Assembly: GCF_900188325.1 (NCBI RefSeq)
Contig: NZ_FZPD01000002.1
Location: forward strand, 558,001-622,000
From: Ekhidna lutea
GTDB taxonomy: Bacteria > Bacteroidota > Bacteroidia > Cytophagales > Cyclobacteriaceae
Length of the DNA: 64,000 bases
Direction: 5' to 3'
Under the pieces are notes generated by a model. It saw only the letters and a list, made by a program, of their open reading frames with translations. It made no database searches and had not been told where the DNA came from. Of this stretch, positions 1 through 64,000 are shown piece by piece. The position numbers and the translations under genes are program-made. Each line of letters begins with the position of its first letter. Position 1 is the stretch's first letter.

Positions 1-551
1 CATTCCACGGCTAAGGAGCGGGTCATCGCAAGAACGCCGCTTTTTGCACAGGCAGATGGCACTACATAGCCGGACCCAGTCCATGCGTATGTTGTTACAA
101 TACTTAAAATATTGCCACCTTGTTTGTTTTCAATCCAGTCTTTGCCAAGTGCGAGTGTGAAATTGTAGCTTCCTTTCAAAACGATATCAACAACCGTATC
201 GAAGGCACGGTGTGAAAGGCGCTCCGTTGGGCTGATGAAATTTCCGGCCGCATTGTTTAGCAGCACATCTACCCTACCAAATTTTTCCTTAGCTTCTTTA
301 ATAACTTTTTCAACCTGGTCATAATCCCGAACATCACATGCCACACAATGAACCGGGTATCCACTTTTCGTTGTAATTTCTTTTGCAGTTTCTTCCAGCA
401 CTTCCATTTTCCTACTGGTAATGACCAGATTCGCGCCCAGCTCTGAAAAATAGGCTCCCATCGATTTTCCAAGTCCTGTTCCTCCTCCTGTTACAATGAT
501 TGTTTTGCCCTTCAGCGATTCCGGGCTTAGCATGCCTTGTGTGTGCGTCAT
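1..551 (-). CDS. 2,4-dienoyl-CoA reductase-type SDR oxidoreductase (partial, C-terminus beyond window)
   Basis: About 183 codons are present, starting at the ATG at 551 and running out of the left edge. The N-terminus has the Rossmann motif TGGGTGLG and later NNAAGNFISPTERLS and GSGYVVPSACAKSG. These match the family of mitochondrial and peroxisomal 2,4-dienoyl-CoA reductases, in which Ser replaces Tyr of the usual SDR YxxxK. The family uses NADPH to reduce dienoyl-CoA intermediates during beta-oxidation of unsaturated fatty acids in the cytoplasm. That role is inferred from motifs. The next gene to the right is a transporter on the same strand, separated by a terminator, so this gene probably has its own promoter. 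Confidence 0.88.
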   Translation of the reverse strand, partial: MTHTQGMLSPESLKGKTIIVTGGGTGLGKSMGAYFSELGANLVITSRKMEVLEETAKEITTKSGYPVHCVACDVRDYDQVEKVIKEAKEKFGRVDVLLNNAAGNFISPTERLSHRAFDTVVDIVLKGSYNFTLALGKDWIENKQGGNILSIVTTYAWTGSGYVVPSACAKSGVLAMTRSLAVE

Positions 552-590
552 AAAGTATTTGTTTGTGTGGCAATATAGCCAATGGCGCAT

Positions 591-620
591 AAAAAAAGAG
601 GCCCGGATTAAAAGGCCTCT
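591..620 (-). terminator. Intrinsic terminator after the sodium/solute symporter
   Basis: On the minus strand the arms GAGGCC (614-619) and GGCCTC (598-603) flank a 10-nt loop and are followed by seven T residues (591-597). It lies 100 bp after the symporter stop and before the reductase start, so it should separate the two transcripts. Confidence 0.75.
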
Positions 621-669
621 ACATTAGGCAGTGAATAGAGCGGTAAGTCTATACATCAAAGTACACAAC

Positions 670-683
670 TTATCAAATGATAA
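670..683. repeat. 14-bp palindromic motif, copy 1
   Basis: TTATCAAATGATAA has perfect 6-bp arms around AA. The identical 14-mer occurs again between genes at 4698-4711. It lies just downstream of the symporter gene. A regulatory role is possible but not shown. Confidence 0.4.
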
Positions 684-719
684 TCAATACCCACTTCAGG
701 GTATTTTTTATACCCCATT

Positions 720-2480
720 TTAGTACTTCCACCATTTGAAGATCAGAATAATTGATATTGTAAATAAAGCAATGAAAACAAACCCCACTAAATAGCTATG
801 ATAAAGGATATTTCCAATTCCGAAAAGAGCAGAATAGACGCCCACTGTTCCGACAAAAACACTTAGTAGCTGATATTTAAATGAACGAACTGAGCCAGTT
901 TGAAACTGTTTCCATCCTAATTGGGGTTGCACTTTATTCACAAATGATAAAAGATCACTTTTCGCTTCCGGTCTGGTTAGCATCACCGTAACCAGCCATG
1001 AAGCAGTAGTAACTCCTGTGGCAATTAGCAATCGCATGGTGAAAGCATCGAAAACCGAATGCGCAAGCATTTCATCAGAAACCCATAGAACAAGAACGAA
1101 GGCATTAATAGTGGCTATAGCCATTCCAACAATTTCTGTAATAGCATTTATTCTCCACCAAAACCATCTCAATAAGAAAATCGCACCCGTTCCGGCACCT
1201 GATAGTAATAGGATATTGAAGGCTTGTGTCGCATTTTCAAGTACAGTAAGAGCAAGGGCTCCTGCTATGACCATTAGTATTATAGTTGAAATTCTACCCA
1301 CTGCTACCAACTCTTTCTCTGATGCTTTTGGTTTTACAAACCGATGATAAAAATCATTGACCACATAGGATGATCCCCAGTTTAGATGTGTACTGATGGT
1401 GGACATATAAGCGGCAATAAGTGAAGCAACAACTAATCCAAGCCACCCGGGGGATAACAGCGTAAGCATGACGGGATAGGCAATATCGTCTCCAAGATAT
1501 TGTTCATTGATACCTGGAAATGCTGCTTTAATAGAAGCCAAATCTGGAAATAAAATGATTGATGCTAGTGCCACTAGAATCCATGGCCATGGACGAAGTG
1601 CATAATGCGCAAAATTGAAAAACAAGGTAGCCCCTACTGCATGTTTCTCATTTTTTGCAGCTAGCATACGCTGTGCAATGTAACCTCCCCCACCCGGTTC
1701 GGCACCCGGATACCATACTGACCACCATTGCACCGCAAGAGGAATGATAAACATTGAAACAATCAATGAAGTATTATTCAAATCGGGAATGATATCCAGT
1801 TTACCTTCGAGGGATTCATGAGTCAGTAAACCGGATAAACCACCAACCTTCGGCTGTGATACTGCCACATAAGCAGCATAAACAGCACCGATCAAAGCGA
1901 TACCAAATTGAAAAAAATCTGTCCAGATCACACCCTTAATACCTCCAAGTGCTGAATATGCAGCCACCACCACTGAAGCGATAACAACAGTATGAAGTGG
2001 TTCTATCCCAAAGAGAATAGATGATATCTTAATTGCCGCCAATGTGACAGACCCCATTATCAGGCAATTGAAAAAAATGCCCAGGTAAAGAGCCCTAAAC
2101 CCTCTAAGAAATGATGCAGCCCTTCCACCATATCGAAGCTCATAAAACTCGAGATCGGTCAGCATCCCAGATCGCCTCCATAATCGGGCATAGATAAAAA
2201 CCGTAACCATTCCAGTAATCAAAAAAGACCACCAAGCCCAGTTTTTCGCAACTCCTCCCTCACGTACAAAGCCTGTCACCAGATTAGGTGTATCTGCTGA
2301 GAAAGTGGTAGCAACCATTGAAACACCCAAAAGCCACCAGGGCATGGATTTTCCAGCCAGGAAATATTCCAATGAACTCTTTCCTGCTGTTTTGCTGGCC
2401 GCAAGACCAATGCCTAATACAATGATGAAAAAGGCTCCAATGACAAGCCAGTCGAATGTCGTAAGAATCATAGTGGTCAT
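720..2480 (-). CDS. Sodium:solute symporter family protein
   Basis: A 586-residue polytopic membrane protein with roughly 13 to 15 hydrophobic segments and the look of the SSS (SLC5) family: an N-terminal segment followed by a glycine/serine-rich FLAGKSMPWWLLG region, then TFSADTPNLVTGF, which fits the sodium-binding unwound helix region. The family couples Na+ entry to uptake of sugars, amino acids, sialic acids or similar small molecules across the inner membrane. The substrate cannot be read from sequence or neighbours. It appears monocistronic, with a terminator at 591-620. Length is normal to slightly long for the family. Confidence 0.85.
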   Translation of the reverse strand: MTTMILTTFDWLVIGAFFIIVLGIGLAASKTAGKSSLEYFLAGKSMPWWLLGVSMVATTFSADTPNLVTGFVREGGVAKNWAWWSFLITGMVTVFIYARLWRRSGMLTDLEFYELRYGGRAASFLRGFRALYLGIFFNCLIMGSVTLAAIKISSILFGIEPLHTVVIASVVVAAYSALGGIKGVIWTDFFQFGIALIGAVYAAYVAVSQPKVGGLSGLLTHESLEGKLDIIPDLNNTSLIVSMFIIPLAVQWWSVWYPGAEPGGGGYIAQRMLAAKNEKHAVGATLFFNFAHYALRPWPWILVALASIILFPDLASIKAAFPGINEQYLGDDIAYPVMLTLLSPGWLGLVVASLIAAYMSTISTHLNWGSSYVVNDFYHRFVKPKASEKELVAVGRISTIILMVIAGALALTVLENATQAFNILLLSGAGTGAIFLLRWFWWRINAITEIVGMAIATINAFVLVLWVSDEMLAHSVFDAFTMRLLIATGVTTASWLVTVMLTRPEAKSDLLSFVNKVQPQLGWKQFQTGSVRSFKYQLLSVFVGTVGVYSALFGIGNILYHSYLVGFVFIALFTISIILIFKWWKY

Positions 2481-2546
2481 GTTTTAAATGGAGCCTTGAA
2501 AATAGCTAAGTGGCTTGTAACTATCTCAATAAAACCTGACAGAGCT

Positions 2547-3218
2547 TTAAAATTCTCTGGATATGCCTGCTCTCAAGAAGAAGTTTACAAAAATATCGTC
2601 TTCAGTATTGAAGGGTATTCCGTAGTTTGCATCAATTAAAAGGTTATACTTTAATGCCACTTTTTTCTCTATTTCTATCCCAAGAGGCCAACCCAGAGAT
2701 GTATTTTGATATACTCTATAATTGGATCGGTAATCTGAGATCATATTGTTTTCCAATGAATACTGGTAAATGTCAAAATCCGCACCATTTTCATCACGAA
2801 TAAACACGCCTGTATACAGAGAAGATTTAAAACCTAGAAATTGGACTACTTCAAAATAGACCATAAATCTTAAATAGTTTGCATTATAGGACTCAAAATG
2901 AAAGTCAAGTGCCTCCTCAAAAGTTAGGCTTCTGATATGATCATCAATCTCCTGGGTGACATCATTGTTATCTGCAAATAAAAACGACTTATTGAACATG
3001 TCTGTAAAAGTATTTCGCTTCCCAAAACCAAGCCCTATACCAGCAGATAATCTAGGAATTTTCTCAAATTCAAATTTGTAGCCAAATTCAATATTATATC
3101 CGTACTCGCCGAAACTCTCTGGATCAATGACACCCAGCTTTAAACTAATCTCTTTTTTCTGTGCAAAAATGGAATTTGCAGAGATTATAATAATTAAAAT
3201 GCTTAAGAACTTTTTCAT
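2547..3218 (-). CDS. Exported protein of unknown function, possibly a small outer-membrane beta-barrel
   Basis: The 223-residue product starts with a clear signal peptide (MKKFLSILIIIISANSIFAQ) with a likely cut after AQ. The rest is rich in alternating aromatic and polar residues and ends in Phe (ISREF), as many outer-membrane barrels do. I do not recognise a family. It lies 76 bp downstream of the lipoprotein gene 3295-4563 on the same strand and may share its transcript. The barrel idea is an inference from composition and the terminal Phe only. Confidence 0.65.
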   Translation of the reverse strand: MKKFLSILIIIISANSIFAQKKEISLKLGVIDPESFGEYGYNIEFGYKFEFEKIPRLSAGIGLGFGKRNTFTDMFNKSFLFADNNDVTQEIDDHIRSLTFEEALDFHFESYNANYLRFMVYFEVVQFLGFKSSLYTGVFIRDENGADFDIYQYSLENNMISDYRSNYRVYQNTSLGWPLGIEIEKKVALKYNLLIDANYGIPFNTEDDIFVNFFLRAGISREF

Positions 3219-3294
3219 AGTTGTAAGAAAAAAGGCTGTTCTAAAAAATTGTAATATCAGACAAATTGATGTTTATAGAACAGCCTATAAAAAT

Positions 3295-4563
3295 TTAATT
3301 GTTCTCTCTAATTTCATCAGCTAAGTAAAACGAAACATCGCCAAACCTGTAAATCTGATAATTATTTTTTAACCCAAACCCACCATCTGATGCAATTTCT
3401 CCAAGAGTAGCACAGCGATCAAAAGATACATTCATAAGAAAATATGCATGTTTTTCTGATGTAACATGAAATGCAACATCAGTATCTCTTGAAAAATCCT
3501 CATCTGTATCCAATGAAACATTGTCTGTATAGCTAATGTCACCTTCTCCGTCATTCCTTGCAGCAAAAATTATCCTTAAGTCCGGTTGACTTTTTTTCCA
3601 GTCTTGAACAACAAAGGACATATCAGATCCTACCCAATTTTGATTTTTAGCATTTTTCCTGCTTACTTTAAATCCTTTACCATCTCCCCATGGCTCATTT
3701 ATATCAGGATCCGTATTTACGACCAACCCATTACTATTTACTGTAAAGTCGCCTCCAGTTATAGCCCAAAAATACAATCTATTGGAGTTAGGCCAATTTC
3801 TTGTATTTGAGTGGAGCCTAAATTGGGGCATTTTTATCTTAACTATGGCATCATCTTCCAGGGCTCTGCAATCAATATCTCTCGGTAAACTATCATGATC
3901 GCCTGATGACCCTCCACCTGATCCGGGATCACATGGATCTCCAATCGGACAAAGTTCTTCATCAACAGGCATCAATACTAAAGTAGGATGACTGGACGCA
4001 TACTGATCATTTACAGAAATCAACTCATTAGTTACTCTTCCATTGTTCAGGTCAGTGGATAGTATACCAGGAGTTACGCCACTATCATCAATTCCATCCC
4101 ACCAGGAAATAGTTAGAGGCTCAGTTGATTCTGAAAAGTCTTCAGCTAGATATGGAGCAGAAATAACATAATGTTCTTCAAGTATGGCCAAAATATCGTC
4201 AATGTCGCTATTTTGAGTTCTACAAGAACTACACTTAGCTAGACTACTTTCCAATTTTGTCGCTAATGCAGAGCTTAAACGACCATTGGGGCTTTCCTCA
4301 GTAAGCAGATATTTAAATGGTCTATAAACCTCATTATCTGTTCCTGGAGTAGCATAAGAAATAAGTTCAGATCGTACATCATCATCATTGATGAATTCAG
4401 TCATTGATATAGCAACTTGCTGAAGTTGATCGTTTGAAAGAATGGCATGCGACATCTCTGGTTTGATAAGTTCATCTTCCGGAGGAAGCATTTCATTTTC
4501 CTGGCATGCAATTAAAGCAATTGCAAACCAAATTGGTGCGATTAGGTTTTTAGTGATTTTCAT
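3295..4563 (-). CDS. Lipoprotein of unknown function
   Basis: The 422-residue product has a lipoprotein signal ending in the lipobox IALIAC (Cys about residue 20), so it should be anchored in the outer or inner membrane. A CxxC (KCSSCR) lies near residue 113, and a low-complexity linker CDPGSGGGSSGDHD lies near residue 216 and separates an acidic N-terminal half from a more structured C-terminal half with many aromatic residues. No enzymatic motif was recognised. It may be co-transcribed with the exported protein at 2547-3218. Confidence 0.7.
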   Translation of the reverse strand: MKITKNLIAPIWFAIALIACQENEMLPPEDELIKPEMSHAILSNDQLQQVAISMTEFINDDDVRSELISYATPGTDNEVYRPFKYLLTEESPNGRLSSALATKLESSLAKCSSCRTQNSDIDDILAILEEHYVISAPYLAEDFSESTEPLTISWWDGIDDSGVTPGILSTDLNNGRVTNELISVNDQYASSHPTLVLMPVDEELCPIGDPCDPGSGGGSSGDHDSLPRDIDCRALEDDAIVKIKMPQFRLHSNTRNWPNSNRLYFWAITGGDFTVNSNGLVVNTDPDINEPWGDGKGFKVSRKNAKNQNWVGSDMSFVVQDWKKSQPDLRIIFAARNDGEGDISYTDNVSLDTDEDFSRDTDVAFHVTSEKHAYFLMNVSFDRCATLGEIASDGGFGLKNNYQIYRFGDVSFYLADEIRENN

Positions 4564-4894
4564 TCTTTAAAAAAATTAGGTGAATAAATATATATATCCC
4601 ACATAATGTTAGGTTAGCGGGATACAACGGCAATAATAGGTGCGTTCAAGTCTAATTAACAAGATATCAATTGATTTTTTTTCACAAAACGTAATTATTA
4701 TCAAATGATAACAATGGTCAGTTATAAACTATAATACATATAAGTATAGCATCAGATTAAAAAAGGATGAATGTGAAAATAAATCATTAGTTGCTGGTTC
4801 GTCTGTAACTATTTCAATCTGCTTCGGTAATTCCATTATCATGCAACTATTGATAATCAAAAACAGTCCTTAATTACAACTCAACTTTCACGTC
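4564..4894. other. 331-bp AT-rich divergent intergenic region
   Basis: This region separates the minus-strand lipoprotein gene from the plus-strand permease gene and must hold both promoters. I find no exact TAnnTTTG box in either direction. It contains the second copy of the TTATCAAATGATAA palindrome. No small reading frame or RNA gene was evident. Confidence 0.5.
4698..4711. repeat. 14-bp palindromic motif, copy 2
   Basis: This TTATCAAATGATAA is identical to 670-683. It lies in the divergent region upstream of the permease gene and of the lipoprotein gene. Confidence 0.4.
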
Positions 4895-7264
4895 ATGCTT
4901 AAGAACTTTTTCCTCATCTCCATCCGAAACCTGAAAAAGAACGGACTTTATTCAGTCATTAACATCTCCGGTTTGTCGATCGGTATTGTCTGTAGTGTAC
5001 TCATTTTGCTTTGGGTAGCTGATGAAGTGTCCTACGATAAGTTCTTACCTAAATACGATCGTCTGTATCAGCTTTGGATCAGTTCTGAATTTGACGATAA
5101 GGTGAATAATTGGCGATCAGTCCCTCTCCCAACCTATGAGGAGATGAAAGTCATCGATAGCAACATTAAAAACTCAGTAGTAGCCGGATGGGGAGGCAAC
5201 CGGCTACTTACAGCAGGTGATGTGCGGATAACAAAGCGAGGGTACTATGTCAGTGAAGAATTTTTAGAAATGTTTGAATTTGAGTTGGCTTCCGGTACGC
5301 ATGAGGAAGCGCTAAAGGATCCCATGTCTATTGTGCTTTCTGAATCCCTTGCTAAGATTCTTTTCGGTGATGAAGACCCCATTGGTGAGCAAGTGAAACT
5401 CGAAAATGAAGGTACATTACAAGTCACTGCTATTGTAAAAGACCTTCCTGAAAATTCAAGCTTCCAGTTTGACTATCTCGCAACATGGAAGTACCGAGAA
5501 TCGGTAAACGAATGGGTAAAGGATAATAAAACCAATTGGGGTAATTATTCTTTCCAGGTATTTGTGGAATTAAATGAGCCATCTCGTGAGGTAGATGTGG
5601 AACAGAGTATATATGATCTGGCCATGGAAAAAGATGGAGAACATGGCATGGAGAAACACTATTTCCTACATCCTATGTCTCAATGGAGGTTGTACTCCAA
5701 CTGGGACGATGAAGGCAAACAGGCAGGTGGTCGAAGTGACTATGTACAACTATTCACAGCCATTGCCATTGTTATCCTGATCATTGCCTGTATTAATTTT
5801 ATGAATCTGGCCACCGCGCGTTCTGAAAAGCGAGCCAAAGAAGTGGGTATCCGAAAGAGCCTGGGCACCACTCGTTCACGATTAATTTACCAATTTATCT
5901 GTGAATCAATTTTCATCACCTTTATAGCTTTTGGAATTGCTGTACTCCTTACCGAACTGGCCCTGCCCGCTTACAACAGCCTGGTTGATAAAGAACTAAG
6001 TATCAACTATGCTTCTCCCATATTTTGGTTGGCTGCTGTAGGAATCATCATCGTATTAGGGGTTATCGCCGGAAGCTACCCTGCCTTCTATCTCTCCTCA
6101 TTCAAACCGGTACAAACCCTCAAAGGAACAGTTAAAGCGGGCAAAGGAGCAACTACACCACGTAAGGTTTTGGTGATCATGCAGTTTGCCTTTTCCATTG
6201 TGCTAATGATCAGTACCATCGTCATCTTTCAGCAGATCAACCTGGTGAAAAACAGAGATTTAGGATATGACCAGGAGCGCTTAATCGCAGTTGAACTGAC
6301 AGAAGATCTGCGAGAAAACTATGATATCGTGAAGCAGGAACTAGAGTCCTCCGGGCTGGTGGAATCCGTTACCAGATCCAACTCACAAATTACCCAGATC
6401 AATTCAAATAACTTTCTGGGGTGGCCTGGTAAACCGGAAGATAAACGTGTCATCTTCACAACCATTACCACCACCTATGATTACGCTAAAACAATGGGAA
6501 TAGACGTACTCATGGGGCGTGATTTCTCCAAGGACTATGGCAGTGACTCGACAGCAATCGTCATCAACAAAGCGGCATTGGACATTATGGGTTTGGAAGA
6601 TCCGATTGGGACTAATCTGGACTTATGGGGAGATGAACGAAAATTAATTGGAGTGATTGACAATGTGCTGATGGGCTCACCTTATGATCCGGTGAAACCC
6701 ATGTTTATGATTTTGGATGATTGGGGTGGTTATATCTCCGTACGACTAAAAAAAACAAATGATCTTCAACAAACACTTGCCGGGGTTGAGGAGATTTTCA
6801 CCAAACATAATCCTGCCTATCCCTTTGAATACAACTTCGCAGATGATGAGTTTCAGCGTAAGTTCACGACCATCAACCTCACCCGAAAGTTGGCTAGCTT
6901 GTTTGCTACATTGGCTTTCATCATCACCGGGCTGGGATTATTTGGGCTGGCCTCATATACTGCAGAGCAGCGCATCAAAGAGATTGGCATTCGAAAAGTG
7001 CTGGGAGCTACTATCGCCAGTCTGATGAATCTGATGTCTAAAGACTTTGCCAAGCTGGTGATCATCTCGTTTGTTCTGGCCTCTCCATTCGCCTGGTACT
7101 TGCTCGATCAGTATTTAGAGCGATACACAATCAGAGTAGGCATTCAATGGTGGATATTCCCTGTGGTAGGAATAATCGTGCTTGTCTTTGCCATCCTGAT
7201 TGTATCAGATCAGGCGAGACGGGCAGCTAAGGCTAATCCGGTGAAATCGTTGAGGAATGAATGA
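4895..7264 (+). CDS. MacB/FtsX-type ABC transporter permease
   Basis: The 789-residue protein has the two-unit architecture usual for Bacteroidota permeases: an N-terminal helix (about 21-43), a periplasmic MacB_PCD-like domain, three helices of an FtsX domain (about 285-420), a second helix plus periplasmic domain (about 430-660), and a final FtsX domain with EQRIKEIGIRKVLGA, the repeat of EKRAKEVGIRKSLGT in the first half. Family members use ATP hydrolysed by a separate subunit to move or expel substrates, often lipoproteins, peptides or drugs, across the envelope. No ATPase gene is adjacent. The substrate is unknown. Confidence 0.88.
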   Translation: MLKNFFLISIRNLKKNGLYSVINISGLSIGIVCSVLILLWVADEVSYDKFLPKYDRLYQLWISSEFDDKVNNWRSVPLPTYEEMKVIDSNIKNSVVAGWGGNRLLTAGDVRITKRGYYVSEEFLEMFEFELASGTHEEALKDPMSIVLSESLAKILFGDEDPIGEQVKLENEGTLQVTAIVKDLPENSSFQFDYLATWKYRESVNEWVKDNKTNWGNYSFQVFVELNEPSREVDVEQSIYDLAMEKDGEHGMEKHYFLHPMSQWRLYSNWDDEGKQAGGRSDYVQLFTAIAIVILIIACINFMNLATARSEKRAKEVGIRKSLGTTRSRLIYQFICESIFITFIAFGIAVLLTELALPAYNSLVDKELSINYASPIFWLAAVGIIIVLGVIAGSYPAFYLSSFKPVQTLKGTVKAGKGATTPRKVLVIMQFAFSIVLMISTIVIFQQINLVKNRDLGYDQERLIAVELTEDLRENYDIVKQELESSGLVESVTRSNSQITQINSNNFLGWPGKPEDKRVIFTTITTTYDYAKTMGIDVLMGRDFSKDYGSDSTAIVINKAALDIMGLEDPIGTNLDLWGDERKLIGVIDNVLMGSPYDPVKPMFMILDDWGGYISVRLKKTNDLQQTLAGVEEIFTKHNPAYPFEYNFADDEFQRKFTTINLTRKLASLFATLAFIITGLGLFGLASYTAEQRIKEIGIRKVLGATIASLMNLMSKDFAKLVIISFVLASPFAWYLLDQYLERYTIRVGIQWWIFPVVGIIVLVFAILIVSDQARRAAKANPVKSLRNE

Positions 7265-7295
7265 TTAAACACAATTTGTAAAACAATAAGAAGCA

Positions 7296-7423
7296 CAAAT
7301 CCCCTCCTGGGAGGGGTTGGGGTGGGTTTACAACACATTCATTCAAAAAATGACTTTATGTCCATCACCCACCTCTACCTCCTCCCAAGAGGAGATTGTA
7401 AGGTGTCATTTTTTTGAATGAAT
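7296..7423. repeat. Paired REP-like palindromes with interleaved arms
   Basis: Between two convergent genes lie two inverted copies of a GC-rich element (7296-7329 and 7366-7398), each with an internal CCTCCTGGGAGG-type palindrome. A second inverted pair, 7337-7354 (ATTCATTCAAAAAATGAC) and 7405-7423, is interleaved with the first in the order A-B-A'-B'. The B arms match fully except for one extra T. The element may end transcription from both sides. It resembles the dispersed intergenic palindromes of Bacteroidota genomes. Confidence 0.7.
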
Positions 7424-7428
7424 TGGTC

Positions 7429-8790
7429 TCACCTCACATAAACCGTCTTCACATTAACAAACTCCTTGATGCCGTGGTGTGAAAGCTCACGACCAAAACC
7501 GCTTTCATTGATCCCTCCAAATGGCAAGCGAGGATCTGATTGCACCATGGCGTTTACGAAGCAGGAGCCTGCTTCCAGTTTGGTTGCGGCCAGCACTTCG
7601 GCTCGTTTTACATCTTTGGAAAAGATCGCTCCTCCAAGTCCATAGTAGGTATCATTAGCTACCCTCATGGCCTCCACTTCATCTTTTACAGTGATGACAG
7701 AAGCAACCGGTCCAAACAATTCTTCTTCATACGCAGGCATTCCTTTCTTTACATCGGTAAGAATGGTTGGTGGGTAATAATATCCGGGTCCGACAGGCAC
7801 TTCGCCACCCAGCAGACACTTAGCCCCTGCTTTAATACTCCGATCTACCTGATCGGCCAATTGCTCCCGGTACTTCTTCCCTACCAAAGGACCCAAATCG
7901 ACCCCCGGATTTGTAGGATCACCATATTTGTAGGATTTCATCTCGGCAATCAATCGTTTTTCAAATTCATCTTTAATCGCAACAGGAACAATGAAACGTT
8001 TGGCACTGATGCAACTTTGTCCGTTGTTTTTTAAGCGACTGGCTACTGTGGTTTTCACAGCCAGGTCCAAATCGGCATCTTCTAAAATGATGTAAGGATC
8101 ACTTCCTCCCAGCTCCAGCACACATTTCTTGAGAACAGCTCCAGCCTGTTTGGCCACCGCTTTTCCTGCCCGTGTGCTTCCGGTCAATGTTATTGCTTTT
8201 ACATGTTTATGAGTGATTACCTCGGAAGCTTGATCATTGGTGATAAACAGGTTGCTGAAAAGATGTTTTGGAAAACCAGCTTCTTCAAAAACAGCAACAA
8301 TCGCCTCCGCACATCCGGGTACATTGGGTGCATGTTTCAGCAAGGCAGCATTTCCCGCCATCAGGCTTGGTGCTGCAAACCGAAACACCTGCCAGAAGGG
8401 GTAATTCCATGGCATGATTGCGAATACAATGCCGAGTGGACGATGACTTACGTAGCTCTTGGAGGCATCCGTTTCTATCACCTCGTCTGCTAAGAAGGCT
8501 TCAGCATTATCTGCATAATAATCACAAACCCAGGCACATTTCTCCACTTCTGCTTCACTATTCTTCAAGGGTTTCCCCATTTCTTCGGTCATGATCTTTG
8601 CAAAGTCCGCTTTTTTGGAACGCAAAACAGCGGCCGCTTTTTTCATCAACTCACTGCGATAGGAAAAAGTGGTATCCTTCCAGGAGGAGTACGCTTCATG
8701 CGTAGCATCAATGATCTTCGCCATTTGACCATCATTGTGATCCGCATAAAATTTCAACAATTCTTCGGTCGCCGGATTGATTGCCTGCAT
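7429..8790 (-). CDS. NAD(P)-dependent aldehyde dehydrogenase, succinate-semialdehyde dehydrogenase type
   Basis: The 453-residue protein has the aldehyde dehydrogenase signatures MPWNYPFWQ, TGSTRAGKAVA, LELGGSDPYI (catalytic Glu) and NNGQSCISAKR (catalytic Cys), and EELFGPV near the end. Length and motif spelling fit the short GabD/Sad-like succinate-semialdehyde dehydrogenases of Bacteroidota. The reaction is oxidation of an aldehyde, probably succinate semialdehyde, to the acid in the cytoplasm. It is divergent from the permuted flavoprotein gene, with 83 bp between starts. Substrate specificity is an inference. Confidence 0.85.
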   Translation of the reverse strand: MQAINPATEELLKFYADHNDGQMAKIIDATHEAYSSWKDTTFSYRSELMKKAAAVLRSKKADFAKIMTEEMGKPLKNSEAEVEKCAWVCDYYADNAEAFLADEVIETDASKSYVSHRPLGIVFAIMPWNYPFWQVFRFAAPSLMAGNAALLKHAPNVPGCAEAIVAVFEEAGFPKHLFSNLFITNDQASEVITHKHVKAITLTGSTRAGKAVAKQAGAVLKKCVLELGGSDPYIILEDADLDLAVKTTVASRLKNNGQSCISAKRFIVPVAIKDEFEKRLIAEMKSYKYGDPTNPGVDLGPLVGKKYREQLADQVDRSIKAGAKCLLGGEVPVGPGYYYPPTILTDVKKGMPAYEEELFGPVASVITVKDEVEAMRVANDTYYGLGGAIFSKDVKRAEVLAATKLEAGSCFVNAMVQSDPRLPFGGINESGFGRELSHHGIKEFVNVKTVYVR

Positions 8791-8873
8791 TTTCGTTTTG
8801 ATTTATTTTAACACTCGTTCGATGATTCTTCCTAACTTATTATTTTACAAGTGATTATGCTGGAAGTATTATC

Positions 8874-10010
8874 ATGATCCATACACAACAAAATGATAGC
8901 CGAAGAAATTTCATAAAAAAGCTGGGTGCCGCAGGTTTTTTTATGTCTACCATGAGCTTGCCCTCGTATGCACTCGAGCAAGTATTAAATCAACCCATAC
9001 AGTATTCTCCGCTGAAGCCTGTGAATGTATCACCGGAGCGCATCATCCGACAGGTCGTTGGTTTGAGGCCATACCGACCTTCCGGTTTCAACCTAAGTGT
9101 ACAAAAGCTGGACGAGAAAGCAATCATTCATAATTACGGTCATGGAGGCGGTGGCATCTCGCTTTCCTGGGGAACAGCCAGCCTGGCCATTGAGAAAATT
9201 GAAGCCTCGCAATCAACTCCAATCGCAGTGTTGGGTGCAGGTGTGATCGGACTTTCCTCCGCTATTCTCTTACTCAAGCAAGGAAGGCCGGTGACTATTT
9301 ACACTGATCGCCTCCCACCCAATACCACTTCCAATGTGGCGGCCGCCTACTGGGCACCTGTTTCTGTGTTTGAATCAGGTATGATTGCCACAGGGTTCAT
9401 GGATGAATTTAATCGAGCTTCCATAATCTCTCAGCGAATGTTTCAGGATCTTGTAGGTTCAAGATATGGCGTTTGGTGGATCAAAAGCTTTTTTCTGGGA
9501 GCGAGCTTTGATTTCCCGGGTGGGAAAAACCTTTACCCGGACTACAAACAGCACAATTCAACCTCCTCTCCTTTCACTGGTTTTGAAATTAACGATGAAG
9601 TATACTCATTGATGATTGAACCGCCTATTTACATGAAGGCCCTTCTGGATGATTTTTACCAGCTGGGCGGAAAATTGATAGTTCGTAAATTCAATGACCT
9701 GAATGAACTCAACCAATTGAAGGAACCATACGTTATGAACTGCACCGGGTTAGGATCGCATGACTTATTTAAGGACAAAAGCCTCATTCCTGTACAAGGA
9801 CAACTGGCAGTACTCCTTCCTCAGGAGGAAATCAACTATGGATATGTGATTCCTACCTTCGATGATCTGTTGTACATGTTTCCTCGCAAAGATGGAATCA
9901 TCCTTGGCGGAACTTCCGAAAAAGGTAACTGGTCATTAAATCCTAATGATCAGGAGCTTACGAGAATCATGGAGGGTCACAAACGCATCGCTGCTGGTCT
10001 TAAACCCTAG
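8874..10010 (+). CDS. Circularly permuted D-amino-acid-oxidase-like FAD oxidoreductase with Tat signal
   Basis: The 378-residue product begins with an exact twin-arginine motif (SRRNFIK, residues 9-15) and a hydrophobic stretch, so it should be exported folded. Next come VGLRPYRPSG (62-71) and IIHNYGHGGGG (84-94), which in D-amino-acid/D-aspartate oxidases form the C-terminal block. Only then follows the FAD-binding motif VLGAGVIGLSSA (119-130) and AAAYWAP (156-162). The protein ends with LGGTSEKGNWSLNP and EGHKRIAAGLKP, which is where the VGLRP block should begin. The domain order is thus a circular permutation of the family. The likely reaction is FAD-dependent oxidation of an amine or amino acid. 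The substrate is unknown. Confidence 0.8.
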   Translation: MIHTQQNDSRRNFIKKLGAAGFFMSTMSLPSYALEQVLNQPIQYSPLKPVNVSPERIIRQVVGLRPYRPSGFNLSVQKLDEKAIIHNYGHGGGGISLSWGTASLAIEKIEASQSTPIAVLGAGVIGLSSAILLLKQGRPVTIYTDRLPPNTTSNVAAAYWAPVSVFESGMIATGFMDEFNRASIISQRMFQDLVGSRYGVWWIKSFFLGASFDFPGGKNLYPDYKQHNSTSSPFTGFEINDEVYSLMIEPPIYMKALLDDFYQLGGKLIVRKFNDLNELNQLKEPYVMNCTGLGSHDLFKDKSLIPVQGQLAVLLPQEEINYGYVIPTFDDLLYMFPRKDGIILGGTSEKGNWSLNPNDQELTRIMEGHKRIAAGLKP

Positions 10011-10031
10011 CCTTATGCTATTCGTTTGATA

Positions 10032-10062
10032 TTTGTTAATCGATTAGATATTTGTAACTTTG
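10032..10062 (+). promoter_or_regulatory. Bacteroidota-type promoter of hpd
   Basis: TTTG (10032-10035 as ATTTG) is followed after 19 bp by TAACTTTG (10055-10062), an exact match to the TTTG-N19-TAnnTTTG consensus. The predicted transcription start is near 10069, about 25 bp upstream of the hpd ATG. It shows that hpd need not be co-transcribed with the flavoprotein gene. Confidence 0.75.
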
Positions 10063-10093
10063 TTGTCACAACAACTAATTAAAAACATTAGTC

Positions 10094-11221
10094 ATGGAAA
10101 CTACAGCAACAGCAGAAAAAACACAGGAAGCGCAGGACTTCATGCCAATCAATGGCACGGACTATTTGGAATTGTATGTGAGCAATGCCAAGCAGGCCGC
10201 TCATTTCTATCGTTCTGCTTTTGGTTTTAAAGCACTGGCATATGCAGGGCTGGAAACAGGCATCAAAGACCGGGAATCGTATGTGGTTGTCCAGGACAAA
10301 ATCCGACTGGTGCTAACCTCCCCTCTCCGAAGTGGCACGGTCATCGGCGAGCACATCGATAAGCACGGTGATGGCGTGAAAGTAACCGCCCTTTGGGTGG
10401 ATGATGCAACGCATGCATATAATGAAGCTGTAAAGCGAGGAGCTAAATCCTTCATGGAGCCCAACACCATTGAAGATAAACACGGTAAAGTGGTACAATC
10501 CGGTATCCATACCTATGGTGAAGTGGTGCATATCTTTATTGAACGAAATGATTACGATGGGATTTTCCTTCCGGGATACCGCGAATGGAACACCGAATAC
10601 AACCCTGAACCTGTTGGCTTAAAGTATGTGGATCACATGGTGGGTAATGTGGAGCTCGGCGACATGGATAAATATGTGAAGTTCTACGAAGAAGTGATGG
10701 GCTTCAAGCAGATCATGTCATTCGATGATAAAGATATTTCTACCAAGTACACCGCGCTCATGAGTAAGGTGATGAGCAATGGCAATGGGAGAATCAAATT
10801 CCCTATTAACGAACCAGCTGCCGGACTGAAAAAATCGCAAGTAGATGAATACCTGGAGTTTTACGAAGGTGCAGGTGTTCAGCACATTGCAGTCGCCACC
10901 GATAACATCATCCAGACCGTAACTGATCTTAAAAACAGAGGAATTGAATTCCTGAAAGTGCCAGACACGTACTACGATGCTTTAGCAGAACGAGTAGGTG
11001 AAATAGATGAAGACATTGAAGCACTGAGGCCTTTGGGTATCCTGGTAGACCGTGACGATGAAGGCTATCTGCTGCAGATTTTCACCAAGACGGTGCAGGC
11101 TCGACCGACCATGTTCTTTGAGATCATCCAGCGAAAAGGGGCTACCTCTTTCGGAAAAGGTAACTTCAAAGCTTTGTTTGAGGCACTGGAAAAAGAACAG
11201 GAACTGCGAGGCACACTATAA
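10094..11221 (+). CDS. hpd: 4-hydroxyphenylpyruvate dioxygenase
   Basis: The 375-residue protein has two vicinal-oxygen-chelate domains. The predicted Fe(II) ligands are visible: His181 in YVDHMVGN, His264 in VQHIAVATD and Glu343 in FFEIIQRKG. The terminal GKGNFKALFEALEKEQ motif is typical. The enzyme converts 4-hydroxyphenylpyruvate to homogentisate in tyrosine breakdown, in the cytoplasm. It has a strong promoter at 10032-10062 and a terminator at 11251-11277, so it is probably monocistronic. No other tyrosine-degradation gene is adjacent. Confidence 0.96.
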   Translation: METTATAEKTQEAQDFMPINGTDYLELYVSNAKQAAHFYRSAFGFKALAYAGLETGIKDRESYVVVQDKIRLVLTSPLRSGTVIGEHIDKHGDGVKVTALWVDDATHAYNEAVKRGAKSFMEPNTIEDKHGKVVQSGIHTYGEVVHIFIERNDYDGIFLPGYREWNTEYNPEPVGLKYVDHMVGNVELGDMDKYVKFYEEVMGFKQIMSFDDKDISTKYTALMSKVMSNGNGRIKFPINEPAAGLKKSQVDEYLEFYEGAGVQHIAVATDNIIQTVTDLKNRGIEFLKVPDTYYDALAERVGEIDEDIEALRPLGILVDRDDEGYLLQIFTKTVQARPTMFFEIIQRKGATSFGKGNFKALFEALEKEQELRGTL

Positions 11222-11250
11222 ATATCACTCACTACTAATCACGCTGAAGA

Positions 11251-11277
11251 AGGAACCTGAGAGGGTTCCTTTTTTTA
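11251..11277 (+). terminator. Intrinsic terminator of hpd
   Basis: AGGAACC (11251-11257), a 6-nt loop, GGTTCCT (11264-11270) and a run of T residues follow the hpd stop by about 30 bp. Confidence 0.85.
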
Positions 11278-11297
11278 TGGATAATGATTGAAAACGG

Positions 11298-11305
11298 TAT
11301 ATTTG
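11298..11305 (+). promoter_or_regulatory. TAnnTTTG promoter box upstream of the PD-(D/E)XK gene
   Basis: TATATTTG in the context CGGTATATTTGAA lies 80 bp before the ATG at 11386. The same context recurs at 12626-12633. No good TTTG -33 element is seen. Confidence 0.5.
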
Positions 11306-11385
11306 AATGGTTTATATCACGTACATGTGTGATACATTAAATGTTATGGGCAATAACTTTCTGACAAAAGACTCATCTGAACCTT

Positions 11386-12579
11386 ATGAAACAAACTGCT
11401 TACGGTAAACCTCTTTTTCTTAACTCGAACAACGAGGTAACCCATCTGACCAAAGTTGAAGCTGACGATGAACTCGCTGTTCAGGAACTAATTTTCAAAA
11501 ACCCCGACTGTTTGCCTATTAGCGACATTGATGAATCCTATAATCCAGTTGTTCCAGTTTGCATGGAACTTAACACAACTGTGGGACCATTGGATATTCT
11601 AATGGTTTCTCCGAACGGCGAATTAACGATTGTGGAAACCAAACTCTGGAGAAACCCCGAAGCAAGAAGAAAAGTGGTTGCTCAAATATTGGATTATGCA
11701 AAGGAACTATCTAACTGGGCATATGAAGATCTTCAACGAGAGATAAACAGACGATTAAACTCCAAGGGTAATACACTCTACAATTTGGTCAAGGAAGCAC
11801 ATGAGGATTTGGTTCCTCAGGAGTCTGACTTTGTAGATTCAGTAAGTAGGAACTTGGAAAGGGGTCGCTTTCTTCTGTTGATTGCTGGTGATGGAATTAA
11901 AGAAGGTGCAATTGGAATAGCTGAATTTCTTTCAAGTTCAGGTCACCTGAACTTTACCTTTGCGATGGTCGAACTCAATATCTATTCAGCTGAAGGAATT
12001 GGAAATTTGATAGTCCCCAAAACATTAGTCAAAACAACGGAGATATCTAAAATGACTGTTGAAATTCCAAAGGGTTTCGTTCTATCCAAGAGTGATGATT
12101 TTGAAACCGTTCCATCCGAACCATCTTCACAAGAAAAAAGTCATGAAAGGAACTTTTACATCTGCTTCTGGAACGAACTTGTGGCTGAACTTAACTTTGA
12201 TGATCCTGGTCAACCCATGCCTAATCCGGGGACAGCACAGAATCTTTATGTCTATCCCGGAAAAACTAAGAAAGCTTGGATTAGCGCATATTTCGCTAAA
12301 AGTCAGAAGAGAGTTGGAGTATATTTTCGAGTCCAGAACGACCATGATGGAAAAAGAATTTTTGAAGAGCTAAGTACCTTCAAAGATGAAATGAAGGAAG
12401 AATTTGGAAACGATGCAATTTGGAGTTGGGACGACAATGGAAATGTTTCGACAAGGTTTCCGTGTGACGATATCTTTGATGATTCTAAAAGAGAAGAAAT
12501 CAAAGACTTTTTTAAGACTTGGCTGAACACATTTGTGAACGTTCTAAGACCAAGAATGAAGAAAATAAGCTCCTATTAA
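11386..12579 (+). CDS. PD-(D/E)XK nuclease-fold protein with DUF4268-like C-terminus
   Basis: The 397-residue protein has an N-terminal restriction-endonuclease-like core: Asp70 in GPLDILMV, Glu84-Thr-Lys86 in TIVETKLWR, and Gln100 in VVAQILDYAKEL. This is the PD-(D/E)XK pattern with the trailing Gln seen in several families. The C-terminal third (about 250-390) contains FWNELVAEL and repeated strand-like segments, resembling DUF4268, a domain often attached to such nucleases. A role in DNA repair or defence is possible. It stands alone, with no methylase, ATPase or other defence gene beside it. Confidence 0.7.
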   Translation: MKQTAYGKPLFLNSNNEVTHLTKVEADDELAVQELIFKNPDCLPISDIDESYNPVVPVCMELNTTVGPLDILMVSPNGELTIVETKLWRNPEARRKVVAQILDYAKELSNWAYEDLQREINRRLNSKGNTLYNLVKEAHEDLVPQESDFVDSVSRNLERGRFLLLIAGDGIKEGAIGIAEFLSSSGHLNFTFAMVELNIYSAEGIGNLIVPKTLVKTTEISKMTVEIPKGFVLSKSDDFETVPSEPSSQEKSHERNFYICFWNELVAELNFDDPGQPMPNPGTAQNLYVYPGKTKKAWISAYFAKSQKRVGVYFRVQNDHDGKRIFEELSTFKDEMKEEFGNDAIWSWDDNGNVSTRFPCDDIFDDSKREEIKDFFKTWLNTFVNVLRPRMKKISSY

Positions 12580-12625
12580 AGTCTGCCAGCACTCCAACCA
12601 GCGCCTGAAAAATTGTTAAAATCGG

Positions 12626-12633
12626 TATATTTG
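12626..12633 (+). promoter_or_regulatory. TAnnTTTG promoter box upstream of the first FISUMP gene
   Basis: TATATTTG in the context CGGTATATTTGAA lies 26 bp before the ATG at 12659, a usual distance for a short leader. Confidence 0.55.
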
Positions 12634-12658
12634 AAATAACAGTCATCCACATACTCAA

Positions 12659-13318
12659 ATGATGGGAGCATTAAAGTTTACATCAGTAGTTGCGTTTTTC
12701 TGCCTGCAAGTTTCTTTTCACGCTTTCAGCCAATCAGAAAGCACCATAACCGATGAGCGTGACGGACAGGTTTACAGAATTAAATCCATCAACGGAACGA
12801 CATGGATGCTCGATAACTTAAATTATCATTCTCAACTTTCATTAGCGGCCGACTCATCAAAAAATCATGCTCCGCCTGGTCGGTTTTATCACCTCAATGA
12901 ACTTGACTCTGTTTGTCCTCCAAAGTGGATTGTTTCAAGAAAAGAGGATTGGCTTACCTATTTTGAATATATCGTCGATAATTTGGGTGACTCCACCATA
13001 AAGATTACTGAGAATAAGATGGATGAGATTGTCGAAATTGATTACTGGGGTAAAATAGACATCTTTAACCTTATTAATCCACTTGAAATCAACCATACCG
13101 CATGGGTGGAAGGCGGTCAATGGTTTGATTCTAAGATGATGGAACCCCCAAGTGCTCATTTTTGGGTATTGGAACCTCAGCGAGATGAACCAGAAAGGAC
13201 GCATGTTCATTTTGATGGAGACATTAGAATCAGAATACATCGTCACAAACATCATTTGAAGCCGAATCAAGAAAAAAAATTACGAAGATTTATGGTTCGG
13301 TGCGTCAAGTGTGAGTGA
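12659..13318 (+). CDS. Exported FISUMP-domain protein
   Basis: The 219-residue product has a signal peptide (residues 1-25, ending near AFSQ) and a FISUMP (TIGR02145-like) domain. The domain is recognised by DERDGQVYRIKSINGTTWMLDNL near the start, CPPKWIVSRKEDW in the middle and the terminal RCVKCE. The domain is common in surface or secreted proteins of Fibrobacter and Bacteroidota, and its biochemical role is not known. The middle part is more divergent than in the neighbour at 13806. The two genes flank a small monooxygenase-like gene on the same strand. Confidence 0.75.
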   Translation: MMGALKFTSVVAFFCLQVSFHAFSQSESTITDERDGQVYRIKSINGTTWMLDNLNYHSQLSLAADSSKNHAPPGRFYHLNELDSVCPPKWIVSRKEDWLTYFEYIVDNLGDSTIKITENKMDEIVEIDYWGKIDIFNLINPLEINHTAWVEGGQWFDSKMMEPPSAHFWVLEPQRDEPERTHVHFDGDIRIRIHRHKHHLKPNQEKKLRRFMVRCVKCE

Positions 13319-13370
13319 AAAGAGGTGTGCCACATTGTAAAACATAGTTACCACCCCAAGAGAATACCAA

Positions 13371-13700
13371 ATGAAAGAAATAAGCGTAATCAATTCCATT
13401 CAAGTTCCCAGTGGACACGAAGAAATGGCAATTAATGTTAGAGATACATACATCAAGTATTTTAAAACCAAACCGGGATTTGTAAGTTCTACATTTTATA
13501 AATCGATTAATCCGGATAACACTTTCAATTTTGTTAATATAGTTGTCTGGGATTCACGTGAGTCATTTGAAAAAGCTGTAAACAGTGGGTTTGATAATAT
13601 AGAGGGGTTGAATGAAGATAATATGAAAGTTTTGGGTAAAGGTTTTCCTTCCCCAATCAAAGTAAATCCCGGTCAATTTGAAACTATAAGAAAGGACTGA
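13371..13700 (+). CDS. Antibiotic biosynthesis monooxygenase (ABM) domain protein
   Basis: The 109-residue single-domain protein matches the ABM ferredoxin-like fold in length and pattern: an N-terminal strand with VPSGHEEMAINVR, then KPGFVSSTFYKS, and a W-D-S-R-E-S-F-E-K-A helix start near residue 63. Family members act as dimers and include heme-degrading and quinol monooxygenases as well as inactive relatives. No signal peptide is present, so it is cytoplasmic. The specific substrate cannot be told. Confidence 0.78.
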   Translation: MKEISVINSIQVPSGHEEMAINVRDTYIKYFKTKPGFVSSTFYKSINPDNTFNFVNIVVWDSRESFEKAVNSGFDNIEGLNEDNMKVLGKGFPSPIKVNPGQFETIRKD

Positions 13701-13805
13701 GGGACTTGTCTGCGGGGTAGAAGCGTTAGTTTTCCCAAAAACTTTTACAAACGCTTTCAAATTCCGTCCGTATAAAAGCACCATGTCTCACTAACCCGAC
13801 AATTC

Positions 13806-14399
13806 ATGAATCGTATCCATGCTGCATCCCTCCTTTTGCTTGCCCTTCTGATTAGCTGCCAACCAACCAACAAGAAGTTGGTGGATGTAGATGGAAATCA
13901 ATATGAAGTCATTCAATTGGATGGTGTTGAATGGATGGCTGAGAACCTGAAAGTGACACATGATCGCGAGGGGAATGAGATTCAATACTTTATTCCTGAT
14001 GGAGATTCAACCAATATCGTGACTTATGGGTTGCTCTATGATTTTGAGAATGCTTGTAAGGTATGTCCTGAAGGGTGGCGACTGCCAACCAACGAAGAAT
14101 GGGAAACTCTTTTCAACTTCTCGGGGGATACCAATGCCAGCAACTACAAAGACACCAACTTTTGGAAGGAAGCACAAAACACCAACAGCACGCAATTTTC
14201 AGCGAGACCTACCGGCATAGGAAACAACCAGGAGCATCCGAATAATTTTGGGGAGAACACCCTCTTTTGGTCATCTTCGATAGAAGATGAGCATTTCATC
14301 TGGACCTATATCCTGGAAAAAGGAAAAAATAACGTCCGCAAAGCTTCTCAACATCCCACCTATGCTTTCTCTGTGAGGTGTGTGAAGGCGAGTGACTAG
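13806..14399 (+). CDS. FISUMP-domain lipoprotein
   Basis: The 197-residue product begins with a lipoprotein signal ending in LLISC (Cys about residue 18). It then has a complete FISUMP domain: DVDGNQYEVIQLDGVEWMAENL, YGLLYDFENACKVCPEGWRLPTNEEWETL, FWSSS, and the terminal FSVRCVKASD. It is likely anchored in the outer membrane and faces the periplasm or the cell surface. It is a better match to the domain than the protein at 12659. Function is unknown. Confidence 0.85.
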   Translation: MNRIHAASLLLLALLISCQPTNKKLVDVDGNQYEVIQLDGVEWMAENLKVTHDREGNEIQYFIPDGDSTNIVTYGLLYDFENACKVCPEGWRLPTNEEWETLFNFSGDTNASNYKDTNFWKEAQNTNSTQFSARPTGIGNNQEHPNNFGENTLFWSSSIEDEHFIWTYILEKGKNNVRKASQHPTYAFSVRCVKASD

Positions 14400-14495
14400 T
14401 TCAATATCGATTTGCGTGCATTGCAAGGTGTGATCATTCCAACAAAAAACATAAAGTATCACTGCTCAACTACTATTTTCAGCCTCAACCAGTCG

Positions 14496-14538
14496 CTGAC
14501 TAACCCTGTTAGGGTTTAGAACCCTGACAGGGATTCAG
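14496..14538. repeat. REP-like hairpin of the CCCTGTTAGGG type
   Basis: CCCTGTTAGGGTT (14504-14516) pairs with AACCCTGACAGGG (14520-14532) across a 3-nt loop with one mismatch. Outer CTGA and TCAG extend it. It lies between the convergent ends of the FISUMP lipoprotein and the MarR gene and may act as a terminator or be a dispersed palindrome. Confidence 0.65.
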
Positions 14539-14596
14539 TTTAACTCATCAGCTAATGGCACGACTATAACACGTACTCATTCCAATAAAACAGCCT

Positions 14597-15031
14597 CTAA
14601 CTATCCCGCTCACTGTAATTTGTAAAAATTTTATCGAGTGTGGCAATCAGTGTTTCGTATTCCTGATCAGAAAGATTAGTCCAACCAAGCTTACGGGATG
14701 CTTCAACTGCCGGTGTTGCTTTGCGTATCACATTGTTCCCTTTAGGTGTGATTTTCACATGATACTTTCTTCCGTCCAATTTATCCCTTATCCGTTCTAC
14801 CAAATTCTTCTTTACCAGCAGATCAACAATTCGTGAAACAGTCGGTTTGTCTCTGAAGCTCATGCTCGCCAGGTCTGTCTGGAACATATCTTTTTCGCTC
14901 AGCTTGTTTAGAATCACCCATTGTTCGGGTGTAATGTCAACACCAGCATTTTTAAATCTATTGATCAAATCCTGCCGTACGACTTTATACGTTCGGTCAA
15001 TAAACGACCCCAGCTCTTTGTATTGAGACAT
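14597..15031 (-). CDS. MarR-family transcriptional regulator
   Basis: The 144-residue protein has the MarR winged-helix layout: a long N-terminal helix, the helix-turn-helix segment ITPEQWVILNKLSEKD through SFRDKPTVSRIVDLLVKKNLVERI, the wing DGRKYHVKITPKG, and a C-terminal dimerisation helix. It probably represses its own gene and the divergent 895-residue gene. A 10-bp palindrome ATTAGCTAAT (15033-15042) abuts its start codon, and a GGTCAATAT half-site lies in the promoter of the divergent gene. The inducing ligand is unknown. Confidence 0.9.
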   Translation of the reverse strand: MSQYKELGSFIDRTYKVVRQDLINRFKNAGVDITPEQWVILNKLSEKDMFQTDLASMSFRDKPTVSRIVDLLVKKNLVERIRDKLDGRKYHVKITPKGNNVIRKATPAVEASRKLGWTNLSDQEYETLIATLDKIFTNYSERDS

Positions 15032-15032
15032 A

Positions 15033-15141
15033 ATTAGCTAATATATCGCTTTTTCGATTGGTGTATATTGACCCTTTGTGTAAAAAAATAAATTGTAGGT
15101 GCAGCTTCCGTACTAATTGGTCAATATCTAAGTTATTTTTG
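15033..15141. promoter_or_regulatory. Divergent control region of the MarR gene and the 895-residue gene
   Basis: The region holds the palindrome ATTAGCTAAT (15033-15042), the inverted pair ATATTGACC (15065-15073) and GGTCAATAT (15119-15127), and the promoter box TATTTTTG (15134-15141) for the plus-strand gene. The right half of the inverted pair falls between the -33 and -7 positions of that promoter, where a bound MarR dimer would block transcription. Binding is an inference. Confidence 0.5.
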
Positions 15142-15161
15142 AGACAAATCAACCAATAGCA

Positions 15162-17849
15162 TTGAAGAAACTTCTAATCGTAATTGCTGTATTGCTCCTG
15201 CTTGGTGCGGGGTATTTCACGTACGAAAAGTGGGTAAAGCACTCAAATCTTACCACCTGGAGTTTTATCCCTGCAGATGCCGCTCTTGTCCTGGAGGGAA
15301 CAGTAGCAAACGACCTTGAGACACTTAAGAATTATCCGCTTTGGGAGATTGTTTCTCAGTCATCCGGTTTTGATAATTTAAGAATTGGACTGGCTTTCCT
15401 TGATTCCATCAATGGAGAAGGAGGATTTTCAGCCATCTTTCGGGAAGCTCCCACTCTGGCTTCAGCTCATAAAGTTTCAAGCAACAGTATTGATTTTCTC
15501 TTTGTTGTTGAGCTACAAAACATCTCCCAAAACACATTCGCAAATGCAGCCATCGGTAGGCTTCAAAACCAGGGATACCGTTTTAAAACACGTAACTACA
15601 ATGATTTTAAAATCAGTGAGATCAATAAAGATGGAGAGACACTCACTTACATTTTTTATAAGAATTTTTTCCTGGCCAGCTTCACTCCATACCTGGTAGA
15701 AGATGCCGTAAGGGCAATTAGTGATACTGAATTACAATCCTTTAAAGAGAAGTTTTCCAAACTGGATCAGGTTGGGACCAACGGTATACTTTCCCTTTTC
15801 ATAAACTATGAGAAAGGATCTGAACTTTTAAAAGCATTCACTCCTTCGTCGATTGATTTTTCTATCGGAAGTGGTAGCTACGAGTTAATGGTTGACTCTT
15901 CCTTCCTTCAACTCTCAGGTTTCTCGCATACAGCTTCAGGCTGGCTGGACACCCATACATCACAACCAACAACTTTTGATATGGCAGAAGTGGTGCCGGA
16001 AAATACGGCTTATATCTATCACATCACGTCCTCAGAAATGACGAGCTGGAAAGAAAAGCAAATCGCCCACTTACGTAGCACTGACCCAAAAGCCAAACAT
16101 TATCAGGATTCGCTCAAGTCGCTATATGATTTCAATGCAGACCAGGTTCTTGATTTGGTAGACAATGAGATTGGGGTGCTCAACCTGGAATCACCGCGAG
16201 CAAGAGATCAGCAAAAAATGGTGATCCTGGAAGTGAATGACATGAGTGAGTCAATTAACTTCTTCAGACAGCTAACGGAGCGAATTGCGCTTGCAAGAGG
16301 TGACTCTGTTTATACTGAATCATACAGCGAAAATGAAATTCGTTTCTTACCAATTGCAGAATTTCCTTCTACCATTTTAGGTGAACCAGGTCGTGGCTTT
16401 AGCCAATGCTTTTATATCAGCTATCGTAATTATTTGATCTTCTCTAATGACCTGCAGGAACTAAAAAACCTGATCACCGCGGTACAAGAAGAAGATACCT
16501 GGGGTAAATCCATTCAAGTAAATAATTTTTTGAGTCGTACTAATAACGCAGCGAATGTCAGTCTGTTTATCAATATTCCCCGTGCCTGGAGTACCCTTTT
16601 GGACAACTTGAAACCAGAATGGAAAGAACACTTTAAACAAAATGAAAATTCATACAAATCAATTGAGCTTGCAGCCTTTCAATATAGCTACTTAGATGGT
16701 AAGTATTATACCAACTATACGCTTTCCCAACCAATACGCAGGAGCAAAAACATCCCAAAAACCAGTGCAGAAGATGGCGTGAGATTCATAAGCAATCTTA
16801 CCAGTAAACCGATTTTGCTACGAACTCATGCACATAAGGAATTTGATATTCTCGTTCAGGACAGCACTAACACCGTCTACTACATGGATCCTGATCAAAA
16901 TGCGCTATGGTCGCAGGATGTTGGAGGGCAAATACGCGAAGGAGTTCATGCCATTGACTATTATAAAAACGGCAAAATCCAATATGCATTTGCTACCTCG
17001 TCTGAAATCCATATCATCGATCGAACAGGCACTTATATTCCCGGCTACCCAAAATCAATCAGCAATGTGTCCTTTGACCACTTTAATGTGATCGACTATG
17101 ACAGGAGTAGAAATTATCGTTTTGGTATCACGGATACAGATGGTAACATTTATCTCTCGGATAAAGATTTAAAAGTACTTGAGGGATGGAATCCAAAGAA
17201 ACTATCCAGACGGGCTCTTGCTCCCCTTAATCATTCGAGGCTTGGAAGACGGGATGTAATGCTGTCATTGCAGGAAGATGGGGTCATCAACCTTATGAAC
17301 AGAAGAGGTGAAATGATGTCCGGATTCCCATTCGAAACAAAACAATCGATCAGCAAAAACTATTTCATCAGACAATCTAACTCACTTGGAAATTCCTCGC
17401 TCACCGTCATTTCCAATGGTGGCGAACTCACTGAACTCACACTTGAGGGAGGTGTGATCAAGCGAGATCAGCTTATCAAAACAAGTGCCGATGCTTCTTT
17501 CCAGTTAATTCCTGACACTGGTGGTGATTCATTTATCATCATCCGAAAAGAGGGCACCAGTTATGAAGTCTTAGATGATACCGGGAATCTACTTTTCAAA
17601 AAAGACTATCTCTCACAATGGCCTATATTGATCCAATATTATCAATTTGGTGCTGGTAAAGACCTGGTAGTGTTTACCGATACGGCCAATAAGAGTCTAT
17701 ATATTTATGATAAATCCGGGAATCTGGTCACCGGTAATCCGCTGAATTCATCACATGAGATAAGTCTAATTTATTCGAGTGCAAAAAGAGAGTTCCAGGT
17801 CTATACCACATGGGATTCCAACCTGGAACTCTATACTTTCAGTTATTAA
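15162..17849 (+). CDS. Large envelope protein with N-terminal membrane anchor and C-terminal propeller-like repeats
   Basis: The 895-residue product starts at a TTG codon (MKKLLIV follows), 21 bp after the promoter box at 15134. There is no nearby in-frame ATG, and the residues right after the TTG form the membrane anchor (about 2-20). The region up to about residue 540 resembles DUF3352-type proteins of Bacteroidota. From about 560 to the end are repeated blocks such as YYMDPDQNALWSQDV and NIYLSDKDLKVLEGWNP, which look like beta-propeller blades. The bulk should be periplasmic. Function is unknown. The last 11 bp overlap the convergent reductase gene. Confidence 0.75.
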   Translation: MKKLLIVIAVLLLLGAGYFTYEKWVKHSNLTTWSFIPADAALVLEGTVANDLETLKNYPLWEIVSQSSGFDNLRIGLAFLDSINGEGGFSAIFREAPTLASAHKVSSNSIDFLFVVELQNISQNTFANAAIGRLQNQGYRFKTRNYNDFKISEINKDGETLTYIFYKNFFLASFTPYLVEDAVRAISDTELQSFKEKFSKLDQVGTNGILSLFINYEKGSELLKAFTPSSIDFSIGSGSYELMVDSSFLQLSGFSHTASGWLDTHTSQPTTFDMAEVVPENTAYIYHITSSEMTSWKEKQIAHLRSTDPKAKHYQDSLKSLYDFNADQVLDLVDNEIGVLNLESPRARDQQKMVILEVNDMSESINFFRQLTERIALARGDSVYTESYSENEIRFLPIAEFPSTILGEPGRGFSQCFYISYRNYLIFSNDLQELKNLITAVQEEDTWGKSIQVNNFLSRTNNAANVSLFINIPRAWSTLLDNLKPEWKEHFKQNENSYKSIELAAFQYSYLDGKYYTNYTLSQPIRRSKNIPKTSAEDGVRFISNLTSKPILLRTHAHKEFDILVQDSTNTVYYMDPDQNALWSQDVGGQIREGVHAIDYYKNGKIQYAFATSSEIHIIDRTGTYIPGYPKSISNVSFDHFNVIDYDRSRNYRFGITDTDGNIYLSDKDLKVLEGWNPKKLSRRALAPLNHSRLGRRDVMLSLQEDGVINLMNRRGEMMSGFPFETKQSISKNYFIRQSNSLGNSSLTVISNGGELTELTLEGGVIKRDQLIKTSADASFQLIPDTGGDSFIIIRKEGTSYEVLDDTGNLLFKKDYLSQWPILIQYYQFGAGKDLVVFTDTANKSLYIYDKSGNLVTGNPLNSSHEISLIYSSAKREFQVYTTWDSNLELYTFSY

Positions 17850-18384
17850 GCACGTGCCCAACCTCAAAGGTGATTATTTGCATACCATCCGGGTAGCTTT
17901 GACAGTAAACCATTTTTAGTTTGGTCTGAACTTTATGCTCTCCAAACAAACGAATACCGCCACCTAAAATGATAGGATTCACTTTTAATTTGACCTCATC
18001 TATCAACCCATTTTTCATTAACCAGCCTGCAAAGTTGCCTCCTCCACATAGATAAATTTCACTGCCACACTCCTTTTTGAGTGCTTCTAAGTGGTTGAGG
18101 TCCGGAGGTACAACTTTCACCTGATCATTTGCATTATCGAAGCATAAGCTGCTAGAATAAATGAAATGATCCATATGCGGATAGGCCGGCTGTCCCGGCT
18201 CTAACCCAAACCGATAGCCAAACTCATAGGTTCGTCTACCCATTATCACAGTATCAAAGGATTGCAGGTCATACATGTATTGCTCCACACCCTCTCCTCC
18301 AACGGCAAACATGCTGACATCATCGTTCTCTCCGGCGATATAACCATCCAGAGAAGTAGCTACATAGTAAACGATCTTTCTCAT
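17839..18384 (-). CDS. RibD C-terminal/dihydrofolate-reductase-family protein
   Basis: The 181-residue protein has the DHFR-like RibD_C layout: MRKIVYYVATSLDGYIA at the N-terminus, VIMGRRTYE, and EIYLCGGGNFAGWLM as the dinucleotide-binding segment, followed by LKVNPIILGGGIRLF. Members are NADPH-dependent reductases related to the riboflavin biosynthesis enzyme. Stand-alone copies like this have no established substrate. It lies 10 bp downstream of the MATE exporter gene and is probably in the same operon. Confidence 0.85.
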   Translation of the reverse strand: MRKIVYYVATSLDGYIAGENDDVSMFAVGGEGVEQYMYDLQSFDTVIMGRRTYEFGYRFGLEPGQPAYPHMDHFIYSSSLCFDNANDQVKVVPPDLNHLEALKKECGSEIYLCGGGNFAGWLMKNGLIDEVKLKVNPIILGGGIRLFGEHKVQTKLKMVYCQSYPDGMQIITFEVGHVLNN

Positions 18385-18394
18385 AAATAAGAGG

Positions 18395-19801
18395 TTATAC
18401 TTTTACCGTTTTCCACTTCCCTCTTTTGAATATGACCATAGCCACCAAAGCATATAAGCTATGGCAGAAGGCTATACAAAAGAATACACCGTTCGTTTCC
18501 CATCCCATAGTGAAAGAAAGGAAATAAGATAGAGGAATCTGGATTAGCCAAAACACGACGATGCTGATATACATAGGGGTTTTCGTATCACCCGCACCAT
18601 TAAATCCCTGGCCTAAAACCATCCCGTATGCAAAAAACACATAACCAACACATATAATTTTTAATGCATCAGAACCAATATCTATAACTGATTTTGGCTG
18701 ATCAAATATTGACAACACCTCTGTTGAAAACAGTGAAAAAAGGACAGTGATGAAGACGAGAAAAATGGCGTTCCATTTTGCGGTTACCCAGACTGACTTT
18801 TCTGCTCGTTCAGGTTTCAGAGCTCCCAAATTTTGACCTACTAATGTTGCAGCTGCGTTTGCCATCCCCCAAGAAGGTAATAGAGTGAAATAAATAACTC
18901 TAAAGGATATTTGATAGCCTGCCATGGCTTCTTTACCAAACTCACTTACGATCCTTACAAGAAACAGCCAGCTCAATGTTTCAACCAAAAACTGCCCAAT
19001 TCCTCCTGCAGATATCACAATGATCTCTTTAATTGTTTTCCATTTAATAATAAAATTGGCGACAGTAATCTTTATCAGTGATTTTCCATTAAACAAATAG
19101 AAAATCTGGTAAACTACCCCACAAGATCTCCCAATTGTAGTGGCAATTGCGGCTCCTTCGACACCATATGCAGGAATTATTCCCCAACCAAAAATGAAAA
19201 TGGGATCAAGGATAATATTAAGGCCATTTGCCAATAAAAGAGACTTCATAGCAATGGAAGCATTTCCAGCTCCCCGAAAAATTCCATTTATAAGAAATAT
19301 CAAAACAATGCTGATATTGGCCCCATACATTACTTGAGTATAACCTACTCCTTCCTCAATCAGGCTGCTATCACCTCCCATTAGTTCAAGGATTTCAGCT
19401 GAATATTGGTATCCGAAAATACCAAGAGTAATTCCTATAACTATGGCGATTATTATTGCTTGAAATGCTGCATTTGCAGCTCTTTCATATTCTTTTTCAC
19501 CAACCCTTCTAGCAACAATGGCCGTTGCGGCCATACTAAGACCAATTGCGAGTGAAAAAATGATCATGAGGGGTGCCTCTGTCAATCCAATAGTAGCGAC
19601 TGCATTGACACTCACTCTGGATACAAAAATCATATCAATAAGTGCAAACAATGCTTCGCCTGTCATTTCAGCAATGATTGGGATAGATAAAAGCACAATT
19701 GCGCGATTAATACTGCCGGTAGTAAATTCTGTTTCTTTGCCTTTAAGGGCGGATATAAAGAGCTTAAATACTCTGGATATAGAGAATGATTCTTTCGTCA
19801 T
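18395..19801 (-). CDS. MATE-family efflux transporter
   Basis: The 468-residue polytopic protein has about 12 transmembrane helices in two halves. Family marks include GEALFALIDMIFVSRV and GIFRGAGNASIAMK in the first half and GQGFNGAGDTKTPMY in the second. MATE transporters export drugs, dyes or metabolites by Na+ or H+ antiport across the inner membrane. The first 35 residues are a hydrophilic N-terminal extension. The downstream RibD-type reductase probably shares its mRNA. Confidence 0.92.
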   Translation of the reverse strand: MTKESFSISRVFKLFISALKGKETEFTTGSINRAIVLLSIPIIAEMTGEALFALIDMIFVSRVSVNAVATIGLTEAPLMIIFSLAIGLSMAATAIVARRVGEKEYERAANAAFQAIIIAIVIGITLGIFGYQYSAEILELMGGDSSLIEEGVGYTQVMYGANISIVLIFLINGIFRGAGNASIAMKSLLLANGLNIILDPIFIFGWGIIPAYGVEGAAIATTIGRSCGVVYQIFYLFNGKSLIKITVANFIIKWKTIKEIIVISAGGIGQFLVETLSWLFLVRIVSEFGKEAMAGYQISFRVIYFTLLPSWGMANAAATLVGQNLGALKPERAEKSVWVTAKWNAIFLVFITVLFSLFSTEVLSIFDQPKSVIDIGSDALKIICVGYVFFAYGMVLGQGFNGAGDTKTPMYISIVVFWLIQIPLSYFLSFTMGWETNGVFFCIAFCHSLYALVAMVIFKRGKWKTVKV

Positions 19802-20229
19802 TTTCGTAAGAAAATTAAATGTTTGTAGCTGCTTGTCTCAGATGCAGCATAAGAAATTGTTAATATATACTGATGTATGGAAGGTTGAGATACCCAGCCT
19901 GGGGGTTACCCTCTGATACGAGAGGGCGTGGTATTTACAATCTCTGCGAATAGAATCATAAGACTACAATGGTAGTATATTTTTTTATATGAAACTCTAA
20001 TCCGAAGACATAATTTTTACAACAAAGGCAAAAATCTTTGTTTCCTTCAAAATTGGAATCACGCATATGCTTATTTTAAAAATTGCTTCTAAAACTATTA
20101 ATCAAGTCGAAAAAGGACTAATTAAGGTGTTTTTATATCTACAATTTTAATCCAAGCATTTCCTCATCTGAGCGATTAATCTTCTAAAAATACAATTCAT
20201 ATTTACATAATTGATTATTTTGGCACTCG
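19802..20229. other. 428-bp divergent intergenic region with two GC-rich hairpins
   Basis: The region separates the MATE gene from the plus-strand nucleotidyltransferase gene. It is AT-rich except for 19893-19926, which holds CCCAG-C-CTGGG and CCCTCT-gatacg-AGAGGG side by side. A near-consensus box TTATTTTG (20215-20222) lies 7 bp before the ATG at 20230 and would give an almost leaderless mRNA. No small gene was evident. Confidence 0.45.
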
Positions 20230-21237
20230 ATGGAACACGACTACAGCCTGTTTGTAGAAAACCTAAAGGGAAGAAGGTATGATGAAGCCTTGCGTGAGCA
20301 AGTATTATCAGAAGCTTTTCATCAGTGTGGATATTCTGATTGTCTGCGTTATACATTGGAATCCATGGTGGAAATCGACCCTTCTTACGCATACAAGGTT
20401 TACGCCAATTCACGCAGGATTCACGAAAACATTGCAAAAGTATTAAAAAAGAAGGGTTATGATGCTGATTACAGGTATCAGGGTGCGTTGAAAACTTATT
20501 CTAACATTCGACTTTATGGGGATGTAGAAATCATTGTCATTAAGAAAAATGTGTCTGAAAAGCCTCACACAGACATGCAGATATTAGCCAAAGATTTGTT
20601 GGATGTCCTTTCAAAGGATCCAACCTTGAAATCTGTAGACTATAGTGATAAGACTCGTATCAGGGTCATCGCACAAAAGCCTACTTGTGAGATTGATGTT
20701 TTGCCGTCAATGTGGATCAACAGTGCTGAATACGTTAAAACTCGTAATGAAATCTATAAGGGCATTGCAGAGTTTGATTTTGCAAAAAAGAAGGTGAAGA
20801 AGTACCTCCCCTTTCTAAATATTGCGAGGATAAATGCTCGTGATCAACATACCAATGGTAACCTGAAGGCAATGTCCAGGCTGTTGAAATCACTAAGGGC
20901 CGATGCTGTTGACCGCATTCATTTGCGAGATTCTGAAATTAATGCCATTCTTTACAACATCCCCGAAGCTGATCTGACTGTACCAGCAAACAAGGTGCTT
21001 TCACTTTTACCAACTGTAGCAAAAATGCTCGATAAGCTTGAATCTGATGCTGCGTACTTTAACCAGATGCTTTCTCCTTCGGAAAAGGATCGCGTATTTG
21101 GAGGTCGTCCGGATAAACAGAAAGAGCTTCAAAAGCTAAACGCACAACTCAAGAAATTGATTTCTGATTTAAAAGCAGATTTGGACAGTCAAGGCAAAAC
21201 CTTGAATTCTGAGATTGAGTATCTGCCTACTCCTTAA
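20230..21237 (+). CDS. Nucleotidyltransferase-fold protein, CD-NTase/OAS-like
   Basis: The 335-residue protein has the layout of pol-beta-like nucleotidyltransferases: a helical N-terminus, GALKTYSNI (85-93) in the place of the GS motif, Asp98-Val-Glu100 as the first two metal ligands, and Asp156 in CEIDVLPSMW as the third. This order and spacing fit the OAS/CD-NTase group, though Ser of GS is Ala here. The C-terminal 60 residues look like a coiled coil. CD-NTases make cyclic oligonucleotide signals in CBASS defence, but no effector gene is adjacent, so the role is open. It ends base-to-base with the convergent peptidase gene. Confidence 0.65.
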   Translation: MEHDYSLFVENLKGRRYDEALREQVLSEAFHQCGYSDCLRYTLESMVEIDPSYAYKVYANSRRIHENIAKVLKKKGYDADYRYQGALKTYSNIRLYGDVEIIVIKKNVSEKPHTDMQILAKDLLDVLSKDPTLKSVDYSDKTRIRVIAQKPTCEIDVLPSMWINSAEYVKTRNEIYKGIAEFDFAKKKVKKYLPFLNIARINARDQHTNGNLKAMSRLLKSLRADAVDRIHLRDSEINAILYNIPEADLTVPANKVLSLLPTVAKMLDKLESDAAYFNQMLSPSEKDRVFGGRPDKQKELQKLNAQLKKLISDLKADLDSQGKTLNSEIEYLPTP

Positions 21238-23280
21238 CTATACCAATCCTGCTCTTTTCAAAAGCGCATCAGGTTTTGGTTCATGTCCTCTGAATCGCTT
21301 ATAAAGAACCATTGGATGCTCAGTTCCACCTTTGCTTAGGATGTTTTCTTTAAACAAACTGGCAGTAGCAGGATCAAAAATGCCATTCTCCTTGAATACA
21401 GAAAATGCATCAGCATCCAGGACCTCTGCCCATTTGTAGCTGTAATACCCTGCTGCATAGCCACCGGCAAATATGTGTCCGAACTGAACACTCATATTTG
21501 TATCCTCAACCCTAGGGAATAGTTCGGTAGGTGCAAACGATTCATTTTCAAAAGTTCCCACATCTGATACACTTTTAGCTTCTTCAAAAGAAAGGCTGTG
21601 CCATGCCATATCCAATAAGCCAAAGCTAATTTGTCTCACGGTTGCATATGCTTCGTGATACGTTGAGGACTTCTTGATGCGCTCAACCAAATCAGCAGGG
21701 ATTAACTCGCCAGTCTTGTAGTGCTTTGCAAATAGATCAAGGCACTCTTTTTCATAGCACCAATTTTCCATAATCTGTGATGGAAGCTCTACAAAATCCC
21801 AATAAACACTTGTCCCAGATAAGCTTTGATATCTTGTGTCAGCCAGCATCCCGTGCAATGCGTGCCCAAATTCATGAAATAGCGTCTTTACCTCATCAAA
21901 TTTTAGTAAGGATGGGTGGTTTGATGATGAAGGGGTAAAATTACAGACAATGCTCACATGCGGAATGACCCGTTTATCATCTTTATATTTTTCATCCCGA
22001 TAAGAAGTCATCCATGCGCCAGCTCTTTTCCCGTCTCGAGGGAAAAAATCAGCGAGGAAAACAGAAACGACTTTTCCAGACTCATCATAAACCTCGTATG
22101 CTTTTACATCTTTATGATATACTTCCAGCTCCGTATTTTCCTTGAAGCTTATTCCAAATAATCGTTCTGCTGTTTCAAAGGCTCCACTAATTACATTTTC
22201 AAGTTTAAAATATGGTTTCACCAACTCATCATCCAGCTCATATTTCTCTTTTCTGAGCTTCTCTGAATAATAAGCCCAGTCCCAGCGTTGAAGCTCAATA
22301 TCCACTCCCCTGGATTTTACAAATTCCTTGATTTCCTCAACCTCTTCCTTAGCTTTCGGCAGACTTTTTTCAAGCAGGTCATTCAAAAAAGCCAAAACAG
22401 TATCAGGAGATTCCGCCATCCGTTGCTCGAGCACGTAGTGACCAAACGTTGGGTATCCCAGCAATGAAGCTAGTTCTGCTTTCAATTGAATGATCTTTAA
22501 AACAAGCTCCTGATTGTCCCGACCGTTTCCTTTAAAGCACTTACACATAAATGCCCTATACATCTTTTCTCTTAACTCACGATTATCAGCATACTCCATG
22601 AATGGAATGTAGCTTGGGGCCTGAAGGGAAAACACCCACGCATCTTCTCTACCATTTTTTCTGGCCAGCTCTCGTGCTCTATCCAAAACATCTGCTGGTA
22701 GTCCTGAAAGATCGCTCTCATCTTCAATCACCAATTCAAAATCGTTAGTTTCTGCAAGCAAATTCTCAGAAAATGATAATGATAATTTTGAAAGCTCGAT
22801 GGTAATCTCCTTGAACCTCTCCTTCTTGTCACCTTCCAGCTCCACTCCCCTTCGCACAAAGTCCAGATAGGTTTCCTGAAGTAATTTCTTTTGTTCGGTG
22901 CTCAGACCCAAAGTATCTCTTTGATTATAAACAGCCTTTACTTTCCTGAACAAATCCTCATTCTGCTTTACCTCGCTATTAAACTCCGAAAGTTTCGGGG
23001 AGATTTCTTGTGTAATTTTTTGCAATTCATCACTTGTTTCAGCCGAATTCAAGTTGAATAAAATAGAAGCATTACGCTGGAGCTTAGCACCACTCTCTTC
23101 TAAGGCTTCAATCACATTTGAGAATCCGGGCTCATCTTTACTTTCAATGATTTGTTGAACCTCATTTCGCGCTTCCTCCAACGCACCTTCAATCCCATCC
23201 TTATAATCGTCGATCTTAATTTTTGTAAATGGAGGTAATTCGTATTTCGTTTGAAAATCAGATAATAAGACGTTCGACAT
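21238..23280 (-). CDS. M3-family oligopeptidase
   Basis: The 680-residue cytoplasmic protein has the zinc motif HEFGHALH near residue 468, followed by LSGTSVYWDFVELPSQIMENW and later GGYAAGYYSYKWAEVLDADAF, all marks of the M3 thimet/oligopeptidase A/Dcp family. It degrades short peptides, including signal-peptide remnants. The WDFVELPSQ spelling is close to oligopeptidase A, but Dcp is not excluded. It has a TAnnTTTG box at 23312-23319 and is divergent from the MscS gene. Confidence 0.93.
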   Translation of the reverse strand: MSNVLLSDFQTKYELPPFTKIKIDDYKDGIEGALEEARNEVQQIIESKDEPGFSNVIEALEESGAKLQRNASILFNLNSAETSDELQKITQEISPKLSEFNSEVKQNEDLFRKVKAVYNQRDTLGLSTEQKKLLQETYLDFVRRGVELEGDKKERFKEITIELSKLSLSFSENLLAETNDFELVIEDESDLSGLPADVLDRARELARKNGREDAWVFSLQAPSYIPFMEYADNRELREKMYRAFMCKCFKGNGRDNQELVLKIIQLKAELASLLGYPTFGHYVLEQRMAESPDTVLAFLNDLLEKSLPKAKEEVEEIKEFVKSRGVDIELQRWDWAYYSEKLRKEKYELDDELVKPYFKLENVISGAFETAERLFGISFKENTELEVYHKDVKAYEVYDESGKVVSVFLADFFPRDGKRAGAWMTSYRDEKYKDDKRVIPHVSIVCNFTPSSSNHPSLLKFDEVKTLFHEFGHALHGMLADTRYQSLSGTSVYWDFVELPSQIMENWCYEKECLDLFAKHYKTGELIPADLVERIKKSSTYHEAYATVRQISFGLLDMAWHSLSFEEAKSVSDVGTFENESFAPTELFPRVEDTNMSVQFGHIFAGGYAAGYYSYKWAEVLDADAFSVFKENGIFDPATASLFKENILSKGGTEHPMVLYKRFRGHEPKPDALLKRAGLV

Positions 23281-23311
23281 TGCAGCAATTTTGATTTAAT
23301 TAAAGAGGCGG

Positions 23312-23342
23312 CAAAGGTAATAGCTGTGGAAGTTTACTTTTG
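23312..23342. promoter_or_regulatory. Back-to-back TAnnTTTG boxes of the M3 peptidase and MscS genes
   Basis: On the minus strand TACCTTTG (23312-23319) precedes the peptidase start at 23280. On the plus strand TACTTTTG (23335-23342) precedes the MscS start at 23360. The boxes are 15 bp apart, so polymerases at the two promoters would occlude each other. Confidence 0.55.
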
Positions 23343-23359
23343 CAAAAAAGGCATAAGAT

Positions 23360-24952
23360 ATGAGAACCTATTTCCTTCTATTCTTACTATCACTTGGTTT
23401 ACTTTCCAAAGCACAGGAACCATATGTTAATCTGAATAGCCCTCACAACTCAGTAAAAACTTTTCTTGCCAATCTTCAGCCTGAAAATCACAATGATTCT
23501 CTGGCAGCCCAGCCATTTTTAACCAGCAACAGGGATATGAAGAGTGCCAGAAAAACAGCTGTTCAGTTTAAACGTGTGCTTGATGGAAGAGGGATTTATA
23601 TCTATTTTGATGAAATCCCAAAGTCCCCCAACTACCTTGACTCTGCCAGCAAAAAAAACAAATACATACTCATAGAAGAGTACAAAGACATATTCTTGCT
23701 CAAGGCCGATAATGGGAAGTGGTATTTTTCTGACTCAAGTATTGATGCTATAAAAGAGCTCTACAAAGAAACTTTCAGATTTGGGACTGGTGAACTACTG
23801 AATCTGCTTCCAAAACTCGGAACAAAGAAGACGTTCGGTTTATATACCTATCAATACATTACCATCTTTATTTTGGCACTTATTAGTGCCCTGGTGTATC
23901 GGTTTTTTGCATTTTTTACTGAGCGAATTTTTTCGAGAATCGTGAAGAAGTTTGGGTATGAAGGAGAAGCTTCTGAAAAATACCTTTGGCAGATAGCCAG
24001 ACCAACCAGCGTTTTAATCATCGTTGGGTTACTTCTATTATTTACTCCCGCTCTCCAACTGCCTGTCACCTACTCCAAGTATGTGAATATTATCCTTCGG
24101 GTAATGATGCCTCTATTCGGGACAATTATATTATACCGTCTAGTAAATATCATCAGTGTTTTTCTGATGCGGATGGCCCAGACCACAGAGAGTACATTAG
24201 ATGATCAGTTGGTACCATTACTGAGAAAGACACTGAAGACCTTCGTCATTATCATTGGTACTTTACTCATATTGGACAATCTGGATGTACCAATCCTTCC
24301 ATTACTCACTGGTTTATCTATCGGAGGTCTTGCATTTGCACTGGCAGCACAGGACACCATTAAGAATTTCTTCGGTTCTGTAATGATTTTTGTGGACAAG
24401 CCTTTTCAGGTGGGCGACTGGATTACTGCCAATGATGTGGATGGAACTGTTGAAGAGGTTGGTTTTCGATCTTCACGAGTCAGGACATTTAGAAACTCTG
24501 TTATCTATGTCCCAAACGGCAGGCTGGCTGATAACACCATCGATAATCATGGACTGAGAAAGTATCGTCGTTTTTATACTCAGATATCCATTACATACGA
24601 TACCCCTCCGGAAATGATTGATGTTTTTGTGAAGGGTTTGAGAAAAATTGTAGAAGATCATCCTAAAACATGGAAAGACAACTATCATGTGTATTTTAAT
24701 GAAATGTCTTCCAGTTCACTCAATATCATGTTTTATATTTTCTTCAATGTACCGTCCTGGGGAGAAGAGCTACAAGCAAGGCATGAAATACTAATGAGCA
24801 TAGTTAGGTTAGGAAAAGAATTGGGTGTCAATTTTGCCTTCCCTACTCAGACATTACATATTGAAAATCTTCCGGGTCAACCTTCTTTATCTCCAAGCTA
24901 TATGAGTGGACACGATGCTGAAATGAAATTAGAATCGATGTTTAAGAAATAA
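23360..24952 (+). CDS. MscS-family mechanosensitive ion channel
   Basis: The 530-residue protein has a signal peptide (1-18), a periplasmic region (about 20-165), several transmembrane helices (about 168-310), and the pore helix and beta domain GGLAFALAAQDTIKNFFGSV to VGDWITANDVDGTVEEVGFRSSRVRT (about 320-380). It should open under membrane tension and release solutes on osmotic downshock. It is longer than E. coli MscS (286 residues) because of the extra N-terminal domain, as in many Bacteroidota. A hairpin follows the stop directly. Confidence 0.92.
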   Translation: MRTYFLLFLLSLGLLSKAQEPYVNLNSPHNSVKTFLANLQPENHNDSLAAQPFLTSNRDMKSARKTAVQFKRVLDGRGIYIYFDEIPKSPNYLDSASKKNKYILIEEYKDIFLLKADNGKWYFSDSSIDAIKELYKETFRFGTGELLNLLPKLGTKKTFGLYTYQYITIFILALISALVYRFFAFFTERIFSRIVKKFGYEGEASEKYLWQIARPTSVLIIVGLLLLFTPALQLPVTYSKYVNIILRVMMPLFGTIILYRLVNIISVFLMRMAQTTESTLDDQLVPLLRKTLKTFVIIIGTLLILDNLDVPILPLLTGLSIGGLAFALAAQDTIKNFFGSVMIFVDKPFQVGDWITANDVDGTVEEVGFRSSRVRTFRNSVIYVPNGRLADNTIDNHGLRKYRRFYTQISITYDTPPEMIDVFVKGLRKIVEDHPKTWKDNYHVYFNEMSSSSLNIMFYIFFNVPSWGEELQARHEILMSIVRLGKELGVNFAFPTQTLHIENLPGQPSLSPSYMSGHDAEMKLESMFKK

Positions 24953-24981
24953 AAAAGCGATTGACTAGATGAGTCAATCGC
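24951..24981 (-). terminator. Terminator of the giant surface-protein gene, shared with mscS
   Basis: GCGATTGACT (24957-24966) and AGTCAATCGC (24972-24981) form a 10-bp stem with a 5-nt loop. On the minus strand it is followed by six T residues, which suits the gene at 25005-30818. On the plus strand it follows the MscS stop by four bases but lacks a T run. Confidence 0.85.
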
Positions 24982-25004
24982 CCTTAATCCCTTTCATCAG
25001 AAGT

Positions 25005-28000
25005 TTAATTCCTCTTGATCCATCGCTGCAATATTGTTTGATCTCCGATAAGCATCTCCACAATATAGACGCCCGGTTCAGCGGAAGACATTTCTATCGT
25101 TTGAGTTAAAATCCTGGTTGTTTTCATAATTATCAACTCATGAATTTGACGCCCCGAAAGATCTGAAACTTTCATTATAACTTCACCAGTAAACTCATTT
25201 TCAAGTTTAACCTGAAAGTTTTCGATTCCCGGATTCGGATAAATTCCCAAATCATTTTGGATTTCATCGCCAACTCCAAGCACTTCATTAAGCGTAAGTG
25301 AGAAAGCCTGCGTTAGACTTTCACCAAACGAATCTGTAGCTCGTAAATTGATATTTACACTCGATTGATCATTAAACTCCAGCTCTGATATCAGAATCAA
25401 AGCATTGCCTTGAATGACAAACTTGCCATTATCTACATCATTTGTTCCATCGCCTTCTACTAGTACATAGGTATGGCTGTCTTCCAGATTAGCATCTGTA
25501 ACTTCTATCGTAGCTGCTGTAGCTCCAATCTGTATATTTTCATCTAATGCCGTAACTGAAAGTGATATCGAAGTTGGTGCTTGGTTGATATCATTTACTG
25601 TAATCTCAAAAGCCTGCGCAACACTTCCTTCACTATCAGACGCTGATACATGAATGTTATAACTCGCCTGTGTTTCAAAGCTTGGTGCTTGCTTTATGAC
25701 CAGCTGGTTTCCATCAATCAGGAATTTATTGTTATCTGCATCATTTGTGCCGTCCCCAGCCACAAGCTGGAAGGCATGAGTATCATTCTCATCTACATCT
25801 ACTGCTGATATTGTTGCGACGGATGATCCCGCAGCAATGTGTTCATCAATAGCAGTTGTCGAAAGTTCGATTGCAGTTGGAACACTATTTACATTATTCA
25901 CAGTGAGAGTCACGGCCTGCTCAAAAGTTTCACCAAATGAATCCGTTACCTCCATGTAAAGACTTACACTACTTTGATCCTCCTGGGAGATTGATTGCAA
26001 AAGTATCAATTGGTCTCCTTCAATCGTAAATTTGCTATTGTCAGCATCATTTGAACCATCTCCGGCAACCAGGTCGAATGAATGAGTATCTGTTTCGTCT
26101 GCATCATCGGCAGTAAGCGTTGCAACCGATGATCCGACTATTGTATTCTCATCAAAACTTGTAGCATCAAGCTGAATGCCCGTTGGTGAGCTATTGATAT
26201 TGTTAACCGTCAAAACAAACGCCTGCTCGACGCTTCCTTCAGAATCTTCAGCTGACAGATAAATATTATAGCTTGATTGCGTTTCAAAACTTGGAGATGA
26301 TTTAATGACCAACTGATTCCCATCAATAAGGAATTTGCTATTATCCGAATCGTTTGATCCATCTCCGGTTGACAAACTGAATGTATGACTATCTCCTGAA
26401 TCCAAATCCTCCGCTGATAAAGTAGCTACGGTTGAGCTAGCTTCAATCCCCTCATCAAAAGATGTGCTGGATAATTGAATGCCGGTAGGTATGCTATTCG
26501 TATTGTTTACATCAAGTGTAATCGCCTGCTCAAAAGTTTCACCAAATGAATCGGTCACTTCTAGATATAGGTTCACACTACCCTGATCTTCATTTGCGAT
26601 TGATTGTAATAAGATCAGCTGGTCTCCTTCAATCGCAAACTTGTCATTATCCGTGTCGTTGGAACCATCACCTGAGACAAGATCAAAGCTATGGGTGTCA
26701 GCATCATCAGCATCATCAGCAGATAAAGTAGCTACAGAGGTACCTGCTGAGGTATCTTCATCAAAACTTGTAGTTGATAACTGAATGCCGGTAGGTGCGC
26801 TGTTGACATTATTCACAGTGAGAGTAATCGCCTGCTCAAAAGTCTCACCAAATGAATCGGTCACTTCAAGATATAGGTTCACACTACCCTGATCTTCATT
26901 TGCGATTGATTGTAATAGGATCAGCTGGTCTCCTTCAATCGCAAACTTGTCATTATCCGTGTCGTTGGAACCATCACCTGAGACAAGATCAAAGCTATGG
27001 GTGTCAGCACCATCAACATCATCTGCAGATAAAGTAGCTACAGAGGTACCTGCTGAGGTATCTTCATCAAAACTTGTAGTTGATAACTGAATGCCGGTAG
27101 GTGCGCTGTTGACATTATTCACAGTGAGAGTAACCGCCTGCTCAAAAGTCTCACCAAATGAATCGGTCACTTCAAGATATAGGTTCACACTACCCTGATC
27201 TTCATTTGCGATTGATTGTAATAAGATCAACTGGCTACCTTCAATTGCAAACTTGCTATTATCCGTGTCGTTGGAGCCATCGCCTGAGACAAGATCAAAG
27301 CTATGGGTGTCAGCGCCATCAACATCATCAGCAGATAAAGTAGCTACAGAGGTACCTGCTGAGGTATCTTCATCAAAACTCGTAGCTGAAAGCTGAATGC
27401 CGGTAGGTGCACTGTTGACATTATTCACAGTGAGAGTAACCGCCTGCTCAAAAGTCTCACCAAATGAATCAGTCACCTCAAGATATAGATTCACACTACC
27501 CTGATTTTCATTTGCGATTGATTGCAGTAAGATCAGCTGGTCTCCTTCGATTGCAAACTTGCTATTATCAGCATCGTTGGAGCCATCGCCGGTAGCAAAG
27601 CTGAAGGTATGAATGTCTCCTCCATTCGGATCTGTAGCTGAGATATCAGCAACTGCTGTTCCACCAATTGTACTTTCATCAAAACTTGTAGAGGATAAAT
27701 CTATTGCAGTTGGCGCTTGATTTATGTCATTAACATTGATTGTGATTGGCTGTTCAAAGGTCTGATGTCCATCATAGGCACTGACAAGAATGTACAATTC
27801 GGGTGTATCTTCGAATCTTACATTCTTTGTAAGTTTTAAGCTATTTCCATCTATCGTAAAATAGCTGTTATGCTCATCGTTAGAGCCGTCACCCGTAACT
27901 AACGATAATACGTGATTATCACCAATATTAAGATCTTCAATACTTATAGTTGCTATTTCAGTATCTAGCGCAAGGTGTTCATCAAATGAGCTTGATGATA

Positions 28001-30818
28001 AGTTAATTGCTGTAGGAGAAACGTTGACGTTCTTAAATACTTTTAATTGAAACTCTTCCCCAGTCGGAGCGGCCATATCTCCATGTAATACAAGGTCAAG
28101 GTCATCATCACCATCAACATCCATCATTTTGAAGTTCTCACCTCCAATTTCATCAATGGTTTGGAATGCATTGAAATAACCAGAACCAATATTCGTAAAT
28201 GTTTCCAGCGACATAGATATATCAAATTCTCCACCTACATCAACGGCTTTCAGGTTGGTTGTTATCAGGTCTAGATCAGCATCGCCATCTATATCTGCTA
28301 AATCTATGTTTCCCCAAAATTCACCGCCAAGTGCAATGGTTTGATTTCTGTTAAATGATCCGGTTCCGTCATTAAGATGAATGTCAACATGAATTTGATA
28401 GTTTGTGCTGTTATCCCACCTCATGATAGCTATGTCCTGGGATCCGTCACCATCAATATCACCAATGGATAATTCGGTTTCCCCTCCATCTGAATCTGTA
28501 ATGACTGAAGTGAAAGAACCACTAAAACCATAATCTCCGGGTCCTAGGTATGTCCCTCCTAAGAAAATAACATCATCACCGTTCCTGGTGGTGGCTATTA
28601 AATCTCCATAATCATCATCATTTATTTTGGCAATTGCGATTTCGTCAAATGTACCAACCCCATCCAATAAGCCGCTTGACCCATTGCTCATTAGAAAATA
28701 TTGATTATTAGTCCAGCCATTTCGATCCTCGAATGTATGTACCACGTTATACCCTAAAGAATTCGTAGCTCTAACGGCTACTTCAAATAAACCGTCTCCA
28801 TCAAAGTCTCCGGTTACCATTTGATTCACATCGGTAATTCCTGTTTGTAATGTGGTATAACCACCTGAAAATCCAGAGTCTCCATTTCTAATTAGGCGTA
28901 TTTCGTCAACTTCTGAATCATGAACTATCAAGTCTTGCATCGCATACGTATGAACGAATGCTGCTGCATTTTGCTGACTGCTAAATGCGGACAAATAAAC
29001 ATCACTAAAGCTACCTTCATTATGCTGTAAAAGACTGTTATCAAACTGGCCGCTGGAAGATGTAAGGAACATGTCAACATCTCCATCCATATCATAATCA
29101 CCAGGCACGAAAATATCTACAGTACGGTCGCCAAAGGTTTTTACAGGATCAACTCTAAAGGTCCCATTACCCAACTCGGGCAGGTTATTAATCTTTACAA
29201 CCCCGCCCGTGACCCTCGACTTCATTCCATCGGAAAGGTTGAATAAAAGTGACAGATCACTTCCTTTTGTTTCCCAATCCAATTCGGCATTTATTGTGAG
29301 TACACCAGTCCCGGCATCTAAGCTAAAATATGAAGCATCCTCACCAGCTAATGTCGCTGTGATGGGATCTCCTTGAATATCCGTAAAAACAAAGGTTCCA
29401 AGACTCGTGCCGATTTCAACATTTTCATCCACAATGAGGTCACCGGAAAAACCTCCTATGAATGGTGCTGCATTATCAAAATAGGTTCCCACTTCCAATG
29501 CACGACTATCTGTTGCAGCAAGATCAAGGTTACCGTCCTGATTGAGATCAGCCACGAATAAACTATTTAAATACCCAGTAACTTCTCCTATTTCTCCACC
29601 TAATCCACCTCCATAACCCTGGAGTACTGATCCATTATAGCTTAATAATCTGTTTGATGAACTGCCGGCGACAATCAACTCATCATTGCCATCATTATCA
29701 AAATCACCTGACACAGCTTCAGTTATAGTTCCAGCAGGAGATAAGCCATCTACTGATACCGTGTTAAATGATAAGGAGTAACCTTCCTCAAATTGGTTAG
29801 ACAGCAGAAAACCTGAACCATTATCAAAAAAGAAGATGTCATCATCCCCATCCCCATCAAAATCCAGCAGTTCAATCCCATCAATCCTACTGTAATATTT
29901 TTCATATGAATAGGTTGGATTCGCAGTGTCAAAAACTGGGGTACCAACTCCATCTAATGTATTTTCTAGCACATAAACATTTCCTCTGTAAGGAGATGTA
30001 TTGTAGTAGGCGACATGAATCAAATCCATATCACCATCAGCATCCATATCAGCAAATTCAAAGCTGGTGACATTACTCACGAAGCTATTTGCTCCTAAAT
30101 CAAGATCAGCTAATGGTGTGAAGTCACCATCATTATTTTCAAAAATTTCTAGGTAGTCACTTCCTGAAGCAGAAACGATATCAAGGTCTCCGTCAGAATC
30201 CCAATCAACCAATTCAATGTCATCGGGGCGTTCAATTTCACCAATGGAGTCTACATTGAATGTCCCTATTCCTGTATTTATTGCTTTATAAAGATATGTG
30301 AAATCACCGTTATTAGTGAAAATCAGATCCATATCCGAATCACCGTCAATGTCACCAGCAAGAAGTAGCTGCCTTGCATATTGCAATGAGTTTGGCGCAC
30401 TTAACTCATAGCTATCTTTACCATCCCAGTTACCTATTTCACCACCTACTGAAGTAGAAATAATTAATTCCAGATCTTCATCCTGATCAATATTAATAGC
30501 TACAATATCTCTGGGTGCAGAAATGGATGATCCTGAAGTTTTATTAAGATAGATATTAGGATCAATATTTTGAGCACTAGCAATACTTGGAACAAGTGCA
30601 GCTCCCGCAATAGACCCTGCTACCATTGCGCCTCTTAAAGACAAATTCCAGAATTCTAATCTCTTTCTGAATTTTTCAACCTTAGATATTAAGCTTTTTT
30701 TCTTGCGATATGGCATGGATTGAAAAGTACCATTCGCAATATTTTTTTCTAATCGTGATTTAAATTTGAAGTATTTAGTCCGGGTTGAATTAAATAGTAA
30801 TCGTTGGTAGTGGTTCAT
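25005..30818 (-). CDS. Giant T9SS-exported surface protein with FG-GAP/VCBS and cadherin-like repeats
   Basis: The 1937-residue protein has four parts. Residues 1-84 are a long basic leader ending in a hydrophobic signal (AGAALVPSIASAQ). Residues about 95-920 hold many FG-GAP/VCBS repeats with calcium motifs of the type DxDGDxDxD, interrupted near residue 455-545 by one cadherin-like domain. Residues about 925-1850 are nine cadherin-like units of about 102 residues with GDGSND and TVNNV signatures. The last 85 residues are a type-A T9SS sorting domain (YPNPGIENFQV). It should be secreted through the outer membrane and attached to the cell surface, probably for adhesion or matrix binding. Role and ligand are inferred. 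Confidence 0.9.
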   Translation of the reverse strand: MNHYQRLLFNSTRTKYFKFKSRLEKNIANGTFQSMPYRKKKSLISKVEKFRKRLEFWNLSLRGAMVAGSIAGAALVPSIASAQNIDPNIYLNKTSGSSISAPRDIVAINIDQDEDLELIISTSVGGEIGNWDGKDSYELSAPNSLQYARQLLLAGDIDGDSDMDLIFTNNGDFTYLYKAINTGIGTFNVDSIGEIERPDDIELVDWDSDGDLDIVSASGSDYLEIFENNDGDFTPLADLDLGANSFVSNVTSFEFADMDADGDMDLIHVAYYNTSPYRGNVYVLENTLDGVGTPVFDTANPTYSYEKYYSRIDGIELLDFDGDGDDDIFFFDNGSGFLLSNQFEEGYSLSFNTVSVDGLSPAGTITEAVSGDFDNDGNDELIVAGSSSNRLLSYNGSVLQGYGGGLGGEIGEVTGYLNSLFVADLNQDGNLDLAATDSRALEVGTYFDNAAPFIGGFSGDLIVDENVEIGTSLGTFVFTDIQGDPITATLAGEDASYFSLDAGTGVLTINAELDWETKGSDLSLLFNLSDGMKSRVTGGVVKINNLPELGNGTFRVDPVKTFGDRTVDIFVPGDYDMDGDVDMFLTSSSGQFDNSLLQHNEGSFSDVYLSAFSSQQNAAAFVHTYAMQDLIVHDSEVDEIRLIRNGDSGFSGGYTTLQTGITDVNQMVTGDFDGDGLFEVAVRATNSLGYNVVHTFEDRNGWTNNQYFLMSNGSSGLLDGVGTFDEIAIAKINDDDYGDLIATTRNGDDVIFLGGTYLGPGDYGFSGSFTSVITDSDGGETELSIGDIDGDGSQDIAIMRWDNSTNYQIHVDIHLNDGTGSFNRNQTIALGGEFWGNIDLADIDGDADLDLITTNLKAVDVGGEFDISMSLETFTNIGSGYFNAFQTIDEIGGENFKMMDVDGDDDLDLVLHGDMAAPTGEEFQLKVFKNVNVSPTAINLSSSSFDEHLALDTEIATISIEDLNIGDNHVLSLVTGDGSNDEHNSYFTIDGNSLKLTKNVRFEDTPELYILVSAYDGHQTFEQPITINVNDINQAPTAIDLSSTSFDESTIGGTAVADISATDPNGGDIHTFSFATGDGSNDADNSKFAIEGDQLILLQSIANENQGSVNLYLEVTDSFGETFEQAVTLTVNNVNSAPTGIQLSATSFDEDTSAGTSVATLSADDVDGADTHSFDLVSGDGSNDTDNSKFAIEGSQLILLQSIANEDQGSVNLYLEVTDSFGETFEQAVTLTVNNVNSAPTGIQLSTTSFDEDTSAGTSVATLSADDVDGADTHSFDLVSGDGSNDTDNDKFAIEGDQLILLQSIANEDQGSVNLYLEVTDSFGETFEQAITLTVNNVNSAPTGIQLSTTSFDEDTSAGTSVATLSADDADDADTHSFDLVSGDGSNDTDNDKFAIEGDQLILLQSIANEDQGSVNLYLEVTDSFGETFEQAITLDVNNTNSIPTGIQLSSTSFDEGIEASSTVATLSAEDLDSGDSHTFSLSTGDGSNDSDNSKFLIDGNQLVIKSSPSFETQSSYNIYLSAEDSEGSVEQAFVLTVNNINSSPTGIQLDATSFDENTIVGSSVATLTADDADETDTHSFDLVAGDGSNDADNSKFTIEGDQLILLQSISQEDQSSVSLYMEVTDSFGETFEQAVTLTVNNVNSVPTAIELSTTAIDEHIAAGSSVATISAVDVDENDTHAFQLVAGDGTNDADNNKFLIDGNQLVIKQAPSFETQASYNIHVSASDSEGSVAQAFEITVNDINQAPTSISLSVTALDENIQIGATAATIEVTDANLEDSHTYVLVEGDGTNDVDNGKFVIQGNALILISELEFNDQSSVNINLRATDSFGESLTQAFSLTLNEVLGVGDEIQNDLGIYPNPGIENFQVKLENEFTGEVIMKVSDLSGRQIHELIIMKTTRILTQTIEMSSAEPGVYIVEMLIGDQTILQRWIKRN
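26505..27425 (-). repeat. Three near-identical 306-bp tandem repeats in the surface-protein gene
   Basis: Three successive units of 306 bp (102 codons, about residues 1131-1437) differ at only a few positions. More diverged units lie on both sides. The near identity at DNA level, beyond what the protein needs, points to recent duplication or gene conversion. Confidence 0.85.
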
Positions 30819-30858
30819 ACGGATTTCGATAAGGATGCAGCTACTCGAATTTATCGTC

Positions 30859-30881
30859 TAAAGGTAACTGATCTACCTTTA
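30859..30881. promoter_or_regulatory. Inverted repeat upstream of the giant surface-protein gene
   Basis: TAAAGGTA (30859-30866) and TACCTTTA (30874-30881) form perfect 8-bp arms around 7 bp, 41 bp upstream of the start at 30818. This is a possible operator or leader hairpin. No TAnnTTTG box was found. Confidence 0.4.
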
Positions 30882-30950
30882 AAATTCAACGGATATTTTA
30901 CAATTTAATCTTTAAATTATCCTGTTTCGACGATATGTAATAAGTTCAAT

Positions 30951-32063
30951 TCATTTATCAGACTTTTTAGACTCTTCTGGGTTTTGTGTCCAAAAGATTT
31001 TTTTGGGGGTTATGATTGCCCGAGAATGAGTAGGGTTTATGTTATTCAAAATATTTGGACGCATGATTCCAGGAAGAATATGTACATCATAGAGTTCCTT
31101 AACCGCATCTTTATACTCCAAAAGACCTTCTACTTGTTTTGTCATCAGATTTACAATAGCTACTCCAGCAATGGGATTTTTAGAGGCAACCGGCATCTTG
31201 CCAAAATCCTTACTGTCCTCTCTGATTTTGGATAAACCAATAAATAGGAAATTTTGATAAAATGACATTCCTCTTGCAAATCCAGGAACTTCACAAATTC
31301 GCTTATTAGTTTTTGTTGGTATATGATACTTCCATAATTCACCAAGTGCTGACTGCAGGTAATAAATTTCGTCACCTATTAACCTTGGACTATGTGGCAT
31401 GGCCAGGCCATCGATTAGAGTTTCATTTGTATCAACGTCCATTAGTATGCCTCCATCTAGCTTATGATCTCTCCATCCGCCAGGCTTATCTGATTTACCG
31501 AGAGCCGTTACATATTTTGGCACTCCATCCTTCAAAGTCATGCCATTTAGGTGGCACCTATCTCCCGGCATAATTTCTGATATGAACTTTGGCTTCCATC
31601 TAGGCAAGAAACTAAAACGAGAATCCAATTGAGCAATGCATGAAAATTGGGTTATAACAGCCCATAAACCCTCTTTCCCATAACAGATATCATGGGTATC
31701 AACCACACCTGTATAGTGAGTAGACCTGGGTAAGTAAATTGCGTCATAAGTATCCGGTTTATTCGGATAAGTTTTCGCAGCATTTTGAGACCGATGAGTC
31801 AAAATTATCTCATCTATACAGGCAACTGCCAAATGTTTACCATGAGATGCGACTCCCATTGGTTTTCTGAAGTTTCTGGGAAGTTGGATTAATTTCTCTT
31901 CAGATTTAGGACTAAACATAACCACCTTCCCAGTTTGATAAGTACTGAGTACCAAGCTGCTTTTCAATGCAAAAAGTATTTGAGCAAAAGACTTAGAATG
32001 CTGATAAACAAAGGGATTTTCCTCTGCAAATGGCTTAGATTGGGGATTGTTTGATAGATCCAT
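30951..32063 (-). CDS. TIGR03032-family protein
   Basis: The 370-residue protein has the conserved core of the TIGR03032 (DUF4915-like) family: VVDTHDICYG, DRCHLNGMTLKDGVPKYVTALG, GWRDHKLDGGI and LAMPHSPRLIGDEIYYLQSALGE. The family has a repeated strand pattern consistent with a beta-propeller, and no function is established. No signal peptide is seen. It lies 132 bp upstream of the giant surface-protein gene on the same strand, and a link between the two is possible but unsupported. Confidence 0.8.
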   Translation of the reverse strand: MDLSNNPQSKPFAEENPFVYQHSKSFAQILFALKSSLVLSTYQTGKVVMFSPKSEEKLIQLPRNFRKPMGVASHGKHLAVACIDEIILTHRSQNAAKTYPNKPDTYDAIYLPRSTHYTGVVDTHDICYGKEGLWAVITQFSCIAQLDSRFSFLPRWKPKFISEIMPGDRCHLNGMTLKDGVPKYVTALGKSDKPGGWRDHKLDGGILMDVDTNETLIDGLAMPHSPRLIGDEIYYLQSALGELWKYHIPTKTNKRICEVPGFARGMSFYQNFLFIGLSKIREDSKDFGKMPVASKNPIAGVAIVNLMTKQVEGLLEYKDAVKELYDVHILPGIMRPNILNNINPTHSRAIITPKKIFWTQNPEESKKSDK

Positions 32064-32131
32064 TCATTAGATTTTAATCCTTGAAATTAAAATCTTTTCA
32101 CAAGAACGAATGAATCTGATCTTAAGCTTGT

Positions 32132-32602
32132 CTATTTATTTTCTGATATAGTAAGGTGGTGTCCTTTTACCCAATCAAATCGATGAAATTCCAGTAATTC
32201 ACTTTCTGATTCATCGTTGAATATCTCTTCAATCACAATAAAGTGTCTGTGCTTGTCCTCACCGTGATATCCTAGAAGGATATACTCCCATTCATTTCCA
32301 TCCCACATAAATTTTAAAACATGAACGGAAATAATTTCTTCCCCATGGCTGTATTCGGCAATCAATTTGCCTCTTTCTTCATCATTGGCTACAAAATGAG
32401 CCGTCTGTTCCCATAACTCGCTATGGCCCAAGTAAGCATGAATAGTCAGGTCTCCATCGATCTTCGTGTGCCCATGGGCCTGTTTTATCTTAAAATGATC
32501 GAATGAATGAACCTGAGGATCACTTAAGTAATAACCAGTATAATACTGACTATAGGAAAGCACAGAAAAAAGTAAAAGCAGTGATGTGGCGAAAAGTTTC
32601 AT
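32132..32602 (-). CDS. Small exported protein of unknown function
   Basis: The 156-residue product has a signal peptide (MKLFATSLLLLFSVLSYSQ) and a mature part rich in His and acidic residues. I do not recognise a family. It lies 68 bp upstream of the TIGR03032 gene on the same strand and may be in its operon. The many His residues could bind metal, which is only an inference from composition. Confidence 0.65.
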   Translation of the reverse strand: MKLFATSLLLLFSVLSYSQYYTGYYLSDPQVHSFDHFKIKQAHGHTKIDGDLTIHAYLGHSELWEQTAHFVANDEERGKLIAEYSHGEEIISVHVLKFMWDGNEWEYILLGYHGEDKHRHFIVIEEIFNDESESELLEFHRFDWVKGHHLTISENK

Positions 32603-32753
32603 GCGCTAAGCGTTTTTTAGGTGGTGGTCTAAAAATTCATTAGCTGATGACAATACAAGAATATAAATATATTAATGAAAATCCTCTAAAATTTATATAT
32701 AACCCACTATTTATTCGATAAAACTAAGAAATACTTCAACTTGGATGAAAAAC

Positions 32754-32773
32754 AGGTTCCTACTAAGGAACTT
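32754..32773 (+). promoter_or_regulatory. Leader hairpin upstream of the transsulfuration gene
   Basis: AGGTTCCT and AGGAACTT form an 8-bp stem with one wobble pair around ACTA, about 47 bp before the chosen start at 32820. It could be a leader structure or an operator. It does not match a SAM riboswitch that I know. Confidence 0.3.
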
Positions 32774-32819
32774 ACTATATAAATTCGACCTTTCCTTGGA
32801 ATTTAATAATCAAGACCAA

Positions 32820-33959
32820 ATGAAATTCGGAACCAAAGCATTACACGCAGGCATAGAGCCAGATCCATCTACTGGCGCCATTATGACTCCTATTTTTCAA
32901 ACCTCCACATACGTCCAAGATGGACCCGGAATTCATAAAGGGTTTGAATATGCAAGAACACAAAACCCAACAAGAAGTGTTTTGGAAAAGAATATTGCGT
33001 CCCTGGAAAACGCGACGTTTGGAAGGTGTTTTGCAAGTGGAATGAGTGCTACTGAAACTGTAATCAAAACACTACGACCAGGGGATGAAGTAATAAGTAC
33101 TGGAGATTTATATGGTGGAAGCTTTCGGCTTTTCACGCAATTATTTGAGCAATTTGGCATCAAATTCACATTTGTGGATATGAGAGATGTAAAAAACGTT
33201 GAAGAAGCAATAAGTAACAAAACGAAGCTTCTTTGGATAGAAACGCCAACCAATCCTTTGCTCAATATTATCGACATTGAGCAAATAAGCACTATAGGTC
33301 ATAAATATGGAGCTAAAGTGGCTGTGGACAACACGTTTGCCTCTCCCTACCTTCAAAACCCGCTTGATCTTGGGGCAGATATCGTCATGCATTCTGTCAC
33401 AAAATACATCGCTGGGCACTCAGATGTGATCATGGGTTTTCTTGGAACAAATGATACAGCCATTGATGAACAATTTGGTTTTATCCAAAACTCAAGTGGC
33501 GCAGTTCCTGGCCCACAGGATTGCTTCCTTGTAATAAGAGGAATAAAAACTTTACACTTAAGAATGCAGAGGCACTGTGAAAACGGGGAGGTGATTGCAA
33601 ATCACTTGAGAAATCACCCTAAAGTTGATAAGGTGTTTTGGCCGGGGTTTAAAGATCATCCTAACCATGACATTGCGACAAAGCAAATGCGAGGGTTTGG
33701 AGGTATGATCTCATTTATACAGAAAGAAGACACCATCGAGAAAGCCGAAAAAACACTAGGCAGTTTCAAGCTATTTAGCTTAGCTGAATCACTAGGTGGA
33801 GTAGAATCTCTGGTAGGACACCCCGCAGGAATGACACATGCAAGCATACCAAAAGAGAAAAGAATAGTCAGCGGACTAACTGATTCTCTAATCAGATTAA
33901 GTGTAGGCATTGAAGATATTGACGATCTAATAGCAGATCTTGATCAGGCCATTGGTTAG
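32820..33959 (+). CDS. Cys/Met-metabolism PLP enzyme, cystathionine gamma-synthase/lyase type
   Basis: From the ATG at 32820 the protein has 379 residues, the normal length. An in-frame ATG at 32745 adds 25 residues that do not resemble the family, so I prefer 32820. Marks are ALHAGIEPDPSTGAIMTPIFQTSTY, the PLP-phosphate site YGGSFRLF, DNTFASPYLQNP and the PLP-lysine segment SVTKYIAGHSDVIMG. It acts in the cytoplasm, either joining an O-acylhomoserine and cysteine to cystathionine or splitting cystathionine. The two reactions cannot be told apart here. A strong terminator follows. Confidence 0.88.
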   Translation: MKFGTKALHAGIEPDPSTGAIMTPIFQTSTYVQDGPGIHKGFEYARTQNPTRSVLEKNIASLENATFGRCFASGMSATETVIKTLRPGDEVISTGDLYGGSFRLFTQLFEQFGIKFTFVDMRDVKNVEEAISNKTKLLWIETPTNPLLNIIDIEQISTIGHKYGAKVAVDNTFASPYLQNPLDLGADIVMHSVTKYIAGHSDVIMGFLGTNDTAIDEQFGFIQNSSGAVPGPQDCFLVIRGIKTLHLRMQRHCENGEVIANHLRNHPKVDKVFWPGFKDHPNHDIATKQMRGFGGMISFIQKEDTIEKAEKTLGSFKLFSLAESLGGVESLVGHPAGMTHASIPKEKRIVSGLTDSLIRLSVGIEDIDDLIADLDQAIG

Positions 33960-33974
33960 TAGTCTTATAATAAG

Positions 33975-34000
33975 AAAAACCCCGCAAAAGCGGGGTTTTT
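33975..34000 (+). terminator. Intrinsic terminator of the transsulfuration gene
   Basis: AAAAACCCCGC, a loop of AAAA and GCGGGGTTTTT form a near-perfect bidirectional terminator 15 bp after the stop codon. Confidence 0.93.
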
Positions 34001-34145
34001 GATGCTATGTCGAAAAGACCTTGAATCGGAATTAGTTGTGAATAGATATATGAATATACTGCGTATATTCGGTCTTGGTTGGTTTGTTTCGACCATCGCC
34101 TTATATAACCAATTCGACAGCAATTAAAACTCGATAAACCCAAAC

Positions 34146-36413
34146 ATGAATAAAATAAAACGAGCGCTGTTTCAAATTCTTCATTCATTGATGATGCAAT
34201 TGACATTCCATCATTTCAAAAAGAATTTGGCGTTGCTTACCGTATGGATCATTATTATAGCTGCCTTTTCCGGCGGTCTGGGTAAAGTCTATGGCATTCA
34301 TTACCTCTTTCTGGATCCTGAATATCTTGGCTCTGTAAGTTTTTGGAGCTTTTTTATTGTAGGGCTAGCTTTTGGAAACCTCATAATGGCCTGGCATATC
34401 ACAACCTATATTTTAGATGGGCATAGGTTTCGATTTGTAGGGGTACTACAAAGACCTTTTACAAAATTTTCCATCAATAACAGCCTCATCCCTCTTCTAA
34501 TATTGGCTATCTATATTGCCATATTAGTGAGCTTCCAGGTTAATAATGGATTAGCCGAATCGCTTGAGATTGCACTGTATGTTTTAGGTCTCCTGCTCGG
34601 GATTATTTCCATGCATCTGCTTATGATTCTTTACTTCCGCTTTACCAACAAGGATATATTTATTTTCCTTGCTGGAACACTTGACAGAAAGTTGAGGAAG
34701 AATGTGCTAAGCAGGGACAGAGTCATGAATAAAGTTCGTGAAAACCGCGCCGATAAATATAATGTCACCAACTATTTAGACTTAAAACTTAAGGTTAGAT
34801 CGACGGAACACATTGTAGATTTTGGGAATAAAGAAGCTGTCATAAGGGTCTTTGATCAAAATCATTTTAATTCGGTAGTGGTTGAGCTTTGCATCATAGG
34901 TGTGATTCTTTTGCTGGGCTTCTTTATGGATATTGAATACCTGCAAATTCCTGCTGCAGCAAGTTCATTACTCATATTTGCGATTGCTGTGATGCTTGTA
35001 GGGGCCATTAGCTATTGGTTTAAAGGATGGGGACTCGCATTTGCACTAGGTGTTTTTATCCTGGTCAATGCGGGAGTGAAAGTAGGATTAGGAAAAGGCA
35101 TCAATCAGGCGGCCGGACTTAATTACGATACCATTCAAACCAATTACTCAGTTGAGACATTACTAGACAATCATTCTAAGGAGCAATTTGTCCATGACAA
35201 GCTACACATGCTTCAAACCTTAGAAAATTGGAAGCAAAAATGGGAAAACCCAAAAGATCAAAAAATGGTTTTCCTATGCGTCAGTGGTGGAGGTCAGCGA
35301 GCAGCTCTTTGGGCAGTTAACTCCCTGCTAAAGGCAGATAGTGCTTTGAATGGGTCTTTGATGGACCAAACAGTTTTGATTACTGGTGCATCAGGCGGGG
35401 TTATTGGAGCAGCTTATTATCGTGAAATGTTTCGGCGAAATTCCAAAATAGCATTATCAGAAGACAGGCATACTTTGCTAGCTAATATGGGTAAAGACAA
35501 CCTTAATCCTGTCATCTTCGGATTACTTGTAAATGATTTGTTCTTCAAAATCCGTACACATGAGTATGCTGGAAGGACCTACAGCGTGGATAGAGGATTC
35601 GTTTTTGAACGTAATCTTAACAAAAACCTTGGGCACACTTTAAACAAGCAAATAAAAGACTATAAGGTTCATGAAGAGCAGGCCCAAATTCCCACTTTGA
35701 TAATGTCACCGACTATCGCCAACGATGGCCGTAAACTCTACATTTCTTCACAGCCTGTGTCCTTTATGAGTGTCTCTTCCCAAATACTTGACGGAAAGGA
35801 ATCAAAAGTGCGGGCGGTTGACTTCCAATCCTTTTTTAAAGCACACTCACCAGAAGATCTGAGTTTTCTGTCTGCTCTTAGAATGTCTGCTTCATTTCCT
35901 TACATAACTCCCAATATTAGTCTCCCTGCAGAACCTCGGGTTGAAATCATGGATGCTGGAATTTCTGACAACTTCGGTATTTCTGATGCGATCCGATTTA
36001 TAGGCGTATTTGAAGATTGGATTCTTGAAAACACAGACGGTGTTGTGTTTCTGGTCGTCAGGGATACCAAATCAAATGAACCCATTGAAAAACGACCTAA
36101 CCCGTCTGTGATAGATCGGCTGACCTATCCTATCGCCAGTGTATATAATAACCTTACAAACATGCAGGATATCAATAATGATATTCGTTTAGAACAAATG
36201 AATTCCTGGTTCGAAGGTGACATTGATGTAGTGGAAATCGCCTATGACTCTTTTCAACAAGATGAGAATACAACTGATGTTGAGCGAGCCTCATTAAGCT
36301 GGCACCTTACCACTAAGGAGAAGCAACACATACTGGAAAATATACACATTGAAAGCAATAAGAAATCGATTAGAAAACTTCAGCGATTGCTTAAAAACTC
36401 ATCAAATCCTTAA
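34146..36413 (+). CDS. Patatin-like phospholipase fused to a multi-span membrane domain
   Basis: The 755-residue protein has six or seven transmembrane helices in its first 310 residues, then a patatin domain: the oxyanion loop VSGGGQRAALW (379-389), the nucleophile Ser416 in TGASGGV, and the catalytic Asp603 in DAGISDNFG. Patatins are serine acyl hydrolases that usually cleave membrane lipids. The membrane domain should hold the catalytic part at the cytoplasmic face, although orientation is not proven. Its last 23 bp overlap the convergent LytTR regulator gene. Confidence 0.85.
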   Translation: MNKIKRALFQILHSLMMQLTFHHFKKNLALLTVWIIIIAAFSGGLGKVYGIHYLFLDPEYLGSVSFWSFFIVGLAFGNLIMAWHITTYILDGHRFRFVGVLQRPFTKFSINNSLIPLLILAIYIAILVSFQVNNGLAESLEIALYVLGLLLGIISMHLLMILYFRFTNKDIFIFLAGTLDRKLRKNVLSRDRVMNKVRENRADKYNVTNYLDLKLKVRSTEHIVDFGNKEAVIRVFDQNHFNSVVVELCIIGVILLLGFFMDIEYLQIPAAASSLLIFAIAVMLVGAISYWFKGWGLAFALGVFILVNAGVKVGLGKGINQAAGLNYDTIQTNYSVETLLDNHSKEQFVHDKLHMLQTLENWKQKWENPKDQKMVFLCVSGGGQRAALWAVNSLLKADSALNGSLMDQTVLITGASGGVIGAAYYREMFRRNSKIALSEDRHTLLANMGKDNLNPVIFGLLVNDLFFKIRTHEYAGRTYSVDRGFVFERNLNKNLGHTLNKQIKDYKVHEEQAQIPTLIMSPTIANDGRKLYISSQPVSFMSVSSQILDGKESKVRAVDFQSFFKAHSPEDLSFLSALRMSASFPYITPNISLPAEPRVEIMDAGISDNFGISDAIRFIGVFEDWILENTDGVVFLVVRDTKSNEPIEKRPNPSVIDRLTYPIASVYNNLTNMQDINNDIRLEQMNSWFEGDIDVVEIAYDSFQQDENTTDVERASLSWHLTTKEKQHILENIHIESNKKSIRKLQRLLKNSSNP

Positions 36414-37101
36414 ACCTGGAGGTTTGTCTTCGGCTTACCTCGACTTCTGTTCCATCCTTTAGATAAAGTCGAATAGTGCCACTAAACCAGGGTTCTATCT
36501 TATCAATCCACTTCATATTGATAATCTGCTGACGATTGGCTCTAAAAAAAACTTTGGGATCCAGCCTGCTCTCCATGTATTGAAGCGTCTTTGGAATCAT
36601 TGGTTTGTGGTCTTCAAAATATATACGGGTATAGTTATCCCATATTTCAAAAAGTCGAACTTCCTTTAGCGTGACAAACCAGCACTTCTCCCCATCCTTT
36701 ACAAAAACCTGACTGTTTTCATTAAGCACTCCCTTGGGTTCATCTGATTTCTCAAGATTCTCTCTTACACGTTGAAGAGCCACCGATAAGCGATCATCTG
36801 TTATTGGCTTTTTCAGATAATCAAGCGCATTGTAGTCAAATGCTTTAATCGCATATTCACTATATGCTGTTGTAAAGACAATTTGAGGAACCTCATCCAG
36901 CATTTCCAATAATTCAAATCCATCTTTGTCAGGCATCTGTATATCAAGGAAAACCAAATCTGGCTTTAACTCCTCAATCATCGTCTTGGCCTCATCTGCA
37001 TTTTCTGCTTCACCAATGACCTGTACGTCTTTATGGTTTTTCAACAAAAACTGCAGCTCTTGCCGAGCCAGTCGTGTATCATCTACAAGTAGTGTCTTCA
37101 T
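36391..37101 (-). CDS. LytTR-family response regulator
   Basis: The 236-residue protein has a receiver domain (phosphoacceptor Asp53 in VFLDIQMPD, conserved Lys in YLKKPI) and a C-terminal LytTR DNA-binding domain (about 130-236, with ENYT-like WDNYTRIYF and SRRQTSRF). It is partner to the histidine kinase whose stop overlaps its start by 4 bp (ATGA), so the two are translationally coupled. It should bind promoters as a phosphorylated dimer. Targets are unknown. Confidence 0.93.
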   Translation of the reverse strand: MKTLLVDDTRLARQELQFLLKNHKDVQVIGEAENADEAKTMIEELKPDLVFLDIQMPDKDGFELLEMLDEVPQIVFTTAYSEYAIKAFDYNALDYLKKPITDDRLSVALQRVRENLEKSDEPKGVLNENSQVFVKDGEKCWFVTLKEVRLFEIWDNYTRIYFEDHKPMIPKTLQYMESRLDPKVFFRANRQQIINMKWIDKIEPWFSGTIRLYLKDGTEVEVSRRQTSRFKDLMSF

Positions 37102-38129
37102 TTAACTATTGGTAATTTAAGTCTTGACCGAACCATGTTTCCTTGCTCTGTTAAATCCAAATCTGGCTCGCTATCAAATAAAATTCTAATTCTTTCTGTA
37201 GCGTTTCTTAGCCCAATTCCATTTCCAAGATTTTTCTTGAGTTTTCCAGTGTTACTAACCTCCAAAACAAGGTCATTATCTTCCTGATCAACAGAAATTA
37301 AGATATCTCCTCCATTCTTTACCTGGGAAATTCCATGCTTTACCGCATTTTCCGCCATTAGTTGGATAAGCATAGGCGGAATTTTACATTTCTTCAACTC
37401 CTTTTTTGACAGAATTTCATAATGTAACCTATTCTCATAATGGATGCTCTCAAGCTCAAGGTACTTATTAACAATTTCAAGCTCTTCCTCTACCGTCACT
37501 TTTTCATTATCGTTGAATTGGATTGAATATCGTAGTAACTCAGACAAGTGCGAAACCATATCCCTGGCTTTCATATGATCTTCCAGAATCAAAGCCCTTA
37601 TATTATTTAGTGCATTAAATAAAAAGTGAGGATTGATTTGTGCCTTCAGGGCGATCAGTTCAGCGTCTTTAACAGCCGTCTGCAGCCGCCATTTTTCGAC
37701 CTCTTCTTTCTTATAGTTTCTGAAAAAATAAATAATAAGATATAAGGCGGTCCAGAGTGAGAAATAAACGAATGTTTGAAAGGAGAAAAGCAAGAAAACT
37801 GTGATACTGAATTTCTCAACCTCAATAATTTCGGTAGTCAAGATTGTGTATCCAACAACAATACCATTTGCCAAAATGGAAATAATGATAAGCGTAGGAA
37901 CAAGACGAAGAATCAGCTTTTGTATTTTAAGCTTAAGCCAGCCATCAAGCTTCATTTTGTAACGAAGCAGATGAGTAGAAATCAGCATGATCACAGCACT
38001 GAAAAACTGAGCTAGAATAACCCAAACGTCTACATTCTCATAAAAAAGAAAGGCTACTACAACGCCAATCATACCGTAAATGAACCAGCCTACTGATTGA
38101 AAAAGCCAATACGAATTATTCCTAGTCAT
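37098..38129 (-). CDS. LytS/YehU-type membrane histidine kinase
   Basis: The 343-residue protein has four transmembrane helices (about 10-30, 36-55, 77-99, 108-136), then a coiled-coil linker and the His_kinase domain with phosphoacceptor His168 in QINPHFLFNALNNIRAL. The ATP-binding part carries AENAVKHG and GIGLRNATERI. It lacks a recognisable extracellular sensor domain, so the signal may be sensed within the membrane. It is first in a two-gene operon with the LytTR regulator. Confidence 0.93.
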   Translation of the reverse strand: MTRNNSYWLFQSVGWFIYGMIGVVVAFLFYENVDVWVILAQFFSAVIMLISTHLLRYKMKLDGWLKLKIQKLILRLVPTLIIISILANGIVVGYTILTTEIIEVEKFSITVFLLFSFQTFVYFSLWTALYLIIYFFRNYKKEEVEKWRLQTAVKDAELIALKAQINPHFLFNALNNIRALILEDHMKARDMVSHLSELLRYSIQFNDNEKVTVEEELEIVNKYLELESIHYENRLHYEILSKKELKKCKIPPMLIQLMAENAVKHGISQVKNGGDILISVDQEDNDLVLEVSNTGKLKKNLGNGIGLRNATERIRILFDSEPDLDLTEQGNMVRSRLKLPIVK

Positions 38130-38219
38130 ACAATTAAATTGTACTGTAAAGAAAGGGATGGTGACGTTACTGCAAGTATGCTTTAAAGTGAATGGTCATA
38201 AAATTACGATGAGTGGAAA

Positions 38220-38249
38220 TAAAAAAGCCCATCTTAGTTAAGATGGGCT
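38220..38249 (-). terminator. Intrinsic terminator of ald
   Basis: On the minus strand AGCCCATCTT and AAGATGGGCT form a 10-bp stem with loop AACT, followed by six T residues. It lies about 20 bp after the ald stop codon. Confidence 0.9.
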
Positions 38250-38270
38250 CTAAAGTGTGCAATTTTAATC

Positions 38271-39383
38271 TTATAAGAATTTTTCAACCGGTGTATAAGG
38301 CATATCAAAAGCTTCAGATACTCCTTTGTACACAATTTCACCACTAATTACGTTAAGTCCCAATTTTAACTCGTTACTATCATTACACGCCTGCTTCCAC
38401 CCTTTGTTGGCAAGTTGCAACGCATACGGAAGTGTGGCATTGGTTAAGGCTAAAGTTGAGGTGTATGGAACAGCACCCGGCATGTTGGCAACACAGTAGT
38501 GCACAACATCCTCAATAATGTATGTAGGATCCTGATGAGTTGTAGGTTTACAAGTCTCTATACATCCTCCCTGATCAACCGCTACATCAACCAGGACGGT
38601 TCCGGGTTGCATATCTTTTAACATGTCTTTTGTAATAAGGTTTGGCGCTTTAGCCCCAGGTATTAACACAGCTCCAATGATGAGGTCATGCGTTGCTATC
38701 AGTTCGCGAATGTTGTATTCACTACTCATGAAGGTATTCACATTCGCAGGCATTACATCATCCAGATATCGTAAGCGCTGCAAATTCAGGTCAAGGATCG
38801 TTACATCAGCACCCATTCCAGCAGCCATTTTCGCTGCATTGGTACCAACAACTCCCCCACCTAATATCATAACCTTTGCAGGTCTTACTCCAGGAACACC
38901 TCCAAGAAGTATTCCCCTTCCCTTTAATGGTTTTTCTAAATATTTAGCTCCTTCCTGAACAGACATTCTGCCGGCAACCTCAGACATGGGAATTAAAAGA
39001 GGAAGAGATCGATCTGAACTTTCAACAGTTTCATAAGCCAGGCAAACTGCCCCACTATCAATCATTGCTTTTGTCAATGGTTCATGAGACGCAAAGTGGA
39101 AATAAGTAAATATGAGCTGGTCTTTTTTACAAAGCTTATACTCTGGCTCGATCGGCTCTTTTACTTTAATAATCATTTCCGCTATATCATACACTTCTGC
39201 AATCGTCGGAAGAATTTTAGCCCCGGCCTCAGTATATTGATCATCTGTAAATCCGCTTCCGTCACCAGCAGTTGTTTGTATATAAACTTCGTGACCTCTT
39301 TTGGTGAACTCCACTACTCCTGATGGAGTGACAGCCACCCTGTTTTCATTGTTTTTAATCTCTTTTGGAACGCCTATTATCAT
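38271..39383 (-). CDS. ald: Alanine dehydrogenase
   Basis: From the ATG at 39383 the protein has 370 residues and begins MIIGVPKEIKNNENRVAVTP, the standard start of the family. A longer frame begins at 39422, but a TAnnTTTG promoter box at 39405-39412 lies inside that extension, so the shorter start is right. Further marks are KVKEP, the Rossmann motif LGGGVVGTNAAKMAAGMGADV, and VAVDQGGCIET with the catalytic Asp. It interconverts L-alanine and pyruvate with NAD+ and ammonia in the cytoplasm. A terminator follows. Confidence 0.95.
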   Translation of the reverse strand: MIIGVPKEIKNNENRVAVTPSGVVEFTKRGHEVYIQTTAGDGSGFTDDQYTEAGAKILPTIAEVYDIAEMIIKVKEPIEPEYKLCKKDQLIFTYFHFASHEPLTKAMIDSGAVCLAYETVESSDRSLPLLIPMSEVAGRMSVQEGAKYLEKPLKGRGILLGGVPGVRPAKVMILGGGVVGTNAAKMAAGMGADVTILDLNLQRLRYLDDVMPANVNTFMSSEYNIRELIATHDLIIGAVLIPGAKAPNLITKDMLKDMQPGTVLVDVAVDQGGCIETCKPTTHQDPTYIIEDVVHYCVANMPGAVPYTSTLALTNATLPYALQLANKGWKQACNDSNELKLGLNVISGEIVYKGVSEAFDMPYTPVEKFL

Positions 39384-39404
39384 GGTGTAAATCGTTATGG
39401 ATGG

Positions 39405-39412
39405 CAAATATA
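39405..39412 (-). promoter_or_regulatory. TAnnTTTG promoter box of ald
   Basis: On the minus strand TATATTTG lies 22 bp upstream of the ATG at 39383. The predicted start of transcription is near 39398. It decides the start codon of ald. Confidence 0.65.
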
Positions 39413-39601
39413 GGGTCTGCACTTTAGAGAAAAGTCAACATTTCAAAATACAAAACATGCCTATCAGTAATTAATAATTATATAAAATTTTATTTTACTT
39501 AATAATTATTATCCAAATAATATACTTAAACAGTGGGCTTAATGATATCAAACCATAGTTTTATATCGAAGGTTATACTTTTAAAAGTGGCTTGTTTTTA
39601 G

Positions 39602-39609
39602 TAATTTTG
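39602..39609 (+). promoter_or_regulatory. TAnnTTTG promoter box of the E1 fusion gene
   Basis: TAATTTTG lies 41 bp upstream of the ATG at 39650. A weak TTTT at 39579-39582 takes the -33 place at 19 bp spacing. Confidence 0.55.
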
Positions 39610-39649
39610 AAAGTGGCCTAAGGCCAACCATTCACAGTAAATATCTATT

Positions 39650-42055
39650 ATGAGCGAAGCTAAAAACAAGACCAAGTTACCTGTTTCAAAAAAAGAAATT
39701 CTTCAGGACTATCAGTTGGCAGTGGAAAGTAGGGAAGCCAGCTTGATTGGAAGAAAGGAGGTTTTCATGGGAAAAGCCAAGTTTGGGATTTTTGGTGATG
39801 GTAAGGAGTTGCCCCAAATCGCTATGGCCAAGTACTTTCAAAACGGTGACTGGAGATCCGGATATTATCGTGATCAAACTTTTATGATGGCGATTGGCCA
39901 ACTTACTACACAACAGTTCTTCGCACAACTTTACGCTCATACGGATGTAGAAGCTGATCCGGCATCTGCAGGAAGAATGATGAATGGCCACTTCGCCACC
40001 AGGTACCTCAATGAAAAAGGAGAATGGCTAACACAGACAGATAAAAAGAATAGTAGCGCAGATATCTCCCCGACTGCTGGTCAGATGCCACGTCTTTTAG
40101 GACTTGCATATGCTTCCAAGCTATACCGTGAAAATAAAGAACTAAGTGAGTTTGAAGATTTCTCTATCAATGGAAATGAAATTGCTTTCGGAACAATTGG
40201 TAATGCATCCACCTCTGAAGGTCATTTTTGGGAAACCATGAATGCAGCTGGTGTTCTACAGGTTCCAATGATCATGTCTGTTTGGGATGACGGCTATGGT
40301 ATCTCTGTTCCACAGAAATACCACACCATCAAAGAAAGCATTTCAGAAGCATTGAGCGGCTTTCAGCAAACGAAAGATAAAGCTGGGTTTGAAGTAATAA
40401 AAGTGAAAGCCTGGGACTATGTTGGCCTATTAGAAGCGTATAAAAAAGCAGTTGATATATCTAGAAAAAAGCATACTCCATGCTTAATACATGTTATTGA
40501 GGTGACTCAACCTCAGGGGCACTCTACATCCGGATCACACGAAAGATATAAATCAAAGGATCGATTAACCTGGGAAAAAGAACACGATTGTATCCTGAAG
40601 ATGCGTGAGTGGATAATATCTGAAAAACTCGCTTCAGCTGATGAGCTTGATCAACTGGAAAAAGAAGCAAAACAATCAGCGAAACAGGCGAAAGATCAGG
40701 CATGGAAAGATTACATCACTGATATCAAAAAAGATGTTGATGAGGTATTGAGCTTAATTGATAAAGTTGCCATTTCATCATCAAAAAAAGCAGAGATTGC
40801 TAAAATTGCTGACTCTTTGAGGAAGGAGCTTAATCCTGAAAAGTCTCATATTATTAAAGGTGCAAAAAAGACATTGAGACTTTTAAAAGGTCAGCCCTCC
40901 GGTGAAAAGCAGAACCTTGTTAATTGGCTGAATGAAAAATCTGATGTATACGAACATCAATTTAGTTCGAAACTATACAGTGAGTCTGCAGATGCTGCCA
41001 TAAATGTGGAGACCATTCCTGCTTCCTACAATGAAAATAGCGAGTTGGTAGATGGACGTGAGGTACTAAATGCCTGCTTCGATCACCTTCTGAAAACTGA
41101 TGCACGAATCTTTGCTTTTGGTGAAGACGTGGGAAAAATTGGTGATGTAAACCAGGGATTTGCCGGCCTACAGGAAAAGTATGGTGAGTTAAAAGTAACC
41201 GATACGGGAATACGTGAAACAACAATCATTGGTCAGGGTATTGGTGCAGCGGTTAGAGGTTTAAGACCAATTGCTGAAATTCAGTACCTCGACTACCTAC
41301 TTTATGCTATACAGACACTTTCTGATGACCTTGCTACATTACAATATCGAACATTCGGAGGACAAAAAGCTCCTTTGATTATTAGAACCAGAGGTCACAG
41401 ACTGGAGGGAGTTTGGCATTCAGGGTCACCCATGGGAATGATCCTTCATTCACTACGAGGCATGTATGTGCTTACTCCTCGTAATATGACGCAGGCAGCA
41501 GGTTTTTACAATACACTAATGCAATCAGATGATCCAGCATTGGTAATCGAATCATTAAACGGATACAGACTAAAAGAACGTGTGCCGGAGAATCTCACTG
41601 AATTCAAACTAGCTCTTGGCGAGCCGGAAATTTTGAGAGAAGGCAGTGATGCAACTGTTGTCACATACGGCTCCACATGCAGAGTAGTGATGGAAGCAGC
41701 TAATCAACTATCTGAAGAAGGGATTGAATTGGAAGTAATCGATGCGCAAACATTGATTCCGTTTGACCGACCAAAAATGATCGTTGATTCTCTTGAAAAG
41801 ACCAATAGACTAGTGGTAGTAGACGAAGATGTGGAAGGTGGCGCTTCTGCTTTCATCTTGCAGCAGATTCTGGAAAGGGATAATGGCTATTTTAATCTTG
41901 ATTCAAAACCATTAACGATTACAGGAAAAAATCACCGACCTGCATATGGCAGTGATGGGGACTACTTCTCTAAACCAAACGTTGAAGAAATCTTTGATAA
42001 AGTGTACGCCATGATCTCGGAAACTAATCCTGAGGAGTTTCCTTCGATTTATTGA
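39650..42055 (+). CDS. Fused E1 alpha/beta thiamine-diphosphate 2-oxoacid dehydrogenase
   Basis: The 801-residue protein joins an E1 alpha domain (about 20-400) and an E1 beta domain (about 475-800, starting with REVLNACFDHLL and with FAFGEDVG and TDTGIRETTIIGQGIGAA). A helical, Lys/Glu-rich linker joins them. This fused form is usual in Bacteroidota for branched-chain or general 2-oxoacid dehydrogenase. It decarboxylates the 2-oxoacid and passes the acyl group to E2 lipoate. The TDP/Mg motif reads GNASTSEG (184-191) and later WDDGYGIS (212-219) instead of GDG and NN. No E2 gene is adjacent. Confidence 0.88.
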   Translation: MSEAKNKTKLPVSKKEILQDYQLAVESREASLIGRKEVFMGKAKFGIFGDGKELPQIAMAKYFQNGDWRSGYYRDQTFMMAIGQLTTQQFFAQLYAHTDVEADPASAGRMMNGHFATRYLNEKGEWLTQTDKKNSSADISPTAGQMPRLLGLAYASKLYRENKELSEFEDFSINGNEIAFGTIGNASTSEGHFWETMNAAGVLQVPMIMSVWDDGYGISVPQKYHTIKESISEALSGFQQTKDKAGFEVIKVKAWDYVGLLEAYKKAVDISRKKHTPCLIHVIEVTQPQGHSTSGSHERYKSKDRLTWEKEHDCILKMREWIISEKLASADELDQLEKEAKQSAKQAKDQAWKDYITDIKKDVDEVLSLIDKVAISSSKKAEIAKIADSLRKELNPEKSHIIKGAKKTLRLLKGQPSGEKQNLVNWLNEKSDVYEHQFSSKLYSESADAAINVETIPASYNENSELVDGREVLNACFDHLLKTDARIFAFGEDVGKIGDVNQGFAGLQEKYGELKVTDTGIRETTIIGQGIGAAVRGLRPIAEIQYLDYLLYAIQTLSDDLATLQYRTFGGQKAPLIIRTRGHRLEGVWHSGSPMGMILHSLRGMYVLTPRNMTQAAGFYNTLMQSDDPALVIESLNGYRLKERVPENLTEFKLALGEPEILREGSDATVVTYGSTCRVVMEAANQLSEEGIELEVIDAQTLIPFDRPKMIVDSLEKTNRLVVVDEDVEGGASAFILQQILERDNGYFNLDSKPLTITGKNHRPAYGSDGDYFSKPNVEEIFDKVYAMISETNPEEFPSIY

Positions 42056-42813
42056 GACTGAGTGATGTCTGCCAGAACAAAATCAGGAGAAACAACCTCA
42101 TTGCTTTTGTTCCTGGCTCTATCATAGATATAGAATTTAACACGTATTACATCATCAAGGAAGGCTAACCTAAAAGCTTGAGAGAGCATAGAGTAAGTAA
42201 TTGTGCCACTCTTTCCTTCCGGATCATAGTATGGTATTCTGCCATTAAAATTGCCTAGAGAGCAATCCGGATTATTGAAAATCTGACGGAAATTAATTGG
42301 CTCGTACGAATCCTCTCCTAATTTCCTTTGAAACTCAATATGAAAATTATAATAGAATTCGTTTCGTGCAATGTAGAACGTATCTGATTCAATTATTTCA
42401 TATGAATCACAACTATAAGGTGGTCGGTTATCTTCGTCCGAAAACAATACCTTATCACCAGGGAAGAATATGTATTCCACCTCTCCATTGTTTTCCCCGA
42501 TAAACACAGGGGCTTTAAACAATGGTGGAGATATTCTGGAGGGATCTGTGCTTATTGTAATCACTGAGTCCTCACTATCAATTATCAGATCGTAGATTTG
42601 ATAAGGCACTAACAGATCTGGCCCATCGTCTAGTCCGACATCTCCATTCCCATCCTCAAAAGTGAAAGTCAACTTGAGGGAGTCCGTTGATTGCGTATCA
42701 ATGAACTTAATATCCTCAAAAGCTATACTAGGTGTGTCAGGAAAAATATCTTTGTCAAAGCAACTTGTAAGAGTTGCCATGATCAAGCCTAAATACAATA
42801 GTTTTCGATTCAT
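42049..42813 (-). CDS. Lipoprotein of unknown function
   Basis: From the ATG at 42813 (MNRKLLYLG) the protein has 254 residues with the lipobox ATLTSC. A longer frame begins at a TTG at 42822, but the promoter box at 42825-42832 leaves room only for the ATG and a very short leader. The mature part has an acidic stretch FEDGNGDVGLDDGPD reminiscent of calcium-binding loops. I recognise no family. The last 7 bp overlap the convergent E1 gene. Confidence 0.75.
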   Translation of the reverse strand: MNRKLLYLGLIMATLTSCFDKDIFPDTPSIAFEDIKFIDTQSTDSLKLTFTFEDGNGDVGLDDGPDLLVPYQIYDLIIDSEDSVITISTDPSRISPPLFKAPVFIGENNGEVEYIFFPGDKVLFSDEDNRPPYSCDSYEIIESDTFYIARNEFYYNFHIEFQRKLGEDSYEPINFRQIFNNPDCSLGNFNGRIPYYDPEGKSGTITYSMLSQAFRLAFLDDVIRVKFYIYDRARNKSNEVVSPDFVLADITQSQ

Positions 42814-42824
42814 ATTAGTCAAAA

Positions 42825-42832
42825 CAAAAATA
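42825..42832 (-). promoter_or_regulatory. TAnnTTTG promoter box of the lipoprotein gene
   Basis: On the minus strand TATTTTTG lies 11 bp before the ATG at 42813. The predicted mRNA leader would be only about 5 nt. Confidence 0.45.
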
Positions 42833-42861
42833 AACTACCTTGCCCCTAATTGGACTAATTT

Positions 42862-43818
42862 ATGTGTTTCTCTGAGGAATTTAAAGACTCACTCGCTGAG
42901 ATAAACGAAAAAACGTTTAATGATAGTTCGTTAGCAGCTTTTAATTATCAATATCATCACTGCGAAATCTATCAGGAATACTGTAAGTATCTTAATATTG
43001 CCCCAGACAGCATACAGACTACTTCAGAAATTCCTTTCCTACCCATTGAATTCTTCAAAAATCATGCGATAAAAAGTGGAAATTGGTCTGAATCAAAAAT
43101 TTTTAAAAGTAGTGGAACTACAGATACAGGCAGAAGTCATCACTATGTGAAAGATGAAAGCCTTTATCATTCACTTTCCAGATCATTATTCGAAAGTATT
43201 TTTGGCCCGTTAAGTGATTTGCAAATCATAGCAATACTGCCTTCCTATCAGGAGCAAGGAGATTCTTCCCTCATCAGCATGGTCGATTACTTTATTCGAT
43301 TCGGAAAGCAAGGGTCGGGATATTACTTAAATGATAATGTTAAAACCATATTAGAGACTGATAAGAAAAAGATAGTATTTGGCGTTTCGTATGCCTTGCT
43401 AGACCTTGCAAGAGTAGGCATTCGAACTGTAAATACTAAAATCATAGAAACAGGAGGTATGAAGGGAAGGCGAAAGGAAATGACGCGGAAAGAGCTACAT
43501 ACTGAACTAACAGAGGGATTTGGGGTAGATGAAATTTGGTCTGAATATGGCATGACCGAATTAATGAGTCAGGGATATGGACCGAATGGCAGTTTCGTTT
43601 TCCCACCATGGGCCAAATGCATGATTAGAGACATTAATGATCCGTTCTCCTATGTAGAAACCGGCAGATCGGGTGGTATAAACGTTATTGACCTTGCAAA
43701 CATTGATAGTTGTTGTTTTATAGAAACGAAAGACCTGGGAAGGGTATCAGGGGAATCTTTTGAGGTCCTTGGTCGTTTCGATAATAGTGATATTCGTGGA
43801 TGTAACCTGATGGTTTAG
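42862..43818 (+). CDS. LuxE/PaaK-type acyl-protein synthetase-like protein
   Basis: The 318-residue protein resembles the acyl-protein synthetase LuxE family and the related PaaK-type ligases: PFLPIEFFKNHAIKSG, the phosphate-binding FKSSGTTDTGRSHH, EIWSEYGMTELMSQGY and a C-terminal FEVLGRFDNSDIRGCN. The family adenylates a carboxylic acid. In luminous bacteria LuxE passes fatty acyl groups to a reductase. No luciferase or reductase gene is present here, so the acid and acceptor are unknown. Confidence 0.8.
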   Translation: MCFSEEFKDSLAEINEKTFNDSSLAAFNYQYHHCEIYQEYCKYLNIAPDSIQTTSEIPFLPIEFFKNHAIKSGNWSESKIFKSSGTTDTGRSHHYVKDESLYHSLSRSLFESIFGPLSDLQIIAILPSYQEQGDSSLISMVDYFIRFGKQGSGYYLNDNVKTILETDKKKIVFGVSYALLDLARVGIRTVNTKIIETGGMKGRRKEMTRKELHTELTEGFGVDEIWSEYGMTELMSQGYGPNGSFVFPPWAKCMIRDINDPFSYVETGRSGGINVIDLANIDSCCFIETKDLGRVSGESFEVLGRFDNSDIRGCNLMV

Positions 43819-43873
43819 CGAAAAACACGCAATATTTTAGACGATTCTCTGTTGTTTAGAAGATTATTTCTTC

Positions 43874-43881
43874 TATTTTTG
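43874..43881 (+). promoter_or_regulatory. TAnnTTTG promoter box of the 42-residue lipoprotein gene
   Basis: TATTTTTG lies 45 bp before the ATG at 43926. It supports expression of this very short gene. Confidence 0.5.
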
Positions 43882-43925
43882 AAGGGTTGTCAAACAAATA
43901 GCTTGCTCATCGAATAAAACCGCTT

Positions 43926-44054
43926 ATGAAATTGAAACTTACCATATTAGCTGTAATAATCCTTGCTATGAGTGCATGTACTCAAAGAACATGCCCTACT
44001 TATGCGCAGGAGGATACCAAGGAAGTAAAAACAGAACAGCAAGCTGACGCTTAA
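43926..44054 (+). CDS. 42-residue lipoprotein
   Basis: This short reading frame encodes a lipoprotein signal with lipobox AMSAC (Cys18), then TQRTCPTYAQED and a charged tail. A second Cys sits six residues after the lipid Cys, in a CPTY motif. I recall similar tiny CPTY lipoproteins in other Bacteroidota but cannot verify this here. It has its own promoter box, and its stop overlaps the convergent NtrC-type gene by 4 bp. Function is unknown. Confidence 0.65.
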   Translation: MKLKLTILAVIILAMSACTQRTCPTYAQEDTKEVKTEQQADA

Positions 44055-45208
44055 GCTTCAACGTATTTCTTTACGTCATTTTGGGTTATCTTGTCTTGAG
44101 ACATGATAACTAATCTTTCAATTACGTTTCGTAATTCTCTTATATTTCCAGTCCAGTCATATTTTTCCAATTGACTAATGGCAGCATCGTCTATTAATTT
44201 TTTAGCGGTACCGTATTCCGATGCTACTTGCTCCAAAAAATGATCCGTTAAAAGCCTAATATCTTCTTTTCTTTCTCTCAACGGAGGAACACTAATCACC
44301 ATTACACTCAGCCTGTGATAAAGATCTTCCCTGAAGTTACCATTCTCTATTTCGTTCTTCAGATTCTTATTTGTGGCGGCAAGCACTCTTACATCCACAT
44401 TGATTGTTTTATCTCCTCCCACTCGGGTGATTTTCTTATCCTGCAGTGCTCTTAAGACCTTTGCTTGAGCAGATAAGCTCATGTCTCCTATCTCATCCAG
44501 AAACAATGTGCCACCGTGCGCCTGCTCAAACTTTCCTATTCGCTGCTTATGCGCAGATGTGAATGACCCCTTTTCATGACCAAAGAGCTCACTCTCAATC
44601 AGTTCGGAGGGAATTGCTGCACAATTAACCTCAACAATAGGTGCTTTTGATCTATTACTTTTTTCATGTAACCATCTGGCCACCAGTTCCTTTCCAGTTC
44701 CATTCTCGCCATTAATTAAAACACGTGCCTCTGTGGGAGCCACTTTTTCAATTGTCTCTTTAACTTCTTTGATTGCAGTTGACTCACCAATTATCTCAAG
44801 TCCTTTACTTACTTTCTTTCTTAATACTTTCGTTTCGGTGCTTAATTGAGAACTCTCAAGTGCATTCCTAACAGTCAATAAAATTCTATTTAAATCCGGC
44901 GGTTTTTGAATGAAATCATAGGCTCCTTTTTTTGTTGCATCCACTGCTGTATCAATCGTCCCATGAGCTGAAATCATTACAAAAGGAACATCAAGCCCTT
45001 CTTCAGAAACTTTATTTAACAGTTCCATTCCATCCATTTTGGGCATCTTAATATCACAGAGGACCAAATCGATCTTCTCTGATTCAAGTTTGTTCCAGCC
45101 ATCTTCACCATCTTCAGCTGTTAGGACTTCATACTTTTCCTCTGTGAGGATATCATTGAGTGCATCTCTGATACTTTTTTCATCGTCAACAACTAAAATT
45201 TTAGGCAT
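44051..45208 (-). CDS. NtrC-type sigma-54 response regulator without Fis DNA-binding domain
   Basis: The 385-residue protein has a receiver domain (Asp52 in [13 protein letters not shown]) and a sigma-54 AAA+ domain: Walker A GENGTGK (167-173), loop GSFTSA (214-219) in place of GAFTGA, Walker [11 protein letters not shown] (234-243) and the arginine-finger region REDLYHRL. It ends after [12 protein letters not shown] plus 20 residues, so the Fis helix-turn-helix that NtrC proteins usually carry (total about 440-470 residues) is missing. It may activate RpoN from solution or bind DNA through a partner. No kinase gene is adjacent. Confidence 0.9.
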
Positions 45209-45242
45209 AAGATATTTTTTAAAAACTTAATCAATAACAAAA

Positions 45243-45597
45243 AGCAAGCCAGTAAGCCGGGTTCTGTTCTATCCCGTCATTTATCTAGCCTTGCTGTCAC
45301 CAGCAAGATCAAACGACCTACCCAATTCTGCTCGGGCGAGCGACCCTCAATTGCAGAACCTATTTGGTCTTTCAGCGCGTAAGGTTTACCATGCGTTCCG
45401 ATTCACATCGAGACCGGTGAGCTCTTACCTCACCTTTTCACCTTTTCCCACCAATGGCAGGTAGTTTGTTTTCTGTGGCACTATCTCTATACTGACGAAA
45501 ACCGTCAGCACGCTTCCATTTCGGAAGTACGCTGCTCTATGCTGCCCGGACTTTCCTCACTAACAGCAAATGTCAGTGCGACAGGTCGGCTTGCGTT
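45243..45597 (-). ncRNA. rnpB: RNase P RNA (class A)
   Basis: On the minus strand the RNA begins with GCAAGCC (45588-45594), which pairs with GGCTTGC (45244-45250) to form P1. It contains the conserved GAGGAAAGTCCGGGC near the 5' end and ACAGAACCCGGCTTA near the 3' end, which make P4. It is the catalytic RNA that matures tRNA 5' ends. A promoter box lies at 45599-45606. The 3' P1 strand is followed by a short T run. Ends are good to a few bases. Confidence 0.95.
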
Positions 45598-45598
45598 G

Positions 45599-45606
45599 CA
45601 AAAGTA
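45599..45606 (-). promoter_or_regulatory. TAnnTTTG promoter box of rnpB
   Basis: On the minus strand TACTTTTG ends about 5 bp before P1 of RNase P RNA, the position expected for transcription to begin at the first base of P1. It abuts the stop codon of the gene at 45607. Confidence 0.65.
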
Positions 45607-46005
45607 TTAATGAATGTCTTTACCAGTGATCTTTAATTCCCAATCATCAGCATGTTGGGCAATTTCAAGTATCATTTCCTTTACCATTTTGTCTTTAAGG
45701 TTTACAAGGAAATTAATCGCCTCAACTTTAAGGAATCCATCTTCAACAATAAACTTGGTATACGGATACTCTTTAGATGCCTCCAGGCAGTCTAAATATG
45801 GAATGTCATAGGTTAACTTACAAACCTTAGATTTCAGATGCACTACTTCTCTTTTATAGCCAGAGTGCTCAACAATATGTCCAGTCACGGTTTGAAATCT
45901 CCCATCTTTTAATGGGACTATTATTACTGACTGAGTATCATCGTACTCTCGAAACTCCCCTCCTATTTCTTTTGCGAAATTTTGGCTAAATTTTCTGTAG
46001 TTCAT
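45607..46005 (-). CDS. Conserved-looking cytoplasmic protein of unknown function
   Basis: The 132-residue protein has no signal peptide or membrane segment. It is an alternation of charged helices and strands, with the segment KDGRFQTVTGHIVEHSGYKREVV near residue 33. I recognise no family. It lies between tamB and rnpB on the same strand, and the rnpB promoter sits at its very 3' end. Confidence 0.6.
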   Translation of the reverse strand: MNYRKFSQNFAKEIGGEFREYDDTQSVIIVPLKDGRFQTVTGHIVEHSGYKREVVHLKSKVCKLTYDIPYLDCLEASKEYPYTKFIVEDGFLKVEAINFLVNLKDKMVKEMILEIAQHADDWELKITGKDIH

Positions 46006-46071
46006 GGCGATTCAGGTTTAGAATCATAAGATAATAATTCCTTTTCAATTAGCTGCCATGTTATAAATCAA

Positions 46072-49000
46072 TTATTCTCGTGTTTCATCCTGTGATTCTT
46101 GCTCGTCATCTTGAGTGGCCGGCTCATCCTCTTCCTTCCTTCTGGAGAGCACTTCGTTGCGCTTCATGGTAAGGAGTTCAGTCAAGTCGTTAAAGGAATG
46201 TACAAACCTTAGACTTATCCCAGTCTCTTGATTTTGTTGATTTTGGTTGATTAAGTTCTGCTGATCTGAGTTTCTAAATACCTTAGCTCTTAACCTTCCA
46301 TCTTTTGTAAGGCTATATTCAACAGACCAATCACCAACAATATCATTTAATACATTGTCATTATTATCCGTTTGGCTCCCAAAGTCACCTCCTCTGGTAA
46401 CCTTGAGCCTGCCGTTTAAAAATGTGTAGGCAAACCGTAATTGAAATGTATTGAACGCATCTCTATTCAAATCTGCCAGGTTGACCTCAACTTCCAGGTT
46501 TTCATCTATCTGACTGACCAGGTAGCTTACCTGACTGGATAAAAATTCGCTTACACTATTACCCACAGTTCCACCACCACTCAACGTAAAACTTTCCCTC
46601 GGTGAGAACCGCTTTAAGAATAACAAACTTATTACCTGCCTTTTAAGCTCCTGTTCATTAGAAATAATTTGCGTAAGCACGGGATTTCTTGTCTGATCAC
46701 CTTGATTTTGAACCTCTAAGTCAAAATCGATTTGAGGTGATAGCATTCCTCCATTTAACCTTAGTACAACCAATATAGGAACCTTGTTAGCCATCTCCTC
46801 CGGTTGCTGCAATTCAGGGTTTTTCAACTCTTCGAAAGAGGCGCGTTGTAAATAAGTCGCATCTAAATCCAGTATAGCATTGTATGGATCACCGTACCAA
46901 GTTATTCTGCTTCCCGGAATGACATCAAATTCCTTACTTATGAAGTTCGGGATAGTGAAATTATATGCCCCTTCTGTGATTTCCAGCGGGCCGAACATGT
47001 TAAAATCGCCATCTGTATCCAATCTTAGCTTCAGGTTGCCTCTGCCTCTCCCACGGATAATATCTCCGGTCTTAATATCAAAAATAAGCTCACAATACGC
47101 GTCTGGCGTTACTTCTATGTCAAAATCAAGTGTAAGTCCTTTGATGGTAAAATCATCTTCATCTGTAACTCTAGTTGTATCTGAGAAATCAATAAATGTG
47201 ATATAGTCTTCTTGACCGGAGCTTGTGCCGTCTGCAATTGGAACAAAAAATCTTGTATCCTTTTCCGTTTTAATCTCTGCTTTTATTTGAAGGTCATTTA
47301 ACCCGCCTTCAATATCTATATCACCTGTTCCATATGCAGATCCATAGTATAAGCTATTATCCAGGCTGGTGGTATTCAAAAACTCGAAATCATTGGCAGA
47401 TACATTGATATCCAATACAAAATTCTTGAAGCCGTTATGTCCTACCACCCCAGACACCACTGCATTGGCTCCTTTCCTATCAATCAGCCCGAAATTTATC
47501 AGTTTAATCTGATTAGCATCAAAATCAATCCTACCTTCAAAATTATAATTTGTATTCAAGTAATCGACTGTTAGGTTTCCATTTTGGATCTTACAATTTC
47601 CAACAACATTGGGTTTGGCTATACTTCCAGAAAGCTTCAATGATCCATTGGCGTACCCACTAAAACTTGAAAAGTTAGCTTCAACAAAAGGACGTGCCAT
47701 CCGAAGGTCAGCCTCATCAAATGTGATGCTAAAATCAAGTTGTTCACTAGATTTTAATGGAAAATAATACCCCTCCACATTGATCGCACTCACATCTGCC
47801 CTTTGGACAGATACTTTTGTGTAGATGCTTTCCTTTAAAGGATCCCACCTGGAGGTACCATTTACATCGCCGATCTCAAGGTCATCGTACTTCAAGTTTT
47901 TAAGCAAGAACCCTCCATCAAACTTGAATGATTCTTTACTGGTTTCTCTAAAAATTTTAAAGTTTCCATTTAAATATCCACCAATTGTGGCTTGAGAAAA
48001 TAATCCTGCCTTATTCATATTAAGATCTTCAGCAGAAATTACAATGTTTGTTGGAATAGAGTCTGCATAGACACCTTCAACTGCAATCGATTCACTGGAG
48101 TCAAAAATTTCAAGATTTATTATTTCTGTTTTTTCATTTGTTATGACGATTCTATTGGATGGGTTAAACTTCCAATTGTCCTCCAAAAGCTTAATTGAAG
48201 ATGGAAGCATCTTTACAACTATTGAATCATCACCCAACACAACATTGCTCTCCAATCGAATATCACTTCCAGTTCCAGGCTGCTTCACCAATGTTGTCAG
48301 ATCAACATTGTCGTCATACCATACTCCTTCCACAAGCAGCTCTTCTGTGCTGGGCATACCCTTTATGACCTGTTTGTCTGATTGAAAGATGAAGTTTGTA
48401 AGAATCGATCCTTCATCCATATCTTCTGAACCATTCACTTCCAGGCTGGGATTATAAAATTCATTGCTGCCTACAAAAAAAGTGTCAGATTCGAGATAAA
48501 AGGAAAGATTCGCATTTTTACTTTGCCTAAATTCACCTTCAATTATAGTCTTGCCTCCAAAGGAAACAGGTAATTGTAGAGAGTCAAGATATTTTGAAAT
48601 ATTATCGACTCGAGCATCAAGTTTAAATTTGTAAGTGTTCCCGCTTCCTGCACGTTTACTAGTATCAGTGTTTATCAGGAGCTTCGATGCATACCCGGCG
48701 GCCATATTTGGGATATCTTTTAATACATCGCTTACTTTAAATTCTCCGTTTATTCGAGAATAAAAGCCAGGGAAAGCTAATTTAATTAGACGTGTACTAT
48801 CCTCCAGATTAGCAGTAAAACGAATGGAATCAAGTATGATATTTTTGGAGTCATACTCCAACAGACCCGAATCAATATCTAGTCGAGCTACAAAATTATC
48901 AATGTCTAAATCAAGTACATCCAGGCCAATTTTTCCATATGCTGATATTCTTCTTTCGGTGAGATTTAACTGATTTGCATTGAAGGTGTTAACTTCCAGA

Positions 49001-50574
49001 TTTAGCTTTAATTCTTCCTTTTCGTCCCTAAAATCAACCTGTCCTTCTCCTCGCAGATGGCAATTGGGATCTCGAATCGCAAAAATTCCTTCAAAATAAT
49101 TCTTAGCGAATTTCCCGTCAGCTTCGATGGTATCATACACGTACCCTTTGAGGCCACTCGAATAAACAAGAGCCTTAAGGTCAAACTCTGCATTGTCTGG
49201 TCTTATTCCCTTTCCATTAACAGTCGCCTTTAGGTTTACGCGCTGAACCAACGTGTTTTTAAAAAAAGCCCCCACATTGACATCCTTAAACTCAAGATTT
49301 CCCACATAGGACATTTCTTCGGGGTTGTCCGGGATTTTTAGATTTATATCTGTGTGAACAGATCCTTGATTAGTAACAAAATCACCACGTGCAACGAAAT
49401 CTTTAACAAAGCCAGCAAAACTCCCGGTGAAATCAATTTTGCCCATGCGGTTAAGATTTCTTGTGTACTCACCAATGTAAGGTCTTAAATCTCTTGGTTC
49501 AAGGTGAGAGTCAGTGAAATCTGCCAAAATAAATACCTGTGAAATATCCGGTAAACCAAAACAGCTCACACCTCCTACAAAATAGGACTGACCATAACCA
49601 AACCGTGTCTCTTCTATATTAAAATCACCTACAGTACCCCATATTATTCCATCAATGGTAATATCATCCTTTACCTTATCAAGCCCGGTTACAATTTTTA
49701 TATCTTCATCAGAAATTCTGGAATCCTTGAAATGCAAAATGAAGGAAACACTATCCTGAAAGTATCCTAGATCATCCAATCCATTGTAGAAAAACTCAAG
49801 ACTATCAGAAATATGGCTCGTGGGTGTTCGTAAATTCAAATCATCTACACTGAGTGAACTATTACAAACAAGAAATCTTGTGTTAAAATCCCTTATTGTA
49901 AAGTCTGAATTTTGTTCAATACCCCTCATCTGCACTATGTCACCAGTAATCGTGTCAGACCTTATGGAAAGATCAGCTACAGTGAAATCAGGAATTGAAA
50001 AATTAAGGTTCGCGAAATCTAATCGCGTTCGAACAGGTTCTTTTGTTTTATCCTTAAGGCTTAGATTCAAATTTGATAATGTAATCTGCCCCACATGAAT
50101 GGGTTTTGACTTTTTCTTAACTGTATCTTTCTTCAACGCATTAATAAACTCGGAGAGATTAAGCTTAGACAGGCTGTCATGTTTTATCAAATTCAACCTT
50201 AGGTCGAGAGAAGATATTTCTTCCACACTGAGGTAATCCTGCAAGATCAAATCCCATATTCTGTAGTTTATTTCCAAATCATGCGAGTACACCATGGTAT
50301 CACCAGCATGATCTTTAATTAAGATTTCCATTAGACTCGCCTTATCAAGCCAGGAGACTTTCACACGCTGAATGGAAATTTCGTGATCTGTTTTCTTTGA
50401 GATTATTTCCAGTACCTCATGAGCTAGAAAAGTTTGAACAGGACGAAGCTGCAACAATAGCATCACCACCAGCAAAATAGCTATGGAATAAAAGAAAACA
50501 CCTGAAAAAAGCTTCCAGAGTGTTCTACGAACTTGCGATATCGTTATCTTGGCCTTCAAAAAAAGCAGTGGCAA
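46072..50574 (-). CDS. tamB: TamB-type translocation and assembly module protein
   Basis: The 1500-residue protein has an N-terminal membrane anchor (about 24-44), a very long stretch of strand repeats as in AsmA/TamB lipid-transfer proteins, and a C-terminal DUF490/TamB domain (about 1060-1450; RGRGRGNLKLRLDTDGDFNMFGPLEITEG region). TamB spans the periplasm and is linked to outer-membrane lipid and protein supply. The frame opens with TTG at 50574 directly after a TAA; a second TTG lies at 50559. No ATG exists before the anchor. The 5' end overlaps the divergent tsaD start. Confidence 0.9.
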   Translation of the reverse strand: MPLLFLKAKITISQVRRTLWKLFSGVFFYSIAILLVVMLLLQLRPVQTFLAHEVLEIISKKTDHEISIQRVKVSWLDKASLMEILIKDHAGDTMVYSHDLEINYRIWDLILQDYLSVEEISSLDLRLNLIKHDSLSKLNLSEFINALKKDTVKKKSKPIHVGQITLSNLNLSLKDKTKEPVRTRLDFANLNFSIPDFTVADLSIRSDTITGDIVQMRGIEQNSDFTIRDFNTRFLVCNSSLSVDDLNLRTPTSHISDSLEFFYNGLDDLGYFQDSVSFILHFKDSRISDEDIKIVTGLDKVKDDITIDGIIWGTVGDFNIEETRFGYGQSYFVGGVSCFGLPDISQVFILADFTDSHLEPRDLRPYIGEYTRNLNRMGKIDFTGSFAGFVKDFVARGDFVTNQGSVHTDINLKIPDNPEEMSYVGNLEFKDVNVGAFFKNTLVQRVNLKATVNGKGIRPDNAEFDLKALVYSSGLKGYVYDTIEADGKFAKNYFEGIFAIRDPNCHLRGEGQVDFRDEKEELKLNLEVNTFNANQLNLTERRISAYGKIGLDVLDLDIDNFVARLDIDSGLLEYDSKNIILDSIRFTANLEDSTRLIKLAFPGFYSRINGEFKVSDVLKDIPNMAAGYASKLLINTDTSKRAGSGNTYKFKLDARVDNISKYLDSLQLPVSFGGKTIIEGEFRQSKNANLSFYLESDTFFVGSNEFYNPSLEVNGSEDMDEGSILTNFIFQSDKQVIKGMPSTEELLVEGVWYDDNVDLTTLVKQPGTGSDIRLESNVVLGDDSIVVKMLPSSIKLLEDNWKFNPSNRIVITNEKTEIINLEIFDSSESIAVEGVYADSIPTNIVISAEDLNMNKAGLFSQATIGGYLNGNFKIFRETSKESFKFDGGFLLKNLKYDDLEIGDVNGTSRWDPLKESIYTKVSVQRADVSAINVEGYYFPLKSSEQLDFSITFDEADLRMARPFVEANFSSFSGYANGSLKLSGSIAKPNVVGNCKIQNGNLTVDYLNTNYNFEGRIDFDANQIKLINFGLIDRKGANAVVSGVVGHNGFKNFVLDINVSANDFEFLNTTSLDNSLYYGSAYGTGDIDIEGGLNDLQIKAEIKTEKDTRFFVPIADGTSSGQEDYITFIDFSDTTRVTDEDDFTIKGLTLDFDIEVTPDAYCELIFDIKTGDIIRGRGRGNLKLRLDTDGDFNMFGPLEITEGAYNFTIPNFISKEFDVIPGSRITWYGDPYNAILDLDATYLQRASFEELKNPELQQPEEMANKVPILVVLRLNGGMLSPQIDFDLEVQNQGDQTRNPVLTQIISNEQELKRQVISLLFLKRFSPRESFTLSGGGTVGNSVSEFLSSQVSYLVSQIDENLEVEVNLADLNRDAFNTFQLRFAYTFLNGRLKVTRGGDFGSQTDNNDNVLNDIVGDWSVEYSLTKDGRLRAKVFRNSDQQNLINQNQQNQETGISLRFVHSFNDLTELLTMKRNEVLSRRKEEDEPATQDDEQESQDETRE

Positions 50575-51569
50575 TTATTCTAGGTATAGAGTCTTCTTGT
50601 GACGAAACTTCAGCATCTGTCTGTATCGACGGCAAAGTAATCAATAATGAGATTGCCGGACAAGATATACATGAGCAGTACGGAGGTGTCGTTCCTGAGC
50701 TTGCTTCCAGAGAGCATCAGAGAAATATCGTGCCAGTTGTCAATCATGTGCTTACCCACGCCGGTATTAACGTAAAAGACTTAGATGGGATTGCCTACAC
50801 CAGAGGGCCAGGACTACTTGGAGCCTTATTAATAGGATCAAGTTTTGCAAAAGCAATGGCAAGTTCACTTGATATTCCGCTGATACCGGTCCACCATATG
50901 AAAGCTCATGTGCTTGCGCACTTCATCGATGACCCCAAACCAACCTATCCTTTCATATGCCTGACCGTAAGCGGAGGTCACACACAAATCTTGCGTGTGA
51001 ACAGTCCTACCGAAATGAATATCCTTGGCCAAACACAGGATGATGCAGTAGGTGAAGCTTTTGATAAAGCAGCTAAACTATTGGGGCTTCCTTACCCAGG
51101 TGGTCCCATGATCGATAAGTTATCAAAAGAAGGAGATGAAAATAAATTCTCTTTTGCGGAATCTGAGATGCCTGATTTGGATTATTCTTTTAGTGGGATT
51201 AAGACCTCAATTCTTTACTTTCTCAGAAAGGAGGTCAGAAAAAATGAAAATTTCATTGATGAGAACCTGAATGATCTGGCAGCAAGTATTCAAAAAGTAC
51301 TCATATCCATGTTGATGGATAAACTTATCAAAGCCGCCAAACAAGAGAATATTAATCAGATTGCAATTGCCGGGGGCGTCTCTGCAAATAGTGGCCTTAG
51401 AGAAAGATTGGAACAAGAAGCGCAAAAAAAAGGTTGGGACATATTTATTCCCGACTTTCAATATTGCACCGATAACGCTGGCATGATCGCAATAAGCGGT
51501 CACCTACTTTTTCAGGAACAAGCATTTGGGAAGCTGACTGACAGTCCGCTTCCCAGGATGCCATTTTAA
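50568..51569 (+). CDS. tsaD: tRNA threonylcarbamoyladenosine transferase TsaD
   Basis: From the GTG at 50568 the protein has 333 residues and begins (M)AIILGIESSCDETSASV, the standard TsaD start. A longer GTG frame from 50520 adds 16 residues that do not fit the family. The metal motif HHMKAHVLAH, SGGHTQIL and AIAGGVSANSGLR are present. With TsaB/TsaE it transfers threonylcarbamoyl to A37 of ANN-decoding tRNAs. It overlaps tamB head to head by 7 bp and is followed by smpB after 23 bp. Confidence 0.95.
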   Translation: MAIILGIESSCDETSASVCIDGKVINNEIAGQDIHEQYGGVVPELASREHQRNIVPVVNHVLTHAGINVKDLDGIAYTRGPGLLGALLIGSSFAKAMASSLDIPLIPVHHMKAHVLAHFIDDPKPTYPFICLTVSGGHTQILRVNSPTEMNILGQTQDDAVGEAFDKAAKLLGLPYPGGPMIDKLSKEGDENKFSFAESEMPDLDYSFSGIKTSILYFLRKEVRKNENFIDENLNDLAASIQKVLISMLMDKLIKAAKQENINQIAIAGGVSANSGLRERLEQEAQKKGWDIFIPDFQYCTDNAGMIAISGHLLFQEQAFGKLTDSPLPRMPF

Positions 51570-51592
51570 GAAGTCTATTATATATTTAAACT

Positions 51593-52060
51593 ATGAGTAA
51601 GGACAAGGGCAGGTTTTCTAACAACGTTCAAATAAAGAATCGTAAAGCGAGCTACGAGTATGAATTTGTAGAAAAGGTAGAAGCTGGAATCATGCTCAAG
51701 GGTACTGAAATAAAATCATTGAGAGAAGGCAAGGCAAGCATTCAGGAGGCTTACTGCTATTTCAAGAAAGAGGAACTCTATATTAAAGGAATGAATATAT
51801 CACCTTACTCACAAGCTAGCTTTGAGAGTCATGAAATGACTAGGGATCGCAAACTGCTACTTAAGAAACGTGAACTTGAGAAATTTAAATCTAAAATGGA
51901 TGAGAAGGGCTTAACGATAGTTCCTGTACGCATTTACATTAATAGCCGCGGTTTAGCGAAGTTAGAAATAGCTCTGGCTAAAGGAAAGAAAATTTACGAC
52001 AAGAGAGACAGCATTAAGAAGAAGGATCAAAAAAGAGAACTCGAACGAATGAAGATTTGA
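51593..52060 (+). CDS. smpB: SsrA-binding protein SmpB
   Basis: The 155-residue protein has the SmpB beta-barrel core (NRKASYEYEFVEKVEAGIMLKGTEIKSLREGKAS) and a basic C-terminal tail (KGKKIYDKRDSIKKKDQKRE). It carries tmRNA to stalled ribosomes. It sits between tsaD and an HNH gene in one plus-strand run. The tmRNA gene itself was not found in this window. Confidence 0.96.
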   Translation: MSKDKGRFSNNVQIKNRKASYEYEFVEKVEAGIMLKGTEIKSLREGKASIQEAYCYFKKEELYIKGMNISPYSQASFESHEMTRDRKLLLKKRELEKFKSKMDEKGLTIVPVRIYINSRGLAKLEIALAKGKKIYDKRDSIKKKDQKRELERMKI

Positions 52061-52061
52061 T

Positions 52062-52574
52062 ATGATGAACACTGTACTGATACTCAATCAAGACTACACT
52101 CCCCTAACTGTGTGCTCAGTACAGCGAGCATTTATGCTCATGTTCCTAAAGAAAGCTGATTTAATCACTCAGATTAAAGAAAAAGAACTTAGATCAGTAA
52201 CTCAATCATTCCCATTCCCCTCCGTAATAAAGATTAAGTATTATGTGTCCATACCCTACAAGGGTGTAGTTATGAGTAGGCATAATATTTTCAAACGTGA
52301 TGGTGGGAAATGTCAATACTGCGGTACGAGCAGCGACCTTACAATTGATCATGTGGTGCCCCGATCCAGGGGTGGTAAGTCCACCTGGACGAATCTGGTG
52401 ACAGCATGCAAAAAATGTAACTCAAAGAAAAGTGATTATACCCTTGAGAAGGTTGGCATGAAGCTGACAAAAGCTCCCATAAAGCCTAATTATCTTACTT
52501 TTCTAAGAATGAACAATGGTGCTTTTCGAGATGATTGGGCCCCTTATCTAAATCCGAAAAAAGTTAGCGCCTAG
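52062..52574 (+). CDS. HNH endonuclease-family protein
   Basis: The 170-residue protein has a helical N-terminus and a zinc-type HNH domain: CQYCGTSSDLTIDHVVPRSRGG and TACKKCNSKKSDYTLE, giving two CxxC pairs and the His-Asn-His core. Such small genes are widespread in Bacteroidota and are often chromosomal, with no known restriction partner. It starts 1 bp after the smpB stop, so translation is probably coupled. DNA cleavage is inferred from the motif only. Confidence 0.9.
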   Translation: MMNTVLILNQDYTPLTVCSVQRAFMLMFLKKADLITQIKEKELRSVTQSFPFPSVIKIKYYVSIPYKGVVMSRHNIFKRDGGKCQYCGTSSDLTIDHVVPRSRGGKSTWTNLVTACKKCNSKKSDYTLEKVGMKLTKAPIKPNYLTFLRMNNGAFRDDWAPYLNPKKVSA

Positions 52575-52598
52575 TACTAACTTTAAGTCAAAAAAAGA

Positions 52599-52949
52599 AT
52601 GAAAAGATTATCCATCATTTTAATGGGTGTGATTGCTTTTGCCTGCAATCCTTCTGAGAACCAGAAAGAAAATGAAAGGGAAGAAGCACTTGAACGGTTT
52701 GAGGAGCGAAAGAAAGAACTTGAGGATCAAATAGAGGAATTAAAGAAAGACTCTAAAGATGCTGCAGAAGATGCAAAACGAGACATTGAAACCGCATTAA
52801 AGAAGCTGCAGAAACAACGAAGAAAAGTGGTTGATGAGGCGGATAAGCTCAGAAAAGCAACTCAAAAAGAACTGGAAGATGCAATCAATGATGCCAAAAA
52901 AGAATATGAGGAATGGCTAGAGGAGAAGAAAAAACAGATAGAGGATTAA
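52599..52949 (+). CDS. Coiled-coil lipoprotein
   Basis: The 116-residue product has a lipoprotein signal with lipobox AFAC (Cys about residue 16). Nearly all the rest is a charged coiled coil rich in Glu and Lys (heptad-like ELEDQIEELKKDSKDAAEDA). It is probably anchored in a membrane and extends into the periplasm, like a small Lpp-type protein. Function is unknown. It ends the tsaD-smpB-HNH run and is followed by a bidirectional terminator. Confidence 0.75.
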   Translation: MKRLSIILMGVIAFACNPSENQKENEREEALERFEERKKELEDQIEELKKDSKDAAEDAKRDIETALKKLQKQRRKVVDEADKLRKATQKELEDAINDAKKEYEEWLEEKKKQIED

Positions 52950-52950
52950 A

Positions 52951-52981
52951 CAAAAAACCCAGACAATTTATGCCTGGGTTT
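52951..52981. terminator. Bidirectional terminator between coiled-coil lipoprotein and ExbD genes
   Basis: AAACCCAG (52955-52962) and CTGGGTTT (52974-52981) form an 8-bp stem with an 11-nt loop. The minus strand is followed by a T run, which suits the exb operon. The plus strand has AT-rich sequence after it. Confidence 0.75.
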
Positions 52982-53006
52982 AATATATATTTCTGAAAAA
53001 GTTATT

Positions 53007-53468
53007 CTATTTATCTACACCTCTAACAGACTTGTACAGAATCTTTCGGGCATTTGATTTTCGCAATGTTTGTTCAACATCGGAAACAATACCCATTTTC
53101 ACTTCTGAGTCGATATTCAACGCCATAGTGATACGATCCCTCTCTGCTTCAGTCAGCTTGTCTTTCTCCTGATTAACAAATAGTGTCAATTCATCAGGCT
53201 CCATAAAAACATCATTGGTTTGAATCCTTGGTTCTTCACCGTACGTACCAATGTTCTTTGGTTCTCCGATGTAGATATGACTTACCAATGACTTCTTTTG
53301 GATCTTAGAAAGTTGATCTGCTTTGGGAAGTAATTGCTTTACTAAAATCTCTTGCTCTCTCATCACAGTTGTTACCATGAAGAAGAATAGAAGCATAAAG
53401 ATAATATCCGGCAATGCTGCTGTTGGTATATCCTGAGATGCGCTCGATTTTTTCTTAAACTTCGACAT
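53007..53468 (-). CDS. exbD: ExbD/TolR-family biopolymer transport protein (second copy)
   Basis: The 153-residue protein has a short cytoplasmic start, one transmembrane helix (about 17-37, ALPDIIFMLLFFFMVTT) with the family Asp at its start, and a periplasmic domain. It should couple proton flow through ExbB to a TonB-like energiser at the inner membrane. It is the last gene of the four-gene exb operon, 8 bp after the first ExbD gene. Confidence 0.92.
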   Translation of the reverse strand: MSKFKKKSSASQDIPTAALPDIIFMLLFFFMVTTVMREQEILVKQLLPKADQLSKIQKKSLVSHIYIGEPKNIGTYGEEPRIQTNDVFMEPDELTLFVNQEKDKLTEAERDRITMALNIDSEVKMGIVSDVEQTLRKSNARKILYKSVRGVDK

Positions 53469-53476
53469 AGTACACC

Positions 53477-54097
53477 TTATTTATCTGGTTCTGCAATTGA
53501 GATCGCCTTAGGAATTCCAGCTCTTGCTTGTTGATACATTCTCTTCTCCACGTCCTTGCTTTGATCAAGCTCAAGAAATTCCTTAGATGTGATACCTACA
53601 CGCTCACCATAAATTTCGTTGTATGCAGCGTGTACTGCATCCAACACATCTATGTAAAGCTCGTAGCTAGTACCTCTATTTGCTTTAAATGAAACTACTG
53701 CCTTTTTTGGGTGATCAGAAGATTCCGGACTTTGCTTTGCTTTGACTTTCATCTGAGAAGGCAGGCTATTGTATGTATCAATACCCTCCTGATCAGGATT
53801 ACCAAAGTTTAAAACAAATGCCTTGACTTCTTCTTTCAACTCCGACATAGGCTTATTGTATGGCTCGTTCTCAACCAATAGTTGATCATTTGAGTTAGCC
53901 AATATCTTAAAGATATTTCGCTCCTGAAATTCAATTTCAGGCTGATCATCTTCCGGTGGAGGAGGCAGCTGCATTAGAATTCCCTTGTCATTTGCTATCG
54001 TGGTTGTTACCAGGAAGAAAATGAGCAAAAGGAAGGCAATGTCTGCCATAGAGCCAGAACTCACTTCCGGAGTACCTCTCTCTTTATTCCTCGCCAT
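53477..54097 (-). CDS. exbD: ExbD/TolR-family biopolymer transport protein (first copy)
   Basis: The 206-residue protein has the transmembrane helix MADIAFLLLIFFLVTTTIA (about 17-36) with the conserved Asp, then a periplasmic domain longer than that of E. coli ExbD. Its start overlaps the stop of the 100-residue membrane protein gene by one base. It and the second ExbD would form a heteromeric partner of ExbB. Paired ExbD genes are usual in Bacteroidota. Confidence 0.92.
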   Translation of the reverse strand: MARNKERGTPEVSSGSMADIAFLLLIFFLVTTTIANDKGILMQLPPPPEDDQPEIEFQERNIFKILANSNDQLLVENEPYNKPMSELKEEVKAFVLNFGNPDQEGIDTYNSLPSQMKVKAKQSPESSDHPKKAVVSFKANRGTSYELYIDVLDAVHAAYNEIYGERVGITSKEFLELDQSKDVEKRMYQQARAGIPKAISIAEPDK

Positions 54098-54399
54098 TAT
54101 TCAGCTGCTTTTTTGATTTCTGTGTATACAATTCCGCCAATCGCTCCGATTGCCAGTATGTAGAAGGTGGTTAACCCAGCTCCTACCATTTTTGCTGTTG
54201 TAGAAGAAGCATCTCCTTGTGGAGTTCCATCTGCCAAAAAGAATGACACAAGGAAAACAACAATTAATGCTCCAACTCCCATTCCCATCTTCTTTAACGA
54301 ATCCGGGTCTCCAAACGCCTTCACCAGTGGCATACCTACCGCAGTAAGCAAGCAAACACCAATGAGTATATATGATATAAATAATCCTACATCAACCAT
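54097..54399 (-). CDS. Small membrane protein of the exb operon
   Basis: The 100-residue protein has three predicted transmembrane helices (about 7-28, 41-56, 70-93) and no known domain. It lies between exbB (19 bp away) and the first exbD (one-base overlap), so it is very likely a working part of the same membrane complex. I recall similar small proteins in Bacteroidota exb loci. Function is unknown. Confidence 0.8.
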   Translation of the reverse strand: MVDVGLFISYILIGVCLLTAVGMPLVKAFGDPDSLKKMGMGVGALIVVFLVSFFLADGTPQGDASSTTAKMVGAGLTTFYILAIGAIGGIVYTEIKKAAE

Positions 54400-54418
54400 A
54401 GTCTAATCTATTTTTAGA

Positions 54419-55255
54419 TTACTTAGAAAGATTGTGCTTCACAAGAAGGTCTACCAAAGAGATAGATGCATCTTCCATGCTGTTCACGATTGAATCTACT
54501 TTAGAAACCAGGTAGTTGTAGAAAAGCTGAAGAATTACAGCCACAATCAAACCACCAACAGTTGTCAAAAGTGCCACTTTAATACCGCTTGCCACAAGAG
54601 CAGGGGATACATCACCAGCCTCAGCAATAGCATCGAAAGCTTCGATCATACCAATTACAGTACCCATGAAACCAAGCATCGGAGCAAGTGAGATGAAAAG
54701 TGAGATCCAGATCATTCCTCTTTCAAGTTTGCCCATTTCAACTGAACCGTAAGCAATGATTGACTTCTCAACCATTTCGATTCCTTCAGACATTCTCATC
54801 AGACCTTGTGTAAAGATTGAAGCAACCGGGCCTCTTGTGTTTCTGCAAACTTCTTTAGCTGCATCTGCACCACCAGCATTCAATGCATCTTCAACATCAG
54901 CAAGAAGCTTTTTAGTATTGGTAGATGCCATATTAAGGTGAATGATTCTTTCAATAGCAATAGCCAGTCCAAGAATCAAACACGCAAGAACGATACCCAT
55001 AAAGGTAGGTCCACCATCAATGAACTGTTCTTTTACTACCTGGTGAAATCCTTTAGATGGAGCAGCTTCTTCTTCAGGAGCAACAATCTCTGCGATTTCT
55101 TCTACAGGCTCTTCGTATACTTCTTCGGCCTGTGCTGAGTCAACAGCTGCGGAATCTACTTCAGTAGAATCATTTGCCGAGTCAGAAAAACCCTGAGCAG
55201 TAGCACTGAAGGTGAATACACCTGCCAACATTAAGAGAGTCAATAACTTTTTCAT
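54419..55255 (-). CDS. exbB: ExbB/TolQ/MotA-family proton channel protein
   Basis: The 278-residue protein has a signal-peptide-like N-terminus, an acidic low-complexity segment (about 25-65), and the ExbB core with helices near 77-95, 180-200 and 220-245. The core contains LGFMGTVIGMIEAFDAIAEAG and GLIVAVILQLFYNYL. It forms the proton pore that energises TonB-dependent outer-membrane transport. It is the first gene of a four-gene operon and has a TTTG at a suitable place upstream but only a weak -7 box. Confidence 0.93.
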   Translation of the reverse strand: MKKLLTLLMLAGVFTFSATAQGFSDSANDSTEVDSAAVDSAQAEEVYEEPVEEIAEIVAPEEEAAPSKGFHQVVKEQFIDGGPTFMGIVLACLILGLAIAIERIIHLNMASTNTKKLLADVEDALNAGGADAAKEVCRNTRGPVASIFTQGLMRMSEGIEMVEKSIIAYGSVEMGKLERGMIWISLFISLAPMLGFMGTVIGMIEAFDAIAEAGDVSPALVASGIKVALLTTVGGLIVAVILQLFYNYLVSKVDSIVNSMEDASISLVDLLVKHNLSK

Positions 55256-55397
55256 AATTCAGTCTTCTAAGTTAAGTCTTCGGTTTAGTTTAAATATTTA
55301 AGTTTTAGTAAAATCCAAATTTGCATTTTCATTCCCACAAAATTCGCACCACTCATCAAAAATTGTCGAATTCCGCAGACTTTACTCTGCAAAATCG

Positions 55398-55485
55398 CAG
55401 AGAGGAAGGGATTCGAACCCTCGATACCCTTTTGGGGTATACACACTTTCCAGGCGTGCGCCTTCGACCACTCGGCCACCTCTCT
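55398..55485 (-). tRNA. tRNA-Ser (anticodon GGA)
   Basis: On the minus strand AGAGAGG (55479-55485) pairs with CCTCTCT (55399-55405), with G as discriminator base. The D arm GCCGAGTGGTCGAAGGC, the anticodon loop CTGGAAA (anticodon GGA at 55449-55451), a long variable arm TACCCCAAAAGGGTA and the T loop TTCGAAT are all present. The CCA end is not encoded. Confidence 0.97.
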
Positions 55486-55576
55486 GTGGTCCGCCACTTT
55501 TTGACGGGCTACAAATAAATCATGAAAAATACCTTTATGCAAGTTTTATCCCAACATCAAGGTTATTCTATGACAT

Positions 55577-56638
55577 TCATTCTTCAACTAAGTCCATCTC
55601 TCCAGCCAGAGAATGAGTTAACTGATGTTTAAGTGCTGTTTTATCCTTTGATCCCAGCAAAAACATCATTTTAGTAATTGCGGCCTCTGTAGTAATGTCT
55701 CCGCCACTTAAAACCCCTATATCGTTTAATTTTTTACTTGTCTCATACCTACCCTGCTCCACTTCTCCACCAATACATTGGCTTACATTTAGAATTGTTT
55801 TCCCTTCATCAATTGAATCGCTTAGGCATTTGATAAACCAACTTGATTTCATTGTATTACCTGATCCAAAGGATTCTAACACAATACCTTCAATGTTCTC
55901 GTCGCTAAGGATAGCCCTAACTGCTGTCTCAGTGATACCTGGGAATATTTTCAGAATTGTCACTTTATCACTAAGGTTGTTACTAACCTTTAGTTTGGAC
56001 TTACGGTCATACGGCTTTAAAGCTGAATAATTAAATTCAATTTCAATTCCAGCTTCAGCTAATACCGGATAGTTTTCTGACTCGAAGGCTGCAAAAGTGC
56101 TACTCCGTATCTTTTGAGAACGTGACCCTCGTAGTAACATGTAATTGAAATAGACGCACACTTCGCTTACAATTGGCCTACCTTCATTATGTGCTGCTGC
56201 AATTTCCAATGCAGTGATTAGGTTTTCGCGAGCATCTGACCGAATTGACCCTATTGGCATTTGAGCCCCGGTAAATATCACTGGCTTATTTAACCCAACG
56301 AGCATATAGCTCAACATGGATGCAGAATAAGCCATGGTATCTGTACCATGAAGAATCACAAAAGCATCATATTGAGCATAATTTTCCTCAATGATATATG
56401 CCATATCTTTCCAGTCCTGTAGTCCAATATTGGATGAATCAATGGGCTTGGGAAATGAGATGACAGTGAGCTTGATGCCCAATTGCCTAAGCTCAGGAAC
56501 TCGATCTACCACCTTCCCAAAATTGAATGGTGCGAGTGCCCCACTTGCATCCTGAATCATACCGAAAGTACCTCCGGTATAAATGATAAGAACGGATCGA
56601 TCACCCGTGTCATTGATATTTACAATCTTGTATTTCAA
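55577..56638 (-). CDS. ansA: Type I L-asparaginase
   Basis: The 353-residue protein has the two catalytic threonine segments IYTGGTFGMIQ and ILHGTDTMAYSASML, plus FTGAQMPIGSIRSDARENLITAL. No signal peptide is seen, which fits the cytoplasmic type I enzyme. It hydrolyses L-asparagine to aspartate and ammonia. It is the last gene of the seven-gene run starting at 61658 and follows the TatD gene by 5 bp. Confidence 0.93.
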   Translation of the reverse strand: MKYKIVNINDTGDRSVLIIYTGGTFGMIQDASGALAPFNFGKVVDRVPELRQLGIKLTVISFPKPIDSSNIGLQDWKDMAYIIEENYAQYDAFVILHGTDTMAYSASMLSYMLVGLNKPVIFTGAQMPIGSIRSDARENLITALEIAAAHNEGRPIVSEVCVYFNYMLLRGSRSQKIRSSTFAAFESENYPVLAEAGIEIEFNYSALKPYDRKSKLKVSNNLSDKVTILKIFPGITETAVRAILSDENIEGIVLESFGSGNTMKSSWFIKCLSDSIDEGKTILNVSQCIGGEVEQGRYETSKKLNDIGVLSGGDITTEAAITKMMFLLGSKDKTALKHQLTHSLAGEMDLVEE

Positions 56639-56643
56639 GTCTG

Positions 56644-57414
56644 TTATTTTTCAGAGGGGAAAAATAGCGCATTTGCATTAGCTGTTGTCAATTCATCCAC
56701 TGCTTCTTTTGACAATTCTAAATAGCTAGCAACCTTTTCGGCAATTATTGAAGTATATGCCGGCTCATTTCGCTTGCCTCGATGAGGTGCCGGAGTGAGG
56801 TATGGACTGTCTGTTTCCAGAATAATTTTTGTCCGATCAAGATGTGGGATGACCTGATCCATCCCTCCATTCTTGAAGGTACTGACTCCTCCAAGCCCCA
56901 TGTAAAAACCAAAGTCAGTTATCTTCTTTCCCTGATCTACCGACCCTGTAAAACAGTGAAAAACACCTCTCAATCCCTTGCCTTCATATTCTGCAACCAA
57001 GTCAATGGTTTCATCAATGGTTTCTCTGCAATGGATCACAATGGGTAATTCATGCTTTAGCGCCAAATCACATTGAAAACGAAAAGCCTCTTTCTGTTGC
57101 TCCCAGAAGGTTTTGTCCCAATAGAGATCTGTGCCCATCTCTCCTATTGCCAGGAACTTCCGCTTATTCAGCCATTCTTCAACGAGTTGTAGTTCCTTTT
57201 CAAAATCCTCTTTGACTGAACATGGATGAAGGCCCATCATTGGATAACAGATGTCCGGGTACTTTTCTTCAAGCGCCAGCATTGAGTCAATGGAAGTACT
57301 ATCAATATTTGGAAGAAGGATTCTTTTTACGCCCTTTTCAAGTGCTCGCTCGATAACCGCATCTCTGTCTTCATCAAAATGCTCGAGGTAAATATGTGCG
57401 TGGGTGTCTATCAT
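56644..57414 (-). CDS. TatD-family metal-dependent hydrolase
   Basis: The 256-residue protein has the TatD metal-site motifs DTHAHIYLEHF, GEMGTDLYWD, PIVIHCRE, FHCFTGS and ETDSPYLTPAPHRGKRNEP. Family members are Mg-dependent DNases or deoxyribonucleases. The exact substrate is not proven for most. Its start overlaps the stop of the polysaccharide deacetylase gene by 4 bp. Confidence 0.93.
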   Translation of the reverse strand: MIDTHAHIYLEHFDEDRDAVIERALEKGVKRILLPNIDSTSIDSMLALEEKYPDICYPMMGLHPCSVKEDFEKELQLVEEWLNKRKFLAIGEMGTDLYWDKTFWEQQKEAFRFQCDLALKHELPIVIHCRETIDETIDLVAEYEGKGLRGVFHCFTGSVDQGKKITDFGFYMGLGGVSTFKNGGMDQVIPHLDRTKIILETDSPYLTPAPHRGKRNEPAYTSIIAEKVASYLELSKEAVDELTTANANALFFPSEK

Positions 57415-58031
57415 TTAATTGCTTCAAATTTCAATCCTTTTTCTTGGAAATGGGTAAGGATTTCAGGAAGAATAACCTGAAGATTTTTAAAGGCTTTCTG
57501 GCTATCATGAAATACAAGGATATGGCCTGTTTGAGCTTGTTTCAATAGTTTGATTGAGTTATGAGGGCTTACCCCTGAATCAAAATCATAGGATACATAC
57601 GTCCACATAATGATTCTTTTATTTTCTAGTCTATGAATTTGTCGCTTTCTAATACGACCATAGGGAGGACGAAAAAGATCACTTTGAACCCCGATTTCAT
57701 TCAATATAGTATCACATGCTTTAATGTCGTTTAAGTAAACCTCATCAGGAGTACTCCAACCGCTTAAGTGATTAAACCCATGGTTGCCAATAGAATGACC
57801 TCTTTTTGTAATTTCCAGGGCTAATTCGGGAAACTTCACTAGCTGCCTTCCCTCACAGAAAAAAGTTCCTTTCCCATTCACTTTATCTAGTTCATCGAGA
57901 ACCCAGGGAGTCACTTCAGGATCAGGTCCATCATCAAAAGTTATAAAAATGGATCGCTCTGTTGGTAATCGCCAGGTTAAATTAGGGTACCAACTTCTTA
58001 CAATCCAAGGTGTCCTGAAAAAACGAATCAT
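57411..58031 (-). CDS. Polysaccharide deacetylase-family protein
   Basis: The 206-residue protein has the NodB homology motifs: FITFDDGPDPEVTPWVL (catalytic Asp and metal Asp), HSIGNHGFNHLSG (metal His pair) and FRPPYGRIRKRQI, and HILVFHDSQ near the end. It removes acyl groups from sugars in peptidoglycan or another glycan. No clear signal peptide is present, so its place in the cell is unclear. It overlaps both neighbours by 4 bp. Confidence 0.92.
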   Translation of the reverse strand: MIRFFRTPWIVRSWYPNLTWRLPTERSIFITFDDGPDPEVTPWVLDELDKVNGKGTFFCEGRQLVKFPELALEITKRGHSIGNHGFNHLSGWSTPDEVYLNDIKACDTILNEIGVQSDLFRPPYGRIRKRQIHRLENKRIIMWTYVSYDFDSGVSPHNSIKLLKQAQTGHILVFHDSQKAFKNLQVILPEILTHFQEKGLKFEAIK

Positions 58032-59215
58032 TTGTTTTGAATGCGGCAGGAAAGCATGGTGATATCGTCATGATAAGGCTTTGCACCTTTAAAGTCATTC
58101 AATGCTTTCAGAATTTGATTATGAAACTCGGATAAATCTTCCGGGCAATCCCCTTTCACGATCTCAACCAGTCGGTCAAATTCAAAGGCTTCATCGGCCT
58201 CATTGAACGTTTCAGTTAGTCCATCTGTGTAGGTAAACAAAAAGAATTCATCCAACCCTTCTAAAAGCTTTGTCTCAATGAAAGGCAAAGGATCAAACAT
58301 CCCAAGCACTGTGGTGCCATCATTCAGCAACTCGATCTTATCGTTATGCTTTAGAATGATCTCATTATGCCCACAATTAATGTATTCCAGTTTCTTTGTC
58401 TTGAAATCATAGATTCCGGCGAAAAACGTGATGAAATTCTCAGCATTTCCACTCACGAATGTGCTGTGGTTGAGCTCAGTCACAATTTCTTCTAGACTTT
58501 TCGTTTGGCGAACGAGCGCCCTCAGGGAAGCCTGGAAATTAGACATTAGCAAAGCCGCCGGAACACCTTTCCCTGACACATCAGCAATACAAGCTAGGAA
58601 CTTATTCTCATCTATCTGAATGTAATCATAGTAGTCGCCACCTACATCATGGTGCGGCAGATAGAACGCTTCGATCTGCAACCGCTCGATCTTAGGTAGT
58701 TCTTTCGGAAAGAGAAAGTTTTGAACCTTCTTCGCAATTTCCAGCTCTCTCCGATACGCTTCCTGTTCCATCTGCTGTCTGGCCAGTCGCTTATTCTCGA
58801 TTGCCACCAAAATGATATTTGTGAGTGCATTCAGGAACCGATTTTGTACGCCAAGCTTTGAATCCGATTCAATGAAAACGACTGCCAGCAGTTTGCTTTT
58901 ATGATAAACAGGAAACACTGAATCAAACTCATCAAATGAGGTTTCGGTGACACCCATTTTGTTTTCAAGCTCCTGATATTTCTTTGGCAGCTCGCTCCCG
59001 ATCAGGTTATTCTTCGTTCCGAAATTTACCCGACACACCCATTTTTCATTCTGTTGCGTGTATAGGGCAAGCTTATTGATCTTCAAATCTGCCAGTAGGG
59101 TGAACTTGTAAATTTTCAGCAGGTCATCCTCAGGCAGGTTATTGTTAACCGCCTGGGTAACTTCCAGCAGCGCATTGAGTTGCAAATCTTTTATGTCGAT
59201 GGAAGTTTCCTTCAC
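58028..59215 (-). CDS. SpoIIE/RsbU-type PP2C phosphatase with GAF-like sensor
   Basis: The 395-residue protein has an N-terminal GAF-like region (about 1-150), a coiled-coil segment (about 150-170) and a PP2C_SpoIIE domain. The domain shows PHHDVGGDYYDYI, ADVSGKGVPAALLMS, YINCGHNEIILKH and FTYTDGLTE, including the metal-binding Asp residues. Such enzymes dephosphorylate anti-sigma-factor antagonists and act in partner-switching control. It overlaps the small gene upstream and the deacetylase gene downstream by 4 bp each. Confidence 0.93.
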   Translation of the reverse strand: MKETSIDIKDLQLNALLEVTQAVNNNLPEDDLLKIYKFTLLADLKINKLALYTQQNEKWVCRVNFGTKNNLIGSELPKKYQELENKMGVTETSFDEFDSVFPVYHKSKLLAVVFIESDSKLGVQNRFLNALTNIILVAIENKRLARQQMEQEAYRRELEIAKKVQNFLFPKELPKIERLQIEAFYLPHHDVGGDYYDYIQIDENKFLACIADVSGKGVPAALLMSNFQASLRALVRQTKSLEEIVTELNHSTFVSGNAENFITFFAGIYDFKTKKLEYINCGHNEIILKHNDKIELLNDGTTVLGMFDPLPFIETKLLEGLDEFFLFTYTDGLTETFNEADEAFEFDRLVEIVKGDCPEDLSEFHNQILKALNDFKGAKPYHDDITMLSCRIQNK

Positions 59216-59466
59216 TGAGTGTTGTGTTTAAATAGTCCTTTTTTGGAAGCAAGGTAGAAATATGATTGGTAGTCCTTTTCCATGTTCAGTTGATCTAGCT
59301 CCGATTCCTCATCCACATTCTTATACACCCTGACCCATCCTTTCTTAGCCATCCCGCTCAGGTTTTTAGCCAGCTCCTCGTCCGTCAAATCAATGGCTTC
59401 TTTTAAGTCTTTGTAGGCTGTAACGAAATAAAGCTCGTCAATTATATCAAACTCCGCGTCTGTCAT
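59212..59466 (-). CDS. Small winged-helix-like protein of unknown function
   Basis: The 84-residue protein has a helix pattern and a GWVRVYKN segment that resemble a winged helix (FDIIDELYFVTAYKDLKEAIDLTDEELAKNL). No characterised family is recognised. Its start overlaps the glycosyltransferase stop by 4 bp, and its stop overlaps the phosphatase start by 4 bp. That placement suggests coupled translation and a role with the phosphatase. DNA binding is inference only. Confidence 0.65.
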   Translation of the reverse strand: MTDAEFDIIDELYFVTAYKDLKEAIDLTDEELAKNLSGMAKKGWVRVYKNVDEESELDQLNMEKDYQSYFYLASKKGLFKHNTQ

Positions 59467-60575
59467 CCGTATTTCCTTCCTTTCCAGGTGTATGAACCAA
59501 AGATAGAGTTCATACCCATGAATAAAACGTGCAACGGATAAATAATTTGGAAGAGTAGCAAAGGAAAGAAGCTGCTCCTACCTCCCATGAACCTGTTCAC
59601 CGGAGACACAAAAAATAAAAGAACTAAGAATCGCATAATTGCAATGCCTGTAATGAACACATCATCAACAATACCCAAAATAGCTCCCGCAATTGCTCCA
59701 TAAAAAATCAAGTAGTCAAGGAAAAAAAGGATGGCACTTATTCTCACCTTCCAGTTTTTATTGTACTTCCACTTACTCGTCCATCTGGTTCGTTGATTCA
59801 CGAAAGAACGAAGTTTTGAGTGTGCTGGAGTACAAACTACGGCCTCCTTAGACTGAAGGAATATGGTAGAATGCGGAAACTTCCGCATGATATTGAAAAG
59901 CAGAAATTCATCATCACCGGATGGAGTAAACAAGTTATCGGTATAGCCGCCTACCTCCTCGAAAGCAGCCTTTTTAAATCCCAGGTTTGCACCACTGCAC
60001 ATGCTTGGGTTTTCTTCTGAAATAGTTACCGCACCAAAACCAATCAGCCCTGCGAACTCCACCTGCTGCAATCGAGCGAAAATTCCTCTTCCCTCGATAG
60101 CCACCGGCCCTGCAACCATATTTACCTCTTTGCCAAATGCATCGCTATATGACCTAATCCAACTTTCACCAAACCAACAATCCGCATCGGTGGTGAGAAT
60201 AGTTTCATACTTCGCTGCTTTTACTCCAGCTGTCAAGGCATGCTTTTTACCCTGCTTTGTTGGGTCACTAAGCTGCACAAGCCGTAGATTCAAATTGAGA
60301 GATGGTATTAGCTGATTAACAATCTGAGCAGTGTCATCTTCAGAAAAATCATCAATCACAATCACTTCAAATAGCTCTTTCGGATAGTGCTGACTTTCCA
60401 GATTCTTCAGAATAGTCTGAATATTGGTGGCCTCATTTCTGACAGGGATAATTACTGAAAATGAAATCTTATTCCCACTTTTCTCCACCACAGGAATCTT
60501 CCTCCACCCCTGAGCCAGTCGCAGGTAAAAGAGGACATGAAGTAACGTAAAAGCCGTGATCAGGATCATCATCAC
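59463..60575 (-). CDS. Family 2 glycosyltransferase
   Basis: The 370-residue protein has one N-terminal hydrophobic segment (about 1-18), a GT-A domain with VIDDFSEDDT, TDADCWFG (DxD), the segment GDDEFLL and the QRTRWTSKWKYNKNW motif of processive GT2 enzymes, then three C-terminal transmembrane helices. It makes a membrane-bound glycan or glycolipid at the inner membrane. It follows the LPG-synthase-type gene by 6 bp. Confidence 0.92.
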   Translation of the reverse strand: MMMILITAFTLLHVLFYLRLAQGWRKIPVVEKSGNKISFSVIIPVRNEATNIQTILKNLESQHYPKELFEVIVIDDFSEDDTAQIVNQLIPSLNLNLRLVQLSDPTKQGKKHALTAGVKAAKYETILTTDADCWFGESWIRSYSDAFGKEVNMVAGPVAIEGRGIFARLQQVEFAGLIGFGAVTISEENPSMCSGANLGFKKAAFEEVGGYTDNLFTPSGDDEFLLFNIMRKFPHSTIFLQSKEAVVCTPAHSKLRSFVNQRTRWTSKWKYNKNWKVRISAILFFLDYLIFYGAIAGAILGIVDDVFITGIAIMRFLVLLFFVSPVNRFMGGRSSFFPLLLFQIIYPLHVLFMGMNSIFGSYTWKGRKYG

Positions 60576-60581
60576 GCAATG

Positions 60582-61658
60582 TTAACCTGAATAATTTGAG
60601 GTAAGCTTTATTCCCCAGACAAAAACTAATCCAACAAGCGAGGGGATCACCGTATTGATGACCCAGATGAGAAAAATTGGAATGACCACCAGCTGCAGGT
60701 CATTCACCAGTGGCTCAAAAAACAAGATGCCCGAAGCTTCCCGTATCCCAACTCCACCGAAAAACAGCGGCAGTGCGGTACGTATAAGGAAAATCCAACC
60801 TATCCCGGCGATGATTGAATCGACTGGAAGAAACGGAAGGAATGCTGTGAGGAGTAAGTAAAACTGAAACACGAAAGTCAGATAACGCAAGAGGGAAATG
60901 CCAATGATTCGAATCAAAAGCTGTCTGGGCAATTCCTTAAAGTAGGTTAGAAATCGATTTTCAGACTTTTTGAACAACCACCTTATCAGTGGAATTCCAA
61001 ACAGGATGATTAATATAAACCAGCCGTTCATCTCGTACTCCAAGGCAAGCTGACTAACTCCATACAGTCCCAAAACCAGCGTAAAAAAAAGCATAATACC
61101 CCTATTCAGGATAGCAGCCGAAGTGGTCTGATACTTATCTCGTTGTTGAGAAATACGAGCGATAAGGTCACCAGAAGTGAGTGGGAGCACCCAGTTTAAT
61201 GCCAGGCCACTCAGAATCACATTCCAAGCTTTTCTGATTGAAATGGGATCGAAACTTTGCAAAGACACCTTCCAGCGCAAAGCTTCCAGATACCAGTTCA
61301 AGATCATTAGGAAAAAGACAAAACCGAGGGTAAGTCCAAATGATTTCGGCCATTTGATTTCATTTAGGTTTATTGATTGATCCTGGAACTTGGTTGTGAT
61401 GAAATAAAGACACGTAACTAATAAAGCAATCTTCAAGAATGCTATTAGCCAGGGTTTACTTAAATGAGATTGTCTGTACTCTTCGATTTGCTCCTTTGAT
61501 TTTTTGTAACAAGAGACTTCAAGTTTACTTTCACTTTTTTTCTTGCCGCGGTGGCGAACCACTGAAAAAAGTGACAAACTCAAAGCTCGTACAAAATTAA
61601 ATGTGCTGCCAAATTTTCTTACCCGCCCTCCTTTTCGCAGCGTTTTTCCTAAGTTCAT
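60582..61658 (-). CDS. Lysylphosphatidylglycerol synthase-type transmembrane protein (UPF0104)
   Basis: The 358-residue protein has a basic N-terminus (1-65), then about eight transmembrane helices with the family motifs LNWVLPLTSGDLIARI and LPLFFGGVGIREASGILF. It is a relative of the flippase part of MprF, without the lysyl-transfer domain. Proteins of this type often work beside glycosyltransferases in lipid modification or movement. The basic region before the first helix is unusually long, so the true start may lie further in, but no later ATG precedes the helices. Confidence 0.8.
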   Translation of the reverse strand: MNLGKTLRKGGRVRKFGSTFNFVRALSLSLFSVVRHRGKKKSESKLEVSCYKKSKEQIEEYRQSHLSKPWLIAFLKIALLVTCLYFITTKFQDQSINLNEIKWPKSFGLTLGFVFFLMILNWYLEALRWKVSLQSFDPISIRKAWNVILSGLALNWVLPLTSGDLIARISQQRDKYQTTSAAILNRGIMLFFTLVLGLYGVSQLALEYEMNGWFILIILFGIPLIRWLFKKSENRFLTYFKELPRQLLIRIIGISLLRYLTFVFQFYLLLTAFLPFLPVDSIIAGIGWIFLIRTALPLFFGGVGIREASGILFFEPLVNDLQLVVIPIFLIWVINTVIPSLVGLVFVWGIKLTSNYSG

Positions 61659-61680
61659 TCAAAGACACTAATTTGCATCT

Positions 61681-62235
61681 GTGGCGATTAAAGAGCGAAT
61701 CATTTTAGGAATAGACCCGGGCACGAATGTAATGGGATATGGATTGATCCATTGCAAAGGTGAAAAAATGAGCGTTATCCAGTTTGGGGTAATCCATCTC
61801 AGCAAGTATAAAAACCATGAGATAAAACTCAAGAAAATTTTTGATCGGGTGACGGAGCTCCTGAAAGAATACCTACCCGATGAAGTCGCGCTGGAAGCTC
61901 CTTTCTTTGGAAAGAATGTGCAGTCCATGCTTAAGCTTGGACGAGCGCAGGGTGTCGCAATGGCCGCCGCACTGAACAGAGATATGCCCATTCATGAATA
62001 TGCCCCTAAAAAGGTGAAGCAATCCGTAACCGGCAATGGCAATGCCAGCAAGGAGCAGGTGGCCAATATGATCCAGATGCTGTTGAAATTTGAAGATGCG
62101 CCCAAACTTATGGATGCCACGGATGCACTTGCGGTAGCGATTTGTCATCATTATACTTCCAAGTCGCCGCTCGGAGGCGGTGGTAAGAAAAGCTGGAAAG
62201 CGTTTATTTCTGATAATCCTGGGAGGGTGAAGTGA
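61681..62235 (+). CDS. ruvC: Crossover junction endodeoxyribonuclease RuvC
   Basis: The 184-residue protein starts at a GTG and has the RuvC fold with [13 protein letters not shown] (catalytic Asp), [20 protein letters not shown] (catalytic Glu) and [12 protein letters not shown] (catalytic Asp). It cuts Holliday junctions made by RuvAB in DNA repair. The start is 22 bp from the divergent LPG-synthase-type gene, so the two promoters must lie in or near each other's 5' ends. Confidence 0.95.
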
Positions 62236-62287
62236 GCTGGTGTAAAAGGTGAGCAACATCCCCCTGCCATTACACAACTCCAACGCA

Positions 62288-62303
62288 CCCCCTTCAAAGG
62301 GGG
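62288..62303. repeat. Short CCCCCTT/AAGGGGG palindrome
   Basis: CCCCCTT and AAGGGGG are separated by CA in the 110-bp gap between ruvC and the convergent toxin gene. It is of the C-rich/G-rich palindrome type also seen at 7296 and may end both transcripts. Confidence 0.5.
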
Positions 62304-62345
62304 ATTTAGCGGTTTCGGGACGGTTCAGTCGCCTCGAGTATAATT

Positions 62346-62624
62346 TCATTTATCTCCGCAAAGCGAATGGGCACTTAATACGTATACAGTAACTACTCTT
62401 TCTTTGATAGCATAAACCAACCGATGTTTTCTGTTAATCCGCCTGGAGTATAAACCAGCCAATTCGTGCTTTAACATTTCAGGCTGCCCAGTTCCTGTTT
62501 TTGGATGTTCCATTAGCTCGTTAAGTAATCGTTGTATCTTCTTTAAAATTGATTGATCTCCAGCCTTTTTGTGTTTTTCTATGTCTTCCAATGCCTGATC
62601 TGAGAATTCTAACGTATAGCTCAT
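62346..62624 (-). CDS. yoeB: YoeB-family toxin with altered C-terminal catalytic motif
   Basis: The 92-residue protein aligns well with E. coli YoeB: Glu49 in GQPEMLKHEL and the segment SRRINRKHRLVY with the conserved Arg. The usual end GHY (catalytic His-Tyr) is replaced: YVLSAHSLCGDK puts Leu88 and Cys89 at those places, with a His two residues earlier. YoeB is an RNase that cuts mRNA on the ribosome. The changes may weaken or alter activity. It overlaps the antitoxin gene by 4 bp. Confidence 0.85.
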   Translation of the reverse strand: MSYTLEFSDQALEDIEKHKKAGDQSILKKIQRLLNELMEHPKTGTGQPEMLKHELAGLYSRRINRKHRLVYAIKERVVTVYVLSAHSLCGDK

Positions 62625-62872
62625 AGACCGAGTAACTCATTGATCTCTTGAGAAGAAGAAACCTTCTTAGTCTTACCTGCTTCAACCTGTCTCAGGCTGT
62701 CCTTTATCCGTTCTACCATTTCAGCATTGAAGTAAAGATCTTCCTCTCCTACAGGAGTAAGGGCATATGCTCTATCTTTTCCCCGTTGAACAATAATCTG
62801 CTCTCCTTTATCTGCTTTTTCAAAATACATCTTTTGATTTTGTCTAAACTCTCTGCTACTTATTACTAACAT
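62621..62872 (-). CDS. yefM: YefM/Phd-family antitoxin
   Basis: From the ATG at 62872 the protein has 83 residues (MLVISSREFRQNQKMYFEKA). A longer frame from 62950 contains the promoter and is not used. The N-terminal half fits the Phd/YefM DNA-binding dimer and the C-terminal half fits the toxin-wrapping tail. With YoeB it should repress its own promoter through the palindrome at 62885-62901. The stop overlaps the toxin start by 4 bp. Confidence 0.88.
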   Translation of the reverse strand: MLVISSREFRQNQKMYFEKADKGEQIIVQRGKDRAYALTPVGEEDLYFNAEMVERIKDSLRQVEAGKTKKVSSSQEINELLGL

Positions 62873-62884
62873 GATTTTAATTTG

Positions 62885-62907
62885 TGTACCACAATGGTAC
62901 AAATATA
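62885..62907 (-). promoter_or_regulatory. Operator and promoter box of the yefM-yoeB operon
   Basis: TGTACCA-caa-TGGTACA (62885-62901) is a perfect 7-bp inverted repeat close to the TGTACA core of E. coli YefM operators. On the minus strand the -7 box TATATTTG (62900-62907) overlaps it by two bases, and the predicted transcription start (about 62893) falls in its centre. Bound antitoxin would block the promoter. Confidence 0.7.
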
Positions 62908-63000
62908 CGAAATAAAAAAGTGATATGTTCCAAATTTGTAACAGATTCATGCTAGCTCGCGGATCATATGCCGTTTAGTTAAGACTTTCTTACCCTCAGT

Positions 63001-63050
63001 CCCTAAAGGGATGACTTACAGGTTTGAGTCATTCCCCTTTAGGGGTCAGG
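63001..63050. repeat. REP-like hairpin, CCCTAAAGGG type
   Basis: CCCTAAAGGGATGACT (63001-63016) pairs with AGTCAT and CCCTTTAGGG (63027-63044) around a 10-nt loop with a small bulge. Each outer arm is itself palindromic. Confidence 0.65.
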
Positions 63051-63114
63051 GGTTTAATCAAATTGCTGAAAATTTTTCTTAACTCAACGGCATTGAATTA
63101 TAACAAGCAGCATC

Positions 63115-63147
63115 AGTCGTCCTACGACTTGGAGTCGTGGGACGACT
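63115..63147. repeat. REP-like hairpin, AGTCGTCC type
   Basis: AGTCGTCCTACGACT (63115-63129) and AGTCGTGGGACGACT (63133-63147) form a 15-bp stem with one mismatch around TGG. Each arm is itself palindromic. A T run follows on the plus strand. Confidence 0.7.
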
Positions 63148-63294
63148 TTTGATCAATTACCCTTTGATAGGTATTGACTTTAGCTGCCAAAAAGCTCAAT
63201 TTAAATTTTTCAATAATCCGGATGTATCACTCCTCAACCAAATGGGTGTGAGAGATATTTTGTAAATTAGTCTAACACCCAGTCACCAACAGCC

Positions 63295-63921
63295 ATGAAA
63301 ATACTTGCTAGTTATTTCATTCTATTTCTACCTTTTTTCATAACCGCTCAGACAGAGGACCCCAATGCTAAAGCGAAGGCAATGGGACTAACTGAGACCG
63401 ACATAGCTGATCTTTGTAATGCTGCAGTCGGCGATTTACCTAATTACTATGATTGGGAAGTCCCTCCTGTTTTTGAAATCATCTATGATGTAGAAGGTAA
63501 GCCATACCCTGACTTTCCTACGAAAAAAGAAGCCCACGATTGGCTGGACAAGATCTGGGAAGAAAAGTACTCGTGCGTCTATTGTGAGATTACGGATTCT
63601 ATAACGGGGACTTTGGATATGATGGGGCTTTATCATGAAACCGGAAATTGGGAAAAATGGGTCTACATCCTATATGATCCTGAGGGGCCATTCAAGGCAA
63701 AAGGCATCAACAAAATTCGCGTCATTAATGACTACCTGGAGGTGAAAGGCACCTTGTTGGACTATTTATACTACGTCACAGAGGAGCGACCTACTCGTGA
63801 GGTTGAGAAAAATCCTTCCTTTGAAGATTCACTCAATGGGATGAAAGCCCGAATCATCAAGTATGGGGGTAAAAGGATGAAAGACATGACACCCGAAGAA
63901 ATTGAAGAAAATAGCCAGTGA
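63295..63921 (+). CDS. Exported protein of unknown function
   Basis: The 208-residue product has a signal peptide (cut near ITAQ, about residue 19) and a mature part starting TEDPNAKAKAMG. The centre has CVYC (near residue 96). I recognise no family. A related gene begins 1 bp after its stop, with a mature part starting DIDPNAKVKE, so the two are a tandem pair. The C-terminus is charged. Confidence 0.65.
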   Translation: MKILASYFILFLPFFITAQTEDPNAKAKAMGLTETDIADLCNAAVGDLPNYYDWEVPPVFEIIYDVEGKPYPDFPTKKEAHDWLDKIWEEKYSCVYCEITDSITGTLDMMGLYHETGNWEKWVYILYDPEGPFKAKGINKIRVINDYLEVKGTLLDYLYYVTEERPTREVEKNPSFEDSLNGMKARIIKYGGKRMKDMTPEEIEENSQ

Positions 63922-63922
63922 T

Positions 63923-64000
63923 ATGAAATACCTAATTATTCTACTTCTCCCAATTTCCCTCATAGCTCAGGATATAGATCCAAATGCTAAGGTGAAAGAG
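63923..64000 (+). CDS. Exported protein, paralogue of the preceding gene (partial)
   Basis: Only the first 26 codons are in the window: a signal peptide (MKYLIILLLPISLIAQ) and DIDPNAKVKE. The DPNAK start of the mature part matches the preceding protein (TEDPNAKAKA). The ATG lies 1 bp after the previous stop, so the two are very likely co-translated. Function is unknown. Confidence 0.6.
   Translation, partial: MKYLIILLLPISLIAQDIDPNAKVKE

What the first reader, a model, noticed from the sequence alone, without database searches (positions are those of the whole stretch)
8874..10010. Circularly permuted D-amino-acid-oxidase-like flavoprotein with Tat signal
In D-amino-acid oxidases the GxGxxG motif is N-terminal, and the VGLRP...HNYGHGG block comes last. 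Here that block (residues 62-94) precedes the GAGVIG motif (121-126), and the protein ends after GGTSEKGNWSL...AAGLKP, exactly where VGLRP should follow. This is a clean circular permutation that moves the C-terminal helix/strand block to the N-terminus behind an exact SRRNFIK Tat signal. New termini near the flavin site could change substrate access. I do not know of a described family with this order.
Basis: partly seen in the sequence, partly recalled or inferred. Interest (0 to 1): 0.82.

Follow-up and report, generated by a model that had tools for sequence, protein, structure and literature searches.

The report
Exported, circularly permuted D-amino-acid-oxidase-like enzyme
A bacterial flavin enzyme related to D-amino-acid oxidase has its last part moved to the front, usually behind an export signal, and the same rearranged form turns up in several bacterial phyla.

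Summary
ORF 8874-10010 (+, 378 aa) matches D-amino-acid/D-aspartate oxidases in two pieces in swapped order: residues 114-365 match positions 12-263 of human D-aspartate oxidase, 58-106 match 280-331. The block alone hits only the C-terminal part of DAAOs (best E 3e-14). No second block was found, and it is no assembly error: all 80 loci kept from a scan of named species genomes carry the same order, in Acidobacteriota, Pseudomonadota, Gemmatimonadota and others. Permuted and canonical proteins fall on two sides of one branch (100/99), so one permutation suffices. A Tat-like signal was matched in 118 of 132 permuted ORFs and 0 of 23 canonical; a rhizobial/actinomycete branch lacks it. The model is confident (pLDDT 90.1, pTM 0.85). 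The substrate-carboxylate arginine (pig R283, here R65) is kept in 124 of 124 permuted rows. Ten Cytophagales members sit beside a Rid-family-like gene, which fits an amino-acid oxidase. In this genome the gene looks gained between two genes adjacent in the nearest relative. My open-access literature searches found no description. Substrate, electron acceptor, export and docking of the block are inferred.

The parts
8874..10010 (+). Whole gene: circularly permuted DAAO-like flavoprotein, 378 aa plus stop
   Evidence: model pLDDT 90.1, pTM 0.85
8874..8972 (+). Tat-type signal region, residues 1-33 (SRRNFIK at 8898-8918, hydrophobic stretch, possible SYA cleavage; no lipobox cysteine, unlike most relatives)
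   Evidence: sequence; Tat-like pattern in 118 of 132 permuted ORFs; TatC encoded in the genome; cleavage site is inference
9033..9203 (+). Relocated block, residues 54-110: C-terminal strands and last helix of canonical DAAO (VGLRP 9057-9071, HNYGHGG 9129-9149)
   Evidence: matches the C-terminal part of DAAO; R65 (9066-9068) aligns with pig R283, G92 with pig G313
9195..9221 (+). New junction, residues 108-116, joining the old C-terminal helix to the old N-terminal strand
   Evidence: DSSP H91-107 then E117-120; distance HNYG to GxGxxG is 33 in 99 of 119 permuted rows
9222..10007 (+). Rest of the DAAO fold, residues 117-378, beginning with the FAD-binding strand-helix GAGVIG (9234-9251); Y334 (9873-9875) aligns with pig Y228
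   Evidence: VIA-align Z 23.9, rmsd 2.2 over 252 residues to human DASPO 2-264; residue mapping
7429..8790 (-). Upstream neighbour: aldehyde dehydrogenase (PF00171); backbone gene, not thought part of the system
   Evidence: adjacent to HPPD in same-genus genome G005 without the permuted gene
10094..11221 (+). Downstream neighbour: 4-hydroxyphenylpyruvate-dioxygenase-like (glyoxalase superfamily); backbone gene

Best explanation
The gene encodes a FAD-dependent amino-acid oxidase (or dehydrogenase) of the D-amino-acid-oxidase fold whose polypeptide is circularly permuted. The canonical C-terminal segment (substrate-arginine strand, flavin-binding glycine loop, last helix) comes first. It is joined by about nine residues to the canonical N-terminal FAD-binding strand, and the chain ends at the loop where the segment used to follow. 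The block is proposed to dock back into its usual place, giving a DAAO-type active site with new termini elsewhere on the fold. The new N-terminus carries a Tat signal, so the folded, FAD-loaded enzyme would be exported to the periplasm or cell envelope. There it would oxidise an amino acid, most likely a D-amino acid, to the imino acid, passing electrons to O2 or a respiratory carrier; the imine is then hydrolysed, in some relatives perhaps with help from a neighbouring Rid-type deaminase. Shown: permuted order, its recurrence, one-branch separation from canonical forms, signal motif, conserved FAD and substrate-arginine positions, high-confidence model. Inferred: docking of the block, export, substrate, acceptor.
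For: Two-piece swapped match to DAAO/DASPO. Same order in 80 of 80 kept loci of named genomes; in 43 of 390 genomes of the window's order, 45 unbroken genes; 10 of 99 in the order of Sphingopyxis sp. HIX; 10 of 149 in the acidobacterial sample; 20 of 101 in the gemmatimonad sample. In these four samples the order was read in sequence for fetched loci and otherwise judged from match ranges. Tree: permuted 48 and canonical 17 on two sides of one branch, 100/99, in 100% of 200 bootstrap trees; same split without the block (SH-aLRT 99). Model pLDDT 90.1, pTM 0.85, block 96-98, against 71.4 and pTM 0.41 for the block predicted alone, as expected if it needs the rest to fold. R283-equivalent R65 in 124 of 124 permuted rows, each HNYGHGG position kept in 121 to 124 of 124. 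Tat-like motif in 118 of 132 permuted ORFs, 0 of 23 canonical; TatC present. Rid-family-like neighbour in 10 Cytophagales loci; Rid proteins act on imino acids made by amino-acid oxidases or dehydrogenases (PMC5979572 passages; PMC5619798 abstract).
Against: No direct superposition of the block: VIA-align spans only 112-375. The block-only tree needs two changes of order, on 66 columns with little resolution. The pocket differs from mammalian DAAO: the Y224 position is a gap in 94 of 124 permuted rows and Y228 is kept in 85 of 124, so the substrate may differ; the window protein has Y at the Y228 position and D at the Y224 position. No Rid gene lies beside the window gene, and with one Cytophagales Rid query none was detected in the 80 kept named-genome loci with up to 4 kb flanks (remote Rid proteins could be missed). 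No catalytic data.
Confidence: 0.8

Rival explanations
1. Permuted and exported as above, but not a D-amino-acid oxidase: a dehydrogenase feeding a c-type cytochrome or quinone, or an enzyme for another amine or amino-acid substrate. (It overlaps the best explanation, which leaves the acceptor open.)
For: Pocket positions Y224 and partly Y228 are not kept. In Kozakia baliensis a cytochrome c gene follows the permuted gene by a few bases. In Rhizobium the permuted gene lies between a berberine-bridge-type FAD enzyme and a TPP enzyme, and Bradyrhizobium has the same annotated order. Proteus L-amino-acid deaminases share the fold (VIA Z about 16) and are Tat-exported (PMC5651824, search listing).
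Against: R283-equivalent and the HNYGHGG loop are kept; the closest solved relatives by sequence and fold are DAAO/DASPO.
Confidence: 0.35
2. Exported flavoprotein that has lost catalysis and serves as a binding or structural protein.
For: Y228-equivalent is N, H or S in part of the family.
Against: The window protein keeps R65, Y334, G92 and the FAD motif; the ORF is unbroken and relatives in other phyla are 35-49% identical.
Confidence: 0.07
3. Apparent permutation from an assembly or frame artefact at 9000-9250.
For: None found.
Against: Same order and near-constant block-to-GxGxxG spacing in independent genomes, MAGs, isolates and plasmids.
Confidence: 0.01

Closest known systems
D-amino-acid oxidase / D-aspartate oxidase family (PDB 6rkf, 1an9, 7ct4; PF01266)
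   Same: Fold of the larger part, FAD GxGxxG, substrate arginine (R283 position), HNYGHGG loop
   Different: Segment order permuted; Tat-type signal; Y224 position not kept; no permuted member seen among the 19 PDB profile hits or the 50 listed fold matches of each search
Proteus-type L-amino-acid deaminase (5hxw, 5fjm)
   Same: DAO-type fold (VIA Z about 16) and Tat-directed export (PMC5651824, search listing)
   Different: Aligned in canonical order; has a membrane-binding insertion (search listing)
Glycine oxidase ThiO / D-amino-acid dehydrogenase DadA models (TIGR02352, PRK00711)
   Same: Partial matches of the same superfamily
   Different: Far below the curated cut-offs (70.8 against 250.8 bits; 26.6 against 383); none of the 13 NCBIfam models listed for the window protein reaches its cut-off
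Circularly permuted FMN-bind1 proteins (PMC11334425, passages read)
   Same: A permuted extracytosolic flavoprotein group, reported from AlphaFold models
   Different: A different, FMN-binding domain with covalently attached flavin; not the DAAO fold

Membership tests
PF01266 (DAO) superfamily | Profile score above the curated cut-off | tested here: met
   93.6 bits against 27.9; 17 of 17 members of A1 match at E <= 0.01
D-amino-acid oxidase / D-aspartate oxidase | Canonical order: FAD-binding GxGxxG at the N-terminus, GLRP...HNYGHGG at the C-terminus | tested here: not met
   Order swapped
D-amino-acid oxidase / D-aspartate oxidase | Substrate-carboxylate arginine (pig R283; role recalled) and flavin loop HNYGHGG | tested here: met
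   R65 and H86-G92; R in 124 of 124 permuted and 25 of 25 canonical rows
D-amino-acid oxidase / D-aspartate oxidase | Active-site tyrosines (pig Y224 and Y228; role recalled) | tested here: inconclusive
   Y228 position is Y334; Y224 position is D330 in the window protein. Canonical rows mostly lack Y224 too (most frequent letter G, 11 of 25)
D-amino-acid oxidase / D-aspartate oxidase | FAD- and O2-dependent oxidation of D-amino acids | not testable with these tools
   Needs purified protein
Tat-exported proteins | Twin-arginine motif followed by a hydrophobic stretch, Tat translocase in the genome | tested here: met
   SRRNFIK...GAAGFFMSTM; TatC 224.9 bits; TatA was not looked for
Tat-exported proteins | Observed export | not testable with these tools
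   Needs fractionation or a reporter
Bacterial lipoproteins | Lipobox cysteine after the signal | tested here: not met
   No cysteine in residues 1-50 of the window protein; 90 of 132 permuted ORFs have a lipobox-like motif with a Tat-like one
Rid-linked amino-acid oxidases | Adjacent Rid-family gene | tested here: not met
   The four PF01042 genes found in the genome lie on contigs 7, 8 and 9, the window on contig 6; linkage seen in 10 Cytophagales relatives

The most novel reading that the evidence does not exclude
A single old circular permutation founded a separate, mostly exported branch of the DAAO family spread over several bacterial phyla. Moving the N-terminus away from the FAD-binding strand, to a loop where a signal and lipid anchor can be attached, is what made an envelope-located amino-acid oxidase possible; permuted members without the signal record the step before export.
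Probability: 0.5. Interest if true: 0.78.

Novelty: new variant of a known kind. Interest (0 to 1): 0.68.

Why it matters
Natural circular permutations of well-studied enzymes are rare test cases of how folds tolerate rewiring. Here the parent (DAAO) is a textbook flavoenzyme, one event suffices to explain the data, and permuted branches with and without export signals exist, so the idea that permutation opened the way to export can be tested. It also points to genes now named only 'FAD-dependent oxidoreductase' as permuted DAAO relatives, many of them probable envelope amino-acid oxidases, relevant to D-amino-acid turnover outside the cytoplasm, and it offers permuted DAAO scaffolds for engineering.

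Tried and rejected
HPPD as functional partner: it starts 83 bp downstream and its substrate would be the keto acid of D-Tyr, but HPPD and the aldehyde dehydrogenase are adjacent without the permuted gene in the nearest same-genus genome G005 (HPPD 91% identical; 137 bp between start codons as I chose them), and neither gene was found beside a permuted gene in any held locus except the window's own. I dropped it.

Bacteroidota-type promoter upstream of HPPD: TTTG-N-TAnnTTTG (pattern recalled) matches at 10032-10062, but 2.61 matches are expected by chance in the window. Dropped.

Composition as a sign of transfer: the gene's G+C is 45.4%, high for the window (40.1%), but both neighbours are similar (46.5%, 46.3%). 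No support.

Two-copy intermediates: none among 132 permuted ORFs. Phage carriage: no match in the phage collection, no PHROG at E <= 0.001.

Block placement: VIA-align covers only the rest of the fold, and the best TM-score on the query among the 50 listed Foldseek matches is 0.60. The block-alone model was too weak to search (pLDDT 71.4). Mutual information across the junction (124 rows, Neff 83) ranks residue pairs 95-336 (z 7.6), 70-303 (7.4) and 95-159 (5.8) highest; 95, 336 and 159 align to pig L316, I230 and L51, pocket or flavin neighbours as I recall. Relatedness is not controlled, so this is only a hint.

Rooting: the tree is unrooted, so which order is ancestral is not shown; that canonical is ancestral is inference from its presence in eukaryotes and bacteria. 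Tree rows were thinned by identity from 144 to 63; for the careful tree L133, L134 and L008_canon were left out (long branches) and five plasmid rows added. With those three the quick tree still gave one split (97).

Tat counts: the pattern missed some ORFs that by eye have RR, a hydrophobic stretch and mostly C (L060, L064, L070, L076, L090, L095, L109). The 17 proteins of alignment A1 were chosen by me among loci with an RRxF motif, so RR being invariant there proves nothing.

The first named-genome scan with the window protein alone found no relative; the alignment scan did.

Full report
What is there. ORF 8874-10010 on the + strand encodes 378 residues. Against solved structures the protein matches DAAO and D-aspartate oxidase in two stretches whose order is swapped: query 114-365 with positions 12-263 of human D-aspartate oxidase (6rkf) and query 58-106 with 280-331; the same for pig DAAO (117-377 with 3-271; 54-106 with 272-326). 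Cut in two, the front block matches PF01266 at profile positions 303-351 of 353 (E 4.7e-5, under the whole-protein cut-off), and the rest matches the earlier part. A profile of the block alone from 50 permuted proteins finds 17 distinct PDB sequences, all DAAO or DASPO, all near the C-terminal end (best E 3e-14). There is one gene of this kind in the genome.

It is a family. Their record titles name Acidobacteria, Alpha- and Gammaproteobacteria, Gemmatimonadetes, Dadabacteria and Eremiobacterota. Because the query was a permuted profile and only the best 80 were kept, this does not measure how common canonical forms are. Whole-genome samples do, with order judged from match ranges where the sequence was not read: in 390 genomes of the window's order, 43 genomes with unbroken permuted genes (two of them with two) plus one with a broken copy, 14 with canonical genes and 3 with weak matches; in 99 genomes of the order of Sphingopyxis sp. 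HIX, 10 permuted, no clear canonical, 5 weak; in 149 of the acidobacterial sample, 10 permuted, 6 canonical, 2 fragmentary or weak; in 101 of the gemmatimonad sample, 20 permuted, 2 canonical, 2 unclear. In 296 genomes of the window's phylum 48 matched; I did not tally these in full, but beside G000 and G046 only G557 looks permuted by its match range (not read), and many others show the canonical two-piece order, so inside Bacteroidota the permuted form is mainly a Cytophagales feature in these samples. Plasmid records add Rhizobium, Bradyrhizobium, Niveispirillum, Kozakia and the actinomycete Nonomuraea; the three with a listed gene are called 'FAD-dependent oxidoreductase'.

Anatomy. The distance from HNYG to GxGxxG is 33 residues in 99 of 119 permuted rows: the old C-terminal helix runs through a short junction into the old N-terminal FAD strand. 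The chain ends about where canonical DAAO continues into the block (pig 271/272). One block copy per ORF in 132 permuted and 23 canonical ORFs, so no duplication intermediate was seen. A Tat-like motif by pattern is present in 118 of 132 permuted ORFs (72 of 80 named-genome, 37 of 40 from the window-side searches, 7 of 7 Sphingopyxis-side, 2 of 5 plasmid) and 0 of 23 canonical; 90 of 132 also have a lipobox-like cysteine (the ORFs are not independent, several come from one genus). The window protein has no cysteine there, so it would be a soluble periplasmic protein. The genome encodes TatC.

Structure. With an alignment of 64 permuted proteins, AlphaFold2 gives pLDDT 90.1 and pTM 0.85, with 96-98 over the block. 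VIA-align matches residues 112-375 to human DASPO 2-264 (Z 23.9, rmsd 2.2, 252 residues) and to mammalian DAAOs 1-269 (Z 23.2-23.8); CmiS2 and glycine oxidases follow at Z about 18. These alignments leave the block out. Indirect signs that it docks as in DAAO: the element order in the block (strands 57-67, 73-79, 82-88, helix 91-107; that DAAO has the same there is recalled), high confidence in the whole but only 71.4 and pTM 0.41 alone, and covariation across the junction among positions aligned with pig L316, I230 and L51 (not controlled for relatedness; the second-ranked pair, 70-303, has no such reading). No permuted structure turned up: the 19 PDB profile hits split in two or stop short, and the best Foldseek TM-score on the query among the 50 listed is 0.60.

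Active site. Mapped on pig DAAO: R283 is R65, kept in 124 of 124 permuted and 25 of 25 canonical rows; G313 is G92 (123 of 124); Y228 is Y334 in the window protein and Y in 85 of 124 permuted rows (N, H or S in 36 others) against 25 of 25 canonical; the Y224 column is a gap in 94 of 124. The roles of these residues are recalled from the DAAO literature. The flavin site and carboxylate anchor are kept; the side-chain pocket is not, so specificity cannot be read off.

Origin. On rotated sequences, 48 permuted and 17 canonical rows separate on one branch (100/99; all 200 bootstrap trees). Seen from the canonical side, the Rhizobium, Bradyrhizobium and Nonomuraea proteins, which lack a Tat-type motif, branch off first; the remaining 45 permuted rows hold together with only 88/82. 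Leaving the block out gives the same permuted/canonical split (99); the block alone, 66 columns, does not resolve it and needs two changes. So one permutation suffices, and export looks separable from it; direction depends on the root, which was not tested. The window protein groups with Acidobacteriota and proteobacterial proteins (92/96, under the star threshold), not with the main Cytophagales clade, which joins Niveispirillum and Kozakia at 100/99; identity is 32-37% to the 16 Cytophagales members in A1 but up to 49% to an acidobacterial one. None of nine other genomes of its genus has a match, and in the nearest, G005, the flanking aldehyde dehydrogenase and HPPD genes are adjacent with 137 bp between their start codons. 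The gene was probably gained by transfer; base composition does not help.

Context. There is no universal neighbour. In Cytophagales, 10 permuted loci have a Rid-like gene next door, 8 divergent and 2 upstream on the same strand. Of two checked by Pfam, L002 passes PF01042 (9.1e-9) and the cut-off copy in L138 matches below the cut-off (8.3e-4); the others rest on similarity to the first. Several of these Rid-like proteins start with what look like signal sequences (by eye). Rid proteins hydrolyse imino acids released by amino-acid oxidases (PMC5979572, passages read) and Rid2/Rid3 proteins act on the product of D-arginine dehydrogenase (PMC5619798, abstract). Four further loci (L005, L007, L013, L015) have a class-V-aminotransferase-like gene downstream, within about 0.8 kb; the L005 one passes PF00266 and has a Tat-like start. 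Kozakia has a cytochrome c gene directly downstream.

Function. I commit to an exported amino-acid oxidase or dehydrogenase of DAAO chemistry. That it works like a DAAO is likely; that it is a DAAO in the enzymological sense is untested, and by chain order it is not a canonical member.

Literature. Ten full-text searches of the open-licence PMC library showed no paper on a permuted DAAO. The hits were judged from titles and starts of abstracts unless named here: of 54 papers with 'circularly permuted' and 'flavoprotein' 25 were listed, and all 7 with 'circularly permuted' and 'amino acid oxidase'. PMC5169069, on transfer of D-amino-acid enzymes, does not contain 'permut' in its main text (passages); PMC11334425 describes a permuted FMN-binding domain (passages). 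Subscription papers and preprints were not searched. PMC12502724 lists a 'D-amino acid oxidase' among released proteins of Asaia bogorensis (passages), a member of the same family as Kozakia (recalled); whether it is permuted was not checked.

Verdict. A real, widespread and, as far as I could search, undescribed permuted branch of a well-known enzyme family: a new variant of a known kind.

Noticed in passing
L152 3929-4990, L155 3926-4978, L153: Permuted DAAO-like genes with no Tat-type motif. On a Rhizobium and a Bradyrhizobium plasmid, both typed conjugative, the gene lies between an FAD-binding oxidoreductase gene (berberine-bridge type by Pfam in Rhizobium) and a TPP-enzyme gene, like a small operon. 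Neighbours in Nonomuraea (L153) were not examined.
   Followed up: partly
L133, L134: Two genomes of one family in the window's order (one of 1.2 Mb) carry very divergent permuted copies with CYRP instead of GLRP and no Tat motif matched.
   Followed up: partly
G849: One genome of the acidobacterial sample has four permuted copies on three contigs.
   Followed up: no
L135 (G117:C116:15815-16651): A permuted copy broken by five in-frame stops.
   Followed up: no
L156 3887-5547: Kozakia baliensis plasmid: permuted gene followed almost directly by a cytochrome c gene, near hydrolase genes and a TonB-dependent receptor; suggests a non-O2 electron acceptor.
   Followed up: partly
13 loci among L021-L038 (one genus): A threonine-aldolase-like (Beta_elim_lyase) gene lies downstream of the permuted gene in one genus.
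   Followed up: partly
PMC12502724: A 'D-amino acid oxidase' (A0A060QKK3) is among proteins released by Asaia bogorensis; worth checking whether it is the permuted form.
   Followed up: no
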